Below, piece after piece: positions 1-64,000 of a stretch of 64,000 nucleotides of DNA; the first letter of the stretch is position 1; the number at the start of each line of letters is the position of its first letter. The stretch is taken from the NCBI RefSeq assembly GCF_008831155.1, contig NZ_WBKB01000003.1:124001-188000 (forward strand). The letters are read 5' to 3'. The notes under the pieces were generated by a model. The model ran no database searches. It had not been told where the DNA came from and worked only from the letters and a program-made list of their open reading frames with translations. Source of the stretch: Gulosibacter chungangensis. Lineage in GTDB: Bacteria; Actinomycetota; Actinomycetes; Actinomycetales; Microbacteriaceae. The translations under genes were made by a program, and so were the position numbers.

Positions 1-1
1 T

Positions 2-1210
2 GTCGGGTTCATGTTGCCCTCGGCCGCAGCGGAGCGGGTGAATGAGCACCTCGCCTCGACCGAAATCTCCGTAACGGTGGATGGCGAGAGCGCGCTTGTC
101 AAGGGATCTGCGCTCGGTGCATCCACGGACGCCGAAGCTTTGGCAGCACAGGCCCTTACCGATCGGCCACTGTGGAATATCGGCGCGTGGTCCGGAGAAG
201 AAATTCGACCCGACATTGCCTACCACGATGCCACGACGAATGAGACCCTGCGCGAGGCGTTCCCCAACCAGTCCAGCGACCCCGAGGATGCCACCATTGA
301 ATTCAGTGACGGGGAGTTCCTGGTCATTGAAGCTACCGAAGGTCAGGGCGTAAACCCCGACTCGGTGGAGGCGGCGTTCAACGCGGCGCTCTACGAAGCT
401 ACCGAACCTGTGGAGGCTTCCGTAGTGACGCATGAAGCTGATATCAGTACCGCATCCGCGATTGAAACGGCGAACCAGCTCAACACCCTCAAGAGCGAAG
501 CCGGTTTCTATAGTGGCGAAGAGCGCACGCTCGCGATCGAGCCGGAGGTGTTCGCCTCCTGGGTTGAATTCACACCAAATCCGGAAGCCGGGAAGATCGA
601 GTTCACGATTGCGGCCGACGCTGCGGCAATTGACCCGCTGGTGCAACAACTGCCGGACCTGGTGTATCAGGAACCGGTTGACGGCACCGCGATTGTGAAT
701 TCCAATGGCGATGTTCTTGATGAGCTAGAGCCGACGATCGATGGCACGTCGCTGGATAGCACCGAGGGTATTGCCGATGCGTTTGTTGCGCAGCTGCTCG
801 AGCAGGATGTCACTTTCACGCTCGAACCGACGGTGGTTGAGGCGCAGACCGCAACGATCGAATACACCCTCGAAGTCGATCTCAGCGAGCAAATGCTGTA
901 CGTCAAAGAAAACGGTGTGGTGGTCGATTCCTGGCTGGTTTCCACCGGTACCGACGCCACTCCAACCACTCTGGGGCACTACTCGATTGGCTGGCGCACG
1001 CCCATCCAAACGATGTACGGGGACGACTACGTACAGCCGGACGTCAAATGGCCGATGTACTTCAACGGTGACGAGGCCTTCCATGGCGTCTATTGGCACA
1101 GCAATTGGGGTACGCCCATGAGCCACGGCTGTGTGGGTATGCCCGATGACCGGGCCAAGCAAATCTACGACTGGGCGCCCGAGGGTACTGACGTCATCAT
1201 TCGCGCCTAA
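2..1210 (+). CDS. L,D-transpeptidase (YkuD) with peptidoglycan-binding-type repeats, 5' partial
   Basis: The reading frame is open to the left edge, so the N-terminus lies outside the window; the first in-window ATG (11) is probably internal. The last ~125 residues form a YkuD domain: an upstream His in HGVYWHSN and the catalytic motif SHGCVGM near residues 371-377 (counted from ATG 11), with Cys374 as the expected nucleophile. The ~250 residues before it look like two copies of the PG_binding_4 (VanW/YoaR-type) module, roughly 20-120 and 150-265. The family makes 3-3 cross-links in peptidoglycan outside the membrane; a membrane anchor or signal would sit in the missing part. It is followed by a separate zinc lipoprotein gene on the same strand. 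Confidence 0.88.
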   Translation, partial: VGFMLPSAAAERVNEHLASTEISVTVDGESALVKGSALGASTDAEALAAQALTDRPLWNIGAWSGEEIRPDIAYHDATTNETLREAFPNQSSDPEDATIEFSDGEFLVIEATEGQGVNPDSVEAAFNAALYEATEPVEASVVTHEADISTASAIETANQLNTLKSEAGFYSGEERTLAIEPEVFASWVEFTPNPEAGKIEFTIAADAAAIDPLVQQLPDLVYQEPVDGTAIVNSNGDVLDELEPTIDGTSLDSTEGIADAFVAQLLEQDVTFTLEPTVVEAQTATIEYTLEVDLSEQMLYVKENGVVVDSWLVSTGTDATPTTLGHYSIGWRTPIQTMYGDDYVQPDVKWPMYFNGDEAFHGVYWHSNWGTPMSHGCVGMPDDRAKQIYDWAPEGTDVIIRA

Positions 1211-1271
1211 AGCCCTGGCGGTCTAGCCCGCTGCCACACTCGATGGGCGAGCGACACGCATCTCCATGTAA

Positions 1272-1286
1272 TGAGAATGAGAATCA
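1272..1286. promoter_or_regulatory. Zur-like operator upstream of the zinc lipoprotein gene
   Basis: The 15-mer TGAGAATGAGAATCA resembles the imperfect palindromic Zur box of actinobacteria (TGAnAATnATTnTCA-like). It lies about 70 bases before the aztD-like ATG, where a zinc-starvation operator would be expected. The dyad is imperfect, so this is a proposal from similarity and context. Confidence 0.45.
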
Positions 1287-1356
1287 ATAGCGTATTGTGA
1301 TTCGTGCACTTACTCATTCCAGTTGGAGAGGACTGCTCGAAACAGAGCAACCAGTT

Positions 1357-2640
1357 ATGACCACGAAGAACATTCGCACCGCTTTTGCCGCGGTCGCCTT
1401 CACCTCACTCTTAGCACTCACCGGATGCGCAGCAACCGGTGCCGCGTCACCAACCAGCTCCGGAACGGCCGCCAGCGAAGAGCACGATCATGAGCACGAT
1501 CATGACCACGAAGGCGGCGAAGCCACTGAAGCTGCCGGACCAACCCCGCGGGTAGTGGTGACCTACGACGGCGGACTCATGGTGCTGGATTCGGCAACCC
1601 TCGAGGTGGTGGCCGATTACGAGCTTGACGGATTCAACCGAGTGAACGCGGCCGGTGACGGTCGACACGTGCTTGTCTCCACCACCGGCGGTTGGGCCCT
1701 CCTCGATACCGGCACCTGGACCGAGCCGCACGGCGACCACACCCACTCGTACACCGCCGAGCCGGCGCTCTACGACGTCGTTGTTGATGCGGAAGCTCCC
1801 GGGCACGTGGTCGTGCACGACGGTCTGACCACCCTCTTCGATGATGGCACCGGGGAAGTCACCGTCATTCCGACGGCAGATTGGACCGAGATTGCCGAAA
1901 CCGGGACGGTGGAGCCGGTTCGCACCTACACCACCGAGAATCCACACCACGGCGTGGCCATGGCCTCGCAAGATGACACGCTTTTTGTGACTGAGGGTAA
2001 CGAGACCGACCGTGATGGCGCATCCCTCCTCAATGGCGCGGATGAAAAGATCGTCACCAATGACCAGTGCCCCGGTGTGCACGGCGAAACCGTGGTGGGG
2101 GAGAGCATTCTCGTCGGCTGCGAAGATGGCGTGCTGCTGCTCCACGGTGACCACTTCCACAAGATCGATGCCGAAGGTGAGTTCGCTCGCATTGGCAACG
2201 CGCACGCGGTAGAGGGTTCTGCGATCGTGCTCGGCGACTACAAGACCGATCCGGATGCTGGCAACGGCCTGCAGCAGATCTCGCTCATCGACACCGATGC
2301 TGAAGCGATCTCGGTGGTCGAGGTTGGTTCCACTTACACCTGGCGCGGGCTGGACCGCGGTCTTGACGGCTCGGCGCTCGTGCTCGGTGAAGACGGTGGG
2401 CTGCGCGTGATCGATGCTGAAAGCGGCGAGATTACCTCCACGATCGAGGTGATCAGCAGCTGGACCGCGCCGGTGGAATGGCAGGAGGCCCATCCTGCCA
2501 TCGCCCAGGAGCGTGGCTACGTCTACGTGACTGAGCCGGCAACAAGCGAAATTCACAAGGTCGACTATGTCTCGGGAGAAGTGGTGGACTCTGCAGTCCT
2601 GCCACACGCCACGAACGAGCTCGTGGTCGTCACCGGCTAG
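1357..2640 (+). CDS. aztD: AztD-like periplasmic-type zinc metallochaperone lipoprotein
   Basis: The 427-residue product begins with a lipoprotein signal (lipobox ALTGC, Cys24) and then a His/Asp/Glu-rich loop (EEHDHEHDHDHE, about residues 40-51). The rest looks like a beta-propeller with regular TYDGGLMVLD / LLDTGTW / RVIDAESGE blades and further His clusters (HGDHTH, ENPHH, HGDHFHK). This matches AztD, which binds zinc outside the membrane and passes it to the AztC binding protein of the AztABC importer. No aztABC genes are visible here, so the partner must be elsewhere. Start: ATG 1357 places the signal peptide at the N-terminus; an upstream GTG at 1297 would add 20 residues unlike a signal. 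Transcription may be zinc-regulated through the box at 1272. Confidence 0.8.
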   Translation: MTTKNIRTAFAAVAFTSLLALTGCAATGAASPTSSGTAASEEHDHEHDHDHEGGEATEAAGPTPRVVVTYDGGLMVLDSATLEVVADYELDGFNRVNAAGDGRHVLVSTTGGWALLDTGTWTEPHGDHTHSYTAEPALYDVVVDAEAPGHVVVHDGLTTLFDDGTGEVTVIPTADWTEIAETGTVEPVRTYTTENPHHGVAMASQDDTLFVTEGNETDRDGASLLNGADEKIVTNDQCPGVHGETVVGESILVGCEDGVLLLHGDHFHKIDAEGEFARIGNAHAVEGSAIVLGDYKTDPDAGNGLQQISLIDTDAEAISVVEVGSTYTWRGLDRGLDGSALVLGEDGGLRVIDAESGEITSTIEVISSWTAPVEWQEAHPAIAQERGYVYVTEPATSEIHKVDYVSGEVVDSAVLPHATNELVVVTG

Positions 2641-2652
2641 CGAGCACTCGTG

Positions 2653-3587
2653 CGGGCGGTCATCAGGGCGGATGCGGGTAATCTTCCCTTCAAATCGGAG
2701 CGGGATGAGCAGCTCCGCAACCGTGCGGCCGACCAGCTTCGGGTCGGAGACGATGAAGTAGCGAAAGTCAACTACGGAGCGGTCATGGGCGAGGTTTTCT
2801 TCTACATGGATGCCCAGCGCCCGTTGGGCTCGAAGAACCGCTTCGGGAGCGCCCACGACGAGGATACGGTCGCCTGCTCGCAGGAGTTCCGAGGGCGAAG
2901 CCGCTGAAATGTTGCCGCCGCGCTCGAGGTAGGACACGCGCACCTCGCCCGTGTCGCTCCCGGGGATTTCGGCGATTCCGGGAACTTCGTTGACCCGCAT
3001 TGAATGCTCGACCGCCACTGTGCAGGCCGCAAGCCCGGCAGTGCCCGGGGGTTGGGGTCTTTCTTTGCGGGGAGCGTGCCGCGGGCAACGAAGGTCACAA
3101 TGATCATCGCGATGACCACACCGACGGGGTGCGCGATGGAATAACCGACGGCGGGCTCCGGGCTACCACCCGCGGCGGTGGTGGCAGCGGCGAGTGCCGG
3201 GGTGGAGGTGAGGGCGCTGGCCATGAGCCCGGCAGTGAGTTCTGCGCCAATGTTGAAGATGCGGTTCGCCAAGATAGCCAAGGCGGAAAACACCACAAGC
3301 AGGATGAGCGCACCTACCATCAGCGGTGCCTGCCGTCGAAGATCCTCGAAGAACGACGCCCCTGAGGCGAGGCCGACCGTGTAGACGAACAGGGCGAGAC
3401 CAATGGACTGCACGATCTCTAATCCGGTGCCGAGATTCGGATCGAGAGCGCCGAGTGCGAGGCCGACAAAGAGGGCTCCGGCGGCACCAAACTTAAGCGG
3501 CCCGAACGGTATCGCACCGACCAGTGTGCCGAGGGCGGCAGTGAGAAAGAGCGTCAACAGCGGTGACGCAACCAGAAGTTCGACCAC
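2653..3587 (-). pseudogene. AspT/YidE-type transporter fragment with TrkA-C domain, frameshifted and 3'-truncated
   Basis: From a GTG at 3587, about 178 residues match the N-terminal half of AspT/YidE/YbjL-type permeases (five or six membrane segments; motifs such as GLFVYTVGL-like LALFVYTVGLASG and ALTSTPALAAAT). Near 3035-3050 the frame changes: the continuation, VAVEHSMRVNEVPG then a TrkA-C (RCK_C) domain with DRILVVGAPEAV, lies in another frame, as after a one-base loss. A second TrkA-C start (DPKLVGRTVAELLIPLRF) stops making sense after about 2653, right next to the end of aztD. An intact family member would have over 500 residues including a second membrane half, so this is a remnant. 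Confidence 0.8.
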
Positions 3588-3782
3588 TCTTCAAAGGTAG
3601 CTTCAATCCTGGCGACACGCCGATCAGTCGCGACTTGATCCGCGTGAATACGCGGATTGCGGCCAAAATCTAGAAAAATGCAAATGCATGGAATAAGTTA
3701 AAGCTGAAACCAATTGCATCTCAGGTCGGCGCGAGTAAAAGCGTCGCATGAGGACTTCAACCGAGTAACTTCAGGAGAAAAA

Positions 3783-4361
3783 TTGACCAAGATCGCAATC
3801 ATCACCTCGAGCATCCGCCCCAACCGCATCAGCATCCAGGCTGCCGAATGGATCAAGGCGCAGGCTGACCAGCGCGGCGATGCCGAGTACGAGATTGTCG
3901 ACATCGCGAGCTACAACCTCCCGGTGTGGGATGGTGCTCCGGGCGCCGAAGCTCCGAACGAGCAGGGCAAGGCGTTCTCCGCAAAGATTGCTGAGTTTGA
4001 CGGCTTCGTCTTCGTGGTGAGCGAATACAACCACGGTATTTCGGGTGCGCTCAAGAACGCCCTCGACTACCTCCAGCCAGAACTGCACAACAAGGCTGCC
4101 GGATTCGCTTCCTACGGTTCTGCCATGGGTGTTCGCGCGGTAGAGAACCTCCGCGTCGTGCTCTCGGAGGCGCAGGTCGCGCACGTTCGTAACGCCGCGC
4201 AGTTCTCGCTCTTCACCGACATTGAGAACTTCTCGACCTTCAAGCCCTCGGAGATGGGCGCTGCTTCGCTCGCACCGATGCTCGACCAGCTCATCGTCTG
4301 GACCAAGGCTATGGAAGCTGTCCGCGCTGGCCAGTTCGCGCTTGAGGGCGCAAACGCCTAA
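3783..4361 (+). CDS. NADPH-dependent FMN reductase family protein
   Basis: The 192-residue protein has the flavodoxin-like fold of NADPH-dependent FMN reductases / ArsH-type quinone reductases: IAIITSSIRPNRIS at the N-terminus binds the FMN phosphate, and EYNHGISGALKNALDYL is the typical flavin-loop region near residues 79-96. Such soluble enzymes reduce FMN, quinones or azo compounds; the substrate is not evident. I chose the TTG at 3783 because a GGAG sits 5 bases before it and the family motif starts immediately after; an upstream ATG (3714) would add 23 atypical residues. The gene stands alone and ends before a strong bidirectional terminator. Confidence 0.85.
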   Translation: MTKIAIITSSIRPNRISIQAAEWIKAQADQRGDAEYEIVDIASYNLPVWDGAPGAEAPNEQGKAFSAKIAEFDGFVFVVSEYNHGISGALKNALDYLQPELHNKAAGFASYGSAMGVRAVENLRVVLSEAQVAHVRNAAQFSLFTDIENFSTFKPSEMGAASLAPMLDQLIVWTKAMEAVRAGQFALEGANA

Positions 4362-4416
4362 TGTAGACGCCTCATTCCCTCGAAGTACGCGACTATCGCA
4401 ACGTCGAGAATGCTAA

Positions 4417-4454
4417 GCAAAGGCCTGGACCCAAATTTGGATCCAGGCCTTTGC
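4417..4454. terminator. bidirectional hairpin between convergent genes
   Basis: Perfect arms GCAAAGGCCTGGA and TCCAGGCCTTTGC flank a short AT-rich loop between the convergent FMN reductase and GNAT-AAA+ genes. A/T runs at both outer ends make it suitable for both directions. Confidence 0.8.
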
Positions 4455-4505
4455 CGTCCCCGAAGGCATCCACTATCTCGCCCGGCGGCGATGCCGGCGC
4501 CGGCC

Positions 4506-5795
4506 CTAGAGGCGCGCGATCTCTTCGATGTCTTCCTCGAATTCCGCGTTGACTTCGGCGGAGACCGTCGTACGCGTCTGCGCGGTGGCGGTCAAAAAGT
4601 CGTCCAGGGTCGGGCCGCTGGAGGTATCCTCAGTTGCTACAGCTCGCTCGAGTGCGGTTTGCGAGGCGCTGCGCGCTGCGAACTCAATATCGGCGGGGGA
4701 GAAGCCTTCGGTGGCCTGCACGAGCGCGTCGAAGTCGAGCTCCGGCGCCGACTTTTCCGGCACGAACCCTTCCCAGATCGCCCGTCGCGCTGCGGCGTCG
4801 GGCAGACCAATCGGAATCACATAGTCGAAGCGCCCGTGCCGCAGGAACGCGGGATCCAGCGCTCGGATAAAGTTTGTCGCGCAGATCAGCAGCCGTCCCG
4901 GCTTTTCGCGGAAGGCCGGGATTAGCTTCAACAACTCATTCGTCACGCCTTGCATGGGTGAGGGCGGCTCGCCGCCTCGCTTTACCGCGATCTCTTCCAC
5001 TTCGTCAATAAACACCACCGCGTGCTCGAGGTGTTCAATCTTCTCGAATGTCTCGCGGAGCTCACCCGCAAGTCCCTTGGGGGATGCGGCGAGGCGGGAT
5101 GGGAAAACTTCCACAAACGGCCATTCCAGCCTCGAGGCGATGCCCTTGGCAAAGGTGGTCTTGCCGGTTCCCGGAGGGCCAAAGAGCACGATTGCGCGGG
5201 GAGGTACGACGCCAAAATCCTGCGCGAGGTCAGGGTCCGAAAGGGGCAGCACAAGTCGCCGCTCCAGGATCTGCTTTTCCTGCTGCATCCCACCGATGTT
5301 GTCCCAACGGTCGCGGGCAAGCATCCGTCCGCCCAGGTCACGCAAGAGCGCGAGTTCCTCCTGGCTCACCGGCACCTGGCGTTCGAAATATCGCAGGTGG
5401 CGCTTATCGGCATAGCCCGCGCGAGTGAGGGACTGCACGTGCTCCTCGCCATCGGGGACTAAAATCGACACGCGCTGGATGCCGAGGGCAGCGAGCCGCT
5501 GTTCGGCCGCCCCGAGCATTGCCCGGCTAATGCCGCGGCGCTGCCACGCCTTCGCCACGGCAAAAAACACGATCCACGCCTGGTCGTGCGCCGCACGGGC
5601 GATCGTTGCGCCGACCACTTCGTCACCGACCACTGCGACTATCGCGGTATCCACACGCGAGGACGCGAGTACCTCACTCAGTGAGTAGACGGGCTCGGTA
5701 CCCGTGGCTCGGTATTCTTCCCAGAGCTTGAGCAGTCCGTCAACATCGGTCGGTTGGAGATCGCGAATGCGCCAGTTCGTCACGTGTGGCCCCAT
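4506..5795 (-). CDS. GNAT acetyltransferase fused to AAA+ ATPase
   Basis: Residues ~8-140 are a GNAT domain (acetyl-CoA loop around KAWQRRGISRAML, residues 82-94). Residues ~163-410 are a classic AAA module close to FtsH/Cdc48/spastin types: Walker A GPPGTGKT (206-213), Walker B VVFIDEVEE (260-268), sensor-1 CATN (305-308) and second region of homology with Arg finger in RHGRFD (319-324). The C-terminal helical lid includes GFSPADIEFAARSA. All key ATPase residues are present, so it should hydrolyse ATP as an oligomer. The fusion suggests energy-driven remodelling of an acetylated target, which is inference. No protease domain or membrane segment is seen. It is a single-gene unit transcribed away from the MFS/TetR pair. 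Confidence 0.88.
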   Translation of the reverse strand: MGPHVTNWRIRDLQPTDVDGLLKLWEEYRATGTEPVYSLSEVLASSRVDTAIVAVVGDEVVGATIARAAHDQAWIVFFAVAKAWQRRGISRAMLGAAEQRLAALGIQRVSILVPDGEEHVQSLTRAGYADKRHLRYFERQVPVSQEELALLRDLGGRMLARDRWDNIGGMQQEKQILERRLVLPLSDPDLAQDFGVVPPRAIVLFGPPGTGKTTFAKGIASRLEWPFVEVFPSRLAASPKGLAGELRETFEKIEHLEHAVVFIDEVEEIAVKRGGEPPSPMQGVTNELLKLIPAFREKPGRLLICATNFIRALDPAFLRHGRFDYVIPIGLPDAAARRAIWEGFVPEKSAPELDFDALVQATEGFSPADIEFAARSASQTALERAVATEDTSSGPTLDDFLTATAQTRTTVSAEVNAEFEEDIEEIARL

Positions 5796-5880
5796 ACTTC
5801 TTCGTAGTCTGGTGAGTGGTACTCGCTAGATTACGTGGAAATATGGGGCCACGGTTCGGCTTCGCGCGAAGACGCTTGGC

Positions 5881-7542
5881 TTATTCCTGCTTAGGGCGTG
5901 AGTCCAGAACTTCCTGTTCCTGAGCCTCACCAAAGGTGAGGTTCTCTTGGATGCGGATGGCACCGGTGGTCACCGGAAGGTGCCCGTCCGAGAGTGTGTC
6001 CGCCACGACTTCCTCGCGCTCGATCTTCGTGGCCAGTGGCACGACCTTAATGAAAGCAACCATCAGCAAGCTTGCGATCACTAGCGGCACCATGAAGAGG
6101 AAGATCGGCATGAGGGCTTCGTTATAGCCATGCACGACGACCGAACGGACTTCATCCGGAAGGGAATTGACGAGGTCCGGGGTAAGTGAACTTACGCCGT
6201 CGCTTGGGGCCGCCGCAGCGGGCAGGTTTTCGGTGAGGATCGAACTGAGTCGGCTGACAAAGAGTGAACCCACGATGGCGGAGCCGAGGCTGCCGCCGAC
6301 CTGGCGGAAGAAGTTGTTTGCGGCGGTTGCGGTACCGACCACGCGGTTTGGGAAGGTGTTTTGCACGACTAGCGTGAGTACCTGCTGCGCGAGGCCCAAG
6401 CCGACACCAATGATGCCGAGGTTGACGCAGACCAACCAGGTGGGCGTCTCATACGTGACGAAGGACAGCAATCCAATGCCCATGGCAAGAACAATCGTGC
6501 CGAGGATCGGCCAAAGCTTGTATTGCCCGGTGCGCGAGATCAGCATCCCCGTGAGCACCGACACGATCAACATGCAGGCCATCATGGGAATCATCAAGAA
6601 ACCCGCGTCCTGCGGGGTCGCCCCAACTGCCATCTGGAAGTAGGTCGGCATATAGCCGATCGCGCCAAACATTGGCACGGCGATGAGCAAACCCGCGATG
6701 GTCGGCAGCGTGAAATTGCGCTTCTTGAACATTGACATCGGAATGATGGGGGACTGCGCACGGGACTCGGCCCAGATAAAGAGGCCCGCAAAGACAAGGC
6801 AGCCGATGCCGAGGCCGATGATCTGCGGGGACAGCCACGCGTAGGTCGCGCCGCCCCAGGTTGCCATCAGGATGAGGCAGCTGGTGGCAATTGCGAGCAG
6901 TGCCATGCCGAGGTAATCGAGTTTGGGTCGTTCCGCAACGCCACGCTTCGGAAGGCGCAGCAGCACAATGGTCGCGATGAGTGCGATGGCGCCGAGGGGT
7001 ACGTTCATCCAGAATGCCCAGCGCCATCCCGGGCCCTGGGTGAGCCAGCCACCGATGAGCGGACCGGCCACGGAAGAGAACGCGAACACGCCGCCCATGA
7101 TGCCCATGTACTTGCCTCGCTCGCGCGCGGGCACCACGTCGGCGATGGCAGCCTGCGACAGAATCATGAGGCCACCACCACCGAGGCCCTGAATCAGCCT
7201 GGCCACGATGAGGATTTCCATGGTTTGCGCGAGGCCACCGATAACCGAGCCTACGAGGAATACCGAGATTGCCCCGAGCAGCACCGGCTTTCGTCCGAGC
7301 AGGTCGCTGATATTGCCGTAGATCGGCATCATGATGGTGGCGGAGAGTAAGTAGGCCGTGGTCACCCACATCATGTGCTCAACGCCGTGCAATTCGCCGA
7401 CGATCGTCGGCAGCGCGCTCGACAGCACCATTTGGCTCAGGGATGCGAGCAGCATGATCACCATTAGGGTGACAAACAGCGGGAGAATGCGTCGCGGGGT
7501 CAGCGTGGTGGCGGACTCCGCAGGTTTCTTTAGGTCAGCCAT
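5881..7542 (-). CDS. MFS drug exporter, DHA2 (14-TMS) family
   Basis: The 553-residue protein has about 14 hydrophobic segments and DHA2 marks: ALPTIVGELHG in the first periplasmic loop, GNISDLLGRKPVLL (MFS motif A) in loop 2-3, and RLIQGLGGGGLM (motif B). Family members are proton-driven exporters of hydrophobic cations, antibiotics or other toxic compounds; the substrate cannot be read from sequence. The start codon lies inside the 3' end of the upstream tetR gene (13-base overlap), so the two are translated from one mRNA and probably controlled by that repressor. The C-terminal ~60 residues are a polar cytoplasmic tail. Confidence 0.9.
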   Translation of the reverse strand: MADLKKPAESATTLTPRRILPLFVTLMVIMLLASLSQMVLSSALPTIVGELHGVEHMMWVTTAYLLSATIMMPIYGNISDLLGRKPVLLGAISVFLVGSVIGGLAQTMEILIVARLIQGLGGGGLMILSQAAIADVVPARERGKYMGIMGGVFAFSSVAGPLIGGWLTQGPGWRWAFWMNVPLGAIALIATIVLLRLPKRGVAERPKLDYLGMALLAIATSCLILMATWGGATYAWLSPQIIGLGIGCLVFAGLFIWAESRAQSPIIPMSMFKKRNFTLPTIAGLLIAVPMFGAIGYMPTYFQMAVGATPQDAGFLMIPMMACMLIVSVLTGMLISRTGQYKLWPILGTIVLAMGIGLLSFVTYETPTWLVCVNLGIIGVGLGLAQQVLTLVVQNTFPNRVVGTATAANNFFRQVGGSLGSAIVGSLFVSRLSSILTENLPAAAAPSDGVSSLTPDLVNSLPDEVRSVVVHGYNEALMPIFLFMVPLVIASLLMVAFIKVVPLATKIEREEVVADTLSDGHLPVTTGAIRIQENLTFGEAQEQEVLDSRPKQE

Positions 7543-8165
7543 ATTGAAGTCTGAATTACCTCTCGAAAAGTAGTGATTGCCGAGGCGACGGCCTCCGTGC
7601 CCTGTTCTGGAATCGCGTCTGGGTTCTTGGTGAAGGCGAATCGAAGAATGGTGTGGGCATAGAGCGTGAGGGCGCGGGCCGCGTCCTCGGCGGATTGGTT
7701 GAATTGCTTTGGTGACTCTTCCGCAATGCGAAGCATTTCCTTGAGCACGACGGGTTCGACCAGCTGCTCAACTCCGACTGAGAGGTGCTTTACTCGCGAA
7801 CCTAATTCGGGGAGCGTTTTCATCAGCTTTCGCCGGCGAGCGCGCCCCTCTTCGTAGGGGTAGCTCGCGCGGATCACTGCCAAGGTGAGATCAACGGTGC
7901 GGTGGGCGAGATCTTCGTCACTGTGCTCGAACGCCTCGAGTGCGGCGTCTGGAATAGACGGCTCTAAGGCACCGAGAATGGCGTCTTCTTTGCTTGGGAA
8001 GTAGTTAAAGAAGGTGCGTTTGGAGACGCCGGCCTGCGAGGAGATTTTTTCGATCGTGGTTTGCGTCCACCCGTGTGCCAACGCGAGTTCTGCCGCCGCA
8101 TTGTGAATCGCCGTCCACGTATCGATGCGATTGCGCTCGCGGAGACTCATATCGGAAGTTTGCAT
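7530..8165 (-). CDS. TetR-family transcriptional regulator of the MFS pump
   Basis: A 211-residue (or 206-residue, ATG 8150) regulator. The N-terminal helix-turn-helix is clear: TIEKISSQAGVSKRTFFNYFPSKEDAI, and the C-terminal part is a helical ligand-binding domain with no recognisable family. I prefer the ATG at 8165 or 8150 over the long upstream extension, since TetR proteins begin 10-25 residues before the HTH. It overlaps the start of the MFS gene, and a perfect palindrome lies just upstream, so autoregulation and pump repression are likely. Confidence 0.88.
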   Translation of the reverse strand: MQTSDMSLRERNRIDTWTAIHNAAAELALAHGWTQTTIEKISSQAGVSKRTFFNYFPSKEDAILGALEPSIPDAALEAFEHSDEDLAHRTVDLTLAVIRASYPYEEGRARRRKLMKTLPELGSRVKHLSVGVEQLVEPVVLKEMLRIAEESPKQFNQSAEDAARALTLYAHTILRFAFTKNPDAIPEQGTEAVASAITTFREVIQTSIWLT

Positions 8166-8184
8166 AAGTAAATAATATGCAGGA

Positions 8185-8198
8185 GTGCAAACTTGCAC
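8185..8198. promoter_or_regulatory. candidate TetR operator palindrome
   Basis: GTGCAA-AC-TTGCAC is a perfect 6+2+6 inverted repeat 20 bases upstream of the tetR start, with further TGCAA half-sites at about 8201-8206 and 8226-8231. It lies in the promoter region of the tetR-MFS operon, which is the expected place for an autorepressor site. Confidence 0.6.
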
Positions 8199-8320
8199 AA
8201 GTGCAATACGTGCATCGCTGCAATTGTCACGAGGTTGCGGAGGTAATCGAGCCTTGGTGGGATGCGCAGGGTGGCAATCTCGCACGTCTCACTCGCTGCG
8301 AGGCGCCTAGACTCGAGCGC

Positions 8321-8701
8321 ATGATTGATGATGGCGCGCGCTGCCCCTGCGGAACCGGCTTGGTCTACGGAGAGTGCTGCGGACGCTGGCATCGCGGGGA
8401 GGCGGCCCCCACGGCCGAGGCGCTCATGCGCTCGCGCTACTGTGCCTTTGCGCTCGGGCTCGTGGACTACCTATTGGCGTCCTGGCACCCGCAGGCTAGG
8501 CCCCAGCAGCTGGAACTCGATGCGAGCATCCAATGGCGAAGGCTCGACATTCTGCGCACCGAGGCCGGTGGACCTTTTGATTGTGAAGGCGTTGTCGAGT
8601 TCGAGGCTCGCTATCGGAGCCTCGAGGGGCGCGGTGCCCAGCACGAAGTGAGTCGATTCACCCGCGAAGGCGGCCGCTGGTTCTATCTCGGCGAGGCCTG
8701 A
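8321..8701 (+). CDS. YchJ/UPF0225-family SEC-C-motif protein
   Basis: The 126-residue protein opens with a Cys-rich zinc-binding SEC-C-type motif (CPCGTG...YGECCGRWH) followed by TAEALMRSRYCAFALGLVDYLLASWHP, the signature of the YchJ family, and ends in an NTF2-like domain (EGVVEFEARYR...WFYLGE). Function is unknown; members are small soluble zinc proteins. The ATG at 8321 is chosen because homologues start here and TAGACT lies exactly 7 bases before it, a leaderless arrangement; a longer frame from 8177 covers the neighbouring operator region and is not credible. It converges on the XRE-cupin gene. Confidence 0.88.
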   Translation: MIDDGARCPCGTGLVYGECCGRWHRGEAAPTAEALMRSRYCAFALGLVDYLLASWHPQARPQQLELDASIQWRRLDILRTEAGGPFDCEGVVEFEARYRSLEGRGAQHEVSRFTREGGRWFYLGEA

Positions 8702-8719
8702 GTTTAATATCGCCGGGGC

Positions 8720-9316
8720 CTAAGTGATGTCGCCCGCCGAGGTGCGGCCTTCCTGCGTTTCCTCACCGAGGTGAGTGTGGATGCGCGCACCCGAAGCGTT
8801 GAAAATGCTGATGATGTGCGCGGGGGTGGTTCCGTGGGCCGACATAGCGTGGGGAACCTGCGTGTCGAATTCCGCAGCTTCGCCAGGGTTCAGCAGGAGA
8901 TCCTGCTCGCCCAGCCGCAGGCGGAGCGTCCCGTCAAGCACGTAGAGCCACTCGTATCCGTCGTGCACTCGCAGTTCCGGAGGCACTGCGGTCGGTGGGT
9001 AAGAGACTCGGTAGGTGTCGATTGCTGAGCCTCTTGGCGATAGCGGTGTGATGGTCAGGCCGTCTCGCGTCACGGATGCTCGGCGGACTCGAGGGTCGGG
9101 CGTGGCGTGGTCAATGAGATCGTCAATCCGAATGTCTAGCACTCGGGTAATCGGTAGGAGCAGCTCCAGGGTTGCCTGCCGCTTTCCGGCTTCAAGTCGG
9201 GACAGCGTGCTTGCCGAAATGCTCGCTCGCTCCGAGAGTTCGGCCAGCGTCAGCTCGCGAGACTGTCGGGCGGCGCGCAGGCGCCGGCCCAAATTCTGAA
9301 GCGCGGAGTCGCTCAT
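8720..9316 (-). CDS. XRE-family regulator with C-terminal cupin domain
   Basis: Residues ~8-62 are a Cro/CI helix-turn-helix (LAELSERASISASTLSRLEAGKR). Residues ~105-180 are a small cupin (EWLYVLDGTLRLRLGEQDLLLNPGEAAEFDTQVPHAM) that would bind a small ligand or metal. This architecture (HTH_3 + Cupin_2, ~200 residues) is common for regulators of neighbouring metabolic genes. It is divergent from the flavoprotein-methyltransferase fusion, with only 68 AT-rich bases between the starts, so it probably controls that gene and itself. Confidence 0.9.
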   Translation of the reverse strand: MSDSALQNLGRRLRAARQSRELTLAELSERASISASTLSRLEAGKRQATLELLLPITRVLDIRIDDLIDHATPDPRVRRASVTRDGLTITPLSPRGSAIDTYRVSYPPTAVPPELRVHDGYEWLYVLDGTLRLRLGEQDLLLNPGEAAEFDTQVPHAMSAHGTTPAHIISIFNASGARIHTHLGEETQEGRTSAGDIT

Positions 9317-9384
9317 ACTGCACCTTCTTGCTGCATTGGCAATAACACTTGCTATTAAAGCATGCGCTGACTCAGCATTGAATC

Positions 9385-11013
9385 ATGACAACTTTGCAAT
9401 GGGACGCCATCATTATCGGAGGCGGCTTCGCGGGCCTCAGTGCAGCACAAACGCTCGGCCGCTCCCGACGGCGGACGCTGGTGCTCGACTCCGGGCGGCC
9501 CCGGAACCGGTTTTCCGAACACGCGCACAACATTCTGGGTCTGGACGGCACGCCGCCGGCCGACCTGCTGGCGAGCGCTCGACAGCAAGCCGCCGAATAC
9601 GGGATTGAGTTCGTAGCGGCGGAAGTGAGCGAGGTCACTGTGCTCGACCAAGGCATCCGAATCCTCGCTACCGATGGTCGAGCCTTCGAGGCCCGCACGC
9701 TGCTGGTGGCCACGGGGCTCACCGATGTGTTGCCGGAGATCCCGGGCCTCGCAGCGCGGTGGGGCAAGAGTGTGCTGCACTGCCCGTATTGTCACGGTTG
9801 GGAAGTCGCCGACCAGCGCCTCGGCGTGCTGGTGCTCTCTGAGATCGGATTTCACCAGGCCCAGCTGATTCGCCAGTGGAGCGAAGACCTTACGGTGTTC
9901 CTCGGTGAGGGGATGCACATCCCGGCAGACATTAGGTCTCGGCTCGAGGTACGCGGAGTTCGAATCATCCCGTCGCCCATTACCGAATTGCTCGGCGAGG
10001 GGACTCAATTGAACGCCGTGCGCACAGCCGACGGTACGCAAATTCCACTCGACGCACTCTTCCTGCTCGGGAAGATTCAGCCAAACGACGGCTTCCTAGG
10101 CGCACTGCAGTTGGCTCGCACGGAGACACCAATGGGATCATTCATCAGCATCGACGAGACGGGAAGAACGAGTGTGGAACGAATCTGGGCGACCGGTAAC
10201 GCGGTGAACCCGGGCGCGGCAATCCCACAGGCTGCTGGTGATGCGGCCTTCGCGGCGGCGCAAATGAACCTGTGGCTCGTCAACGACGATACTGATCGCG
10301 CTCTTGCGGATGCGGATGCATCCTGGCCCGAAATCGCGCCGGCGGAGTACTGGGATGACCGATATTCCCAACAGGCGGCGATGTGGTCGGGTCGCCCCAA
10401 CGCCGCGCTCGTCAGCGTTGTCGGCGATCTCACGCCCGGCACGGCACTTGATTTGGGATGTGGTGAAGGCGCGGATGTGCTCTGGCTTGCGCAGCAGGGG
10501 TGGGATGCGCTGGGGCTCGATATTTCGACCGTCGCGGTTGAGCGTGCCACGGCGGCTGCGGATGCGCTGGTTGAAATTTCTGGCCGAGCACAGTTTCGGC
10601 AGGCGGATCTTTCTGAGCTGGTCGCCTTCGAGGGGCTGGCCACCTTCGAGGGGTCGGCACGCTTCGATCTGGTAACCGCGAGCTTCCTCCACTCAACGGT
10701 GGAGTTGCCTCGCGCCGAGATACTGCGGCGTGCAAGCGGACTCGTGGACGAGGGAGGACACCTATTGATCATCACGCACGCGGCGCCGCCACCGTGGTTT
10801 GCCGGCGGTGAGCAGCGCGAAAACTATCACTCGGGTGAAGGGCATCATCATAGTTTCCTGACCCCACAGGAGGAGATTGAGGCACTGGCTCTCGATTGTG
10901 CCGCCTGGCGGGTGGTTCTCGCCGAGACCCGTACTCGCGCGGCAAAGGACCCGGACGGGAACAGCGCTGTCCTTGAAGATGGCGTGGTGTTACTGCAGCG
11001 AAAGTCTCAGTAA
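9385..11013 (+). CDS. thioredoxin-reductase-like flavoprotein fused to class I SAM methyltransferase
   Basis: Residues 1-300 are a two-dinucleotide-binding flavoprotein: FAD motif GGGFAG (12-17), redox pair CPYC in HCPYCHGWE (133-136) and the FAD-closing ATGNAVNPGAAIPQAAGDA. The usual NADPH motif GxGxxA after the CxxC is absent (here GVLVLSEIGFHQAQL), as in dithiol oxidases of the GliT/HlmI kind, so it may not use NADPH. Residues ~320-542 are a class I methyltransferase (motif I LDLGCGEG, 355-362; acidic end of beta-2 GLDIS) resembling TehB/thiol methyltransferases. The two activities in one chain suggest processing of one thiol- or chalcogen-containing substrate (inference). The divergent XRE-cupin gene is the likely regulator. 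Confidence 0.9.
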   Translation: MTTLQWDAIIIGGGFAGLSAAQTLGRSRRRTLVLDSGRPRNRFSEHAHNILGLDGTPPADLLASARQQAAEYGIEFVAAEVSEVTVLDQGIRILATDGRAFEARTLLVATGLTDVLPEIPGLAARWGKSVLHCPYCHGWEVADQRLGVLVLSEIGFHQAQLIRQWSEDLTVFLGEGMHIPADIRSRLEVRGVRIIPSPITELLGEGTQLNAVRTADGTQIPLDALFLLGKIQPNDGFLGALQLARTETPMGSFISIDETGRTSVERIWATGNAVNPGAAIPQAAGDAAFAAAQMNLWLVNDDTDRALADADASWPEIAPAEYWDDRYSQQAAMWSGRPNAALVSVVGDLTPGTALDLGCGEGADVLWLAQQGWDALGLDISTVAVERATAAADALVEISGRAQFRQADLSELVAFEGLATFEGSARFDLVTASFLHSTVELPRAEILRRASGLVDEGGHLLIITHAAPPPWFAGGEQRENYHSGEGHHHSFLTPQEEIEALALDCAAWRVVLAETRTRAAKDPDGNSAVLEDGVVLLQRKSQ

Positions 11014-11108
11014 CTCTCATGGAGTGCGCACCGCACGCCAAGTAACGGCTGACAGAGTAATGCGTGCTTGTGGCGCAAACGCGTCAACACGAAACGGAGA
11101 GGAGCTCA

Positions 11109-11312
11109 ATGGGTTTCGAAGATCGACTAGGTAATAAGGGCGAAGAGCTCGCTGGCAAAGCCAAGGAAGCACTTGGCAACGCATCCGACAACGACGAACT
11201 CCGTAATGAAGGGAAGGCAGACCAGGCGTCTGCCGGACTGAAAGACAAGATTGAGGACGTCAAAGACACGGTGACGGACGCCATCGACAATCTTCGCGGG
11301 AAGAACAACTAA
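11109..11312 (+). CDS. CsbD-family stress protein
   Basis: A 67-residue hydrophilic, highly charged protein with the CsbD signature (GNKGEELAGKAKEALGNASDNDELRNEGKADQ). The family is induced by general stress in many bacteria; its molecular role is unknown. ATG 11109 follows an excellent ribosome site (GGAGAGGAG, 11096-11104). A strong hairpin follows, so the gene is its own unit. Confidence 0.88.
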   Translation: MGFEDRLGNKGEELAGKAKEALGNASDNDELRNEGKADQASAGLKDKIEDVKDTVTDAIDNLRGKNN

Positions 11313-11328
11313 TTTATCCGGTTTTGAC

Positions 11329-11356
11329 GCGGCCCCTGCAGAGATGCAGGGGCCGC
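11329..11356 (+). terminator. hairpin after csbD-like gene
   Basis: Perfect 12-bp arms GCGGCCCCTGCA / TGCAGGGGCCGC with a GAGA loop, 17 bases after the stop. The downstream T content is modest. Confidence 0.75.
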
Positions 11357-11461
11357 TTACTGTGTGAAGATGGTTGAGTCTGCCCCAGCTCGGGTTCTCC
11401 GACGAGTTGTTAAGGAAGCACTCGTCATACTGTGGGCTGCGACAAAAATAAAGGAGCAAGG

Positions 11462-12565
11462 ATGCAGCAGGTCAAAGGTGTAATCTCGCGGGCCAAGGGA
11501 GCCCCGGTCGAACTCGTCAACATCAATGTTCCCGACGCCGGTCCCGGTGAAGCGGTGGTCCGCATCCAGGCCTGCGGCGTTTGCCACACCGATTACCACT
11601 ATGTTCAGGGCGGGATCGGTGACGACTACCCGTACCTGCTCGGTCACGAGGCCGCGGGCATCGTTGAGCAGGTGGGCGAGGGCGTTACCAATGTTGCGGT
11701 TGGCGACTATGTCGTGCTCAACTGGCGCGCGGTGTGTGGCGACTGCCGCGCCTGCAAGCGCGGTGAGCCTTGGTACTGCTTTGCCACCAAGAATGCCGAA
11801 CAGATGATGACCCTTGAGGACGGCACCGAACTGTCGCCTGCCCTTGGCATCGGTGCCTTTATTGAGAAGACTCTCGTGGCCGCAGGTCAGTGCACCAAGG
11901 TCGACGAAGGTGCCGAGCCCGCCGCCGCGGGCCTCCTGGGTTGCGGCATCATGGCCGGTGTCGGCGCAGCCATCAACACCGGCGGCGTTCGTCGTGGCGA
12001 ATCGGTGGCCGTGATCGGTTGCGGTGGCGCCGGTACGGCAGCGATTGCCGGTGCCGCACTAGCCGGTGCCAGCACGATCATTGCCGTGGACATTGACGAC
12101 CGCAAGCTCGAACAGGCGCGTGAATTCGGCGCCACGCACACCGTGAATTCCAAGCAGGAAGACGTCGTGGAGACGATTCGCGAGCTTACCGGCGGAAACG
12201 GTGCGGACGTCGTGATCGAAGCCGTCGGCCGCCCGGAGACCTATGAGCAGGCGTTCTACGCACGCGACCTTGCCGGCCGCGTGGTACTCGTCGGTGTGCC
12301 TACCCCGGACATGGAAATCACCTTGCCACTGCTGGAGATCTTCGGTCGTGGCGGGTCGCTGAAGTCGAGCTGGTACGGGGACTGCCTGCCCGAACGAGAC
12401 TTCCCAATGCTTACCGATCTGTACCTGCAGGGCCGTTTCCCTCTCGACAAGTTCGTCTCGGAAACTATCGGCATCAATGACATTGACGAGGCTTTCGAGA
12501 AGATGGGCCGCGGCGAAGTGCTTCGCTCGGTTGTGCTCCTCGAGGATGCAAAGGAGGCAAAGTAA
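11462..12565 (+). CDS. mscR: S-(hydroxymethyl)mycothiol dehydrogenase
   Basis: A 367-residue zinc-dependent medium-chain dehydrogenase. The catalytic zinc site is [10 protein letters not shown] near residue 39 with GHEAAG around 62; the structural zinc lobe has four Cys in [18 protein letters not shown] binding is at [14 protein letters not shown] followed by IAVDIDDRK. Sequence marks ([29 protein letters not shown]) match mycothiol-dependent formaldehyde dehydrogenase / S-nitrosomycothiol reductase. It oxidises the formaldehyde-mycothiol adduct to S-formylmycothiol. ATG 11462 has an AAGGAGCAAGG ribosome site immediately upstream. The next gene abuts its stop codon, as in other actinobacteria. 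Confidence 0.93.
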
Positions 12566-13177
12566 GTGACCGCGCGAATCGATCACATTGTCACCAACGG
12601 CACGTTCTCGCTCGACGGCCAGACCTTCGACGTGGACAACAACGTTTGGGTAGTGGGGGACGACTCTGAGTGCATCGTCATCGATGCCCCACACGACCCC
12701 GCAGCGATCCTGAACCTGGTTGGTGATCGCAAGCTCAAGGCGATCGTGTGCACGCACGCTCACGATGACCACGTTCGCTACGCGCCCGAAGTGGCCGAAG
12801 CATCGGGCGCACCAATCCTGCTGAACCCGGAAGACCGGGTGCTGTGGGACATGACGCACCCAGACCGCCAGCCTGACGGTGACCTCGCCGACGGCCAGGT
12901 CATCGAGGTTGCCGGTACGCGTCTCGAGGTTATTGCGACCCCGGGCCACGCTCCCGGCGCGGTGTGCCTCTACGCTCCCGAGCTCGGGGTGCTCTTCAGC
13001 GGTGACACGCTCTTCCAGGGCGGACCGGGTGCCACCGGCCGCAGCTACAGCGATCGCCCCACGATCGAAACCTCGATCCGCGAGAAGCTGTTTTCGCTCG
13101 GGGATGATGTCGTCGTGAAGACCGGTCACGGCCCGGACACCACAATTGGCGCTGAGAAGCAGGGCGAGTGGGTCTAA
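12566..13177 (+). CDS. metallo-beta-lactamase-fold hydrolase, probable S-formylmycothiol hydrolase partner
   Basis: The GTG start directly follows the mscR stop, so the pair is translationally coupled. The 203-residue product has the metallo-hydrolase signature THAHDDHV (near residues 68-75), a second metal ligand in TPGHAPGAV, the bridging Asp in FSGDTLF and a C-terminal His in TGHGPDT. Glyoxalase-II-like members next to mscR are thought to hydrolyse S-formylmycothiol to formate, completing formaldehyde detoxification; that role is by context. Confidence 0.88.
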   Translation: MTARIDHIVTNGTFSLDGQTFDVDNNVWVVGDDSECIVIDAPHDPAAILNLVGDRKLKAIVCTHAHDDHVRYAPEVAEASGAPILLNPEDRVLWDMTHPDRQPDGDLADGQVIEVAGTRLEVIATPGHAPGAVCLYAPELGVLFSGDTLFQGGPGATGRSYSDRPTIETSIREKLFSLGDDVVVKTGHGPDTTIGAEKQGEWV

Positions 13178-13200
13178 GCCTCCGAACCTAATTCAGTACG

Positions 13201-13243
13201 AAACCGCGGTCCGGGTGAAAGAGTTCACTCGGACCGCGGTTTT
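13201..13243 (+). terminator. Rho-independent terminator after the mscR operon
   Basis: Arms AAACCGCGGTCCG and CGGACCGCGGTTT enclose an inner stem GTGAA/TTCAC and end in a T run. It separates the operon from the convergent telA operon. Confidence 0.88.
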
Positions 13244-13308
13244 TGGGTTTCGATACGCGACCTACGGTCGCTACTCAACCAGCGGGGTGGCACGCTGCCA
13301 GCGGTGGC

Positions 13309-14550
13309 TTAGAGCGTGAGTTCCGGCGGGAGCTTGCCGGGACCAACCTGTCCGCTTGTTTCAGCCTCGCGCGCAAGTTCGTTTTCACGCGAACGTTCGA
13401 TGTACGGGGTCGCGCGTTCCAGCTGCTGGCTGAGCGATTCAATCGAGGTCGCAAAGTTCTGGTTCGCGGTGCTCCGGAACTGCTCGACCTGGTCGATTGC
13501 CGTGAAGACATTGTCATAGGCCTTCTGCAGGGTCTCCATTGTGACGCCCGAAGTGACCGCCTGCTCCTGGATGCGAGCCGAATTGTCACGCAGCATCGCG
13601 GAGGTCTGTTCGATCATCGCGTTCGTGGTGGAGTTCACCGCGTCGATCTGGTCGAGGACAATGCGCTGGTTTTCGAGGGCCTGAGCGACAACTACCGCGG
13701 TGCGCAGGGCGGTCATGGTGGTCGTCTTGGCGCGCTCGACACCATCCACCAGCTTGAGGTTATTGTCCTGGATGAGATCCATCGACAGGTAGGACTGCAC
13801 GCTCACCGCGAGCTGTGTCTGCACATCCATGTGTCGCTGACGGATCGCGAAGAGCACATCCTGTTCGAGTGCCTTCGCCGCCTCAACCTCACCCTGGCCG
13901 CTGAGCTGCTCCATCTTCCGCAGTACGGACTGGTCAAGTTCGGTCAGCAGTGCGCTGAGCTTATTCAGCTCACCCATGGCGTCCCAGAGGGTGCGTCGCT
14001 CGAGGGCGAGCGCGGCGTTGTCCTTACGGAGATTGTCCTGGCCACGTTCGAGTGCGTGCAGCACCGCGTTCAGCTGCTCCTGATTCGACTCGTACTGGCG
14101 GAAATACCGCTTGGCTCCCCGCGAACCGGGCAGCTTGCTGAGGAAGCGTCCAAAAGCGCCCTGATCATTCGGCTGTAGGTCTTCGACGACATTGCGCAGG
14201 TCAACCAGCGACTTCGACACCTCGATAGCCTGACCGCCGTCGCCTTCCTGACGGGACTGCGCCAGGGAACGTTCAAAGAAGCGGCCGGTGGCGTTCGTGG
14301 TCTGCTGGATCTCCTGGCGGGCGACCTGCGAAATTGCTCGCACCTGCTCGGTGTATTCGGGAGTCTTCGGGGTCAGCGTCGCGAGGTGACCGACCCAAGT
14401 GTCGGCTCGGTGTTGCAGATCGAGCGCGGTTGCCGGGTCCATATCGGGAAGCATCGAGTGCGCCTTGGCGGGCTCCACTGCGCTGACCGGCGGTGTGGCT
14501 TCGATTGGTTCGAGCTCTTCAGGTGTCGGTGGCTGCAGCTTCTGGTTCAT
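13309..14550 (-). CDS. telA: TelA-family protein (toxic-anion resistance)
   Basis: A 413-residue, almost entirely alpha-helical and soluble protein with the TelA signature around KYF-like AKRYFRQYESNQEQLNAVLHALERGQDNL and the C-terminal AKTTTMTALRTAVVVAQALENQRIVLDQI. TelA proteins accompany resistance to tellurite and other envelope stresses; the mechanism is unknown, and the name should not be read as proven tellurite resistance. It is the last gene of a four-gene operon, 7 bases after the XpaC-like gene, a pairing recurrent in the wider Ter/TelA literature. The Pro-rich N-terminus (1-40) is probably disordered. Confidence 0.9.
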   Translation of the reverse strand: MNQKLQPPTPEELEPIEATPPVSAVEPAKAHSMLPDMDPATALDLQHRADTWVGHLATLTPKTPEYTEQVRAISQVARQEIQQTTNATGRFFERSLAQSRQEGDGGQAIEVSKSLVDLRNVVEDLQPNDQGAFGRFLSKLPGSRGAKRYFRQYESNQEQLNAVLHALERGQDNLRKDNAALALERRTLWDAMGELNKLSALLTELDQSVLRKMEQLSGQGEVEAAKALEQDVLFAIRQRHMDVQTQLAVSVQSYLSMDLIQDNNLKLVDGVERAKTTTMTALRTAVVVAQALENQRIVLDQIDAVNSTTNAMIEQTSAMLRDNSARIQEQAVTSGVTMETLQKAYDNVFTAIDQVEQFRSTANQNFATSIESLSQQLERATPYIERSRENELAREAETSGQVGPGKLPPELTL

Positions 14551-14557
14551 ACATCAC

Positions 14558-15274
14558 TCACTTCTGAGGTTTGTTAGGGCGGTCTGTTGATTCAAGCGGC
14601 TGGCTCAGATCAAGCACGGATTGCGTGCCGGACTGTTCGAAACGCATCTTCAAGAATGCCGTGTGTTCCTGGATGCTTTGCGTCTTGCCGCGCACAACGT
14701 CATTTTCGATCCGGTCAAGGACTTCCGAGAGCACCCCGAGCTGCTCATCCAGCGAAGCAACATTCTCTTCCACCTGTGCCTTCGAACCGGAGCCCGAAAA
14801 CGAGGAATGCATCCGATCGTTTTCGATCGCGTGATTCACGATAGTCGGCAGATAGTCGGTGCCAAGCACGTGCAGCATGTGGATATCGCCATCGATCTGC
14901 TTACGCTGCTGGATTTCTTCCAAAGCACCGAGCGTGCGCAGTCGACCGAGGACCTGACCGATTCGCTCATCCACCCCGGTACTTGCCCACAGTGGTCGGC
15001 TCTGCAGCCTTCGCATCGCACTGTCCATCGCCGTGACTCGGGTTGCGACGGCAGTGAGGGCGTCTTCGACCGTCACCGGTACCACCGAAAGAATCTCGAG
15101 CTTTGGTGGCGCGGTGGGAGCAAGGAGAAGCCCGGTGCCGATGCCCACGGCGATTCCAATCCCGAGCCCCAGCGGCCACATCACGCCGAGGAAGAAAATG
15201 CTCGCCGCGGCGGCGGCAACCCCAGTGATGATGCCGAAGAAGCATCCTGCAATCAGGCGATTTGCCGGGCTCAT
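14558..15274 (-). CDS. XpaC-like membrane protein
   Basis: Residues 5-52 hold two adjacent hydrophobic segments with a GMW-like turn (FFGIITGVAAAAASIFFLG and a GIGIAVGIGTG glycine-rich helix); the remaining ~185 residues are helical and cytoplasmic, containing GTDYLPTIVNHAIEN and DEQLGVLSEVLDRIENDVVRG. The layout fits XpaC-type partners of TelA, though the match is by general features and neighbourhood. The start overlaps the previous gene's stop by 4 bases (15271-15274), so it is cotranslated. Confidence 0.7.
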   Translation of the reverse strand: MSPANRLIAGCFFGIITGVAAAAASIFFLGVMWPLGLGIGIAVGIGTGLLLAPTAPPKLEILSVVPVTVEDALTAVATRVTAMDSAMRRLQSRPLWASTGVDERIGQVLGRLRTLGALEEIQQRKQIDGDIHMLHVLGTDYLPTIVNHAIENDRMHSSFSGSGSKAQVEENVASLDEQLGVLSEVLDRIENDVVRGKTQSIQEHTAFLKMRFEQSGTQSVLDLSQPLESTDRPNKPQK

Positions 15275-16857
15275 AGATAGCCCCGAATCTCGCGGAAGGC
15301 GGCCGCGAGTGAGTCGCTCGTCGCGTCGAAGAGGCGGCCACCGGTGAGCTCGGCGATGGCCTCCATCTCTTCGCGGTTCGAGTCGCCGAACTGGACGGTG
15401 TACACAGGGATGGTTGCCGCTTCGGGATGCGTCCGTAGGTAATTCTCGTGCCAGGCTTCAAACTCAGCCAGGTCCATGCCCTCATTACTCTGCCCGTCGG
15501 TGAAGAGCACGATGGATGAAATCGAGCCGTCGCCTGCCCCTTCGGCAGCAAGCTCGTAGGCCTCCGCAAGCGTCGTGTACACCGAGGTACCGCCGACGGG
15601 TTCAAAGCCATCGATATGCTGGCCGATTTCGGCCATCGTGCTCTCATAGGCGGACTGGTCCGATGGCAGATCAAAGGTTTCGGTGGATTTGATCGAACTG
15701 GCGAACTCGAGGAAGGTGATTTGCTCTCTGGGCTGCAGTTTCAAGAAGGCATTTGTGCCTTCGGCTTCCACACCGGCAAGGACCCCGAGGGCCTCGTTGA
15801 GGTCCTCCATCCGATCGCCATCCATTGAACCGGACGTGTCGATCGCGAAAACCATATTCGAGGGTTTCTTTGCCTCGGCGAGCCAGGTCTCAAGGAGCGA
15901 CTGCACGGTCTCAAGTTGGTTCGGGAAGGGCAGCTCAAAGACATTCGCATCCGCAGCTGGGGGAGTTGCGCTGGTGCGACGGTGCGTGTCCTGCGCGATC
16001 TGCTCCTGCACCTCGGCCGACAGCAAATAGTCGGTCATCAGGCCGAAATCCTCGGTGGTCTTTTCATCCGCACCGCGCAGCAACGCGAGCGGGTAGTCAC
16101 TCGTGATCACACCATCCGAGGGGATCACGATCGTCAGCGGCTCACCGTCAACGGTCACATCCTGCAGCACCGATTCGTAGTTGAAGATGCCGTCTACCAC
16201 GGTCGGGTCCGCAACAAACTTATCGAGTAGCCAGCCGGAGGAACCGGATGCGAGCTGTTGCCCCTTCGCAAACTGCTGCAGCGGTTGGGTGGTCGCCGCG
16301 ATATCCGTCGGTTCGAGCACGGTACCGGTACCAGAGAGCGCGGTTGCGAGCTGTACGAGGGTGGTGAATCCCGAGTTCGATGAGATGGGACTTGTCATCC
16401 CGTAACTCAGCTCGCCGGCGTTTACCGCGTCGATGATTTCCTGCCAGGTGGGTGGTGCATCCGTCGACCAGCCGAGCGCACTCGCAACCTCGGGACGCAA
16501 GCCCAGCACCACTGGTGAGCGCATGATGGATTCGCTCGAAGTAATGAGATCGGCACCTCCCGGGAAGAGCGAGAGGTATCGGTTCGAGGGGAACCAGATG
16601 GCATCCCAGGCTAGATCCGCTTCGGCTTCGAGGAGTGCCTCGGTGCCGTCGAGCGTGCCAATGTACTCGAATTCGATCTCGATACCCGTGACTCGGGTCA
16701 TCTCTTCCAGGATGGGTTCGAGGTCACGAACCTCCGAACCGGCGAGGATGCGGATCGGGTCACCCGAGCCGCCCACCATGCCGCAGCCGGCGAGCGCGAA
16801 GGGAAGCACAATGGCGAGCGCCAACGCCTTCACCAGTGCCTTCAACAGGGTCTTCAT
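15271..16857 (-). CDS. lipoprotein combining solute-binding-protein and vWA domains
   Basis: A lipobox ALAGC (Cys25) anchors a 528-residue extracytoplasmic protein. Residues ~35-300 resemble class II extracellular solute-binding proteins (IRILAGSEVRDLEPIL, DAIWFPSNRYLSLFPG, SGWLLDKF). Residues ~333-525 are a von Willebrand A domain with an intact MIDAS: DTSGS (340-344), Thr424 in GGTSVY and Asp454 in FTDGQ. A metal-dependent adhesion domain fused to a binding protein implies recognition of a surface ligand or partner protein rather than simple uptake; no permease is nearby. It overlaps both neighbours by 4 bases. Confidence 0.88.
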   Translation of the reverse strand: MKTLLKALVKALALAIVLPFALAGCGMVGGSGDPIRILAGSEVRDLEPILEEMTRVTGIEIEFEYIGTLDGTEALLEAEADLAWDAIWFPSNRYLSLFPGGADLITSSESIMRSPVVLGLRPEVASALGWSTDAPPTWQEIIDAVNAGELSYGMTSPISSNSGFTTLVQLATALSGTGTVLEPTDIAATTQPLQQFAKGQQLASGSSGWLLDKFVADPTVVDGIFNYESVLQDVTVDGEPLTIVIPSDGVITSDYPLALLRGADEKTTEDFGLMTDYLLSAEVQEQIAQDTHRRTSATPPAADANVFELPFPNQLETVQSLLETWLAEAKKPSNMVFAIDTSGSMDGDRMEDLNEALGVLAGVEAEGTNAFLKLQPREQITFLEFASSIKSTETFDLPSDQSAYESTMAEIGQHIDGFEPVGGTSVYTTLAEAYELAAEGAGDGSISSIVLFTDGQSNEGMDLAEFEAWHENYLRTHPEAATIPVYTVQFGDSNREEMEAIAELTGGRLFDATSDSLAAAFREIRGYL

Positions 16858-18062
16858 TGGGGAGTACCATCCTCGTTCGTGGTGACGCTGTCATCTGCCG
16901 GATCGACTTCTTCCGGGCGCGCGGGTGGCGCCCCGGAGAGGTCGTAGGCCGAACTGATTTGCGCGAGCAGCGCATCCAACACCTCATAGCTCGGCTCAAC
17001 GGCGAGATTCACGAATTCTGAGGTGGTCGGATAATCCGTGAGCTGCTGCTTGTCCAGGAAGGTCTGGAAGGCTGCGGCGTTTTGTCCCTGTGGGCGGAAA
17101 CCGTGTTCGGCCAGCAGTGTCGCGAGTTCCGGATCGGTCTCGAGCAGTTCCATGACCTCCTGCCCGGCTTCCGAGAAGGTGACACCGGTGTGGACCGAGA
17201 AAATCGACGGGGTCGGGTAGGCGAGCACCATGCCGTCTTGGATGCGCGAATTCTCGCCCAGCTGCTCCTCGAGGAACTGGCCCTCATAAATCATGACCAT
17301 CGGCACGGCGCCCATGCCCTGCGAGAGATAGTCGTCGAAGGGAGCCGTCGAACTCGCTCCCGAATAGCCCTGCGAGATAAAGAGCTTGGTGAGTAGGTCC
17401 ATGTGCGCATTCGCTTCGCTCGCACTTGAGACCACCGCATTGTTATTAAGCACATATGCGGCGAGAGAGAGGTACATTCCGGCGGAGTTGGACGTTCGCA
17501 CATCGGTGGATGTAATGAGCACGCTGCGGGGTGAGTTATACGCGGTCGCAGCACCTTCGAGCTCATTCCACCGAATATCTTCTTCGACCAACTCGAGATA
17601 GGCGGCCATATCAAGATTCCACCGGCCGGATGCATCCTTCGACGCTGCGCCATTGGTCTCCAACAGCGTCATGATCGGTTCGAAGGTGGCGATCGCAAGG
17701 GGCGAGAAGAACGGTTTGTGGGTCGAGCGGACCGCGCTGCCGTGAGTGTTCGCGATATTTTCGGCGGCGATTTCGGATGCGGGGAAAGCGAAATCGTTTT
17801 CGGTCACGCCGTCGAGTGAAGCCATTCGCCAGGAGCCGGATTTTGTGACGCGCACGTCATAACCGTGGCTTTCAAAGACCTCTTGGACGGCCGGATCTTC
17901 AAAGAACGCGGCCTTTTCAGAGCTGACGACCCCCTCAACCACGGTGAGATTGAACTTAGGGCTGCCACCACGACCGATGCCGGTGAGTTGGATGACGAGG
18001 ACTGCGATAATCCCCACCACAAGGAGGCCAATGCCAATGAAATGCGGTGTTCTGAGTTTCAA
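16854..18062 (-). CDS. membrane-anchored binding-protein-like protein of the TelA operon
   Basis: First gene of the operon; 402 residues. One N-terminal membrane segment (about residues 8-28, FIGIGLLVVGIIAVLVIQL) leaves the rest outside. The body resembles periplasmic binding proteins (LTVVEGVVSSEKAAFFEDPAVQEVF, PFDDYLSQGMGAVPMVMIYEGQFL, HTGVTFSEAGQEVMELL). The C-terminal ~35 residues are acidic and Pro-rich. No vWA domain is present. Its similarity in plan to the binding-protein half of the next gene suggests that the two act as a pair. The regulatory region upstream (18063-18140) shows no obvious operator. Confidence 0.7.
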   Translation of the reverse strand: MKLRTPHFIGIGLLVVGIIAVLVIQLTGIGRGGSPKFNLTVVEGVVSSEKAAFFEDPAVQEVFESHGYDVRVTKSGSWRMASLDGVTENDFAFPASEIAAENIANTHGSAVRSTHKPFFSPLAIATFEPIMTLLETNGAASKDASGRWNLDMAAYLELVEEDIRWNELEGAATAYNSPRSVLITSTDVRTSNSAGMYLSLAAYVLNNNAVVSSASEANAHMDLLTKLFISQGYSGASSTAPFDDYLSQGMGAVPMVMIYEGQFLEEQLGENSRIQDGMVLAYPTPSIFSVHTGVTFSEAGQEVMELLETDPELATLLAEHGFRPQGQNAAAFQTFLDKQQLTDYPTTSEFVNLAVEPSYEVLDALLAQISSAYDLSGAPPARPEEVDPADDSVTTNEDGTPQ

Positions 18063-18140
18063 CGAGGTGCTGCCTTCCCCAAGCCGGTGCCCGGCATTGC
18101 AGCAGTCGCGGGTGAACGTTAGGGAACCCGGAGGGAAACG

Positions 18141-18175
18141 AACGAGGGCTCAGCACGGTGTGCTGAGCCCTCGTT
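18141..18175. terminator. strong hairpin between the ALS-like gene and the telA operon
   Basis: Perfect 16-bp arms AACGAGGGCTCAGCAC / GTGCTGAGCCCTCGTT around a GGT loop, 16 bases downstream of the acetolactate-synthase-like stop. Confidence 0.85.
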
Positions 18176-18190
18176 CGGTAGTTTTCAGTC

Positions 18191-19891
18191 TTAGAATGCC
18201 TTGATTCGCTGCTCGACGATCAAGTGAATGAGCGCGAACTTCTTGTCCTCAGTCACCGTGGCAAGTGCCTTTTCGACAGCCGCGGGAACATCAGCATCCT
18301 TTTCCACCCGGATACCGACACCACCGAATGCCTCTGCGAACTTCGCAAAGTCGGGGTTCTTCAGCTGGGTACCCGAGACGCGTCCGGGGTAGTCGCTTTC
18401 CTGGTGGGTGCGGATGGTTCCGTACTCCTGGTTGTCCATCACGATAACCAGTGGAGTTGCACCGTACTGTGCGGCCGTGGCAAGTTCCTGGCCGTTCATG
18501 AGAAATTCACCGTCTCCGGCGATGGACACTACAACCCGGCCCGGGTAGTTGAGCGAGGCAGCAACCGCCGAGGGGATGGAATAACCCATGGATCCGTTAC
18601 GAGCGGAGATCATCGAAGCGTACTGACGGGTGGGGAAGTAGCGGTGCGCCCAGTTGGTGTGCTCGCCCGCACCGAAGGTGATCATCGCATCCTCGGGGAG
18701 GCGCTCCACAAGGTTTGCCATCAGCGTGGCCATCTTGGCTTGACCCTCCGAAGGCTCGGCCGGTGGCAGTGCCGACCACTCTTCCTGCGACTTGCGCAGG
18801 CCTTCAGTCCAGTCACGCCAGGAGTCACGCATCGGCAGGTCCATGCGCACGAGGTCGCGCACGAAGCTGACCGGCTTCGCGGTGATCTGGTGCGAGATGG
18901 GGCCCGAGCGACCGCGCAAGGAGGTGTCAATCGTCACAATGAAGTTGCGCTGGTTCCAGTTCTGGCGACCGGTAAAGCCCGAGGTGATGACGTCACCGGG
19001 GACCGTTCCCACGAAGACGATCAAGTCGGTGTCTTCCATCAGGCCGTTGGAGAAGTTCGGTCGCCCGTAGCCGAGGGGGCCAACGTAGGAAGGCGAATCA
19101 AACGGCACGATGCCCTCACAGCGCCATTCAACCGCGGCTGGAAGTGAGTGTTCCTCGAGCCACTTGGTGAGCTCTCGCGCGGCCTCGTCCGTCCAGTCGT
19201 TACCACCGGTTACGAACAGCGGACGCTCCGATTCCAGGAGCGAATCACGCAGCGATTTCCAGTCCGTCACCGTCATACCGCCGGTAGCCACGGGGATTTG
19301 CGGGTGAATCGGGGTGTCGACGATTTCCTTAATGACGTCCTCAGGCAAACCGACGACCACCGGTCCCGGGCGGCCGGCCGAAGCGGCGAACATTGCTTCG
19401 GCGACGATTTCACTGGCACGGTTCGGGTGGTCGAGGACCATCACACGCTTGGCACCGGACTCAAACCACTGCTTGGGGTCGAACTCCTGGAAGGCTTCCT
19501 TTTCGCGGTGCTCGAAGGGGATCAAGCCCACAAAGAGGACCATCGCGGTGGAGTCCTGCCACGCGGTGTGCAAACCGACGTGCGCGTTCGCTGCTCCCGG
19601 CCCACGCGTAACCATCGCGACACCTGGAACATCCAGCAGCTTGCCATCTGCCTCGGCCATGTACGCCGCGCCACCCTCGTGTCGGCAGACGACCGTCTCT
19701 ATAGAGGAGTCGTGGAGGCCGTCGAGTACATCGAGATAACTCTCGCCCGGAATCACATACACGCGCTTAACCCCGTGGGATTCGAGCGTTTCAACAATGG
19801 CGTGACCAGCCGACTTGTGCTGGATGGGCTGATTCATTTTTTCGGTGACTACGTCAACCGTCGGAATGACTCCGGTTGCAGGCGCTTGCAT
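18191..19891 (-). CDS. thiamine-diphosphate enzyme of the acetolactate synthase family
   Basis: The 566-residue protein has the three domains of the family: N-terminal pyrimidine-binding domain with catalytic Glu in VCRHEGGAAYMAEADG, a central domain (RPLFVTGGNDWTDEA) and the C-terminal PP domain with the TPP/Mg motif AGDGEFLMNGQELATAAQYG...VMDN. It is not clearly a biosynthetic IlvB: no ilvN regulatory-subunit gene or ilvC is adjacent, so it may be a catabolic acetolactate synthase or a related decarboxylase. The start could also be the Met at residue 19, since the first 18 residues are not conserved-looking. Upstream is a TGACA-TGTCA palindrome and then the marR-lrp pair, transcribed in the same direction. 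Confidence 0.82.
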   Translation of the reverse strand: MQAPATGVIPTVDVVTEKMNQPIQHKSAGHAIVETLESHGVKRVYVIPGESYLDVLDGLHDSSIETVVCRHEGGAAYMAEADGKLLDVPGVAMVTRGPGAANAHVGLHTAWQDSTAMVLFVGLIPFEHREKEAFQEFDPKQWFESGAKRVMVLDHPNRASEIVAEAMFAASAGRPGPVVVGLPEDVIKEIVDTPIHPQIPVATGGMTVTDWKSLRDSLLESERPLFVTGGNDWTDEAARELTKWLEEHSLPAAVEWRCEGIVPFDSPSYVGPLGYGRPNFSNGLMEDTDLIVFVGTVPGDVITSGFTGRQNWNQRNFIVTIDTSLRGRSGPISHQITAKPVSFVRDLVRMDLPMRDSWRDWTEGLRKSQEEWSALPPAEPSEGQAKMATLMANLVERLPEDAMITFGAGEHTNWAHRYFPTRQYASMISARNGSMGYSIPSAVAASLNYPGRVVVSIAGDGEFLMNGQELATAAQYGATPLVIVMDNQEYGTIRTHQESDYPGRVSGTQLKNPDFAKFAEAFGGVGIRVEKDADVPAAVEKALATVTEDKKFALIHLIVEQRIKAF

Positions 19892-19936
19892 ATCTCACTT
19901 AATCCTAGGTACATCGTTGTAGGTACTGGAACATTG

Positions 19937-19951
19937 TGACACCAGATGTCA
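19937..19951. promoter_or_regulatory. palindrome in the promoter region of the ALS-like gene
   Basis: TGACA-CCAGA-TGTCA is a perfect 5+5+5 inverted repeat 46 bases before the start of the thiamine enzyme, in an AT-rich stretch. The marR-like gene just upstream makes a MarR or Lrp site plausible. Confidence 0.4.
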
Positions 19952-20013
19952 AATCTAGTAAATCCAAACGTTCCAACTATGCAGATGACCAAGCCATAGC
20001 GTTCGCAAGTGTG

Positions 20014-20550
20014 CTATGAGCAGGATTCTTTGTCTGGCCACGCCTCAGCGCTGCGAACCATTTTTCGCTCGGGATCTAAGACGTCGAGCCAGGCATCGGA
20101 GAGCCGAATGAGGCCATCAATCTGTTTTTCGGTGAGCGGGTCGAATACCAGTTCTCGAACCTTGGTGACGTGGCCGGGAGCAGCCGCAACAAGGGCCGCC
20201 ATGCCAGCGTCGTTCAGCACCACATCGGTTGCACGAGCATCATGTTCATTGGGTTCACGAGCGACAAAACCGGCCTTCTCGAGCCCCGAGATCACGCGTG
20301 AAAGGCGAGGTAGCGTGGTATTGGTGAGGGTTGCCAGGCGCTTCATCTGCACGCGTCGTTGCGGGGTTTCAGAAATCATTGCCAGGGCGTAGTACTCGGT
20401 GTAGGTGAGACCCGAATCGTGGCGGAGTTGCGCATCAATGGTGGAGGGCAGGAGCTCGAGTACCGCGACTAAGCGCATCCATGCGCCGCGTTCTCGATCA
20501 TTCAGCCAACGCGGTTCTTCCTCGTGAATCATGGAGCTTACTTTAGTCAT
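20014..20550 (-). CDS. MarR-family transcriptional regulator
   Basis: About 178 residues (ATG 20550) or 172 (ATG 20532). The winged-helix core is evident: LTYTEYYALAMISETPQRRVQMKRLATLTNTTLPRLSRVISGLEKAGFV, followed by the wing EPNEHDARATDVVLNDAG and dimerisation helices. MarR dimers usually repress efflux or aromatic-compound genes and respond to small ligands. Either start is possible; 20550 overlaps the lrp stop by 8 bases, which supports translational coupling. Target genes are unknown; the ALS-like gene directly downstream is the nearest candidate. Confidence 0.87.
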   Translation of the reverse strand: MTKVSSMIHEEEPRWLNDRERGAWMRLVAVLELLPSTIDAQLRHDSGLTYTEYYALAMISETPQRRVQMKRLATLTNTTLPRLSRVISGLEKAGFVAREPNEHDARATDVVLNDAGMAALVAAAPGHVTKVRELVFDPLTEKQIDGLIRLSDAWLDVLDPERKMVRSAEAWPDKESCS

Positions 20551-21019
20551 CTCGATCGGCTGCGGTTGCCTCATCCATGAGGGGGAGTAGCCGATTCCGC
20601 GCGACATCACGCAGAACGATGGAGGTGGAAGTTCGTGAGACCGCGTGGAGCCGGGCGATTTTGTCGATCACCCGCTGCAGATCTGAGTTGGATCGAGCGA
20701 CGATCCGCAGCAGTACATCCCAGGGGCCTGCCATGGTGGAGAAGTCAATGACTTCCGGAATGTCAAGTAGGTCGTCGTGCAACCCACTATGCCCGACTCG
20801 CTGATCAATTTGTAACATTGTCATCGCTTGCACCGGAAAGCCCATGGGCTCAGGAGCCAACTTCGGCACGATATCAACGAGAATACCCCGATCACGCATG
20901 CGATTCAGTCTCGCCTGTATGGTCGGTCGGGCAACTCCGAGTTCCCGCGCTGCCGACAGCACACTCACGCCCGGTTGCTCGGTAAAGAGCTCAATGATCG
21001 AATAGTCGAGACGGTCCAT
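20543..21019 (-). CDS. Lrp/AsnC-family transcriptional regulator
   Basis: A 158-residue protein with an N-terminal AsnC HTH (DYSIIELFTEQPGVSVLSAARELGVARPTIQARLNRM) and a C-terminal RAM/AsnC ligand domain (AMTMLQIDQRV...VIDFSTMAGPWDVLLRIVARSNSDLQRVIDKI). Such proteins sense amino acids. ATG 21019 is used because the HTH begins at once; an upstream extension to 21112 is atypical. It is divergent from a TrpXYZ-like ABC importer, with GTTGTA/TACAAC sites in the shared 142-base gap, so control of that importer is likely. Confidence 0.9.
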   Translation of the reverse strand: MDRLDYSIIELFTEQPGVSVLSAARELGVARPTIQARLNRMRDRGILVDIVPKLAPEPMGFPVQAMTMLQIDQRVGHSGLHDDLLDIPEVIDFSTMAGPWDVLLRIVARSNSDLQRVIDKIARLHAVSRTSTSIVLRDVARNRLLPLMDEATAADRDD

Positions 21020-21057
21020 GTTCCTAGTACTCCGTTGTACTTCAATTTGGCAACAGT

Positions 21058-21075
21058 GTTGTAAGAATGTACAAC
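21058..21075. promoter_or_regulatory. Lrp-type operator between the lrp and ABC-importer genes
   Basis: GTTGTA-AGAATG-TACAAC is a perfect 6+6+6 palindrome. Another half-site, GTTGTA, lies at 21034-21039, about two helical turns away, as is usual for Lrp-family octameric binding. Confidence 0.65.
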
Positions 21076-21161
21076 CCATTATGAGTATTGGCCAACTCAC
21101 TGATAGTTTCATTCGATAACAACAAACTTGAGAAGCATCTCATTCTGACAAAGGAGTCCCA

Positions 21162-22169
21162 ATGAAGCGCACTTCGAAGTTCCTAGGCGGTATCGCCTTA
21201 ATGGCTGCCGCGTCACTCACCCTTGCCGGGTGTGCTGGCGGCGGTACCCCTGCTGGCACTGAGGATGCCTCGGGCGGCGAAGGCGAGAGCTACACGATCG
21301 GAATTTCGCAGCTCGTGCAGCACGCGGCACTTGACGCTGCGGCGGAAGGCTTCGAGCAGGCCTTCGTTGACGCTGGAATTGATGCCACGTTCGATGTGCA
21401 GAACGCGAACGGTGAGCAGGCCACCGCGGTGACGATTGCCAACACCTTCGCCTCGGATGCCAATATCGATCTCGTGCTCGCAATCGCCACCCCAGCGGCC
21501 CAGGCTGCGGCCCAGGCAATTACGGACAAGCCGGTGCTGTTCACTGCGGTAACTGACCCGGTGTCGGCCGAACTCGTGGCCTCAAATGAGGAGCCGGGCG
21601 GCAATGTCACCGGCACGAACGACATGAACCCCGTGGCTGACCAGATCAAGCTCATCCAGGAAGTCCTGCCGGACGCTTCCAGCATCGGCGTGGTCTATTC
21701 CTCCGGCGAGGTCAACTCGCAGATCCAGGTTGATATCGCCAAGGAAACGGCGGAAGAGCTCGGTATCGAGGTCAAGGAGGCCACGATCACCGCGGTTGGT
21801 GAGATTCCCACGGCGCTGCAATCGCTCGGTGATGTGGATGCAATCTACGTTCCTACCGACAACATGGTTGTCTCCGGCTTTGAGACGGTTGTGCAGCACG
21901 CGGAACAGAACCAGATCGCGCTGTTCGCCGGTGACACCGCCACAGTTGAGCGCGGGGCGATTGGCACGCTCGGCCTGAACTACGAGAAGCTCGGTTACCA
22001 GACGGGTGAAATGGCGATCAAGATCCTCACTGAGGGTGCTGACCCCGCCACCATGCCGGTTGAATCGCAGACTGAATTCGAACTGTACCTCTCGCCCTCT
22101 GCAGCGGAAGCGCAGGGTGTAGAAATTCCGCAGGCGGTACTCGACCGCGCGGATACGGTCGTCGAGTAG
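21162..22169 (+). CDS. ABC transporter substrate-binding lipoprotein (TrpX-like, ABC_sub_bind family)
   Basis: The 335-residue lipoprotein has a signal with lipobox LAGC (Cys24) and the COG2984-type binding fold: YTIGISQLVQHAALDAAAEGF, LVLAIATPAAQAAAQAITDKPVLFTAVTDPVSAEL, GTNDMNPVADQIKLIQEVLP and SIGVVYSSGEVNSQ. In Gram-positives the TrpXYZ-type system imports tryptophan or related amino acids. The divergent Lrp regulator supports an amino-acid substrate. An AAAGGAG ribosome site precedes the ATG. It is the first gene of a three-gene operon and is separated from the permease by a stable hairpin. Confidence 0.9.
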   Translation: MKRTSKFLGGIALMAAASLTLAGCAGGGTPAGTEDASGGEGESYTIGISQLVQHAALDAAAEGFEQAFVDAGIDATFDVQNANGEQATAVTIANTFASDANIDLVLAIATPAAQAAAQAITDKPVLFTAVTDPVSAELVASNEEPGGNVTGTNDMNPVADQIKLIQEVLPDASSIGVVYSSGEVNSQIQVDIAKETAEELGIEVKEATITAVGEIPTALQSLGDVDAIYVPTDNMVVSGFETVVQHAEQNQIALFAGDTATVERGAIGTLGLNYEKLGYQTGEMAIKILTEGADPATMPVESQTEFELYLSPSAAEAQGVEIPQAVLDRADTVVE

Positions 22170-22179
22170 TTGACTGGAT

Positions 22180-22216
22180 CGGCGCCCGGAAACAGTGATC
22201 CTGTTACCGGGCGCCG
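22180..22216 (+). promoter_or_regulatory. intra-operonic stem-loop after the binding-protein gene
   Basis: Arms CGGCGCCCGGAAACAG and CTGTTACCGGGCGCCG (one mismatch) enclose a 5-base loop without a T tract. Such hairpins commonly protect the 3' end of binding-protein mRNA or partly terminate transcription, giving more binding protein than permease. Confidence 0.75.
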
Positions 22217-22240
22217 GTGTTGTCAGAAAGGACAATCGTC

Positions 22241-23269
22241 ATGATTGGCGCATTTGAACTCGGCATCATCTATGCCGTTGTCGCACTCGGCGTGTATCTC
22301 ACGTTCCGCGTTCTCAATTTTCCAGACCTTACGGTGGACGGTAGCTTCACGACGGGCGGGGCTACCGGAGCGACCCTCATCACCCTCGGTCTCGACCCAG
22401 TCACGTCCACGCTGATCGCTTTTGTTGTCGGTGCTCTCGCGGGCTGCATCACCGGGCTACTACATACCAAAGGCAAGATTGACGGTCTGCTCGCGGGAAT
22501 CCTCACCATGATCGGACTGTGGTCGATCAACCTTCGAATCATGGGGGTTTCGACGTTCGACCCGGAAACCGGTGGCGGTATCAGCTCCGGTTTGGCGAAC
22601 GTGTCACTGCTGCGTTCGGACACGGTATTCACCCCGCTTCGCGAAGCAGGTCTGCTCGGTACCTGGTTTGGGCCGCTCATGCTGTTCGTGGGTGTAATCC
22701 TGCTGAAACTCATCATTGACTGGTTCCTCGCGACGGACCGCGGCCTTGCGCTGCAGGCCACCGGTAACAACGAACAAATGATCCGTTCTCTGGGTGCCAA
22801 TACCGATAACCAAAAAATCCTCGGGCTCGCGCTCTCAAACGGACTGGTTGCCGCCGGCGGATCCCTCGTCGCGCAGTACCAGGGCTTCGCAGATATCTCG
22901 ATGGGTATCGGTTTGATCCTGATCGGGCTCGCCTCGGTCATCATCGGTCAGGCGTTGTTTGGCAATAACCGCGTATGGCTTGCCACGCTCGGTGTCGTCA
23001 TCGGTGCACTGCTGTACCGCCTGATCATCTTCGTTGCGCTCACCTACGGTGGCCTGAACCCGAACGACATGAAGCTGATCACCGCAATCATCGTGATCAT
23101 CGCGCTGCTGTTGCCACGCTTCGGATTGGGTGGCCGACTTTCCGGTCTCTTCCGTACCGCGAGTACCGGTGGTACCACGCATCCGCCCTCGCCGGATGCC
23201 GAACCGGTCGCCGCTGGCGCCGCCGCTGACGCATCCACCGCATCCGCGCCCGAAGGAGGGCAGCGATAA
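22241..23269 (+). CDS. ABC transporter permease (TrpY-like)
   Basis: A 342-residue inner-membrane protein with about nine hydrophobic segments and the BPD_transp_2-type marks LPDLTVDGSF-like NFPDLTVDGSFTTGGATGA and DRGLALQATGNNEQMIRSLGANTDNQKILGLALSNGLVAAGG. This is the permease of the binding protein encoded just before. ATG 22241 follows AAAGGA at 22227-22232. The last ~40 residues form an Ala/Pro-rich cytoplasmic tail (PDAEPVAAGAAADA). Its stop overlaps the ATPase start (TAATG). Confidence 0.9.
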   Translation: MIGAFELGIIYAVVALGVYLTFRVLNFPDLTVDGSFTTGGATGATLITLGLDPVTSTLIAFVVGALAGCITGLLHTKGKIDGLLAGILTMIGLWSINLRIMGVSTFDPETGGGISSGLANVSLLRSDTVFTPLREAGLLGTWFGPLMLFVGVILLKLIIDWFLATDRGLALQATGNNEQMIRSLGANTDNQKILGLALSNGLVAAGGSLVAQYQGFADISMGIGLILIGLASVIIGQALFGNNRVWLATLGVVIGALLYRLIIFVALTYGGLNPNDMKLITAIIVIIALLLPRFGLGGRLSGLFRTASTGGTTHPPSPDAEPVAAGAAADASTASAPEGGQR

Positions 23270-24060
23270 TGCTCGAACTGCAAAACATCTCGAAGACCTT
23301 CTTCCCCGGAACCGTGAATGAACGCCGGGCGCTCGTGAACCTCAGCCTGCGCCTCGAAAAAGGTGACTTTGTTACCGTGATCGGCTCGAACGGTGCCGGT
23401 AAGTCCACGGTGCTGAACGCGATCACGGGTCGGCTCAAGATCGACTCGGGCGATATCCTCATCGACAACGTGTCTGTGCGCCGATGGCCGGACTACAAGC
23501 GGGCCCGGTTCTACGGCAGGGTCTTCCAGGACCCAATGGCCGGCACCGCACCGGATCTGACGATTGAGCAGAATCTCGCGCTCGCCCTGCAACGAGGCAA
23601 GGGCCGGGGGCTAGCACTAGGGCTCAATTCGAAACGTCGTGCCTTCTTCAAAGAAGAACTCGAGGCACTCGGTCTGGGACTGGAAAACCGACTCTCTGCC
23701 CGCGTTGGACTGCTGTCTGGTGGGCAGCGACAGGCTCTGTCACTGCTGATGGCAGGTTTCACCCAGCCGAGCATCCTGCTGCTGGATGAACACACCGCGG
23801 CGCTTGACCCGCAGCGTGCCGCGCACGTGACGCAGCTGACCGAACGGATTGTTGGTGAGTCTGGCCTGACCACACTGATGGTGACCCACAACATGGAGCA
23901 GGCGATCGCGCTTGGTAATCGACTGATCATGTTGCATGAGGGGCAGATCATCCACCAGCTCGAGGCGGAAGAAAAGAAGAAGGCGACGGTCGAGGACCTC
24001 CTCGAACGCTTTGCCAATATCAAGGGCGCAGTGCTTTCCGACAAGCAGATGCTCGGATAG
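23269..24060 (+). CDS. ABC transporter ATPase (TrpZ-like)
   Basis: A 263-residue nucleotide-binding subunit with Walker A GSNGAGKST (about residues 42-50), Q loop FQDP, signature LSGGQRQ and Walker B ILLLDEHTAALDP, then the H loop VTHNMEQA. The EHTAALDP form is typical of the COG1101 ATPases that pair with TrpX/TrpY-like components. It completes the importer and is followed by a terminator. Confidence 0.92.
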   Translation: MLELQNISKTFFPGTVNERRALVNLSLRLEKGDFVTVIGSNGAGKSTVLNAITGRLKIDSGDILIDNVSVRRWPDYKRARFYGRVFQDPMAGTAPDLTIEQNLALALQRGKGRGLALGLNSKRRAFFKEELEALGLGLENRLSARVGLLSGGQRQALSLLMAGFTQPSILLLDEHTAALDPQRAAHVTQLTERIVGESGLTTLMVTHNMEQAIALGNRLIMLHEGQIIHQLEAEEKKKATVEDLLERFANIKGAVLSDKQMLG

Positions 24061-24073
24061 CAACCGCAAATAA

Positions 24074-24121
24074 CGGCGAAGGGCCGTGACTCCACTCACG
24101 TGGGGTCACGGCCCTTCGCCG
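24074..24121. terminator. hairpin after the ABC importer operon
   Basis: 17-bp perfect arms CGGCGAAGGGCCGTGAC / GTCACGGCCCTTCGCCG lie 13 bases after the ATPase stop and also downstream of the convergent acidic-protein gene. Confidence 0.85.
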
Positions 24122-24157
24122 TTGCGTTAGTGCGAAGTTTGAGTCCGCACGGTACTG

Positions 24158-24457
24158 CTACTTCGAGTCGTCCTCGTCCTCGTCGAGGTCTTCCTCGAAC
24201 TCATCGTCCGACTCGAGCTCGTCGATCCACTCATCGATCAGGTCTTCGGCATCGTCTTCATCCACGGCGACTTCGATATCGACAGTGCCGCCACCCCAAA
24301 TGCGCGCCGACATCTTGACCGCGTCGGTGTCAACCGCAGCGTCATGAACCTGCTCTTCGAATTGCTGAGCAATTTCGTTGGCTTCGTCTTCACTATTGGC
24401 TTCGATGACCAAACCGGTTGTGACTTCATAGCGCATGAGTACGGCATATTTCGCCAT
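24158..24457 (-). CDS. small acidic protein of unknown function
   Basis: The 99-residue product has a folded-looking N-terminal half (MAKYAVLMRYEVTTGLVIEANSEDEANEIAQQF...KMSARIWGGGTVDIEVAV, alternating strands and helix) and a very acidic C-terminus (23 Asp/Glu in the last 35 residues). I do not recognise a family. A GAGAGGA sequence 9 bases before the ATG supports the start. It is a single-gene unit, divergent from the nitrilase gene. The acidic tail might bind basic proteins or metals; that is speculation. Confidence 0.7.
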   Translation of the reverse strand: MAKYAVLMRYEVTTGLVIEANSEDEANEIAQQFEEQVHDAAVDTDAVKMSARIWGGGTVDIEVAVDEDDAEDLIDEWIDELESDDEFEEDLDEDEDDSK

Positions 24458-24572
24458 GGCAGCATCCTCTCGATCGCGACGCCTCGTGCACCGCTGACTC
24501 TGACGCTAGCGCGCAAATTGACCTGCGACAAGCATTCGGGCGCGGCTAGTCTTGGGTGCGTATCCTGGCGGC

Positions 24573-25400
24573 ATGTCCGATGTAATTGCCAGTGCAGTCA
24601 GCCAATTCTCTCCGACGCTCGATCGCGAGGAGAATCTCGCTACGCTTCGTGCCCATGCCGCCATGGCGGTCGAGCGGGGCGCGAAGCTTCTTGTGGCGCC
24701 CGAATACGCTTCGGCGTTTGCCAAAGAGCAGGGTGATTGGATGCACGAGCACGCTGAGCCACTCGATGGGCCATTCCTCAGCGGGGTCGCGCAAATCGCT
24801 CGGGACTTGGGCATCGCGATCATTGCCAGCCTGCTCGAAACGGCGGAAGACGGGACGACCAAGCCCTTCAATACGGTCTTTGCGGTATCGGTGGCTGGTG
24901 AGCTGCTCGGCAGTTACCGCAAGGTGCATCTCTATGACGCCTTTGGTGCGGGGGAGAGCCAGTGGCTTTCCGCGGGGGATGCAGCTGCTGCGCCGGTCGT
25001 GGTCGAGATCGAAGGATTTCAAGTGGGCCTGCAGACGTGCTATGACCTTCGGTTCCCGGAGGTGAGCCGCCGGCTGATCGACGCCGGCGCGGAGATTCTC
25101 GCGATTCCGGCTGAGTGGGTGCGAGGTCCGCTAAAGGAATTTCACTGGCTCACGCTGCTGCAGGCACGCGCGATTGAGAACACGGTATACGTGATTGGCG
25201 CGGATCAGGCTCCACCGGTGGCGGTTGGCCGCTCGGCGATCATCGACCCTCGCGGTGTGGCGCTGGCGCAACTCGGCAGCGAGGCTGGCATCGCCGTAGC
25301 GTGGCTCGAGCGAGACACCCTCGAGCAGACCCGAAAGCAGAACCCGGCGCTTGCGCTTCGACGCTACGGCGGGGCAGAAGTCATCCCTGCGAGTGAGTGA
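24573..25400 (+). CDS. carbon-nitrogen hydrolase (nitrilase superfamily)
   Basis: A 275-residue soluble hydrolase with the Glu-Lys-Cys triad of the superfamily: Glu in VAPEYAS (about residue 44), Lys in YRKVHLYDAFG and Cys in LQTCYDLRFPE. Members cut amides or nitriles, for example omega-amidase or deaminated glutathione amidase; CYDLRFPE with YRKVHLYD is closest to that Nit1/Nit2 branch, but the substrate is uncertain. ATG 24573 fits the family N-terminus and has TATCCT 6 bases before it (leaderless pattern). Confidence 0.88.
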   Translation: MSDVIASAVSQFSPTLDREENLATLRAHAAMAVERGAKLLVAPEYASAFAKEQGDWMHEHAEPLDGPFLSGVAQIARDLGIAIIASLLETAEDGTTKPFNTVFAVSVAGELLGSYRKVHLYDAFGAGESQWLSAGDAAAAPVVVEIEGFQVGLQTCYDLRFPEVSRRLIDAGAEILAIPAEWVRGPLKEFHWLTLLQARAIENTVYVIGADQAPPVAVGRSAIIDPRGVALAQLGSEAGIAVAWLERDTLEQTRKQNPALALRRYGGAEVIPASE

Positions 25401-25453
25401 GATCCACGGCCAGGCGAGAGGAAACGTCGTGAGTCCTTGCTAGCGTATTCGGA

Positions 25454-26335
25454 ATGAGTACTGAGGCTGAGTGGAAGCACGAGCAAGACACTGACACGAC
25501 CTCGCAGGAGAGCGCGATGACCTCGAAGCACGATGAAACGGTCTCACCTGCCGTTGACGCGGAGGAACAAGGGGACGACGTTGCGCTGCGCTTGAACGGC
25601 CTCACGAAGCGCTTTGGCCGCACGACGGCCGTGGAGGACATCAGCTACACGGTGCAGCGGGGCTCTTTTTCAAGCATCGTTGGCCCAAACGGCGCCGGAA
25701 AGACGACGACACTGTCGATGATTTCGGGGCTGCTCCCGCCCTCTTCGGGAAGTGTGGAGGTACTCGGTGATGATGTCTGGCGTGACCGGCAGGCCGCTCA
25801 GCAGCGCATCGGTACCCTGCCGGACCGGTTGCGGATGTTCGAGCAGCTCACCGGGGCCCAATACCTTTCCTATGTGGGCTCGATTCGCGGTCTCAAGAAG
25901 CAGGAAGTACTCGAACGTACCGAGAACCTGATTGACGCTTTCGACCTGCGTGACAATGTGAACCGTTTGGTGGTCGACTACTCCTCGGGCCTGCGGAAGA
26001 AGCTAGGGCTCGCGGCCACCCTCATCCACAACCCCGAGTTGCTGGTTCTCGATGAGCCGCTGGATGCGATTGACCCGGTTTCGGCGAACACGATCGTTGA
26101 GGTGCTGGAGACCTTCACCGAACGCGGCGGCACAGTGCTGCTGTCCAGCCACTCGATGGATTTCGTGCAGCGTGTGTGCGATCACATCGCGGTGATCGTC
26201 GACGGTCAGCTGATCGCCGAAGGTGACATGGATGAGGTCCGCGGTGAGCTGACCCTGGAGGAACGGTTTCGCCACATCGTGCGCGGGCCGGAAGAGTCGG
26301 AGGGCTTGGATTGGCTCGACATCTCGTTTCGCTGA
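25454..26335 (+). CDS. ABC transporter ATP-binding protein (exporter type)
   Basis: The 293-residue ATPase has Walker A GPNGAGKTT, a Q-loop region, signature-like YSSGLRKKLGLAATL and Walker B LLVLDEPLDAIDP, matching the ABC-2/YbhF-type exporters. A 40-residue hydrophilic N-terminal extension (STEAEWKHEQDTDTTSQE...) precedes the domain; an internal ATG at 25517 would remove part of it. TAGCGT sits exactly 7 bases before the ATG, consistent with leaderless translation. It is coupled to the following permease gene. Confidence 0.88.
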   Translation: MSTEAEWKHEQDTDTTSQESAMTSKHDETVSPAVDAEEQGDDVALRLNGLTKRFGRTTAVEDISYTVQRGSFSSIVGPNGAGKTTTLSMISGLLPPSSGSVEVLGDDVWRDRQAAQQRIGTLPDRLRMFEQLTGAQYLSYVGSIRGLKKQEVLERTENLIDAFDLRDNVNRLVVDYSSGLRKKLGLAATLIHNPELLVLDEPLDAIDPVSANTIVEVLETFTERGGTVLLSSHSMDFVQRVCDHIAVIVDGQLIAEGDMDEVRGELTLEERFRHIVRGPEESEGLDWLDISFR

Positions 26336-27864
26336 GTTGGCGGAGTATCGCCCAGTCGTTTTCTCGGCGCGGACAGGTGCGCAGCAGTGCCTGGTTAGCG
26401 TTGATTCTGCTCGCCGTTGGCGTGGCAATCGTGGTGGCGACGCTGGTGCTGCTCGACGAAGTGCCGTTAGCCACCGACCAATTGCTTCGGGGCCTCCTGG
26501 TGGGTGCGTTGGGCATCGGATGCTTTGCGACCGGCGCGATTACGCACGCCGGTGATCCCCTCGATGAGCGCGCGGTTGCGCTGACGGGGAAGTCTGCGGC
26601 CTCCGCGACGGTGGGCACGCTGCTGGCGAGTGCTTTTACCCCGGCACCCCTGGTGATTCTTGCGCTGGCGGCGGTGGTTGTCACCATGTCGGTAGAGTCG
26701 GCAGTCTCCTGGCTGTCCCTGGTCGCAACCGTATTGATTTGGTTAACCTGGCTGTTCCTTGCGCGGCTCGGGGTACGAGCGGGACGGGGACTGAGCGGCC
26801 ATCGTTGGGGTCGAGAAGTAGGTCGTCTTGCGGGCTATTGCGTGCTGCTCGTATTTGCACCGCTCGTATACGCGCTCATTTTCTTACCCTGGCGAGAGGC
26901 CCTCGAGGTGGGTGGCCAAGCCGTCACCGGTGCGATGGAATGGCTGCCGCCCGCAAGCATGCTGATGATCGGCGCCGCCGAGGATCCGCTCACGCCGGTA
27001 CTCTCCTCGTTGGCGCTGGTGCTCGTGTTGTTCATCCTCGAGGTGAGCTTCGGGGTGTATGCCGCGCGCCGTGCCATGCGGGACGTCACCCCCGGTGGCA
27101 GCACGCGACTTGGGGTATTCCGAAGTGCGGCCGGGTCGGGAACTAGGGCTGTTGCCGCGCGCATCGGCCTGGCCTGGTTACGCGACGGCCGATACGGGGT
27201 CGTGCTGTCAACGGTGATTTTGCTGCCCATGTTGTTCGTTATTCCAATTGCGATTGGCGGCCTGCCTCTCGAATGGCTATCGCTATTGCCGGTGCCCGTG
27301 TTCGCATTCCTGCTCGGCTGGGCTCTGCACAACGACACCGCCTACGATTCGACCGCGCTCTGGTTGCATGTGACCAGTGGGATGCGCGGCATTGTTGACC
27401 GTTTGGGTCGCTCGATCCCGGTGCTGATTTTCGGCACGGTAGTGCTCGTTATCGGCGCGGGGGTAACGACCTGGTTCTCGGGCAGTGGCATTGGCGGCCT
27501 GGTGGTCCTCGGTACCGGCCTTGCGTTGCTTGGCAGTTCTGTTGGTGGTTCCGCGATCATGTCAGCTTGGCGACCCTATCCGGTAGCGAGGCCCGGTGAT
27601 TCTCCCTTCTCGCAGCCGCTGCGCAGTTGGGGAGATGCACTGGTGATGCATCCGCTTGCGGGGTTCATTGAAATCGTCCTCTGCGGCCACGTGATATGGC
27701 TTGCCATTACGACAATCACTGCGGGCAGCTGGGCGTTCGCCTGGGCAACTCTGAGCATCGGGGTCGCCACGGGTGCGCTCCTGTGCCTGGTCGGGATGTT
27801 CCTCGGTGGCGCGGTCTTCGGGAAGCGGAGTTGGAAACTGTTGGAGTTCGCGCAGAGCTACTAA
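26311..27864 (+). CDS. ABC exporter membrane subunit
   Basis: A 517-residue protein with about 12 hydrophobic segments, starting at a TTG inside the ATPase gene (25-base overlap). No sharply defined family motif is seen, but the size and the pairing with an ABC-2-type ATPase indicate the permease half. Substrate unknown. A GC-rich internal region encodes the loop PVARPGDSPFSQPLRSWGDALVMHPL before the last membrane segments. Confidence 0.82.
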   Translation: MARHLVSLSWRSIAQSFSRRGQVRSSAWLALILLAVGVAIVVATLVLLDEVPLATDQLLRGLLVGALGIGCFATGAITHAGDPLDERAVALTGKSAASATVGTLLASAFTPAPLVILALAAVVVTMSVESAVSWLSLVATVLIWLTWLFLARLGVRAGRGLSGHRWGREVGRLAGYCVLLVFAPLVYALIFLPWREALEVGGQAVTGAMEWLPPASMLMIGAAEDPLTPVLSSLALVLVLFILEVSFGVYAARRAMRDVTPGGSTRLGVFRSAAGSGTRAVAARIGLAWLRDGRYGVVLSTVILLPMLFVIPIAIGGLPLEWLSLLPVPVFAFLLGWALHNDTAYDSTALWLHVTSGMRGIVDRLGRSIPVLIFGTVVLVIGAGVTTWFSGSGIGGLVVLGTGLALLGSSVGGSAIMSAWRPYPVARPGDSPFSQPLRSWGDALVMHPLAGFIEIVLCGHVIWLAITTITAGSWAFAWATLSIGVATGALLCLVGMFLGGAVFGKRSWKLLEFAQSY

Positions 27865-27921
27865 GCATGCTCACGGCGCAGCGCTACTCGTTTTTCCGTG
27901 ATGCCTCGTAGACTGGTGGGT

Positions 27922-28200
27922 ATGGCTTCCGACAACCCGACCTTCAGTCCAGACTCGCCCGCGGGTGGCACCGACGTGCTCGATCGCGAGCTCGAGAAGC
28001 TCCTCGAAGACGAGCAAATCGATGAGGGCGACCACGATAAGTTCGCCCACTACGTCCGCAAGGAAAAGATCACCGAGTCCGCGATCACCGGCAAACCGGT
28101 CCGCGCACTGTGCGGCAAGAAATGGCTCCCGAACTCGAACCCGGACCGCTTTCCGATCTGCCCCGACTGCAAGCGCATTTACGAACGGATGCGCGGCTAG
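27922..28200 (+). CDS. DUF3039-family protein with Cys pair motif
   Basis: A 92-residue protein matching the actinobacterial DUF3039 family: TDVLDRELEKLLEDEQIDEGDHDKFAHYV, then ALCGKKWLP...FPICPDCKRIYE, where three Cys suggest a zinc-ribbon-like site together with the nearby His. Function is unknown. TAGACT exactly 7 bases before ATG 27922 gives a leaderless start. The thioesterase gene begins 2 bases after the stop. Confidence 0.88.
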   Translation: MASDNPTFSPDSPAGGTDVLDRELEKLLEDEQIDEGDHDKFAHYVRKEKITESAITGKPVRALCGKKWLPNSNPDRFPICPDCKRIYERMRG

Positions 28201-28202
28201 GC

Positions 28203-28661
28203 GTGAGCGATCTTCTGACGGGCAACGACGACCGATCACCGCGCGAACGCGTACAGCATCAGATCGACCACGACGCCGCGGTGCAGTGGCTTGGCATCGA
28301 GTTTCTCGAGGTCACTGAAACCGGCGTCACGGTGCGGATGCCGGTGCGAGATGAAATGCGTAATGGCTTCGGCATCGTGCACGGTGGATTTCCGTATCTG
28401 CTTGCCGATACCGCCTTCGCGTTCAGCGGGACCGCATCGGGCACACCGATGGTGACCCATCAGTCCAACACCACATATACCGCTCCCGCCCGAGGTGAAT
28501 TCCTTGAGGCGACCTCGAGCATCCAACACCGCTACGGTCGCAACGTGATCTGCGAGGTGACCGTGCGAGACGAAGACGGCACTGTCGTGGCGTACTTGTC
28601 CATGCACGGTGTCATTTCGAAGAAGGTCGCGAGCACCGATAATTCGAAGCTCGCGAAGTAA
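28203..28661 (+). CDS. PaaI-like hotdog-fold thioesterase
   Basis: A 152-residue hotdog-fold protein. The PaaI-type signature is FGIVHGGFPYLLADTAFAFSG, with the helix and acidic Asp expected to act in acyl-CoA hydrolysis, and SNTTYTAPARGEFLEA in the following strands. PaaI enzymes release CoA from stalled aromatic CoA esters; whether this one does is unknown. The GTG at 28203 lies 2 bases after the DUF3039 stop; a longer frame into that gene is rejected. Confidence 0.87.
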   Translation: MSDLLTGNDDRSPRERVQHQIDHDAAVQWLGIEFLEVTETGVTVRMPVRDEMRNGFGIVHGGFPYLLADTAFAFSGTASGTPMVTHQSNTTYTAPARGEFLEATSSIQHRYGRNVICEVTVRDEDGTVVAYLSMHGVISKKVASTDNSKLAK

Positions 28662-28670
28662 CCGACCCTG

Positions 28671-30041
28671 CTAGGCCAGCGAGGTGTTCCCGTGTTCGTC
28701 GATGTAGTACGTCGCGAGGGCGGGTTCACCGCGGCCGAGGCGCAGCGCCGTGCGGGGGAGCTCTGCGATCGCTTTGGCGTTGTGCTCCCGGGCGAGCTGC
28801 ACGCCCTCGGGGCCGATCCACTGGCGGTCCAAGACACCGTCGACGACAAAGTCCACGTAGAGCGGTCGGTCATCCTCGTCACCGACGGGCATGCCACCGA
28901 CTGAAAGCAGCTCGGCGGAAGCCACGCCATTGTCGCGGCGGCGCACCGGGTACTTCAGCCCGCCCACCGAGTGCTTGCCGGGGGAGGCCTTAGCCACCGG
29001 CACCCAGTTCCCTGAGTCATCCTTGCGGGCCACAAGCTTGTAGACCATGCCGGATGCGACGGCGCCAGATCCCGTCACCACGCTGGTACCAACACCGTAG
29101 GAATCTACGGGGGAGGCGGCAAGCGCGGCAATCGCGTATTCATCGAGGTCATTGGTGACGGTGATCTTCGTGTTCACGGCGCCGAGGTCGTCAAGCTGAT
29201 CGCGGACCTCGCGCACCTGCACGGGGAGGTCACCGGAGTCGATGCGTACGCCACCGAGTTCGGTGCCGCCGGCAGCAATCGCATTCCGTACACCCTGCTC
29301 AACGTCGTAGGTGTCGACGAGCAGGGTTGTGTCGGTGCCGAGCGCGGCGACCTGCGCCTTGAAGGCTTCCGGTTCGGATTCGTGCAGTAGCGTCCAGGAG
29401 TGTGCCGCGGTGCCCATTGTCGGCACTCCCCAGGTCCGGCCCGCCTCAAGGTTCGAGGTTGCCGAGAAACCAGCAATGTACGCGGCGCGGGCGGCGGCTA
29501 CGGCACTGCGCTCACCGGTGCGGCGCGAGCCCATTTCTGCGAGCGGTCGACCGCCGGCAGCCGAGACCATCCGTGCCGCGGCGGATGCGACAGCCGAGTC
29601 GTAGTTGTAGACACTCAGGAAGAGCGTTTCGAGAATGACTCCCTCGGCGAAGGAGGAACGAATCTCGAGCAGCGGTGACTGCGGGAAATACACCTCACCC
29701 TCGCGGTAACCGCGGATCGAACCGGAGAATTTGTAGTTCGCGAGCCACTCGATGGTGTTGGGGCTGACGACCTTGTTGTCGCTGAGGAACTGGAGCTCTG
29801 CATCCGAGAATCGGAAGTGCTGCAGCAGCTCGAGCGCGCGGCCAATACCGGCGTTCACGCCGTAGCGGCGATCATTTGGCAGTTTCCGGGCAAAGAGCTC
29901 GAAGACGCATTCGCGGTCCGCGGTGCCATCGTGCATTGCCGCATCAACCATGGTGAGTTCGTAGTGGTCCGTCAGTAGGGCCGTGGATTCGGTGGTGGCC
30001 GGACGGACATTGCTGGTGCGCTTCGCGGGATCCTGCGTCAT
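28671..30041 (-). CDS. pncB: nicotinate phosphoribosyltransferase
   Basis: The 456-residue enzyme makes nicotinate mononucleotide from nicotinate and PRPP in NAD salvage. Marks of the family are [22 protein letters not shown] at the N-terminus, [25 protein letters not shown], the phosphoribosyl pocket around [11 protein letters not shown] and [12 protein letters not shown], and the conserved Glu/His-rich active site near [12 protein letters not shown] 30041 has TATGCT exactly 7 bases before it (leaderless pattern); an in-frame ATG at 30053 is possible. It is divergent from murI across 42 bases. Confidence 0.93.
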
Positions 30042-30083
30042 GGCCACAAGCATAACCAGGCAGGCGGCGTAGGATCTCTAAGC

Positions 30084-30905
30084 GTGAGTAGTGCACCAAT
30101 CGGAATTTTTGACTCGGGCGTCGGCGGCCTGACTGTGGCTCGGGAAATCCGTGCCCAGCTGCCGCGCGAATCGATCTCCTATGTTGGCGACACCGCCCAT
30201 TCTCCCTACGGCCCCAAATCCATCGCGCAGGTGCGGGAATACTCGCTCGAGATCCTCGATGAGCTCGTGGATGAGGGCGTGAAGATGCTCGTGATCGCGT
30301 GCAACACCGCTTCGGCGGCCATGCTGCGGGATGCGCGGGAGCGATATAGCGTGCCCGTGGTCGAAGTGATCGTCCCCGCCGTGCGGGCGGCAATGCATTC
30401 GACGCAGTCCGGCCGGGTCGGGGTAATCGCGACCGAAGCAACCATCGGCTCGCGCGCCTATCAGGATGCGTTTGCCGCGGCGGTAAACCTCGAACTCACC
30501 GCGCAAGCGTGCCCGGCATTTGTGGACTATGTCGAGCGCGGTGACACCACCAGTCCCGAGCTTGTCGCACTCGCGCAGCAGTATCTCGCGCCGTTACAGG
30601 AGGCGCAGGTCGATACGGTAGTACTCGGATGCACGCACTACCCCTTTCTTAAGGGTGTGATCGGCTACGTGATGGGCCCGGATGTCACGCTGGTATCCAG
30701 TGACGTGGAAACCGCGCAGGACGTGTACCGAACACTGGCAACTGAAGGACTCCTCAACCCCGGGGACACCCCACCCACCTATAGTTATCGGGCCACAGGA
30801 GCCAATACCGATGCCTTTGTGACCCTGGCGAACCGATTCCTCGGTTCGGATATTCGCCATGTCGAGCGACTCGTGACCGGTCGCATCCCGCAAATCCGCG
30901 GCTAA
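30084..30905 (+). CDS. murI: glutamate racemase
   Basis: A 273-residue cofactor-independent racemase that makes D-glutamate for peptidoglycan. Both catalytic Cys regions are present: IACNTASAA (about residue 74) and LGCTHYPFL (about 187), with [10 protein letters not shown] for the N-terminal Asp. The GTG start has TAGGAT 8 bases before it. It heads a probable murI-rph-rdgB operon, an arrangement common in actinobacteria. Confidence 0.94.
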
Positions 30906-30948
30906 CCGCATCCCTCAACGACCAACCCTCAAACTGCAAGGAGCATTA

Positions 30949-31677
30949 ATGACCAACCGTGCCGATGGACGTGCACTTGATGAACTTCGTCCCGTCACAA
31001 TCGAACGTGGCTGGAGTGCGCAGGCCGAAGGTTCGGCGCTGATTTCCTTCGGGAACACCAAGGTGTTGTGCACGGCATCCTTCACCCCGGGGGTGCCGCG
31101 CTGGCTGACCGGTAAGGGCACCGGTTGGGTCACGGCGGAATACGCCATGCTGCCGCGCGCGACGAATGAGCGCTCGCAGCGCGAAGCCGTCAAAGGCAAA
31201 GTGGGTGGCCGCACGCACGAGATTTCTCGGCTGATTGGCCGCTCGCTGCGTGCCGCGATCGACATGAAGGCGCTCGGGGAAAACACGATCGTGCTCGACT
31301 GTGACGTGCTGCAGGCCGACGGTGGCACCCGCACGGCGGCGATTACCGGTGCGTTTGTGGCACTTGCTGACTCGATCGAGTGGGCGCGCGGGCAGAAGCA
31401 CATTACTCGCAAGGCGGAAGTGCTCAAGCACTCGGTGTCTGCGGTTTCGGTGGGCATCATTGATGGTGTGCCGATGCTCGATCTGCCCTATGAAGAAGAC
31501 GTGCGGGCGGACACCGATATGAACGTCGTGATGACCGGCAACGGGAAGTTCGTTGAGGTGCAGGGCACCGCCGAGCAAGAGCCGTTTGATGGGGCGGAAC
31601 TCAACGAACTGTTGGCGCTGGCGATCAAGGGCAATGCTGACCTCGCGCGCATCCAGGCGGGGGTGCTGTCCCAGTGA
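30949..31677 (+). CDS. rph: ribonuclease PH
   Basis: A 242-residue phosphorolytic 3'-exoribonuclease that trims tRNA 3' ends. [61 protein letters not shown] and [20 protein letters not shown] are all diagnostic, and length is standard. AAGGAG lies 8 bases before the ATG. The rdgB start overlaps its last codons. Confidence 0.95.
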
Positions 31678-32279
31678 GCCCAGCCAAACGCCGCGTCGTG
31701 CTTGCGACCAAAAACGAGCACAAGATTGAAGAGCTCCGGCGCATCCTGAGCCAAAGCCTGCCAACGCTGGAACTGATTGGCTATGACGGTCCCGCGCCGA
31801 TTGAATCGGGCCTGAGCTTTGCCGAGAACGCGCTGATCAAGGCGCGGGCTGCTGCGATCTACACGGGACTACCGTCGATTGCCGATGACTCGGGAATCTC
31901 AGTCAACGTCCTCGGTGGGATGCCCGGAATTTTCTCGGCACGGTGGTCCGGGCCGGATCGCAGCGACGTCGACAACTGGAAGCTGCTGCTGTGGCAGTTG
32001 CAGGACGTGCCCGACTATGCTCGCGGTGCGAAGTTCGTCGCCGCCGCGGCTCTCGTCGTGCCGGGGCGGATGGAGGACTCGGTGCTCGGGGAGTGGCCCG
32101 GCACGATTCTGCGCGATGCCCGCGGAGAAGGTGGCTTCGGGTATGATCCGATCTTCTGCCCCGACGGTTCGACTCGTTCGGCCGCGGAGATGCTTCCCGA
32201 GCAGAAGGATGCGCTAAGTCACCGCCGCCGAGCCTTCGATGCATTGGTTCCCGTCCTAAAATCTTCGCTCGTACTGTAG
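31674..32279 (+). CDS. rdgB: RdgB/HAM1-family non-canonical purine NTP pyrophosphatase
   Basis: A 201-residue enzyme that removes XTP/dITP from the nucleotide pool. [47 protein letters not shown] (catalytic Asp), FSARWSG and [13 protein letters not shown] are the family motifs. The GTG start overlaps the rph stop by 4 bases. A hairpin follows. Confidence 0.94.
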
Positions 32280-32293
32280 ATGTGCGGGGTTTG

Positions 32294-32334
32294 ACCGCCG
32301 TTCTGTTGCGTTTTGCTGCAGAGCGGCGGTTTTC
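32294..32334 (+). terminator. terminator of the murI-rph-rdgB operon
   Basis: Arms CCGCCGTTCTG and CAGAGCGGCGG (one mismatch) with a 13-base loop are followed by TTTTC, 16 bases after rdgB. Confidence 0.7.
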
Positions 32335-32417
32335 GTAATGGGTCATGCTGAGCGTATTGCCGGGCTTCGTGGCCTACTGTTGGGCCAAGATATCGCTCAT
32401 TGCAGAGAGGATTCACG

Positions 32418-33794
32418 GTGACGAACCGCGAACAGCCTTCACAGATTAATCCCATGCTCCAGCGAAACGGTGAATCCGTCACGCTCAATTAGCATCGCCT
32501 TGCCGATACCGGGCTCGGTCCCATCACTGCCCGCGATGCGGTCCGGGATGAAACCATGCTCGACGGCAATGCGCGTCTGAACCTCGCAACGTTTGTCACC
32601 ACCTGGATGGACGACGAGGCCCGCGAGCTTTACACCGACTCCTTCGATAAGAACATGATCGATAAGGACGAGTACCCGCAGACCGCTGCAATCGAGCAGA
32701 ACTGCCAGCGCATCCTCGCCGATCTCTGGCACGCGCCGGACCCGGACAGTTCTCCCGCGACCTCGACCGTCGGCTCGAGCGAGGCCTGCATGCTCGGCGG
32801 GCTCGCGCTCAAACGCCGCTGGCAGCATGCCCGCGAGGCTGCGGGGAAGGACACCGGCCGACCGAACCTTGTGATGTCGAGTGCCGTGCAGGTGTGCTGG
32901 GAGAAGTTCTGTAACTACTTTGAGGTCGAACCGCGCTTCGTGCCGGTAAGTGACGAGCATCCCTTCCTGGACGGCTCGCAGCTCGACGAGTTTGTCGATG
33001 AAAACACGATCGGTGTCGTCGCGATCATGGGCGTGACCTACACGGGCGCGTATGAGCCGGTGGCTGAGATCTCGGCGGCGCTGGATGCGATCGAAAAGGA
33101 ACGGGGCTTGGATGTGCCGATTCACGTGGACGGTGCCTCGGGCGGCATGATCGCGCCATTTCTGCAGCCCGAACTGGAATGGGACTTCCGGATTCCGCGG
33201 GTCGCGTCGATCAACACTTCAGGGCACAAGTATGGCCTCGTCTACCCGGGCCTGGGTTGGATCGTATGGCGCGATGAGGATGCGCTGCCGGAGTCGATGG
33301 TCTTCCGCGTCAGCTACCTCGGTGGTGATATGCCGACGCTCGCGCTGAACTTCTCGCGTCCCGGGGCGCAGGTGCTGCTGCAGTTCTACCTGTTTGTGCG
33401 CCTGGGTCGGGAGGGCTACACCCAGGTGCAGCAGGTGAGCCAGGATGTGGCGCTGCACCTGTCGAGCGGGATGGGCGCGATGGATGCGTTTGAACTCGTC
33501 AGCGATGGCAGCACGATTCCGGTATTCGCGTGGCGGTTGAAGGGGGATAAGGAGCGGAATTGGACGCTCTACGATCTCTCCGATCGATTGCGGATGCGCG
33601 GCTGGCTGGTGCCGGCATATCCGCTGCCGGATAACCTCACCGACCGCACCGTGCAGCGCATCGTGGTGCGTAACGGCCTCTCGATGGACCTCGCAGAGTC
33701 GCTGCTGGAAACCATCCGTGAGGAGACGAAGTACCTCGAGTCGCTCACGACACCGTTGCCGGATTCCACCCAGCACGGGTCGTTCAATCACTAG
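32418..33794 (+). pseudogene. gadB: glutamate decarboxylase with an in-frame UAG near the N-terminus
   Basis: From GTG 32418, preceded by GAGAGG, the frame reads MTNREQPSQINPMLQ... and meets TAG at 32490-32492 (codon 25). The same frame continues with HRLADTGLGP and ...ETMLDGNARLNLATFV, so only one base interrupts an otherwise complete gene. The rest is a normal PLP decarboxylase: STVGSSEACMLGG, HVDGASGG and the PLP-binding Lys in SGHKYG, ending HGSFNH. If translation restarts at ATG 32556, a 412-residue protein lacking the first 46 residues results. GAD consumes protons in acid resistance; activity here is doubtful. The stop codon TAG lies at the edge of the following IS element. Confidence 0.8.
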
Positions 33795-33795
33795 G

Positions 33796-34870
33796 TGTTC
33801 TTCCCAAGGAGGTTGTGTGCAGCGTGGGCAGGTGAAATGAGGTGAGGACCTCCGGTATCGATATGGGTAACCACACCTACTCGATTCCACGGAGGTCCTC
33901 GTGTCCCACATTACCCATGCCAACGCCAAGCTCACCCCTGCGGGCAGGCTTGCAATGGTCCAAGCGGTTGTCATTGACGGATGGACCCAAGCACGCGTCG
34001 CCGAACGGTTCCAAGTCGCTCGCGGCACGGTCTCGAAATGGGTAGCCCGGTACCGCACCGGCGGTGAGACTGCGCTGCAGGATCACTCTTCACGCCCGCA
34101 TCGGTCACCAAACCAGACGCCGGTACGCACCGAACGGCGGATCATCGGGCTCCGGGTGAACCGTCGATGGGGGCCGCACCGGATCGCGTACCACCTGCAC
34201 TTGCCACAATCGACCGTCTCGAAAGTGCTGGCTCGCTATCACGTGCCGCTGCTGGCACATATCGATCTGAACACCGGAGTGCGTGTACGCAAGCCCAAAC
34301 CGGTGCGGTACGAACACGAGCATCCGGGCGATCTGGTGCATGTCGATGTGAAGAAACTGGGCCGGATCCCCGATGGTGGCGGCTGGCGTACCCTGGGCCG
34401 GGAACAGGGCAACAAGAAGCGCAGCGGTGCCGGCTATTCGTATCTGCATTCCGCGATCGATGACCACTCCAGAGTGGCTTACTCCGAGATCCTTGACGAT
34501 AAGCGCAAACACACCGCTGCCGGGTTCTGGAAACGCGCGAACGCCTACTTCAACAGCCTCGGGATCAGCGTGAAACGAGTGCTGACCGACAACGGTTCCT
34601 GCTACCGGTCACACGTGTTCAACAACGCGCTCGGTGAACGGGTGAAACACAAGTACACCCGCCCGTATCGACCGCAAACTAACGGGAAGATCGAACGGTT
34701 CCACCGCACCCTCGCGTTCGAATGGGCCTACACCCGTCACTACGATTCCGACGCGGCCAGAGCTGCTACCTATCAGGCATGGATCCACAACTATAATCAC
34801 CACCGACCCCATACCGCTCTCGGAGGTAAATCACCCATCGACCGTGTCCACAACGTCAATGGGAAGAACA
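33796..34870 (+). mobile_element. IS481-family insertion sequence
   Basis: The element is bounded by inverted repeats: left TGTTCTTCCCA (33796-33806) and right TGGGAAGAACA (34860-34870), with a second matching block TTGTG/CACAA further in. Flanks are ACTAGG on the left and GCTAGG on the right, both fitting the NCTAGN target of IS481 elements but not identical. About 1,075 bp with one full-length transposase gene. A hairpin-like repeat GAGGACCTCCG...CGGAGGTCCTC lies between the left end and the gene (33843-33900). Confidence 0.85.
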
Positions 34871-34875
34871 GCTAG
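33901..34875 (+). CDS. IS481-family transposase
   Basis: A 324-residue DDE transposase. Residues ~15-75 are a helix-turn-helix (VIDGWTQARVAERFQVARGTVSKWVARYRTGG), and the core shows VHVDVKKL (first Asp), the second Asp in RVLTDNGSCY and Glu in PQTNGKIERFHRTLAFEW. The frame is intact and thus potentially active. The stop codon TAG (34873-34875) lies outside the inverted repeat and is supplied by the CTAG of the target site. A GTG at 33901 is the start after GGAGG. Confidence 0.9.
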   Translation: MSHITHANAKLTPAGRLAMVQAVVIDGWTQARVAERFQVARGTVSKWVARYRTGGETALQDHSSRPHRSPNQTPVRTERRIIGLRVNRRWGPHRIAYHLHLPQSTVSKVLARYHVPLLAHIDLNTGVRVRKPKPVRYEHEHPGDLVHVDVKKLGRIPDGGGWRTLGREQGNKKRSGAGYSYLHSAIDDHSRVAYSEILDDKRKHTAAGFWKRANAYFNSLGISVKRVLTDNGSCYRSHVFNNALGERVKHKYTRPYRPQTNGKIERFHRTLAFEWAYTRHYDSDAARAATYQAWIHNYNHHRPHTALGGKSPIDRVHNVNGKNS

Positions 34876-35470
34876 GCGACCGCACCACGCGGACCTTTCG
34901 CACCCACCCTTGTCGCGGCCACATCCCGTTCCAGCAACTCGATGACCTCCTGGATTGCGGCATGGTGTGCCTGCGCGATCAGCGCTTGGGTTCCTCCGTC
35001 GGCGACGGCCCACAGGGTTGAGACGGATTTCGGGACGGAGAACGTGAGATCGAAACCAGCGACAGGCGCACCAGTCGGCTTCGCCGCTTCCTCGCCCTCG
35101 ATCAACCCGACCTGCGTCGCGCGCTCGTCAGCAGAGAGAGCATCGGGGAGGTTCTCGACGCGACGCTGCACGCGCTCCGTAGCGGTGGCGAACTTCCGGT
35201 AGGGGCGACCAAGCTGCTCGCCCGTGGTCGGGTCCTGCCCGTGACCCATAAGGCGCCGCAGCTGCTCCTCAGACACAGAATCCCCGCTAGAGAGATCGCC
35301 GGAGATCCCTGAAGGCCCGACCCGATCCATGTGCCGGGTGGGGTTCCAGACTCGAGGTATTACCTCGTCAGGGCTGCGGCAGCGTCACGGTCACCATCCC
35401 CGGTGACGACAGAGTTCAAAAGATACCGGTACCCGTTACCGGCAGTCATCACCCTGATCGACACAGTCAC
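34873..35470 (-). pseudogene. TrwC/TraA-type relaxase N-terminal remnant
   Basis: Read from about 35470, the frame gives MTAGNGYRYLLNSVVTGDG, the start of an actinobacterial MobF relaxase, then a TAA at 35360-35362 replaces an expected Tyr codon in LTR-stop-YLESGTPPGTW. A frameshift near 35310 leads into GDSVSEEQLRRLMGHGQDP...FDLTFSVPKSVSTLWAVADGG, the conserved relaxase core. The coding sequence is cut by the IS481 right end at 34873. The expected protein exceeds 1,000 residues. It marks a former conjugative or mobilisable element. Confidence 0.82.
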
Positions 35471-35887
35471 ACTGAGAAGGTGCGCGACGGAATTTTACGG
35501 GCCCCTCCTGCACACATTTTGAGTTATTTCAGTCCCGGTGTTGTAGTACTTATATCACGACAAGCGGCTCCGTCGGCGTTGGCGAAAAACGAGGGTAAAT
35601 ACTTGGACAGCTCGTTCGGCATCATCAACAGGATCAGTCAGATGTCTTTCCCTGCTGCGTAAAGATGATTTGTGGAAACACAAAACTGGAACCGGAACAG
35701 AAGAGTGCCATAAGCCGCTATCTCTCACTGCCAGTTACTCTTTAAGACTTTACTAAAGTACCGGTCTCCAGATATTTCATACTCACGGAGAGTGATGATT
35801 TGAGAACTCTTGACCCGCGCTATGGTTTCCCCTTCAAACCTTGTCCGGCTTCCTTCCCAGCCAACTCATGGAAAGTAACTTCGGTTC
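35471..35887. other. AT-richer stretch without a convincing gene
   Basis: About 417 bases of visibly lower GC than the surroundings. No open frame with a recognisable protein, no tRNA and no clear repeat is seen; short frames (for example 35480-35662) have no family features. It fits decayed DNA inside the mobile region. Confidence 0.5.
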
Positions 35888-36286
35888 GTGGTCGAGCGGA
35901 CATGCACCAATAGCATTGGGATCCTCACCGAGATCGATGCTTGCATCGCGCTTCTGGATATGCTCGGGCAGCGGGGCAATGTGATCATGCACTCACCTCG
36001 GTACCGTTGGGATACTTCGCCGGGCGGCAACACCGATTCCTTGTTTTTTGACAAATTGCAGCGGCAGATCCGAGGGCCCATCGGTAAGGGCAAGTCACTA
36101 GTGATCACAATGTGCTCTTTGAACGCGCTAACTATACGAAATGCCAGCGCCCACTTTCGCCAGCACAGGCCCAATGGGGCTTCTGGGTGCTCGCGCATCT
36201 TGCGGAGTGACGCGCCAATCTCGGATATTGCAGGGGCAGCGCCCCGCCCTTCAGGGCGCGGGGCGCTGCCCCTGCAGGTGAGTTAA
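35888..36286 (+). other. open frame of doubtful coding value
   Basis: A 132-codon frame (VERTCTNSIGILTEIDACIALLDML... KLQRQIRGPIGKGKSLVITM) without a ribosome site. Its last 19 codons run through the terminator hairpin of the convergent hsp20 gene, so at least the 3' end is not coding. It could be a fragment of a mobile-element gene; I recognise no family. Confidence 0.25.
36229..36276 (-). terminator. hairpin after the hsp20 genes
   Basis: Two 19-bp perfect arms (TGCAGGGGCAGCGCCCCGC and its complement) around a 10-base loop, beginning 7 bases past the stop of the downstream hsp20 gene. Confidence 0.8.
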
Positions 36287-36738
36287 GAGCCCTTGATGGC
36301 GATGCGCTTCGGCTTTGCCGTCTCGATTTTTGGAACCGTGACAGTCAGCACTCCGTCGCTCAGTGCAGCCTCCACCTTGTCGGCGTCCACTGCGTCGGGA
36401 AGCTGCACCCGGTAACGGAACTGGCCGACTCGACGGGTGCGATGGCGCATCAGACCTTCCCGTTCCTTCTCCTTGAGTTCGCCAGAGACGCTGAGAAGGT
36501 TGCCATGCAGTTCGATATCGATATCCTTCTGCTTCACCCCGGGAAGATCAACCTCCACCAGGTAAGCGTCTTCCGTTTCCGAAAGGTCAGCCAGCGGCGA
36601 CCACCCAGCAGCGGTCTCGTCGAGTTGCCCGAAGGTCGAGTTCATCAACTGCCCCATTTGTGAGTACAGGTTCTCGAACTCCCGAAACGGGTTCCAACGG
36701 TCTACAGCGTCACTTGTTCGAAGTACGGGCAGTGCCAT
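36283..36738 (-). CDS. small heat-shock protein (Hsp20)
   Basis: A 151-residue alpha-crystallin-domain chaperone that holds unfolding proteins without ATP. The domain spans residues ~42-145: LADLSETEDAYLVEVDLPGVKQKDIDIELHGNLLSVSGEL...RRVGQFRYRVQLPDAVDADKVEAALSDGVLTVTVPK. The N-terminal arm (WNPFREFENLYSQMGQLMNSTF) is typical. Ribosome site GGAGG is 8 bases before the ATG. It is 42 bases downstream of a second hsp20 gene and shares its promoter. Confidence 0.93.
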   Translation of the reverse strand: MALPVLRTSDAVDRWNPFREFENLYSQMGQLMNSTFGQLDETAAGWSPLADLSETEDAYLVEVDLPGVKQKDIDIELHGNLLSVSGELKEKEREGLMRHRTRRVGQFRYRVQLPDAVDADKVEAALSDGVLTVTVPKIETAKPKRIAIKGS

Positions 36739-36780
36739 GTGTTTTTCCTCCGTTCTTGTCGTTGGTGTCAGTTCTACTGG

Positions 36781-37209
36781 CTATGAGGCGATAGCCTTGC
36801 GCGATCCATCCTTGCCAACCTCGATCTTGCGAGGCTTCGCGGCTTCGGCGACCGGGATTTCGAGCGTCAGTACACCTTCATCGAGGTTGGCCTCGATGCG
36901 CTCGGTATCGAGATTGTCCCCAAGCACGAGCTGCCGGGTAAAGAACCCTCGCGGGCGCTCGGAAGAGAGACGCTCGACATCCTCATCCAACGCCGGTCGC
37001 TCCGCCTTGATAGTGACGACGTTGCGTTCGACATCTAGCTCGATGCTGTCCTGTTTGACGCCGGGAAGATCGAACTCGACATAAAATTTGTCACCCTTCC
37101 GCCACGCATCCATCGGCATTACTGTCGGCTGCTCCGGCGTGCCTGGCCCATTAAAGACTCGCTGGGCCAGCCGATCAAACTCACGGAACGGATCGGTACG
37201 CAGGTACAT
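36781..37209 (-). CDS. small heat-shock protein (Hsp20)
   Basis: A 142-residue paralogue of the next gene: [18 protein letters not shown], then [79 protein letters not shown] lies just before the ATG. It is the promoter-proximal gene of the pair and diverges from the HspR-like regulator, with tandem TATATCA motifs between them. Two different hsp20 copies plus their own regulator form a self-contained heat-response cassette. Confidence 0.93.
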
Positions 37210-37249
37210 GGTTCTCTCCTTTCACATTCGTCACGATCGCTTGAAGATC

Positions 37250-37279
37250 TATATCAAACGATGTAGATTTCTTATATCA
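37250..37279. promoter_or_regulatory. direct repeats in the hsp20/hspR divergent promoter
   Basis: TATATCA occurs at 37250-37256 and 37273-37279, 23 bases apart (about two helical turns), in the AT-rich gap between the hsp20 pair and the MerR/HspR-like gene. It is not the classic HAIR palindrome (CTTGAGT-N7-ACTCAAG), so the operator assignment rests on position. Confidence 0.4.
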
Positions 37280-37310
37280 TAATTAGCAAATCAACGCAAA
37301 CAAATGGAGA

Positions 37311-37598
37311 ATGATGAGTGAATCAACGAGCACCCACTACGGCAAGCCCGTATACACGATCTCTGTCGCGGCAGAGATGCTGGGTATCGGCGCGCAGACG
37401 CTTCGCATGTATGAGAGCCGTGGTCTGATCGAGCCAGCCCGAACCTCGGGCGGAACTCGCCGGTACAGCGACGGAGACCTCGAGCGAGTGGGCAGGGTGA
37501 TGGCATTGCTCAACGCTGGCCTGAATCTTGCCGGTACTGCGATGGTGCTTGAGCTTCAAGATGAGAACGAACGATTGAAAGTCCAAAGGAGGAGATAA
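37311..37598 (+). CDS. MerR/HspR-family heat-shock regulator
   Basis: A 95-residue (or 94, second ATG 37314) winged-helix repressor: VYTISVAAEMLGIGAQTLRMYESRGLIEPARTSGGTRRYSDGDLERVGRVMALLNAGLNLAGTAMVLEL. The ISVAAE...AQTLR.YE...RTSGGTRRYS pattern is that of HspR rather than metal-responsive MerR, and no effector Cys is present. It lies divergent from the hsp20 genes and likely represses them. GGAG precedes the starts. Two more genes follow within 2 bases and with overlap. Confidence 0.9.
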   Translation: MMSESTSTHYGKPVYTISVAAEMLGIGAQTLRMYESRGLIEPARTSGGTRRYSDGDLERVGRVMALLNAGLNLAGTAMVLELQDENERLKVQRRR

Positions 37599-37600
37599 GG

Positions 37601-37798
37601 ATGCCAACCGAAAGGCGCAGTGTGAGCAGTGAGATACCGGAAAGTGATCTGGCTGATCAGTCAACTCCGATAGACCCGATTGACACGGATCAGTCGTTTG
37701 AAGGTAGCCAAGTCGTTCCAGCCTTGGTCAACGAGGCCGACTGGGTTGACCAGCAGATACCGGTGCCGATCGATGATGCTGAACGGGTGGAGCTATGA
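37601..37798 (+). CDS. small acidic protein of unknown function
   Basis: 65 residues, strongly acidic and Ser/Pro-containing, without predicted membrane segments or family motifs. AGGAGATAAGG precedes the ATG, and the stop overlaps the next gene (ATGA), so expression is coupled to the HspR-like and GNAT genes. Probably disordered. Confidence 0.6.
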   Translation: MPTERRSVSSEIPESDLADQSTPIDPIDTDQSFEGSQVVPALVNEADWVDQQIPVPIDDAERVEL

Positions 37799-38274
37799 CG
37801 AATTTCCGAATCGAGGAACTTTCCCCCAAGACAATCCTCGCGGTCAATAAAATGTCGCTGAAGCCGGGCCAGGAGGAGTTTCTTGCCCCGGTGAGCTACG
37901 GGCTTGCCAGCGCCGTTGTTGATCCGAGAACGTTCTGGCAGCGCGCCGTCCTTGAAGGGGACAGAGTCGTGGCCTTTATTAGCGCCAACTTTGATCCCGA
38001 AGCAGTGCGAGAAGAGTTCCGCTCTGTACTGTGGCGAATCAACGTCGAGGCTGACGAGCAAGATCGTGGGATCGGACGGTTCGCAATCGAGCAAATGCTT
38101 GATGAGGCCCACCGCCGCGGCTTCGACTACGTGAATGTCATGTATGAACCTGGAGAAACCGGGCCAGAGCCCTTCTTCCAGGCAATGGGCTTCGAACCCA
38201 TCGGTGAAACGGAATACGGCGAGGTCATCGCTCAAGCCCGACTCACCCCATACCAGCCCCAGCGCATTCTATGA
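37795..38274 (+). CDS. GNAT-family N-acetyltransferase
   Basis: A 159-residue protein with the GNAT core: VVAFISANFD...LWRINVEADEQDRGIGRFAIEQMLDEAHRRGFDYVNVMYEPGETGPEPFFQAMGFEPIGE. Motif A is QDRGIGRFA (acetyl-CoA pyrophosphate loop), and FFQAMGFEPIGE is the usual C-terminal strand. The substrate is unknown; presence in a heat-stress operon suggests damaged metabolites, proteins or polyamines. The start overlaps the preceding stop by 4 bases. Confidence 0.85.
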   Translation: MTNFRIEELSPKTILAVNKMSLKPGQEEFLAPVSYGLASAVVDPRTFWQRAVLEGDRVVAFISANFDPEAVREEFRSVLWRINVEADEQDRGIGRFAIEQMLDEAHRRGFDYVNVMYEPGETGPEPFFQAMGFEPIGETEYGEVIAQARLTPYQPQRIL

Positions 38275-38285
38275 AAGGAGACACC

Positions 38286-38522
38286 ATGACAAACCTGCCC
38301 ACCTTCAACACCCGCACGCGAACTCCTCGCACGCTATGACACCTATGCTGACGCGCAGGCGGCGGTCGATCAGCTCTCCGACGCAGAGTTCCCCGTAGAA
38401 GAGATCTCGATCATCGGCTGGAACGTGCGCATTGAGGAGCAGGTGACTGGGCGTATCACGCTGGCCCGCGCAGCCGGCTTCGGCGCAGCCTCGGGTGCAT
38501 GGTTCGGTTTACTCATCGGCCT
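38286..38522 (+). pseudogene. general stress protein 17M-like, frameshifted and cut by an IS element
   Basis: A good start (GAAAGGAG 5 bases before ATG 38286) opens a frame that stops after 17 codons, but the +1 frame from about 38320 encodes the family signature ELLARYDTYADAQAAVDQLSD, VEEISIIGWNVR and RAAGFGAASGAWFGLLIGL. The end falls at the IS3 element at 38523, removing roughly the second half. It was the last gene of the HspR-GNAT operon. Confidence 0.8.
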
Positions 38523-38564
38523 TGTCAAGCCCCGGGTTTGGTAGAGGGTTGTTTTGTTGGTTTT

Positions 38565-39500
38565 CTAGGCGGCTAGGGCCATTGGTTGGTGGAGGTCGTG
38601 GGCCTCGGCCGGGGTCAAGTAATCGATCCCGGAGTGCAGGCGCCGCTGGTTGTACCAGCCCACCCATTCCGATGTCGCGGCCATGACCTCGATCAGCCCG
38701 CCCCAGTCGTTGCGATCGATTAGCTCGGCTTTGAACACGGAATTCAGGGCCTCGGCCATCGCGTTATCGTAGGAATCACCCTTCGACCCGACTGACGCGA
38801 CGACCTCGTTCTGCTCAAGCGCTTCGGCATAGCGAACAGCACGATACTGTACCCCGCGGTCTGAGTGATGTACGAGCCCGGTGACGGACTCTCCCGCGCG
38901 CAGACGGGCCGCTAAGGCCATGTTCAACGCGTCACCCGCGAGAGACGCTCGCAGATGGTTCGTGACTTGCCAACCCACGATCTCCCGCGTGCAGGTATCC
39001 AGAATAAACGCGGCATACACCCAGCCGACGACGGTCCGAATATAGGTGATATCCGCGACCCAGAGCTGGTTCGACGCTTCTGCCTGGAAGTCGCGATCGA
39101 CCAAGTCAGAAGGGCACTCCTCAGCAGCGGCAGACTTCGTCGAAGGCCGCTTCCCTTTGCCTCGAACCCCGTGAATCCCGAGTTCGCCCATGAGGCGTTC
39201 CACGGTGCAGCGCGCGACGTGCTCGATTCCGGGTTCCCGGTTCACGGCCCGCCACAATTTGCGTACTCCGTAGCAGGAATAGTTCTCTTCCCAGACCCGT
39301 AGCAGCAGCACTTTCAGTTTGGCGTCGCGCTGTTTCCGGGCGCTATCGGGGCGTTTTTTGAATGCGTAATACGAGCTGACAGCAATGCGTGCGGGCGTGC
39401 CATGTAATGCGCGCACGATTGGCTCGACGCCATACTCGTCACGGTAGTCGTCAATGAACTGGACGACTACCTCGATGGGCGGTCGAGCTCCGCGATGCTC
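38565..39500 (-). CDS. IS3-family transposase OrfB
   Basis: The DDE integrase domain is complete: QLWVADITYIRT (Asp), LVHHSDRGVQY (Asp) and SVGSKGDSYDNAMAEALNSVFKAELI (Glu), followed by GWYNQRRLHSGIDYLTPAEA. The frame is open from 39500 (RPPIEVVVQFIDDYRDEYGVEPIVRALHG), but no good start codon precedes GTG 39416, which alone would give 283 residues. The natural product would be an OrfAB fusion. Confidence 0.85.
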   Translation of the reverse strand, partial: EHRGARPPIEVVVQFIDDYRDEYGVEPIVRALHGTPARIAVSSYYAFKKRPDSARKQRDAKLKVLLLRVWEENYSCYGVRKLWRAVNREPGIEHVARCTVERLMGELGIHGVRGKGKRPSTKSAAAEECPSDLVDRDFQAEASNQLWVADITYIRTVVGWVYAAFILDTCTREIVGWQVTNHLRASLAGDALNMALAARLRAGESVTGLVHHSDRGVQYRAVRYAEALEQNEVVASVGSKGDSYDNAMAEALNSVFKAELIDRNDWGGLIEVMAATSEWVGWYNQRRLHSGIDYLTPAEAHDLHQPMALAA

Positions 39501-39505
39501 CTATG

Positions 39506-39769
39506 TCAAGCTGCGATCACGAGATCGTGGTCGGCCAGCTCTGCCCGTAGTCGTCGGTTCTCGGCCTCGAGGTCCACAGGCTTGACAGGGGTGTTGGCGG
39601 CTTTGGATCGTTTATATGCCGCGACCCAGCCACGCAGGGTTTCGCTGTTCAGTCCGAGTTCTTCCGCGATGCGCTGGTTCGCGCCATGCGCGGTTTCCGG
39701 GTCGGATTGGGCGTGGAGCACGAGCTCTACGGCTCTGGATTTCAACTCTTTCGAGTACTTCGCTGGCAT
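39506..39769 (-). CDS. IS3-family OrfA, probably prematurely stopped
   Basis: 87 residues with the OrfA helix-turn-helix (PAKYSKELKSRAVELVLHAQSDPETAHGANQRIAEELGLNSETLRGWVAAY) and leucine-zipper start. After TGA (39506) the same frame continues with HRSIAELDRPSR, the usual OrfA C-terminus, showing that the stop is a later mutation. Confidence 0.8.
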   Translation of the reverse strand: MPAKYSKELKSRAVELVLHAQSDPETAHGANQRIAEELGLNSETLRGWVAAYKRSKAANTPVKPVDLEAENRRLRAELADHDLVIAA

Positions 39770-39825
39770 GAGTAGGAATCTCCTTCACTGTGGTTCCTAC
39801 CCTCTATCAAACACGGGACATCCCA

Positions 39826-40234
39826 TCTCGTCGATGCCCTCAGCCTGGATCAGTTGAAGAAGTTCCAGACCAGACTGCGGGCAGAACTTGACGGGATCGA
39901 AGCCCAAATCGCTGAACACCACAACGACTATCAAGGAGCCCGCGCCCTCATCGACGGAGCCCTCGACCTCGCACGCGACTTCGCTGCCGTGTATTAACGC
40001 TGTGACGAGCAGAACAAGCGCCTCGCCGACCAGACGTTCTTCACCCGCATCTACTTGAACGAGGACGACACCCTCACCGCCGACACTGCAGTACCGTTTG
40101 AGAGCATCCTCGATGAGGCCACCAAGCAGCAGGCCATCGCCTGGGCCGACCAGCACACCAACAGCAACAAGAATAGCGATGCTGTAACCCAGAACCTGTT
40201 TCCTCAGGCGTGGGTTACAACATCGCTCATTGAG
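39826..40234 (+). pseudogene. serine recombinase (phage-type integrase) C-terminal remnant next to tRNA-Leu
   Basis: The frame reads LVDALSLDQLKKFQTRLRAELDGIEAQI, then TAA at 39995-39997 in the place of a Glu codon (AAVY-stop-RCDEQNKRLADQTFFTRIYLNEDD), and continues through the tRNA gene as LIECGRGDLNPHAVKH. The coiled-coil end and FFTRIYLNEDD match large serine recombinases, whose reading frames often run into the tRNA used as attachment site. The catalytic N-terminal part is missing, cut by the IS3 element. Confidence 0.75.
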
Positions 40235-40316
40235 TGCGGGCGGGGGGACTTGAACCCCCACGCCGTGAAGCACAGGAACCTAAATCCTGCGTGTCTACCA
40301 ATTCCACCACGCCCGC
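40235..40316 (-). tRNA. tRNA-Leu, anticodon UAG
   Basis: 82 nt on the minus strand: acceptor GCGGGCG/CGCCCGC with A discriminator, D-arm GUGGAAUUGGUAGACAC, anticodon stem CAGGA/UCCUG with loop UUUAGGU (anticodon UAG, 40280-40282), a 13-base long variable arm, and T-arm GGGGG-UUCAAGU-CCCCC. The long variable arm and anticodon fix leucine. No CCA is encoded. The 3' end faces the decayed recombinase and is the probable attachment site of the island. Confidence 0.95.
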
Positions 40317-40457
40317 GCAGCGATCAGTCTAATCGCATTTGCGAAGGCTCGTGACCACCCGAGCGAGGCACAGCGAATTTGACGTGAAATCGCGCCCAAG
40401 AATTCGTGCTGTGGATAACTTCGACCTGATTTTTGGAAATCGGTCATCATTCGTTGT

Positions 40458-41684
40458 GTGAGCCAAGCAGTAGCGAGTATTACGGCGCGAGTACGCGAGC
40501 GTGTGCAGCGTGATCGAATCGAACTTTCGGCGGGTGCCGAGGCCAACGCGATCGTGGAATCCGAGGTGCGCTCCTATGCGGAGCGAGCTCTCGTGAGTGA
40601 CCTTCCGCTGGTGCTTGATGAAGCCCAAACCACCGCTGAGGTGCTCGCGCAGGTTACCGGCTTTGGTGCGCTACAGCCGTTCCTCGATGACCCGGAAATC
40701 GAGGAGATCTGGGTCAACGCCCCGAGCCGGGTGTTTGTCGCTCGCAACGGTGTGCCGGAGCTCACCTCCACAGTGATCCCCGAGGCCGAACTGCGAGACC
40801 TGGTCGAGCGGATGTTGCTCTCCACCGGTCGGCGGCTCGATGTGAGTTCTCCCTTTGTGGACGCATCCCTACCGGATGGTTCCCGCTTGCACGTCGTAAT
40901 TCCGGATATTTCGCGCCGCTACCCGGCGATCAATATTCGTAAGTTCATGCGACGGATCCGGGACCTGACTGCGCTGGTAGAACGTGAGTCACTGACCTCG
41001 CAGGCAGCGAATTTTCTGCGCTGTGCCGTGCAGGCGGGCGCCAATGTGCTCGTCTCTGGCGCCACCCACACCGGCAAGACCACGATGGTGGGGGCGCTGC
41101 TCGGTTCGGCACCGGTGAGTGAACGAATCGTGACCGTGGAGGAGACGTTTGAGATCGACTTGGTGGCCCGCGATGTGGTCGCGATGCAATGCCGCCAGAC
41201 CTCGCTGGAAGGTACTGGTGAGATCACCCTGCGGCGACTTGTCAAAGAGGCTCTTCGAATGCGTCCCGACCGGCTTGTGGTCGGCGAAGTTCGGGAAGCC
41301 GAGGCGCTCGAGCTGCTGATCGCGCTGAACTCCGGTCTTCCCGGGATGTGCACGATCCATGCGAACTCCGCGCGGGATGCACTCGTCAAGCTAGCGACGC
41401 TGCCGCTACTTGCGGGGCGCAACATTGACTCGAGCTTCGTGGTTCCCACAATCGCTTCCACGATCGATCTCGTCGTCCACCTCGAACTGCTTCCGAACGG
41501 GCAGCGGCAGCTTCGCGAAATCCTTGCTCCCACGGGTGCGGTGCACGCCGGGGTGATCGAAGCATCCACCCTCTTCGAGCGGGAGCGAGGCCTGCTGGTC
41601 GCCACGGGTGTGAAGCCGCCTAGGTTGGATAAATTCGAACGTCGCGGGATTGACCCGATGCCGCACTTGGTGCCCGAATGGTAG
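40458..41684 (+). CDS. tadA: TadA/CpaF-type pilus assembly ATPase
   Basis: A 408-residue secretion ATPase with Walker A GATHTGKTT (a variant with His), an Asp box VTVEETFEIDL and Walker B-like LRMRPDRLVVGEVREAEAL, plus FLDDPEIEEIWVNAPSRVFV typical of the TadA N-terminus. It powers assembly of Flp/Tad-type pili. It starts a tad operon (tadA, tadB, tadC, pilin, three pseudopilin-like genes) of the reduced actinobacterial form without secretin. TadZ/CpaE and a prepilin peptidase are not present in the window. Confidence 0.92.
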   Translation: MSQAVASITARVRERVQRDRIELSAGAEANAIVESEVRSYAERALVSDLPLVLDEAQTTAEVLAQVTGFGALQPFLDDPEIEEIWVNAPSRVFVARNGVPELTSTVIPEAELRDLVERMLLSTGRRLDVSSPFVDASLPDGSRLHVVIPDISRRYPAINIRKFMRRIRDLTALVERESLTSQAANFLRCAVQAGANVLVSGATHTGKTTMVGALLGSAPVSERIVTVEETFEIDLVARDVVAMQCRQTSLEGTGEITLRRLVKEALRMRPDRLVVGEVREAEALELLIALNSGLPGMCTIHANSARDALVKLATLPLLAGRNIDSSFVVPTIASTIDLVVHLELLPNGQRQLREILAPTGAVHAGVIEASTLFERERGLLVATGVKPPRLDKFERRGIDPMPHLVPEW

Positions 41685-42553
41685 CGGCAATCGCGCTGGG
41701 ACTCCTCGCGGGTGGCGGCCTCACGCTCATCCTCACCGCCATCCTGCGACCTACGAGCAACCAACCCGAGCGAACCCCTCGAGAACCGGCAATGCTTCGC
41801 CGACTTCGCGAAGACCTCATACGTGCCGGTCTCGAACGAATCCCGGTGGGCGGGTTCCTCTTCCTCGCATTCGTGATTGCGCTCGTGGCTGGCGCTGCGG
41901 CCCTCCTCTTCACCGGCATCTTGGTGCTCGGGCTGATCGGTCTTGGCCTCGGATTCTGGGGTGTGCTTGGGCTGGTGCGTTGGCGCTCGCAACAGCGACG
42001 CAATGCGAATCGGGCGCATTGGCCGGATGTGGTTGACCACCTGATTGCCTCGGTGAGGTCAGGGCTTGGGTTGCCGGATGCGATCGAGCAGCTGGCGAAG
42101 AGCGGACCGGAACCGCTTCGGCAGGATTTCGCCCAATTTTCTCGGCAGTATCGCGCGACCGGTGCGTTCAATCTTGCCGTGGATGAAGCCAAAGAACGCA
42201 TCGCCGATCCGGTGGCAGACCGACTCTTTGAGACGCTCAGGATGGCGCGCGAGGTGGGCGGCACCGAACTAGTGCGCGTGCTGCGAGACTTCTCGACCTT
42301 CCTTCGCGAAGAGCAGGCAGTCCGTCACGAGGCAGAAGCCCGACAGGGATGGGTGCTCAATGCGGCGAGGCTCGGGGTAGTCGCACCGTGGGTGGTGCTG
42401 GTCATGCTTGCCACCCGGCCTGAGGCAGCCGCCGCATACAACACCGCCGGTGGCGTCACGGTGATCTTGATCGGGCTCGTCGTCTCGGTGATCGCCTATC
42501 GCCTCATGCTGGTGCTCGGGAAGCTGCGCGAAGAAGGACGGTGGTTCGCATGA
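41678..42553 (+). CDS. tadB: TadB-like pilus assembly membrane protein
   Basis: 291 residues, with two membrane segments at the N-terminus, a cytoplasmic T2SF domain (WPDVVDHLIASVRSGLGLPDAIEQLAKSGPEPL... GGTELVRVLRDFSTFLREEQAVRHEAEARQGW) and two C-terminal membrane segments. It overlaps tadA by 7 bases. TadB and TadC form the inner-membrane platform. Confidence 0.9.
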   Translation: MVAAIALGLLAGGGLTLILTAILRPTSNQPERTPREPAMLRRLREDLIRAGLERIPVGGFLFLAFVIALVAGAAALLFTGILVLGLIGLGLGFWGVLGLVRWRSQQRRNANRAHWPDVVDHLIASVRSGLGLPDAIEQLAKSGPEPLRQDFAQFSRQYRATGAFNLAVDEAKERIADPVADRLFETLRMAREVGGTELVRVLRDFSTFLREEQAVRHEAEARQGWVLNAARLGVVAPWVVLVMLATRPEAAAAYNTAGGVTVILIGLVVSVIAYRLMLVLGKLREEGRWFA

Positions 42554-43488
42554 GCGCATCGCTCGGTATCGCAGCCCTCCTCGGTGTCACCCTCGGGATC
42601 GGGCTGTGGACGCTTGTCGGCAGGATCCCCAGGCTCTCGCGCCTTCGCGTGATTGACCGGGTGGCTCCGCACGTTGCGGACATTTCCGAGGATGCCCGCA
42701 TCCACTTGCACCGCGGCACCATTGACCCACTGCCCGTGCTCGGCACCCTCGTGTCCCCAATCCTCTCGTGGCTGCGGACACTGCTGAGCGAAGTAGTCGG
42801 CGGTAACGAACTGGTCCGCGTGCGCCTACGCCAGTCCGGCAACCGCATGACGCTCGAACGCTTCCGTACCGAACAAGCCCTCTGGGCGCTACTCGGAGCA
42901 CTCCTTGGAGTGGTCGGTGCCGTGGGGCTCATGCGAGTGTCGGCACAGTATCTCCTCGCCGCCATCCTGCTCCCCGTGCTGTGTGCGGGAGCGGCCGTAG
43001 CCCTCCGGGACTTCGTACTGCGTCGGGCTGCTGAACGAAGAATCCGTCGAATCGCCAGCGAATACCCGACGGTCCTCGAGTTCTTGTCGCTTTCGCTTGC
43101 CGCGGGTGAGGGAATTGTGGATGCGCTGATTCGGCTCAGCAAGATGGGCCACAGCGAACTCTCCCAAGAGTTCGGCGGAGTCATCGTTCAAGTCCGTGCC
43201 GGGGTGCCCGTCGCCACCGCACTGCATGCCCTCGGCCGTGATCTCGCCTACACACCGTTGACGCGGACACTCGACCACATCGTCACATCCATGGAACGCG
43301 GAGCCCCACTGGTTGAGGTACTCCGGGCTCAGGCACAGGACGCGCGGGACCTCGCTAAGCGGGAGCTTCTTGAGGAGTCTGGAAAGTCCGAGATCCGCAT
43401 GATGATCCCGCTCGTGATGCTTCTGTTGCCAATCACAGTGCTCTTCGCCGTGTACCCCTCCTATTTCGTGCTCACCTCAACGTTCTAG
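42550..43488 (+). CDS. tadC: TadC-like pilus assembly membrane protein
   Basis: About 312 residues from ATG 42550 (ATGA overlap with tadB; GTG 42541 would add three). T2SF domain: RRIRRIASEYPTVLEFLSLSLAAGEGIVDALIRLSKMGHSELSQEFGGVIVQVRAGVPVATAL, TLDHIVTSMERGAPLVEVLRAQAQDARDLAKRELLEESGKSEIRMMIPLVMLLLPITVLFAVYPS. Typical TadC size and layout. Confidence 0.9.
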   Translation: MSASLGIAALLGVTLGIGLWTLVGRIPRLSRLRVIDRVAPHVADISEDARIHLHRGTIDPLPVLGTLVSPILSWLRTLLSEVVGGNELVRVRLRQSGNRMTLERFRTEQALWALLGALLGVVGAVGLMRVSAQYLLAAILLPVLCAGAAVALRDFVLRRAAERRIRRIASEYPTVLEFLSLSLAAGEGIVDALIRLSKMGHSELSQEFGGVIVQVRAGVPVATALHALGRDLAYTPLTRTLDHIVTSMERGAPLVEVLRAQAQDARDLAKRELLEESGKSEIRMMIPLVMLLLPITVLFAVYPSYFVLTSTF

Positions 43489-43548
43489 CCGGAATGAGCC
43501 GATCCCTCAGCACACCATCGCCCAAGCAATCGTGACACCACCTCAAAC

Positions 43549-43605
43549 ACACCTCGAACACCTGACACCTCGAACGACCGACACCTCGAAGACCAACACC
43601 TCGAA
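43549..43605 (+). repeat. tandem 15-16 bp repeat between tadC and the pilin gene
   Basis: ACACCTCGAA recurs at 43549, 43565, 43581 and 43596, with related shorter units around (ACCTCAAAC before, ACATCGAAC after at 43611). It lies in the gap before the pilin-like gene, whose ribosome site (GAAAGAG) follows, so it is a leader sequence, perhaps affecting expression. Confidence 0.75.
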
Positions 43606-43633
43606 CAATCGACATCGAACTGAAAGAGCCACT

Positions 43634-43834
43634 ATGCGCATCCTGCTGAACTGCCAAGACCGAATCGCCCGCCTCTACGAGCGCTTCCGCAAGGAGGAGC
43701 GAGGGGACGTGCCAGGTTGGGTTTTGGTGGCCTTAATGTCCGCTGGAATTGTGATCCTGCTGTGGACCGTTGCCGGGCCGCTGCTATCGCAGGTCTTCGA
43801 AGACGCAATTAACCGAGTTACCGCGAACTTCTAG
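43634..43834 (+). CDS. Flp/pilin-like small membrane protein of the tad operon
   Basis: 66 residues with a basic N-terminus, then EERGDVPGWVLVALMSAGIVILLWTVAGPLLSQVF. The GDVPGWVLVALM block before a single hydrophobic helix is common to the small pilin-like proteins of actinobacterial tad loci and resembles a class III prepilin processing region. GAAAGAG lies 7 bases before ATG 43634. Confidence 0.8.
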   Translation: MRILLNCQDRIARLYERFRKEERGDVPGWVLVALMSAGIVILLWTVAGPLLSQVFEDAINRVTANF

Positions 43835-43837
43835 ACC

Positions 43838-44215
43838 GTGCGGCACTGGAGGAATCGCCTCGCCGAAGAACGAGGCTCGGCCACGGTTGAGTGGACCCTC
43901 GTTGCTGGCCTGTTGACCCTCGTGTTCCTCTCGGTGCTGCAGGTTGGCTTCGCCATGCATATCCGCACCACGCTCATTGACGCGGCAGCCGAAGGCGCCC
44001 GTCACGCCGGACTCGAAGGGGCTACGGCCATGGATGGGTACCTCCGCACCGAGGCACTCATCGCAACCGCAGTATCAGCCGATTACGTCGAAGACATCAC
44101 CGTGGAACGCGGCGAAACCCTCGTAACGGTGACAGTGCGCGCGCCCCTACCGCTCATCGGTCTGATCGGCTTCCCCGATGGGGTGGAGGTGACCGCACAT
44201 GCGCCGGTGGAATGA
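43838..44215 (+). CDS. TadE-family pseudopilin
   Basis: 125 residues, starting at GTG 3 bases after the pilin stop. EERGSATVEWTLVAGLLTLVFLSVLQVGFAMHIRTTLIDAAAEGARHAGL has the ERGS-A-VE prepilin-like motif, where the Glu is expected 5 residues past the cut. It overlaps the next gene by 17 bases. Confidence 0.86.
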   Translation: MRHWRNRLAEERGSATVEWTLVAGLLTLVFLSVLQVGFAMHIRTTLIDAAAEGARHAGLEGATAMDGYLRTEALIATAVSADYVEDITVERGETLVTVTVRAPLPLIGLIGFPDGVEVTAHAPVE

Positions 44216-44681
44216 CACGTGCCAGCGACTCCTGCACCGCCTACTGCGCCAAATACTGCGCCACCTGCAGCAGGAGCGCGGATCCGCCAGTCTCGAATTT
44301 CTCGGCATTGGCATTCTGCTCCTCATCCCGATCGCTTACGGGATGCTCACGCTCCTGCAGCTCGAGCAGGCCATGTTCGCGGTGGAACTTGCGGCCAGAA
44401 ACGGCGCCCGATCCCTCGTCGCGGATGCACTACCAAACCTCCAGGGGTCGCTCGCGGCAGAGCAGATCGCCTGGGCACTGAAAGACCAGGGCCTCGACCC
44501 CAATGCGGCGAGCATCACGATGACCTGCGCACCCACTCCTGACTGCGCGGTACTGGGGGAGACCCTCACACTCACCGTCGGCGTAGACGTGACGCTCCCG
44601 TTCCTCCCCGGCGGCAGCCTAGAGATCCCAGTGGAATCGAGCGCAACCTTCCCGCGCGGACGCTTCGAGGGCGTGCAATGA
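44199..44681 (+). CDS. TadE/TadF-like pseudopilin
   Basis: 160 residues with a long basic N-terminus (about 25 residues), then QERGSASLEFLGIGILLLIPIAYGMLTLLQLEQAMFAVELAARNGARSL. The ERGSASLEF signature again marks a pilus minor subunit. The exposed part has one Cys pair (MTCAPTPDCAV). It overlaps both neighbours. Confidence 0.85.
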   Translation: MRRWNDTCQRLLHRLLRQILRHLQQERGSASLEFLGIGILLLIPIAYGMLTLLQLEQAMFAVELAARNGARSLVADALPNLQGSLAAEQIAWALKDQGLDPNAASITMTCAPTPDCAVLGETLTLTVGVDVTLPFLPGGSLEIPVESSATFPRGRFEGVQ

Positions 44682-45124
44682 ACAAGCTCAGGGCACTGCA
44701 GCGACTGGTTGCACGTTCCGAACGCGGATCGATCACCCCGCTCGCCATCATCTACGCCGTGATCGCCCTCGCGGCAGCACTCCTACTCTTCGCCGCGGCC
44801 GATCTCTACCTCGAACGCAAACAGCTCTACACCCACGCGGATGCCGCGGCGCTCGCGGCAGCCAATACTTTCGAACTCAGCGAGGTAGCTGCCGAAGACG
44901 GGACTCCGCGCATCCAACTCGATCAGGCCGAAGCAACCGAGGCCGCCGAAGCCTATCTCGCGGCTCACGGCTCGAGCGAACTTATGCTTGTCAATGTAAC
45001 TGTGGACGAAGATCGAGTGACCATATATGTTGAAGGGCGGTGGCAAGCCCAAATTGGTGGAATGTTCTTCCCGGTGAGCGTGCCACTCGGGGTCGAAGTT
45101 TCGGCCCAAGCGTTGTTCCAGTGA
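44678..45124 (+). CDS. TadG-like pilus-associated protein
   Basis: 148 residues with one N-terminal hydrophobic segment preceded by SERGSITPLAIIYAVIALAAALLLFAAADLYLERKQLYTHADAAALAAAN, the Rv3654c/TadG N-terminal pattern. The family links the pilus to the envelope. ATGA overlap with the preceding gene; last gene of the operon. Confidence 0.82.
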   Translation: MNKLRALQRLVARSERGSITPLAIIYAVIALAAALLLFAAADLYLERKQLYTHADAAALAAANTFELSEVAAEDGTPRIQLDQAEATEAAEAYLAAHGSSELMLVNVTVDEDRVTIYVEGRWQAQIGGMFFPVSVPLGVEVSAQALFQ

Positions 45125-45275
45125 GGTGCGCTGCACCTATCGGTGCGGCGTGACGACTTCCCAAGCTGGAAGTCCCGAACAATGGGGTTCGGGGTTTCCA
45201 TACCCTTTTGGAGGTCAGCCCGAGACCCCTCGTTTTTCCGTGCGTAGCGACTCCCCGCCCGCATAGCGTCGAAGC

Positions 45276-46178
45276 ATGAACTCGACACATACATCACCGA
45301 CAGACATTGCACCGACAGATCTTGCGCTGAAGCAAGACGCACCGAAGCAAGACACACCGAAGCAAGACGCACAGCAGCGGGTCGCAACGAAGCGGGCCGC
45401 CGCCACGTTCGTGATCACCGTGCTGGGCGTGATCACGCTCGTGTGCGGAAGCTTCCTTCTCAGCAACCAAGAAATTCCCGACTGGTTCCTCATCGCCGGG
45501 CGCTGGATACCCGCGATCATTGCCATCATCGTGATCCTCACCTTCCGGCTACGCGGTGGCATCATTCACTGGACCAAGATCCGCCCCGCAGGATTCTGGC
45601 GAACAGTACTCGCAACACTCGCGAGCACGGCTGCCCTGGTCGCCACCTATCTGGGGATGGCCGCAGTCTTTGGTGCGGTCAGCGGGATTGAACTGCTCCC
45701 GTGGCCCGCAATCGGCCAGGCACTGCTGCTCACCGTCCCGATGGCGCTGGTATTTGTCCTGAGCACTATCGGTGAAGAAGCGGCCTGGCGCGGATTCCTG
45801 CAGACGGCACTTGAGCGCTGGGGATTCTGGCGAATGGCGTGCACGATCTCCGGAGTGTGGGTGCTCTTCCACGTGCCAATCCACGGCACCATGGCGCTGC
45901 AGGGCGTAATGAGCCCAGATATCGCGATCAGCAGCACCCTGGGGCTCTTTGGGTTTGGCATCTTCCTCAGCGCCATCACCGTCCGTTTCGAAAGCGTTTG
46001 GCCCGCAGCCTTCGCACACGCCGTGCCGTTCTCGGTGCTGAACCTGCTTGAGAGTCCAGATTCCCTGACACCGGTCCTCCTCTACGGCATCACCTTTGCC
46101 ACGGTGATTGCGTTGGCAGCGGTGGGCGCAGCATTCACACTGCGCCGTCGCAAGCCGGGTACCCTAGAACGATCATGA
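45276..46178 (+). CDS. CPBP-family (CAAX-type) intramembrane metalloprotease
   Basis: A 300-residue membrane protein with about eight segments and the Abi/CPBP motifs [17 protein letters not shown] (motif 1, Glu-Glu and Arg) and [14 protein letters not shown] (motif 2, His). The ~30-residue N-terminus contains three near-identical 15-base repeats (AAGCAAGACGCACCG-like, 45331-45375) encoding [21 protein letters not shown] lies 6 bases before the ATG. Role could be processing or self-immunity; unknown. The prfB start overlaps its stop. Confidence 0.85.
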
Positions 46179-47287
46179 TCAACCTCGATATCGCCGATGC
46201 CATCGCTAATCTGCGGTCCACCTTTCACGACATCAGCCAGGTGCTCGACCCCGACGGGCTGGAAGCATCCATCGCCGAGCTCGAACAGCAGGCCTCCCAG
46301 CCTGACCTGTGGGACGACCCCGAGAGCGCGCAAAAGGTGACCAGCGCCCTCTCGCACGCCCAAGCCGATCTCAAGCGCATCCGCGAAATCGAACAGCGAC
46401 TCGACGATCTCGAAGTGCTCGTGGAACTCGCCAAGGAAGCCGACGACGAGGATACGGCGGCAGAGGCACACCGGGAGCTCGAGGCGATCGACAAGGTAGT
46501 GAGCGACCTCGAGGTGCAGACCCTGCTGGATGGCGAATTCGATCCGCGTCCGGCGGTCATGACCATCCGCGCCGGAGCCGGCGGGGTGGATGCGGCCGAC
46601 TTCGCCGAAATGCTGCTGCGCATGTACGTGCGCTGGGCCGAAGCCCACGAGTATAAGACCACGGTGCTTGACACCTCCTACGCCGAGCAGGCGGGAATCA
46701 AATCGGCCACGATCGAGATCGACTCGCCCTATGCCTTCGGCACCCTCTCGGTTGAGGCAGGTACGCACCGACTGGTGCGCATGAGCCCCTTCAACTCGGC
46801 TGGATCGCGCGAAACCAGCTTCGCGGCGGTGGAAGTTGTGCCGCTCTTTGAACAGACCGAGCACATCGACATCCCCGAGAACGACATTCGCGTGGATGTC
46901 TACCGCTCATCGGGCCCCGGCGGACAGTCGGTGAACACCACCGACTCGGCCGTGCGCATCACCCACCTGCCGACCGGCATTGTGGTTTCCTGCCAGAACG
47001 AAAAGTCGCAGATCCAAAACCGCGCCGCGGCGATGCGCGTGCTGCAGTCGCGACTACTGCTCCTCCAGAAGGAACAAGAAGAGGCGCAGAAGAAGGAACT
47101 CGCCGGCAACATCACCGCATCCTGGGGCGACCAGATGCGCTCGTATGTGCTCGCACCGTACAAGATGGTCAAGGACCTCCGTTCGGGATTCGAAAGCGGA
47201 AACCCCGACAAGGTATTCGACGGCGGAATTGACGAATTTATTGCAGCCGGTATCCGCTGGCGCAAAACTGAACAGCAGAGCGGTTAG
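46175..47287 (+). CDS. prfB: peptide chain release factor 2
   Basis: A 370-residue class I release factor recognising UGA/UAA. The stop-codon tripeptide SPF is in [20 protein letters not shown], and the GGQ loop is [24 protein letters not shown]. The N-terminal helical domain begins [26 protein letters not shown]. No internal frameshift site is present in this copy. It overlaps the CPBP gene by 4 bases. Confidence 0.95.
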
Positions 47288-47301
47288 AGAATATCCACAT
47301 T

Positions 47302-47326
47302 GTTACCCCGCCAAAGGTGGGGTAAC
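47302..47326 (+). terminator. hairpin after prfB
   Basis: GTTACCCCGCC-AAA-GGTGGGGTAAC, 11-bp arms with one mismatch, 14 bases past the stop. Confidence 0.65.
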
Positions 47327-47407
47327 TGCTAACATCCGGGGCATATAACCCCGGCGTTGCGATCCTGTTCGCCGGGCCGTAAAGCGAGTTCTTCAGGAGT
47401 TAAGCCA

Positions 47408-49033
47408 ATGACGGCGAAAACGAGAACTGCGGCCAAGAAGGAAACCTTCGGGTCGCGTAACGCATTTATTCTCGCGGCGATCGGTTCTGCGGTCGGCCTC
47501 GGAAATATTTGGCGATTCCCCTATGTGGCCTATGAAAACGGCGGGGGAGCGTTCATCATCCCGTACCTGGTCGCACTGCTGTGCGCCGGTATCCCGCTGC
47601 TCTTCCTCGACTATGTAATCGGTCAGCGCTACGGCGGCTCCTCGCCACTGTCCCTGGCGCGAATTCAACGATGGATGGAATCCCTCGGTTGGTGGCAGGT
47701 GCTGGTCTGTGTGATCATCGGCATCTACTACGCGGTGATCGTCGCGTGGTCGGCGATGTTCCTCATCTTCTCGTTCACGAAATCCTGGGGCGACGACGCG
47801 AACGCGTTCTTCTTCGGCGACTTCCTGCAGCTCTCCGACACCGTCGCGGTGGGCTTCGACTTTGTGCCGAACGTGTTCTGGCCGCAGCTGCTCGTGTGGG
47901 TAGGCGTGCTCGTCGTGATGCTGCTCGGTGTTCGCAAGGGTATCGCCGGCGCCAACTTCATCTTCATGCCGCTTTTGGTCGTAATGTTCCTCGCGATGGT
48001 CGTGGTCTCGCTCTTCCTTCCCGGTTCGCTTGACGGCCTGAACGCCTTCTTCACCCCGGACTGGGGAGCACTGCTGGTCCCAAGCGTGTGGGCTGCGGCA
48101 GTCGGACAGATCTTCTTCTCGCTGTCAGTGGGCTTCGGCATCATGATTACCTACGCTTCCTACCTGCGGAAGAAGACCGACCTCACCGGTTCGGGTCTCG
48201 TGGTTGCCTTCTCAAACTCGAGCTTCGAAATCCTCGCCGGTATCGGTGTCTTCGCGGCGCTCGGGTTCATGGCAAACGCGGCTGGCACCGGCATCAACGA
48301 TGTGGTGGATGCAGGGATCGGCCTCGCTTTCGTGGCATTCCCGACCATTATTTCCCAGGCCCCGCTGGGCGAAGTGATTGGAGTGCTCTTCTTTGGCTCA
48401 CTGCTCTTCGCGGGCTTTACCTCGATGATTTCGATCATCGAGGTAGTTATCGCGGGTGTCCGGGACAAGCTCGGCATCAAGCGTTGGGTTGCGGTGACCG
48501 TGGTCGTGGTGCCGATGGCAATCATTTCGCTGCTGCTTTTCCCAACCAGCTCCGGCCTGTATGTCCTCGACGTGTTGGATGCCTTCGTCAACCAGTTCGG
48601 TATCCTCGCCGGCGCGCTGGTGATGGTGATTGCGGTGTCGTGGATCGCGCGCAAACTGCCGATGTTCTCGCGGCACCTCACACGACTTTCTTCCTTCCCG
48701 GCTCGCAAGATCTGGATGGTGCTCATCGGCGGGATCGTGCCTCTCGCACTGATCGGGATGCTCGCATCCGAACTGATTGCGAAAACGCAAGAGGTCTACG
48801 GTGGCTACCCGCCGGAGTTCGTGCTGCTCTACGGCTGGGGAATGTCGGGCCTGCTGATCGTGGGCGCCATTCTGCTGAGTCTGCTGCCGTGGACCGCTCG
48901 TGTGCAGCCGGTGTTTGACGACGCTAAGTACGACCGCGAAATCGACGGCATCCTCGCCGGGGACCTCACCGAAACCGAGGACGGATCGGTCGAAATCATC
49001 TCCGCATCGAACGCAAAGGAGCAGAACCGATGA
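47408..49033 (+). CDS. metP: sodium-dependent methionine/alanine importer (NSS family), large subunit
   Basis: A 541-residue symporter of the neurotransmitter:sodium family. ILAAIGSAVGLGNIWRFPYVAYENGGGAFIIPYL contains the Na-binding unwound helix 1, and about 12 membrane segments follow. The adjacent 35-residue gene is the diagnostic small subunit, as in MetP-MetS of Corynebacterium glutamicum, which imports methionine and alanine. ATG 47408 follows CAGGAG; an upstream GTG adds 17 unlikely residues. Confidence 0.88.
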   Translation: MTAKTRTAAKKETFGSRNAFILAAIGSAVGLGNIWRFPYVAYENGGGAFIIPYLVALLCAGIPLLFLDYVIGQRYGGSSPLSLARIQRWMESLGWWQVLVCVIIGIYYAVIVAWSAMFLIFSFTKSWGDDANAFFFGDFLQLSDTVAVGFDFVPNVFWPQLLVWVGVLVVMLLGVRKGIAGANFIFMPLLVVMFLAMVVVSLFLPGSLDGLNAFFTPDWGALLVPSVWAAAVGQIFFSLSVGFGIMITYASYLRKKTDLTGSGLVVAFSNSSFEILAGIGVFAALGFMANAAGTGINDVVDAGIGLAFVAFPTIISQAPLGEVIGVLFFGSLLFAGFTSMISIIEVVIAGVRDKLGIKRWVAVTVVVVPMAIISLLLFPTSSGLYVLDVLDAFVNQFGILAGALVMVIAVSWIARKLPMFSRHLTRLSSFPARKIWMVLIGGIVPLALIGMLASELIAKTQEVYGGYPPEFVLLYGWGMSGLLIVGAILLSLLPWTARVQPVFDDAKYDREIDGILAGDLTETEDGSVEIISASNAKEQNR

Positions 49034-49137
49034 CCCCCATTGCAATCACCATGATGGCGATTTCGCTCGTGACGGTCTGGGGCGGCCTTGTAGTCGTGAC
49101 CATCAACCTCATGAAGCGAGGCACGGACCGCGACTAA
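49030..49137 (+). CDS. metS: MetS-like small subunit of the NSS importer
   Basis: A 35-residue single-helix membrane peptide (MTPIAITMMAISLVTVWG...VVVTINLMKRGTDRD), overlapping the metP stop by 4 bases. The N-terminal TPIAI.MM and a short basic C-terminus match the methionine/alanine import small-subunit family, which is needed for transport by the large subunit. Confidence 0.88.
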   Translation: MTPIAITMMAISLVTVWGGLVVVTINLMKRGTDRD

Positions 49138-49153
49138 TCGCATCCTGTGAATC

Positions 49154-49190
49154 TTGGCGGGCGGCACGCACTGGGCGTGGCGCCCGCCAA
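49154..49190 (+). terminator. terminator after metPS
   Basis: Arms TTGGCGGGCG / CGCCCGCCAA extended inward by CACGC/GCGTG, then TTT, 16 bases past metS. Confidence 0.82.
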
Positions 49191-49222
49191 TTTCGTGCGC
49201 CGGGACGTACCGTTGGCGTGCC

Positions 49223-50131
49223 ATGATCAGATTTGACCACGTCTCCAAGGTATTCCGCGGGCAAACCGACCCCGCGCTGGACAGCGTGACCTTCGAAATT
49301 CTCCGCGGGGAGTTCGTGTTCTTGGTCGGCCCATCCGGGTCGGGTAAGTCGACAGTGCTGCGGCACATCCTGCTCGAGGATTCCCCGACGAAGGGGCAAG
49401 TGCACGTGCTTGGCCAGGATCTCGCCAAGATTTCCAACCGTAAGGTCCCGTACTACCGACGCAATGTGGGCATGGTGTTTCAAGACTTCCGTCTGCTGGC
49501 AAATAAGACCGTGTATGAGAACGTCGCCTACGCGCAGAAGGTGCTTGGGAAGTCCCGCGGACACATTCGCCAGGCGGTGCCTGATGTGCTGAAGACCGTG
49601 GGGCTGCAGGGCAAAGAGGACCGCTTACCGCACGAACTCTCCGGTGGTGAGCAGCAGCGCGTGGCGATTGCCCGCGCCGTGGTGAACAAACCCGCGATTC
49701 TGCTCGCCGATGAGCCGACCGGTAACCTCGACCCTTCGACATCGCGCGAAATCATGCGGGTGCTGCGCCGGATTAATAAGAACGGCACCGCCGTGGTGAT
49801 GGCCACGCACGATGTTTCGATCGTGGATGAGGCCCGCCAGCGAGTCATCGAACTCAAGGACGGCGAACTGATCCGTGATGAGGCCGGGGGCGTCTACACG
49901 CCCGAGGTGGTCAAGTACGAGGAACCGGAAGCTCCCGAAATCGCATCCGAAGCTCCGCGCGGGAAGACCATTGCGGCTGCCATGGCGGAACGTGTCGCCG
50001 CGCCGGATCGTCGCCCGAGCGGCCGTAATGAGGACATCGATAGTCCTACGACGAGATTGCCCGACGCTGAGGAAGACGATGGCGCCGACTTTGCAGACGG
50101 CGCGGATCTCCAGGACGGGGGTGCTCGCTAA
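49223..50131 (+). CDS. ftsE: cell-division ABC ATPase FtsE with C-terminal extension
   Basis: 302 residues, versus about 220-230 for typical FtsE. Residues 1-225 are standard: Walker [10 protein letters not shown], signature [14 protein letters not shown], Walker [18 protein letters not shown] loop ATHDVSIV. The last ~75 residues are low-complexity, acidic and Pro/Ala-rich ([13 protein letters not shown]...[11 protein letters not shown]), probably disordered. FtsEX transmits divisome signals to cell-wall hydrolases. ATG 49223 is chosen because [10 protein letters not shown] begins the domain. The stop overlaps the ftsX ATG (TAATG). Confidence 0.93.
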
Positions 50132-51045
50132 TGTTCGGTTTTGTTCTCGGTGAAATGTGGCAGGGCCTGCGCCGCAACACCTCGATGGTGATTTCCGTGA
50201 TCCTGGTCACCTTCGTGTCGCTCACCTTCGTGGGTGCGGCGCTGCTGTTGCAGTTCCAGATTCAATCGATGAAGACGTACTGGTACGACCGTGCGCAGGT
50301 TGCGGTTGATTTCTGTACCGATATTTCGACCTCGCCAGACTGTTCGGCAGGCGTTGCCACGCAGGACCAGATTGACGCGGTGGAGGCCGAACTCACCGGC
50401 CCCGCGCTGACGCCCTACATCAACGACTATTACTTCGAGTCGCAAGAGGATGCGTACGACCGCTTCGTCGAGCAGTTCAAGGATGACCCGATGGTCTCCT
50501 TCGTGAAGCCCGAGCAGCTCAACCAGGCCTTCTGGGTGAACCTCGTAGACCCTGCAGATTCTGAGATTGTGGTGCAGACGGTATCGGGCATGGCCGGCGT
50601 TGAGTCGGTGACTGACCAGCGCCAGTACCTCGATTCGATTTTTGCGGTGCTCAACGGGGCCAGCCTTGCGGCATTCACGATCGCCTTGGTCATGCTCGTG
50701 GCCGCGGTGCTGCTGGTGGCCACGACGATTCGCCTCTCGGCGTTCTCGCGTCGTCGCGAACTGCGAATTATGCGTCTCGTCGGTGCCTCAAACGGATTCA
50801 TTCAAGCGCCATTCATCCTTGAGGGTGTGTTCGCGGGCTTGATCGGTTCGCTGCTCGCCTCGGGTGCGGTGATCGGCGGTACCCACTGGTTCGTGCAGGG
50901 CTATCTCGCCCCGCGGATGCCCGGAGTGCAGATGGTCGGGATCTGGCCGGAGGCGGTGATCACCGCGGGGGTCTTGCTGGTGCTCGGTGTCTTGCTCGCG
51001 GCAATCTCCTCGGGCATCTCGATTCGCCGCTACTTGCGCGTCTAG
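50131..51045 (+). CDS. ftsX: cell-division membrane protein FtsX
   Basis: A 304-residue, four-helix FtsX: the first membrane helix is followed by a ~140-residue extracellular loop with two Cys (FCTDISTSPDCSAG) and FVKPEQLNQAFWVNLVDP, then three helices with AFSRRRELRIMRLVGASNGFIQAPFILEGVFAG. It pairs with FtsE. Confidence 0.94.
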   Translation: MFGFVLGEMWQGLRRNTSMVISVILVTFVSLTFVGAALLLQFQIQSMKTYWYDRAQVAVDFCTDISTSPDCSAGVATQDQIDAVEAELTGPALTPYINDYYFESQEDAYDRFVEQFKDDPMVSFVKPEQLNQAFWVNLVDPADSEIVVQTVSGMAGVESVTDQRQYLDSIFAVLNGASLAAFTIALVMLVAAVLLVATTIRLSAFSRRRELRIMRLVGASNGFIQAPFILEGVFAGLIGSLLASGAVIGGTHWFVQGYLAPRMPGVQMVGIWPEAVITAGVLLVLGVLLAAISSGISIRRYLRV

Positions 51046-51181
51046 CAATCGCAGGTTTGGATGCGGTGGGCGGCCGAGTCGCCAACCGCACGGGATGCGC
51101 GGCTCGCGTCGAGCGCGCTAAGCTAGAACGCTGACCTGTATCTGCGGGTCGGCAGGCACGGTTGCCGGAAGGAGGAAGCCC

Positions 51182-51658
51182 ATGCCGAAGGAAAAAGGCC
51201 AGAAGGTCATTGCCCGAAACAAGAAGGCGTACCACGATTACACGATCGAGGACACCTACGAGGCCGGGATGGTGCTTCACGGCACCGAGGTAAAAGCGCT
51301 GCGCGAGGGACGCGCATCCCTCATCGACGGCTACGCCTATGTGGACCGCGGCGAGATGTGGGTGGACAACATCTACATCCCCGAATACTTCCAGGGCACC
51401 TGGAATAACCACACGCCGCGCCGGAAGCGCAAGCTCCTGCTGCACAAGGAGCAGATTCGCAAGATCGCCTCGAAGACACGCGAAGGCGGCTACACGATCG
51501 TGCCGCTGTCGCTGTACTTCTCGGATGGTCGCGCGAAGCTCGAAATTGGCGTCGCCAAGGGTAAACGCGAGTACGACAAGCGCCAGGCCCTGCGTGAGCG
51601 CCAAGACAAGCGTGAAGCCGATCGCGCCATCGCCGCCCGCAAATACGTCGGCGAATAG
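51182..51658 (+). CDS. smpB: SsrA-binding protein SmpB
   Basis: A 158-residue protein required for tmRNA trans-translation. Signatures: [46 protein letters not shown] and the basic C-terminal tail [30 protein letters not shown] precedes the ATG. The usual partner ssrA lies 3 kb downstream on the opposite strand, separated by a Fic gene and a PIN module. Confidence 0.95.
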
Positions 51659-51788
51659 CATCCGTCGCTCGCTGAGTAGGCGTAGCCGTATCGAAGCGCC
51701 CCACGCACACCCGGTCATTGAGTGCGCCGCGTAGCGGCGTGTAGCGAAATGACCCCGCGTTCACGCTCCCCGCAAAGATCCGAACCCG

Positions 51789-52985
51789 CTACGCAACTCT
51801 CCGCGCAGCACGATCCGCAAACCGGTCCAGCTCATCCAAAATCCCCGGTGACAGGTAGACCCGCCCGCGCCCGCGGTGAACACTCGCGGAAGCAATCAGC
51901 ACTTCGGCGTCAACGAGCAAATCCAGATTCCGTTGCACGTTCGAGGTGGTGATCACGAGTGCTTCGGCAACCATATTCGCGGTAAACACCGGCTGTCGGA
52001 TCGAGTAATCGTGCAACTCCCAAATCCTGGAGTCGCTTCGTGCGGTGATGGCTGCACGCTGCTGGTCGCGGATGTCATTGATATTGGTGACCAGTAGTCG
52101 CGCGTTTGCGACGGCCGAGTCGGTCGCGAGCACGGTTGCCTGAAGTAATGGCAGTGGGTTGCCGTGTTCGTACTCAATGAGTGCCGAAAAGTAGTGATCG
52201 GTATCCATCAGGAAACCCGAGGAGATCGGCACGGCAACGTGTCGCGTGGCACCTCGGGCGCGCAGCATCGCTTGGATGAGGGCGCGGCCGGTGCGCCCGT
52301 TACCGTCTCGGAAGGGGTGAATGGCCTCAAACTGCCCGTGCGCGAGGATCGTGTGTGCCAGCACCGGTATGTCCGTCCTGGCAACGAATTCGCTCCAGTC
52401 ATTGAGGAGTTGCGGGAGCATTGCTGCGGGTGGGGCGACATACTCCGCACCGTGCGGAGAGACACTGCTCGAACCGATCCAGATTGGCTCTTGCCGCAGT
52501 TCGCCCGGGGAGAGATCGGGGGAATCCGCGAGTAGCCCCGCCTGGATGCGTTTGGCCAGGTCGACATCGATTTGTCCGGGATTGCGAATTGCGTCGAGAA
52601 TCACCGTGCCGCCGGCCGCGATGAGTTTCGCATTCCGATTCTCGGATTCGCCGATTTCAGCGGAAACAACCTGCCGGGCCTTAGCGCTCACGTTTTCGAT
52701 TTGGGAGCTGGAGAGCGACTCGGAGCGGATGAGCAGCGCGGTGACGGGGGAGAGTTGGGCTCCAAATTCGGCGTCGAAGTCGCGCAGCAGCATGGTTGAT
52801 CGCTCGAGGTCTGCAGCGATCGCCCCCGGGAGCTGGACATCCAAGGTCGCGATCGACGGCGGTATGGATGCGGAATACGGCTCCCCGAAATGAGGCACCT
52901 TGGACTGGTCGGCCCACTTGCCAGGGTTGGGTCGCCAAGTCTCGGTAACTGTCGTGGTGCTTGGCCACTTCATGACATCCCCCAA
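51789..52985 (-). CDS. Fic-family protein with N-terminal inhibitory motif and C-terminal winged helix
   Basis: A 398-residue Fic protein. The catalytic loop HPFRDGNGRTGR is complete (His, Asn-Gly, Arg), so AMP or a related group could be transferred to a target hydroxyl. An inhibitory helix SSSQIENV near residue 95 marks a class II Fic, kept inactive by Glu-Arg blocking. A C-terminal helix-turn-helix (YSIRQPVFTANMVAEALVITTSNVQRNLDLLVDAEVL) suggests DNA binding. A second ATG at residue 5 (52973) may be the true start. It lies in the cargo between smpB and ssrA. Confidence 0.88.
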   Translation of the reverse strand: MGDVMKWPSTTTVTETWRPNPGKWADQSKVPHFGEPYSASIPPSIATLDVQLPGAIAADLERSTMLLRDFDAEFGAQLSPVTALLIRSESLSSSQIENVSAKARQVVSAEIGESENRNAKLIAAGGTVILDAIRNPGQIDVDLAKRIQAGLLADSPDLSPGELRQEPIWIGSSSVSPHGAEYVAPPAAMLPQLLNDWSEFVARTDIPVLAHTILAHGQFEAIHPFRDGNGRTGRALIQAMLRARGATRHVAVPISSGFLMDTDHYFSALIEYEHGNPLPLLQATVLATDSAVANARLLVTNINDIRDQQRAAITARSDSRIWELHDYSIRQPVFTANMVAEALVITTSNVQRNLDLLVDAEVLIASASVHRGRGRVYLSPGILDELDRFADRAARRVA

Positions 52986-53231
52986 TGAGGTGACGTAGCG
53001 CTGCTAGCTAATAACGAGCATCCGATACATTATTATTTCACTACCTAACTAATAATAGAACGCGCATGTGTTCTTGGCTAACGGGGAGTACAGCTTCATG
53101 ACAAGCTTCACCACGGACGGCGCCGCATCACGTGGGGTCGATGTCGGCGGCTGAGCGCATACTGGACCGTAATGGCGCACCGCACATACGAGTCATGCCG
53201 ATAGACTCCATCACGACAGGAGGTGTAATTC

Positions 53232-53978
53232 ATGGAGGACATCACCCTCAAGCTCGAAGGGCAAGAAATTGACGCACGAGCGCTGCAGGAAGGGCTAGGA
53301 GCACTGCTCGATATGCTCAAGTCGGTGGGCGAGGAAGGGGACTCCGCTCCTGTCCTATCGGGCCTAGAGATTGGTAGTGCAATCGCCACGCTCAGCGCAG
53401 AGCAGGCTCAAGTGAACGTGATTAATGACGGGCTAGACGCGCTACAAGCAGGGGGGAGCCTCCCTGACGCATGGAACGAAAGAACGCTTGAAGGCGTTCG
53501 GGTATTGCATAAGACGCTTCAGCGCCAAGGCGTCTCTGGTGTATCTCTATCTACTGACACGAGCACGGTCGCTATTGACACCAACCTTATTAAGACTCTC
53601 GATGAAATCGCGGAAGGTTACCGTCAGGTACTCGGTACCATCACCGGTCGGTTGTATAGATACTCGAACCGTAATACGCCCGAAGCATCCATCGAGGACG
53701 AAAATACTGGGCGGGCTGTGAAGCTCTCCTTGCCATCCGAACTGTCCGAACTTGCGATCTCCTTACTTGACAAGCGCGTCACCGCGCGAGGTTTTATTCG
53801 TGTCAATCCGTGGACAAACCGCTACGTGAGCATGAGTGTTCGAGGGCTTGCGATGCGCTCGTCAAACGTGGGATCCGTCACGAGTCTGGAAGGTGCTCGT
53901 GGGCTACTAAAAGGCCTGACCCCGGATGGACTCGATTCGGTTGAGATCATACGACGACAGCGAGATGAGATTGCGTAA
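53232..53978 (+). CDS. 248-residue protein paired with a PIN toxin-like gene; family not recognised
   Basis: No family recognised. AGGAGGTG 8 bases before the ATG is a very strong ribosome site. The N-terminal ~80 residues look alpha/beta (MEDITLKLEGQEIDARALQEGLGALLDML...SGLEIGSAIATL), and the middle has SLSTDTSTVAIDTNLIKTLDEIAEGYRQVLGTITGRLYRYSN. This is much longer than ordinary VapB antitoxins (70-90 residues) and shows no clear DNA-binding motif. It overlaps the PIN gene, so the two are coexpressed; a regulator, inhibitor or sensor role is inference. Codon use is less GC-rich than its neighbours. Confidence 0.72.
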   Translation: MEDITLKLEGQEIDARALQEGLGALLDMLKSVGEEGDSAPVLSGLEIGSAIATLSAEQAQVNVINDGLDALQAGGSLPDAWNERTLEGVRVLHKTLQRQGVSGVSLSTDTSTVAIDTNLIKTLDEIAEGYRQVLGTITGRLYRYSNRNTPEASIEDENTGRAVKLSLPSELSELAISLLDKRVTARGFIRVNPWTNRYVSMSVRGLAMRSSNVGSVTSLEGARGLLKGLTPDGLDSVEIIRRQRDEIA

Positions 53979-54459
53979 TCTTCCGCTGGTCGTCGTTGAT
54001 TCCAGTTGCTTCCTTGCTTACTTACTCGATGAAGACCGTGGTGAAAACCGCGCTGATCGTGCGACGTATCTTTTCGCCGGTCATAATCGGGACCACATCG
54101 TAATCATGCCTGCGATAGCCCGCTTGGAGACTTTCGGGAAGGTACAAAAAGGTCCAAATGGTGCTGACGGCAATAACCGTGAGCGGATGGAGTCGAACCT
54201 TGCTGCGGCCCGAAACTGGCTCGATAATGCTGAGTTCCTCATCGGCATGTTTGACGATGTGGTAGCAGACCGGGCGATTGATCTAATGCCAGAGTTCGGG
54301 CTTAAGGGGATGGACGCTAGTATTTTGGCACTGGCGATGATTCATGGGGCAACAAAGCTCTATACGTTTGATCGCGACCTACTGAGAGTGGGCGTGTCTG
54401 TGCCTGGACTCTCCGTAGAGTGGCCCCCGATGCCTAGTCAGCCGACGCTGATTCCCTAA
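53965..54459 (+). CDS. PIN-domain ribonuclease-like protein (VapC-like)
   Basis: About 164 residues from ATG 53965 (a 14-base overlap with the preceding gene); ATG 53926 would add 13. PIN acidic residues are visible: Asp in VVVDSSCFLAYLLDEDRGENR, Asp in LKGMDASILALAMIHGATKLYTFDRDLL (two Asp). These residues coordinate metal in VapC-type nucleases. The region between them, with GPNGADGNNRERMES, is an insertion. It is followed by the ssrA terminator, on the other strand. Confidence 0.8.
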   Translation: MRLRNLPLVVVDSSCFLAYLLDEDRGENRADRATYLFAGHNRDHIVIMPAIARLETFGKVQKGPNGADGNNRERMESNLAAARNWLDNAEFLIGMFDDVVADRAIDLMPEFGLKGMDASILALAMIHGATKLYTFDRDLLRVGVSVPGLSVEWPPMPSQPTLIP

Positions 54460-54595
54460 ATTCGTCCGTGAGTTCACGGCGTCGAGTTAGTTCGGCGTGT
54501 TGACCGTCGGCGGTGACCTCGAACCCTTTACTAGGGGAACAACCAATTACTGGATGCTCTGTCTTGTCATCGATGTTGAAGAGGAAACGAAAGAA

Positions 54596-54649
54596 CCCCG
54601 TTGGGGCGCTGCACTGGCCTACTTTTGCCGCGTGCGCGCCCCAACGGGG
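54596..54649 (-). terminator. ssrA terminator
   Basis: 14-bp perfect arms CCCCGTTGGGGCGC / GCGCCCCAACGGGG, followed on the minus strand by TTCTTTCGTTTCC, 8 bases past the tmRNA 3' end. Confidence 0.85.
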
Positions 54650-54656
54650 CCCAAAG

Positions 54657-55024
54657 TGGAGATGCGGGGAATTGAACCCCGGTCCACGACTGAGATTCTG
54701 CGGATTCTCCGGGTGCAGTTTGCCGAGCGTGTTACTTGGTTCCGGCCATGGGGGCAAACACCTTGACCGACACAAACCCAGTCACAGTAAAAGTCCCGCG
54801 GAGCCCTGTGACGCGGCTACGCAGCAAGTGTTCAAAATGACGCTAGGAACCAGACCGAACACAGATCTGGGCTAACGGACTCGGGCTCGCTACTAGGCAG
54901 CGAGGGCGAAGTCAGTGCGCTTGTTATTGGCACTTATAGTTTGCGGAGGGCGTTAACGAGATAACCCCGCGTCCTCGACCCGCTTCACGCAGTTTCACAA
55001 GCCATGTCGAAACCGATCATCCCC
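54657..55024 (-). ncRNA. ssrA: transfer-messenger RNA (tmRNA)
   Basis: The 5' part reads GGGGAUGAUCGGUUUCGACAUG and the 3' end closes with GGUUCAAUUCCCCGCAUCUCCA; the 5' GGGGAUG pairs with 3' CAUCUCC, giving the tRNA-like acceptor, and the T-loop UUCAAUU is present. The tag frame at 54896-54931 encodes ANNKRTDFALAA followed by UAG, the usual LAA degron. It rescues stalled ribosomes with SmpB. It runs opposite to the Gln-rich membrane protein gene. Confidence 0.94.
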
Positions 55025-55054
55025 GTGACTGCTGAAACTTCTCAGCGCTATTGA

Positions 55055-55086
55055 GTTGTACCAGGTGTAACCCTGGGGGATACAAC
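55055..55086. repeat. imperfect palindrome in the ssrA/membrane-protein intergenic region
   Basis: GTTGTACCAGG and CCTGGGGGATACAAC form a bulged stem in the 167-base gap that must hold the ssrA promoter and the promoter of the 901-residue protein. The outer GTTGTA/TACAAC resembles the Lrp-type motif at 21058. Confidence 0.35.
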
Positions 55087-55191
55087 TATATTCCAGAATC
55101 TTCTCCTTGTCTTGTAGTGCTGCGGTACGACCTCAGAAGGATTCAGCGAGGCACGAGGCTTTCTCCACGTTTATCGCCGTATTCTTTGTTT

Positions 55192-57897
55192 ATGACTTGG
55201 AATCAAGGCGACGACCAGGATCGTGAGAACAACGGCGAAGCGCCGAATCCTTCGTGGAGTACCGACGGCTGGCAGCAGCCCAAACAGCAGCAGTCTAATT
55301 CCGGGTCGCGCCCCGATGGTGATGGTGCCGAGGGATGGCCGTCCGGCGATCAGCAGGCTGCAGGCGGCTGGCAGCAGGATGCGCCGCAAGCGAACTTCGG
55401 CCCGCCACCAGCCGCGCAGAACGCGGGTTGGCAGGCGCCCGAGCAGGGCCAGTGGCAGCAGCCCAACTTTGGCCCGCCCCAAGGCCAAGCTCCGCAGGGT
55501 CAAACCCCGCAAGACCAGGGTTCACAGGGGAATGCTCCGCAGAATTCTGGCTGGCAGCCGCCGGCTGAGCAGCCAAACCGGTGGCAGGGCCAGCAACCGA
55601 ACTTTGACGCCCCGCAAGACAACGCCGGCGCCCTTGGTGGTTATCAGGCCGCGGGTGGTTACCAGGCTGGGGGAGACGACCGGGGCCGCCAGCCCGAGCC
55701 GGAGTGGACCGGCGGTTACTCAAACTTCAACCCGGCACAGGACGAGAACGAGGACGCTCAGGCATCTGTTGGCGATCAGCCATTGGGTGAGCAAACCGGC
55801 AGCGAACAGCCCGGTCACGAGCAGTTCACACAGGCCCAGCACGGTGCCGAACAACCAAGTGACGATGGGCGTGCCCCTGAAGGTCACGATTCCGGCCAGC
55901 AGGAAGCAGGCCAGGTAGGCGCAGGCCAACCGGCCCCCGAGCAGCCCGCTCACCCCGAGAGCGAATGGGACTCTTACGGTCCGCCGACTGAACTTCTTGA
56001 CACCTCTTCTACCAACGCGCAGGCCGAATCTGGCGAGGCTTCCGGTCAGGAAACCGAAGCCCAGAACGCAACCGACGCACAGCCTGCCGAAGACCAGGCC
56101 TCTCGCGAGGGGCAGCCAACTTCAGCATTCGGGGCATGGCCACAAACTCCGTCGGAGAACGCGGACAACCAGCCCACCGAGGCGTACGGCCAGAGCGCGT
56201 TCAGCGAGCCGGGTCAGGGGCAGCAGGCTCACGGGCAGCAAGGCGCAGAGTCAGGCGACGAGGAAGAAAACGCTGGCGAGGGTTCAGGTGCCGGTTGGGG
56301 CACAGCCGCAGCAGCGGGTGCAGCCGGGCTTGCCGGTGCGGGCGCCTGGGCGGCAGCGAACCAGCCCTGGCAAGGGAACGACCAGAATCCCTCAGCTGGC
56401 CAGAACCAGTGGGGCCAGCAGGGTGACGCCCCGCAGGATGCCAGCCACTGGGGCCAGTCGACGGATGCCTCGCAAGGCCAGGCTCCGCAGGGTGAAAACC
56501 AGTGGGGTCAGCAGCCCGAGAATCAGTGGGGTCAGCAAGACCAGCAGTTCGAGGGTCAGCAGCACCAAGGCCAGGAATTCCCCAACGAGCAGTTCTCGGG
56601 CCAGGATGCTCAGACCGCGGCTTGGCCGCAGGCGCAGCAGGGTGATCAGGCACCGGTCTTCGGTGCCCCGCCAGCTGCATTCCCTGGCGACCAGAACATC
56701 CCCTTCGACCAATCCCAGCAGGGCCCAGGCGGTCCAGGTGGACCCGGTGGCCCTGGTGGTCCCGGAGGTGAAGGCCCCGGCGGCCCGGGCGGATTCGTCC
56801 CGGCAAGCGCCGAAGGTGACAAGGGCAAGCCCTGGTACAAGAAAAAGGGCATCCTGATTGGTGGAATCGTGGCGCTGGTGGTCATCATTGTCGCGGCCAT
56901 CGCGATTCCAATGATCATCCACCAGCGGAACGTCGACCGCGGTGACAACCTTGCCGCAACCTTCAACAACGCGCTCGAGGAATACAACGCGAACTGGAAC
57001 GAGGAGAACCTTGCGGCAGTGTCCGCGGTGAACCTCACCGACCCAATCAGCGCGGCGAACCGAACCTGGTACGACCTGAACACCGAGAACCGTGAGGCAC
57101 TCGACCAAGCCTGTGCCGACATCCAGCCCGCACTCGACAAGCGCTCGGAACTTGCGGACACCACGGTGCCGGAGCTGCCGCAGGAAGACGCGGCTGAAGC
57201 ATCCGAGGCGTACCAGCAGGCGCAGAAGGATGCGGAAGCCGTCGCCGCCCAACGTGAATCGGCCGAAGAATTCCTTTCTGGTAGCGAGACTTCGCTCGGT
57301 GAAATGAACGAGTTCTGCCAGAACTACGGTGCCTACGCGGACCTCTACGACACCTTCGAGGAGAACCTCTCGGGAGTCATGGAAGACGCCTACACTGTCC
57401 CGAACGGTGACCGCATCGAGACTTCGGATGGTGCGGTGTACTACCTCTGCGAGTCGTCCGACGGTTGCGCGGACCTGTACAACAGCGACACCCGTGAACA
57501 GTTCGCAGCCGCTATGGAAACCACTTACGTGGGCTACTACCAGGGCCTGGCGGATCTGTACGCGGACCAGTGCTTCATGAGCGCATTCGCGGACGTCTGC
57601 GCCGTGGGTGCGACCGAATACCAGAAGGCGGCGGATGCTTACCAGGCGATCGTTGACCACCTTCGGAACACCGAACCCACGGTCGAGGTTGGCCAGACGC
57701 TCTACCCAGAGCTCGACACGCTCGGCCCGGCAGCGACGGATGCTGAGACGGCCGCCGACAAGGCCCTCCTCACCGAGTGGCAGAAGGTTGAGCCCAGCGC
57801 CTACTCGATGGCAACCACGGGTACCTCGCTCGGCAACATGTTCTCGGAGAAGATCTCGTCCATTCAGGATCTCGCAGTGACCGCTCTCGGCAGCTAA
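55192..57897 (+). CDS. 901-residue Gln/Gly-rich single-pass membrane protein
   Basis: I recognise no family. The first ~545 residues are disordered-looking and rich in Gln, Gly, Ala, Pro and Asn, with repeated blocks such as NQWGQQ and GPGGPGG. One membrane helix follows (GGIVALVVIIVAAIAIPMII, ~555-575) behind a KKK stop. The C-terminal ~325 residues are helical with six Cys (QACAD, EFCQN, LCESSDGCAD, DQCFMS, VCAVG), likely disulfide-bonded outside the membrane. ATG 55192 has TATTCT 6 bases before it; upstream codons are unconvincing. The long cytoplasmic tail suggests a scaffold or envelope role. Confidence 0.78.
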   Translation: MTWNQGDDQDRENNGEAPNPSWSTDGWQQPKQQQSNSGSRPDGDGAEGWPSGDQQAAGGWQQDAPQANFGPPPAAQNAGWQAPEQGQWQQPNFGPPQGQAPQGQTPQDQGSQGNAPQNSGWQPPAEQPNRWQGQQPNFDAPQDNAGALGGYQAAGGYQAGGDDRGRQPEPEWTGGYSNFNPAQDENEDAQASVGDQPLGEQTGSEQPGHEQFTQAQHGAEQPSDDGRAPEGHDSGQQEAGQVGAGQPAPEQPAHPESEWDSYGPPTELLDTSSTNAQAESGEASGQETEAQNATDAQPAEDQASREGQPTSAFGAWPQTPSENADNQPTEAYGQSAFSEPGQGQQAHGQQGAESGDEEENAGEGSGAGWGTAAAAGAAGLAGAGAWAAANQPWQGNDQNPSAGQNQWGQQGDAPQDASHWGQSTDASQGQAPQGENQWGQQPENQWGQQDQQFEGQQHQGQEFPNEQFSGQDAQTAAWPQAQQGDQAPVFGAPPAAFPGDQNIPFDQSQQGPGGPGGPGGPGGPGGEGPGGPGGFVPASAEGDKGKPWYKKKGILIGGIVALVVIIVAAIAIPMIIHQRNVDRGDNLAATFNNALEEYNANWNEENLAAVSAVNLTDPISAANRTWYDLNTENREALDQACADIQPALDKRSELADTTVPELPQEDAAEASEAYQQAQKDAEAVAAQRESAEEFLSGSETSLGEMNEFCQNYGAYADLYDTFEENLSGVMEDAYTVPNGDRIETSDGAVYYLCESSDGCADLYNSDTREQFAAAMETTYVGYYQGLADLYADQCFMSAFADVCAVGATEYQKAADAYQAIVDHLRNTEPTVEVGQTLYPELDTLGPAATDAETAADKALLTEWQKVEPSAYSMATTGTSLGNMFSEKISSIQDLAVTALGS

Positions 57898-57922
57898 GAC
57901 TGAGTAGCACCGAATAGCCGAA

Positions 57923-57956
57923 GGCCCGGTTCCACAAAGATTTGTAGAACCGGGCC
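57923..57956 (+). terminator. terminator after the 901-residue gene
   Basis: GGCCCGGTTC ... GAACCGGGCC with an inner near-perfect ACAAA/TTTGT stem; 26 bases past the stop. Confidence 0.82.
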
Positions 57957-57962
57957 ATTGGT

Positions 57963-58076
57963 TTGTCTGAGCATCTTGTCGTGATCCTGCACAATGGCTT
58001 CGACTATCTGCTTGACTACTTCTCGGCTCGCGAGGACAAGGCCAAAGCTGCCGAGCTCGAGGCGGCTGCGCGCTAG
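57963..58076 (+). CDS. possible small peptide gene upstream of aroQ
   Basis: From TTG 57963 a 37-codon frame reads MSEHLVVILHNGFDYLLDYFS...KAAELEAAAR. The start is weak, and it begins next to the terminator, so it may be a remnant of an aroQ-linked gene rather than a working gene. The last 10 codons, with the stop, are tandemly duplicated directly downstream. Confidence 0.3.
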   Translation: MSEHLVVILHNGFDYLLDYFSAREDKAKAAELEAAAR

Positions 58077-58106
58077 GCTGCCGAGCTCGAGGCTGCTGCG
58101 CGCTAG
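58047..58106 (+). repeat. tandem 30-bp duplication before aroQ
   Basis: Two copies (58047-58076 and 58077-58106) differ only at one position (GGCGGC versus GGCTGC). Each encodes AAELEAAAR-stop. The stop of the second copy supplies the TAGCAT box, 6 bases before the aroQ ATG. Confidence 0.85.
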
Positions 58107-58115
58107 CATCGAAGC

Positions 58116-58568
58116 ATGCAGCGGAAGATCTTCGTCCTCAACGGCCCAAACCTCAACACGCTCGGTACTCGCAAGCCCGAGATCTACGGCGCGGAAACGC
58201 TCGCGGATGTTGAGGCTCGGGTGCGTCGTCGCGCCCAGGCGCTTGGCCTGGAGATCGAGTTCTTCCAGTCCAACCACGAGGGCGAGATTGTGGAGAAGAT
58301 TCAGCAGGCACGCACGCAGGCGGCCGGGATTGTGATCAACCCGGCCGCCTACACGCACACCTCCGTCGCCATCCACGACGCCCTCGAATACGCCGAGCGC
58401 CCCACGGTTGAGGTGCACATCTCCAACGTGCACGCCCGTGAACCTTTCCGCCACCACTCCTACGTCTCGCCCATCGCAAACGTAGTGATCGCAGGCGCCG
58501 GCACTCTCGGCTACGAGCTCGCCCTCGAGTGGCTCGCCAACCACCTCAACCCCACCCACTCGGCCTAG
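58116..58568 (+). CDS. aroQ: type II 3-dehydroquinate dehydratase
   Basis: 150 residues catalysing dehydration of 3-dehydroquinate in the shikimate pathway. [58 protein letters not shown] and [34 protein letters not shown] carry the active-site Tyr, Asn, His and Arg residues. TAGCAT lies 6 bases before the ATG (leaderless pattern). No other shikimate genes are adjacent. Confidence 0.94.
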
Positions 58569-58626
58569 CCCGCGCTCTCGGCCACACACCGCGCTCGCCG
58601 CGCCCCGCCACCTCTCGGCCGACCGC

Positions 58627-58729
58627 CATGGTCAAAATTGTGCATGGCTGGAGGGGGACACGCCGTTGCATCGACCGTAAAACCCGAAATTGCCGTCTCT
58701 AGCGGGCAGGGCGTGCACAATTTTGGACA
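58627..58729 (+). repeat. ~103-bp palindrome-ended element, copy 1
   Basis: Begins CATGGTCAAAATTGTGCA and ends TGCACAATTTTGGACA; the two ends are near-perfect inverted repeats (14 of 16). Interior of about 70 bases is GC-rich with a GTAAAACCCG core. A diverged second copy lies directly after the AbiEi/DUF559-like gene. Confidence 0.8.
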
Positions 58730-58883
58730 CACATCCGAGAAGGCTCGGCCCGGAGCAACCGCAAGACTTCAGGGATAGGAAACTGCGCGCCAAGATATCC
58801 ACAATTTCCGCCCCGATCACAGTTACCCACAGCCGAACTGCATTTGCACTGCTGTATTAGGCGCAAGGTGCGAGCATCGCCGT

Positions 58884-59747
58884 GTGTCAGCTCTTATCGA
58901 CGTGTTCTCTCGCTATCACGGTGTCCTCCGTCGGCAGGATTTCCAAACCGAGGGGATCAGCGAAGCGGAGGTGCGTCGGCTCAAACGCAGCGGTTTCCTC
59001 CTGAACATAAGGCAGGGCTGGTACAAGTGCTCGCAAGTTCCGGTGGATCCGATCATCGAAGCATCGGTGAAACATAGGTGCGCGTACTCGGGCTCACCGG
59101 CCCTTGCTCTTCACGGGGCATGGAACCTCAACGAAGAGCGGGCGTACCTAAGAGCCGCACGGCAGGAACACCGCCACGACATCGGCAAAGTGATCGTGCT
59201 CCCGCAGGCGAATGACCGCTATGTTCCAGTGTCAGCTGCGGTCGACCCGATCCCGCAGGCATTTGAAGTGGCGCTCACCCGGCTGCCAGAACCGCAGTTC
59301 ATTGTGGTGGCCGATTCCCTTGCGAACCGGAAGCTGCTGTCCGTCAACGACATGCAGGAGATCGCGGCTCGATATCCGAAGGACATCCAGGCACGTACCG
59401 CACGAGTCAACCACCTTGCCGATTCCGGCAGCGAGTCACAGATGCGGCTGTGGCTAGAGTCACAAAACCTGTCGTTTGTGCAGCAATACGAATGGGCTGA
59501 ACGCCGGTACTCGGACTTTCTAGTTGGCCGACGGCTCATCATCGAAATCGACAGCCTGCAACACCATGGGTCAATTGAAGCGCAGCAGAACGATTACTTC
59601 CGCGACCAGTACCTCATCGCACAGGGGTATCTCGTCTTCAGACTCACCTATACCGACATAGTGAGGAACTGGAGTGTGGTGAGTCGGCGCTTGAAGGCCA
59701 TTATCGCGCGTGGCGACCATCTGATCCCGCCCCACTGGGGTTATTAG
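58884..59747 (+). CDS. AbiEi-like N-terminal wHTH plus DUF559 endonuclease-like protein
   Basis: A 287-residue protein. Residues ~5-75 look like an AbiEi-type winged helix (VLRRQDFQTEGISEAEVRRLKRSGFLLNIRQGWYKCS), then a middle domain with CAYSGSPALALHGAWN. The C-terminal ~100 residues are DUF559, a Vsr/PD-(D/E)XK-like fold: WLESQNLSFVQQYEWAERRYSDFLVGRRLIIEIDSLQHHGSIEAQQNDYFRDQYLIAQGYLVFRLTY, where D-F and E-I-D are the likely metal-binding acids. Function unknown; AbiEi proteins are antitoxins, but no AbiEii toxin gene is present. The gene is bracketed by two similar palindromic repeats. Confidence 0.8.
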   Translation: MSALIDVFSRYHGVLRRQDFQTEGISEAEVRRLKRSGFLLNIRQGWYKCSQVPVDPIIEASVKHRCAYSGSPALALHGAWNLNEERAYLRAARQEHRHDIGKVIVLPQANDRYVPVSAAVDPIPQAFEVALTRLPEPQFIVVADSLANRKLLSVNDMQEIAARYPKDIQARTARVNHLADSGSESQMRLWLESQNLSFVQQYEWAERRYSDFLVGRRLIIEIDSLQHHGSIEAQQNDYFRDQYLIAQGYLVFRLTYTDIVRNWSVVSRRLKAIIARGDHLIPPHWGY

Positions 59748-59754
59748 GGATGCG

Positions 59755-59857
59755 CATGGTCAAAATTGTGCACGCGCTGGGGTGATATCCGCGTAATTAC
59801 GGGCCTAAACCCGCGGGCGACGGCGTGTCACCGGCAGCGCGTGCACAATTTTGGACA
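59755..59857 (+). repeat. ~103-bp palindrome-ended element, copy 2
   Basis: Same ends as copy 1 (CATGGTCAAAATTGTGCA at 59755, TGCACAATTTTGGACA to 59857) in the same orientation, 8 bases after the DUF559 gene. The interior differs (CCTAAACCCG core), so it is an old or independent copy of the same type. Confidence 0.8.
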
Positions 59858-59939
59858 GTGCGGGGGATGCAGGGAGGAGGGGCTGCAGGGAGCGGAGGGG
59901 ATGCAGTAAGGAGAGGGGATACCTAGGCGGACTAAGCCC

Positions 59940-61160
59940 CTAGAACAACCGCTCCGAGGCCAGGCGGGCACCCTCCGCGAGGGACTCCAGCTTCGCCCAG
60001 GCGATGTCCGGGTGCACGCGGCCGCCGAGGCCGCAGTCGGTCGAGGCGATCACGTTTTCAGCACCGACCACCGACGCAAACTGCGAGATGCGGTCCGCCA
60101 CAAGCTCAGGATGCTCAACCACGTTGGTCGAGTGCGAGACGAGTCCCGGCACAATCAGCTTGCCTTCCGGCAGCGCTACGTCCTGCCACACCTTCCACTC
60201 GTGCGCGTGGCGCACGTTCGCGGCCTCGAAGGAGTATGACCCAGCGTTGACCTCAAGCATCTGGCGAACGAGGTGCTTGAATTCGATGTCGGTGGTGTGC
60301 GGGCCGTGCCAGGATCCCCAGCAGAGGTGGAAGCGCACCTTGTCTTCCGGCAGGCCCTCGAGCGCGTGGTTCAGGGCGTCAATGCGCACCTGGGTGAAGG
60401 CGAGGTAGTCCTCAACCGCGGGCTCGGGCACAACCTGGTCCCAGGACTCGGCGATCGAAGGGTCATCGATCTGCACCACAAACCCGGCGTCGACGATCGC
60501 GCGGTACTCATCACGAAGTGCCTCGGCGCAGGCCCAAACAACTTCTTCATCCGAACCGTAGAACTCGTTCGGCAGTCGCGCAGCCGACCCGGGGGAGAGC
60601 GCCGCAACGAATCCTTCGTTCGAGGCACCGAGTTCGCCCAACGCAGCACGCAGGCCGGCGGTGTCGGCGGCCACGGCATCCTGTCCGATGTACTTGATCT
60701 CGCCGGTGATCGAGGGCTGGGGAACTGCCTTGCGACCAGCCAGTACGCCATTGACGGGGTTGTGGTAGGCATCCTTGAACTTGGCGCGGTCGCGACGGTG
60801 CGCGAAGGAGGCGAGTCGCACCTTGCCGGGTTCCGAGAGGATGACTTCTTCTTCGGCAGACCAGCGGTCTTCGTCGCCGGGGGTGAGGCCCGAGAGGCGG
60901 CTGAACGAGTAGTTCCACCACCCGCCGTAGTCGACCGATTGGGTCATGATGTGCCCGTATTCACCGTCGTTGAGCACGTCGATGCCGATGTCGGCCTGTC
61001 GCTTGACGACGCCCACGACCTCTTCGTGCAGGATGCTCGTGAACTCATCCCAGCCGATGGCACCGTCCTGGTGAAGTCGGTTGGTCTCGAGCAGGCGCTC
61101 GGTGCGGGGGAGCGACCCGACGTGGGTCGTTTGAATTCGGTCGCGATTCTGCTGCGTCAT
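59940..61160 (-). CDS. MetE C-terminal-like methyltransferase
   Basis: A 406-residue protein of the cobalamin-independent methionine synthase / UROD-like zinc family. Zinc ligands: His and Cys in FHLCWGSWHGPH and Cys in STDCGLGGRVHPD. The N-terminus THVGSLPRTERLL is typical of short MetE-like proteins, lacking the folate-binding N-terminal half of a full (~750-residue) MetE. It may methylate a thiol or act on an epoxide-CoM-like substrate; the substrate is unclear. Not in an obvious operon. Confidence 0.85.
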   Translation of the reverse strand: MTQQNRDRIQTTHVGSLPRTERLLETNRLHQDGAIGWDEFTSILHEEVVGVVKRQADIGIDVLNDGEYGHIMTQSVDYGGWWNYSFSRLSGLTPGDEDRWSAEEEVILSEPGKVRLASFAHRRDRAKFKDAYHNPVNGVLAGRKAVPQPSITGEIKYIGQDAVAADTAGLRAALGELGASNEGFVAALSPGSAARLPNEFYGSDEEVVWACAEALRDEYRAIVDAGFVVQIDDPSIAESWDQVVPEPAVEDYLAFTQVRIDALNHALEGLPEDKVRFHLCWGSWHGPHTTDIEFKHLVRQMLEVNAGSYSFEAANVRHAHEWKVWQDVALPEGKLIVPGLVSHSTNVVEHPELVADRISQFASVVGAENVIASTDCGLGGRVHPDIAWAKLESLAEGARLASERLF

Positions 61161-61191
61161 GGTGTCCCTTCAGAAGTTTGTTCTGTTGACG

Positions 61192-61626
61192 TTACTCCTT
61201 GGCCGAGCCGGATGCTGGCTCACCGTCAAGGGACGTCACAGCACAGACGATATTGCGCTGGTCTTGCTCTTCCCAGTCGGACCCGCGGGGTGCGAAGGCG
61301 ACGGATCCCCATTCGGTGGATGCTGCGGCCGCCTGGCCCGTGTAGTCAAAGAATGCGTCCGGGCAGGTTTCGTCGACCAGGGTTTGGATGGTTTCGTCAC
61401 CCGGGTAGTCGGCCACTTCGATTGGATGCACGGCGGTGACTTCGAAGAGGTGCGGTTGGTCGCATGGCACGATGAAAGCCGCGGTCTGGTCTTGGTCGGG
61501 GTTTAAGCATTGGCCGACTTCGGTGTGGAAGATGGCGATGGGCTCGGCCTCGTCGGCTGGAGCCGCGCATCCGCTGAGGAGCGCAAGGCCCGGCAGCAAT
61601 GCCAGCGCGAGCAGAGATTTCTTCAT
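61192..61626 (-). CDS. small secreted lipoprotein
   Basis: A 144-residue lipoprotein with lipobox LSGC (Cys20) and four further Cys. VGQCLNPDQDQTAAFIVPCDQPHLFEVTAVHP fits the septum-formation-like domain of actinobacterial envelope proteins. It is 31 bases upstream of the MetE-like gene on the same strand and may be cotranscribed. Confidence 0.75.
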   Translation of the reverse strand: MKKSLLALALLPGLALLSGCAAPADEAEPIAIFHTEVGQCLNPDQDQTAAFIVPCDQPHLFEVTAVHPIEVADYPGDETIQTLVDETCPDAFFDYTGQAAAASTEWGSVAFAPRGSDWEEQDQRNIVCAVTSLDGEPASGSAKE

Positions 61627-61715
61627 TCGCTAAGGATATCCGCGACAATGAGCCGCATAACACACAAAATTGCCGGTTGTTCGGCATTAACACGGGCAAG
61701 GAGTAGGCTATCGCA

Positions 61716-63200
61716 GTGTCAACTTCCTTGCAGTCTCAATCAAATCGGTGGCCCGCTTTTATCGTGACGATTGCCGTTGCAATCCTCACGATTCTCGACA
61801 CGGCGAAGGTCAACGTCACGATTGCTCCGATTGAGGAGACGCTCGGGGCGAGTTCCGCGCAGGCACAGCTGATTGTGGCCGGTTACGTGCTGGCGTTCGG
61901 CATCATGCTCGTCCCGGCAGGGCGCTTGGGTGATATCTGGAACCGCAAGGCGATGTTCATCACTGGCCTGATCGTGTTCGCGGGCGCGAGCCTGTATTGC
62001 ATGCTGGCACCAGACTCGACACAGCTGGTGATCGCGCGAATCATCCAGGGTAGTGCCGCCGGTATTTTGATGCCGCAGGTGATTGGGCTCATCCAGAACC
62101 TGTTCCAGGGGCACGAGCGGGGTCAGGCCTTCGGTATTTTCGGTGCCTCGATCGGTATCGGTACCGCATTCGGCCCGACGATCGGTGGCGTGTTCATCAA
62201 TACGCTCGGCAGCGAGCTCGGCTGGCGGTGGACCTTCGGGATGAACGTGCCGCTGGCGCTCATCGTGCTACCGTTTGCGATCTGGTTGCTTCCCGGTCAG
62301 CAGAAGCACAAGCAGGGGAGCCACCTGGATCTACCCGGTGTGGTGTTGCTCGCATCCACCGTGTTGTTTGTGATGCTGCCGTTCGTGCTCACGAGCGGGA
62401 CTGCGTCGGATGATCCGGCGCGCTGGTGGTTCCTGCTGGTGGCGGCAGTCACGGCCGCGGCATTTGTGTGGTGGGAGAACCGCTACGTCGCTGCTGGCAA
62501 GAGCCCGGTGATCGACTTCGCGCTGTTCAAACTGTCTTCGTACCGAAACGGTGTGTTCATCACGACCTTCTACTTCGCGGTGATGCCGCCGATGTTCTTC
62601 GTGATGACGCTCTACAACCAGCAGGGTCTCGGGCACTCGGCCGTCGTGGTCGGGATGATCACGATTCCGTTCGCCCTGATGTCGGCACTCGTGGCGGCGA
62701 TCACGGGGCGCTTCACCTATCAGCATGCCGCGGGGATGGTGTTCTGGGGCCTGGTGATCTTCCTCGGGGCGATGCTCGCGCTGGCCGGTATCGCGTTGTG
62801 GGTCGCGCCCGAGCACAACCCGATTTGGATGGCCGTGGCGCTCGGCGTGGGCGGTATTGGTCCCGGTATGGTCATGTCGGCGAACCAGATGCGTACCTTG
62901 AGCCGGGTTCCGGTGGAGTCGGCCGGTGTGGGCGGTTCGTTCATGCAGGTTGGTCAGCGCCTTGGCAACGCGATGGGTATTGCGATCGCAACGTCGATTT
63001 TCTTCGCGGTTATCGCGATGCTGCCAATGCCCGGCGGCAAGCCCGACTACAGCGATCCGCTGACGCTCGTAACCTATCAGGACGCCTTCTTCGCGGCCTC
63101 GGCGTACATCATCGGCGTCCTGATCCTCGCGCTCATCTTCGCCTTCCTCGACCTGCGCTCCGACCGCGCCGACAAAGCAGAGGCAAAAACCGGTCAGTGA
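61716..63200 (+). CDS. MFS drug exporter, DHA2 family
   Basis: A 494-residue, about 14-helix exporter: INVTIAPIEETLGASSAQAQLIVAGYVL-like N-terminus (KVNVTIAPIEETLG), GRLGDIWNRKAMF (motif A), ARIIQGSAAGILMPQ (motif B), and ASIGIGTAFGPTIGG (motif C). The GTG start has TAGGCT 6 bases before it. It is convergent with the TetR gene, which may regulate it or another gene. Confidence 0.88.
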   Translation: MSTSLQSQSNRWPAFIVTIAVAILTILDTAKVNVTIAPIEETLGASSAQAQLIVAGYVLAFGIMLVPAGRLGDIWNRKAMFITGLIVFAGASLYCMLAPDSTQLVIARIIQGSAAGILMPQVIGLIQNLFQGHERGQAFGIFGASIGIGTAFGPTIGGVFINTLGSELGWRWTFGMNVPLALIVLPFAIWLLPGQQKHKQGSHLDLPGVVLLASTVLFVMLPFVLTSGTASDDPARWWFLLVAAVTAAAFVWWENRYVAAGKSPVIDFALFKLSSYRNGVFITTFYFAVMPPMFFVMTLYNQQGLGHSAVVVGMITIPFALMSALVAAITGRFTYQHAAGMVFWGLVIFLGAMLALAGIALWVAPEHNPIWMAVALGVGGIGPGMVMSANQMRTLSRVPVESAGVGGSFMQVGQRLGNAMGIAIATSIFFAVIAMLPMPGGKPDYSDPLTLVTYQDAFFAASAYIIGVLILALIFAFLDLRSDRADKAEAKTGQ

Positions 63201-63260
63201 GTGCGGCCCGCAGGGCCGTGTATCGAACTGACCCCAAGATCAACTCGCGAGCAGCGCTAC

Positions 63261-63899
63261 CTACTCATCCCCAAGCCCACAGCTGTGCACAATCCCAATC
63301 CCACGAAAGATCGCCCGCAGCTGAGCCCCTGTGTCCGGATCAGCACGCCCGGCGATCAGCGGGAAGTCACTGAGATCACGCTCACCTCTAATTTCATCGG
63401 TTCCACTCGTCCACCCTTCCTGCGCGAGGGCGATCCCACCGTAGAACCAGGCGAGCAGCAGGTCGTGCGCGTCGCGCGGGTTGATGGATGCATCCGCAGT
63501 GAGCTCGAGGATCGTCTCGCTGAGTCGAAACGAATTCGGGCCAAGAATGGGTTGGGTGCGCAATAGCGACATGGTGCCAGGGATGGCGGTGAGCTGCAGG
63601 CCCCGCTGTGCCAGTTCTAGGAGCGCGCAGTAACGGCAGTCGATGGTCAGGAGCTCTTCCGGCCGGACCATGCCGAGCCGTTGATCGCCGAGGTCGTGCC
63701 AGAGCTGTGAGAGCGAAGCGAAGTAGGTGTACATCGCGTTGGGTGCGATGCCCACTCCGGCGGCAATGGCGCGCAGCGAGACGCCTTCTACCGTGCCTTT
63801 TTCGCGTAGTAATCGGTCGGCCGCGTCCAGGATGCGCGCTCGGCTGATGTCGCCACGGGGGCCGCGCTTGGTTGGCTGGGTGGATGCGGGCTGTGGCAC
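63261..63899 (-). CDS. TetR-family transcriptional regulator
   Basis: A 212-residue TetR regulator with HTH SLRAIAAGVGIAPNAMYTYFASLSQLW near residues 40-67 after a Pro/Arg-rich start (PTKRGPRGDISRARILDAADRLL). C-terminal ligand domain of the TetR_C type; no ligand can be assigned. The stop is 60 bases from the convergent MFS gene. No operator palindrome was seen in the 30 bases before the ATG. Confidence 0.86.
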   Translation of the reverse strand: MPQPASTQPTKRGPRGDISRARILDAADRLLREKGTVEGVSLRAIAAGVGIAPNAMYTYFASLSQLWHDLGDQRLGMVRPEELLTIDCRYCALLELAQRGLQLTAIPGTMSLLRTQPILGPNSFRLSETILELTADASINPRDAHDLLLAWFYGGIALAQEGWTSGTDEIRGERDLSDFPLIAGRADPDTGAQLRAIFRGIGIVHSCGLGDE

Positions 63900-63927
63900 G
63901 AGGGGTTCCTATCGAAACGACGGGGAT

Positions 63928-63965
63928 GCGTAAGGGCCGCTCCAGTCTATGAGCGGCCCTTACGC
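63928..63965. terminator. hairpin upstream of the TetR gene
   Basis: 15-bp arms GCGTAAGGGCCGCTC / GAGCGGCCCTTACGC around an 8-base loop. It lies between the TetR start and a neighbouring minus-strand stop, so it probably ends that neighbour. Confidence 0.75.
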
Positions 63966-63984
63966 CAACGCTTTCGTGAGGAAC

Positions 63985-64000
63985 TTATTCCTGGCAGATC
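63985..64000 (-). CDS. possible 3' end of a neighbouring minus-strand gene
   Basis: The minus strand reads ATC TGC CAG GAA TAA, ending at 63985, directly before the hairpin. Too short to identify; inferred from the terminator position. Confidence 0.3.

Follow-up and report, generated by a model that had tools for sequence, protein, structure and literature searches.

What can two extracytoplasmic binding proteins do in an operon that also encodes TelA and a small membrane protein, and neither a permease nor an ATPase? The operon lies within a stretch of 64,000 nucleotides (the window) of a Gulosibacter chungangensis contig, NZ_WBKB01000003.1. Its genes and the two inverted repeats that frame them are as follows, in the direction of transcription.

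18139..18177: perfect inverted repeat, 18-nt arms and 3-nt loop, between the upstream TPP-enzyme gene and SBP1.
16854..18062, minus strand: SBP1, 402 aa, TTG start; N-terminal membrane anchor (hydrophobic 3-33); predicted type-II solute-binding-protein (SBP) fold, about 38-376.
15271..16857, minus strand: SBP-vWA lipoprotein, 528 aa; signal peptide, lipobox C25; SBP domain about 31-333, vWA domain about 329-528 with a MIDAS.
14558..15274, minus strand: gene 3, 238 aa; hydrophobic N-terminus 6-55; helical, predicted cytoplasmic C-terminal domain with a YLP motif.
13309..14550, minus strand: TelA (PF05816), 413 aa, soluble; Pfam 234.6 bits against a cut-off of 30.
13201..13242: inverted repeat, 19-nt arms (95% complementary) and 4-nt loop, between TelA and a convergent metallo-beta-lactamase-fold gene.

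The sequence-only reading of this DNA described four overlapping or nearly abutting minus-strand genes between 13309 and 18062, and all four open reading frames are found at these positions. SBP1 overlaps SBP-vWA by 4 nt (16854-16857), SBP-vWA overlaps gene 3 by 4 nt (15271-15274), and the gap between gene 3 and TelA is 7 nt. The upstream repeat satisfies the terminator scan rule on the plus strand only, and the downstream repeat is not flagged by that scan. The promoter scan of the locus, with 2 found against 1.3 expected, is uninformative. The topology first proposed, with binding modules outside, a membrane link and a soluble TelA inside, fits the hydrophobicity of the proteins: the hydrophobic stretch of gene 3 is long enough for a two-helix hairpin, and TelA has no such stretch. 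TelA, SBP-vWA and gene 3 each occur in one copy in the host genome, where the own-genome search finds no TerD and a single TerC homologue on another contig. Elsewhere in the window, 9385-11013 encodes a fusion of a pyridine-nucleotide-disulphide oxidoreductase with a methyltransferase domain (TehB match 23.9 bits, cut-off 20.4), and 11064-11312, which lies upstream of genes for a zinc-dependent dehydrogenase and a metallo-beta-lactamase-fold protein, encodes a CsbD-like general stress protein (53.1 bits).

Both binding modules model as type-II SBPs. Pfam recognizes both halves of SBP-vWA (VWA, 42 bits, cut-off 23.8; SBP_bac_8, 31.4 bits, cut-off 27), and the best Pfam score of SBP1, 14.6 bits, lies below its cut-off while its predicted fold is clearly that of an SBP. 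Profile comparison shows SBP1 to be a paralogue of the SBP half of SBP-vWA (over 259 columns, hhalign gives a probability of 98.7 and E 1.5e-16), and the loops GSE, SNS, SS and YE align between them. The lipobox cysteine C25 is invariant in the 50 rows of alignment A9. The MIDAS is complete, as first read, its residues D340-x-S342-x-S344, T424 and D454 being identical in 58 of 58 aligned sequences. The alignments used here (A5-A7, A9-A10) omit matches that end short of 90% of the profile or begin after its first 15%, rows almost identical to another (over 80 or 85%), and one genus relative, L024. The RefSeq name 'Substrate-binding and VWA domain-containing protein', carried by the Variovorax homologue, denotes the same domain pair with no function attached, and the phrase is absent from the open-licence papers searched.

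Helix N-termini are where SBPs hold their ligands. Invariant residues, which are not independent of one another, are found at helix N-termini in both models more often than expected (15 of 38, expected 7.6, P 0.002; 10 of 21, expected 5.0, P 0.011). The top fold neighbours of the models include sulfate, ferric, thiamin and hexose-phosphate binders, together with 6lkg, an entry titled two-component signal-transduction protein, which we take to be HptA. According to the available text of PMC8399564, HptA is an SBP-type primary sensor that signals via the membrane kinase HptS, and by analogy HptA-HptS offers a precedent for an SBP as a sensor rather than as part of an importer. The Staphylococcus aureus HptA-HptS-HptR system has a histidine kinase output, whereas the window set is kinase-free and has two SBPs, one with a vWA domain.

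The four genes travel together. An alignment-based scan of genome contigs yields at least 569 SBP-vWA relatives among at least 593 matched stretches; a single-protein scan of the contigs gives 21 pattern matches, none of them a relative. The locus set comprises the best 80 of these at least 569 relatives, mostly from Actinomycetota, with 8 kb flanks where the contig permitted. All four genes are present in 56 loci, all but TelA in 12, only the two SBP genes in nine and SBP-vWA alone in three, with some of the losses due to contig ends (for example in L026, L029 and L093). Co-occurrence of the four genes in these loci exceeds chance. The genes of every four-gene locus (56/56) lie on one strand with every gap below 250 bp, arranged either as in the window (SBP1, SBP-vWA, gene 3, TelA; 17/56) or as SBP1, TelA, SBP-vWA, gene 3 (39/56). 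Another actinobacterial family, f53, has a third order: SBP-vWA, a PF10112 protein, SBP1, TelA. The full set is also carried by two Betaproteobacteria, and one of the 56 four-gene loci, L089, is titled as a Chloroflexi MAG. Twelve of the 80 loci have no recognised gene 3; some of these are cut by contig ends, and the Nocardiopsis-type loci seem truly to be without it.

Within the genus, SBP-vWA occurs in seven of 11 genomes and TelA in exactly the same seven, the other four having neither. Of six genus neighbourhoods fetched, five have the complete set, ordered as in the window; the remaining one, a 4-kb contig, leaves no room for TelA. Among the five is L024, whose SBP-vWA (5040-6623) is spread over three frames, through frameshifts or draft errors, and whose other three genes are intact. 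Across a spread sample of the phylum, SBP-vWA matches at E up to 1e-30 in 20 of 396 genomes, with near-full-length matches at ten places in nine genomes. The expectation that the genes would be kept together is therefore borne out, and this adjacency reaches far outside the genus.

Nine plasmid-collection records have a match, of which seven were inspected. The four genes are complete in the Nonomuraea, Variovorax and Sphaerotilus records; by these profiles the Deinococcus record is without TelA and the Miltoncostaea record has SBP-vWA only, and the Thiodictyon and Pseudanabaena records are remote, with different arrangements. On the Variovorax replicon (L014, 1-13503), the four genes have flotillin/OB-fold genes on one side and Wadjet JetABC-type genes on the other. 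In Thiodictyon (L184, 3653-7684), a second SBP and a small protein come after the SBP-vWA protein, and Pseudanabaena (L183, 1569-5260) has two VWA-domain proteins in tandem.

Clustering of the non-overlapping, longest-choice ORFs of 84 loci gives no flanking family in more than 17 of them, and that most recurrent family lies on both sides and strands. The four genes thus form a self-contained cassette; weakly recurrent neighbours could be missed, since choosing the longest ORF admits false antisense ORFs in G+C-rich genomes. The sequence-only reading also held that the set has no permease or ATPase; by ORFs and Pfam, none is present among the four genes.

Gene 3 had been called XpaC-like, a name that is retained here only as a remote likeness. 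The protein has nothing over the Pfam cut-off and no PF10112 match at E up to 1, and PF10112 does not occur among the best 25 of the 34 families matched by 41 gene-3 relatives (alignment A7), the last of which match one member each. Membership of PF10112 (XpaC/Halogen_Hydrol) was accordingly rejected on Pfam. The remote link is kept on other grounds: the gene-3 C-terminal profile scores 9.0-12.0 bits against three of four PF10112 proteins, where the best shuffle reaches 5.9, and PF10112 proteins occupy the gene-3 place in f53. A PF10112 match is found in eight of 59 genomes of that family (four over the cut-off), in all eight directly after SBP-vWA; seven of these genomes have all four genes and the eighth is cut by a contig end. 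Comparison of gene 3 with the f53 PF10112 proteins by hhalign gives a probability of 0.3 for the C-terminal parts and, at full length, a probability of 45 with the hydrophobic region alone aligned. On these mixed scores, the putative relationship between gene 3 and XpaC is weak and remote.

Another relationship of gene 3 emerges from TelA loci that have no SBP genes. Twelve such loci were assembled with larger flanks, eight from outside the genus by a TelA search and four from genomes of TelA-less SBP-vWA loci. The gene-3 C-terminal profile (A7c) matches the TelA neighbour in 11 of them (E 8e-9 to 1e-42), with no match in L179. Seven of these 11 partner proteins have no strongly hydrophobic stretch (maximal 19-residue mean 0.77-1.26) and four have one (1.53-2.11); the three that were scanned have no Pfam match. 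TerD is present in four of the 12 loci, and in two of these (L175 and L177) the gene order is TerD, TerD, TelA, partner domain, TerD, with overlapping frames for one TerD in L177. Pfam identifies TerD (PF02342) in L161 and L163, stretches within those TerD-TelA loci. The partner-domain proteins beside TelA lie at 2530-3051 in L161, 2629-3138 in L163 and 2556-3485 in L162, those of L161 and L163 being soluble and inside TerD operons. In L176 (5418-7206), two gene-3-like proteins in tandem directly follow TelA. With the domain in 11 of 12 loci, TelA regularly has it as a partner, in soluble form alongside TerD and anchored to the membrane in the window set.

On one point the sequence-only reading is not supported as it stands: TelA is not an obligate part of the set. 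It is absent from 24 of the 80 loci, a few of them cut by contig ends, and a search of the genomes of 15 of these 24, whose completeness is not stated, finds no TelA in 13. TelA is thus dispensable: the two SBPs, in most cases together with gene 3, can function in its absence, and TelA cannot be the sole output.

The set may be compared with known systems that share some of its parts. The Firmicutes XpaC-TelA pairs (xpaC-yaaN of B. subtilis, lmo1966-lmo1967 of Listeria) likewise place TelA beside a small protein with a hydrophobic N-terminus and a helical cytoplasmic domain; unlike the window, no SBPs or vWA domain are described there, and gene 3 falls below the PF10112 threshold. The third gene with XpaC-TelA in Vescimonas encodes a TPM protein, again unlike the window set. 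In the Actinomycetota TerD-TelA operons, too, a protein carrying the gene-3 C-terminal domain is the immediate neighbour of a TelA from the same family; there the partner is soluble, and TerD is found where the window, in a genome without TerD, has SBPs. Taken as TelA with TerD, a Ter-type stress system is not what the window encodes; taken as TelA with the partner domain, it is. ABC importer SBPs share the fold of the window SBPs and have an operon-encoded permease and ATPase that are missing here.

As far as the available excerpts of these papers go, xpaC-yaaN is a core member of the sigma-W regulon (PMC3498285), lmo1966-lmo1967 is induced by bacteriocin and its lmo1967 mutant is more sensitive to nisin and tellurite, the latter 2-fold (PMC12791056), xpaC is up 7-fold in a resistant E. 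faecium liaR mutant (PMC10269926), and TelA is placed among the sub-membrane components of Ter systems (PMC7824862). The TelA mechanism is stated as not known in the excerpted part of PMC12791056, and TelA and XpaC do not occur in that of the PSP survey PMC11237479. The open-licence literature searched, a scope outside which most subscription journals lie, yielded no paper on the four-gene set. Parts of the set may already feature in a 2012 comparative genomics study of Ter-dependent systems by Anantharaman, Iyer and Aravind. The module is real and under-described, and belongs with the TelA/XpaC and Ter-type stress modules rather than in a new category.

The quartet most likely represents a kinase-free extracytoplasmic sensor that acts on a membrane-associated TelA stress effector as one envelope-spanning module, a reading for which we see about an even chance. 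SBP1, anchored in the membrane, and the lipoprotein SBP-vWA would sit on the outer face of the cytoplasmic membrane and bind a common small ligand or related ones, probably anionic. The metal-binding vWA domain may then make a ligand- or metal-dependent contact that joins the two SBPs or reaches the hydrophobic gene-3 hairpin. Gene 3 would relay the change inward to its helical domain in the cytoplasm, the usual TelA partner, and TelA, recruited or released at the membrane, would protect or remodel the envelope. Adjacency in three gene orders and in Betaproteobacteria, as well as the joint presence or absence of SBP-vWA and TelA across the 11 genus genomes, argues for such a sensor-effector. 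The SBP paralogy, the invariant residues at helix N-termini, the fold neighbours, the gene-3 domain beside TelA in SBP-less loci and the lack of TerD from the host genome speak for it too. By analogy, so may the XpaC-TelA pairs elsewhere, which are envelope-stress genes and from which the envelope-stress direction of the reading is taken; because the link between gene 3 and PF10112 XpaC is weak, the Firmicutes phenotypes may not carry over. That weak link, the TelA-less loci and the loci without recognised gene 3 all count against the sensor-effector.

The paralogy of the SBPs, the gene-3 domain beside TelA in SBP-less loci and the dispensability of TelA together make the quartet look like a Ter-type output with an extracellular input. 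On gene content, the SBP pair would replace cytosolic TerD as the input to the pair of TelA and its partner domain. Stated in full, this more specific proposal is tentative and somewhat more doubtful than not: a kinase-free Ter-type module in which paralogous SBPs, one with a vWA domain, would sense a probably anionic extracellular ligand and control the TelA/partner effector via a small membrane hairpin protein.

A static envelope scaffold would need neither a small ligand nor signalling. The SBP and vWA domains would bind a protein or polymer and tie wall or surface proteins to the membrane, with TelA strengthening its inner face. vWA domains with a MIDAS are commonly adhesive, and a distant SBP-vWA gene (L139, 4900-9363) is followed by genes for a membrane protein and, by Pfam, the MurJ lipid II flippase. 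TelA and XpaC phenotypes elsewhere also involve wall-active agents, as excerpts of PMC12791056 and PMC10269926 report. Against this, the invariant residues of both SBPs are concentrated in the loops that bind ligand, a feature for which two paralogues serving purely as scaffold would have no use, and the scaffold is a possible but unlikely reading.

Improbable as well is extracellular scavenging or detoxification, in which the SBP pair would capture a toxic oxyanion or metal complex on the outside and hold it off, TelA forming the next line of protection. The fold neighbours that bind sulfate, ferric ion with carbonate and hexose phosphates would suit such a role, as would the naming of TelA for toxic anions and the 2-fold tellurite effect in the Listeria telA mutant (PMC12791056, in excerpt). 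One or two membrane-bound sites per complex, though, provide little capacity, and the constancy of gene 3, which crosses the membrane, points to a coupling with the cell interior. That the SBPs are orphan importer parts, supplying substrate to an ABC permease whose gene lies at another locus, agrees with the predicted fold of both proteins and is nevertheless highly improbable: no recurrent permease or ATPase family adjoins the set in the 84 loci compared, the genes that accompany the SBP genes are TelA and gene 3 instead, and one SBP is fused to a vWA domain. Least probable of all is an anti-phage defence system, for which the tie of Ter genes to phage resistance in the available part of PMC7824862 and the nearby Wadjet genes of one Variovorax replicon speak, and against which stand the lack of any PADLOC family above chance (sole match E 0.055), flanks without a shared defence family, and viral contigs that gave 14 pattern matches and no SBP-vWA relative.

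In conclusion, TelA has been tied for years to tellurite, nisin and cell-wall antibiotics, and the sensor-effector module would give it a sensor that can be tested. The gene-3 domain, which has no Pfam match and is a neighbour of TelA in this set as well as in TerD operons, marks out a shared TelA core that lends itself to testing. A conserved module in which TelA is linked with two ligand-binding proteins opens an approach: to find the ligand, and to ask whether TelA moves.
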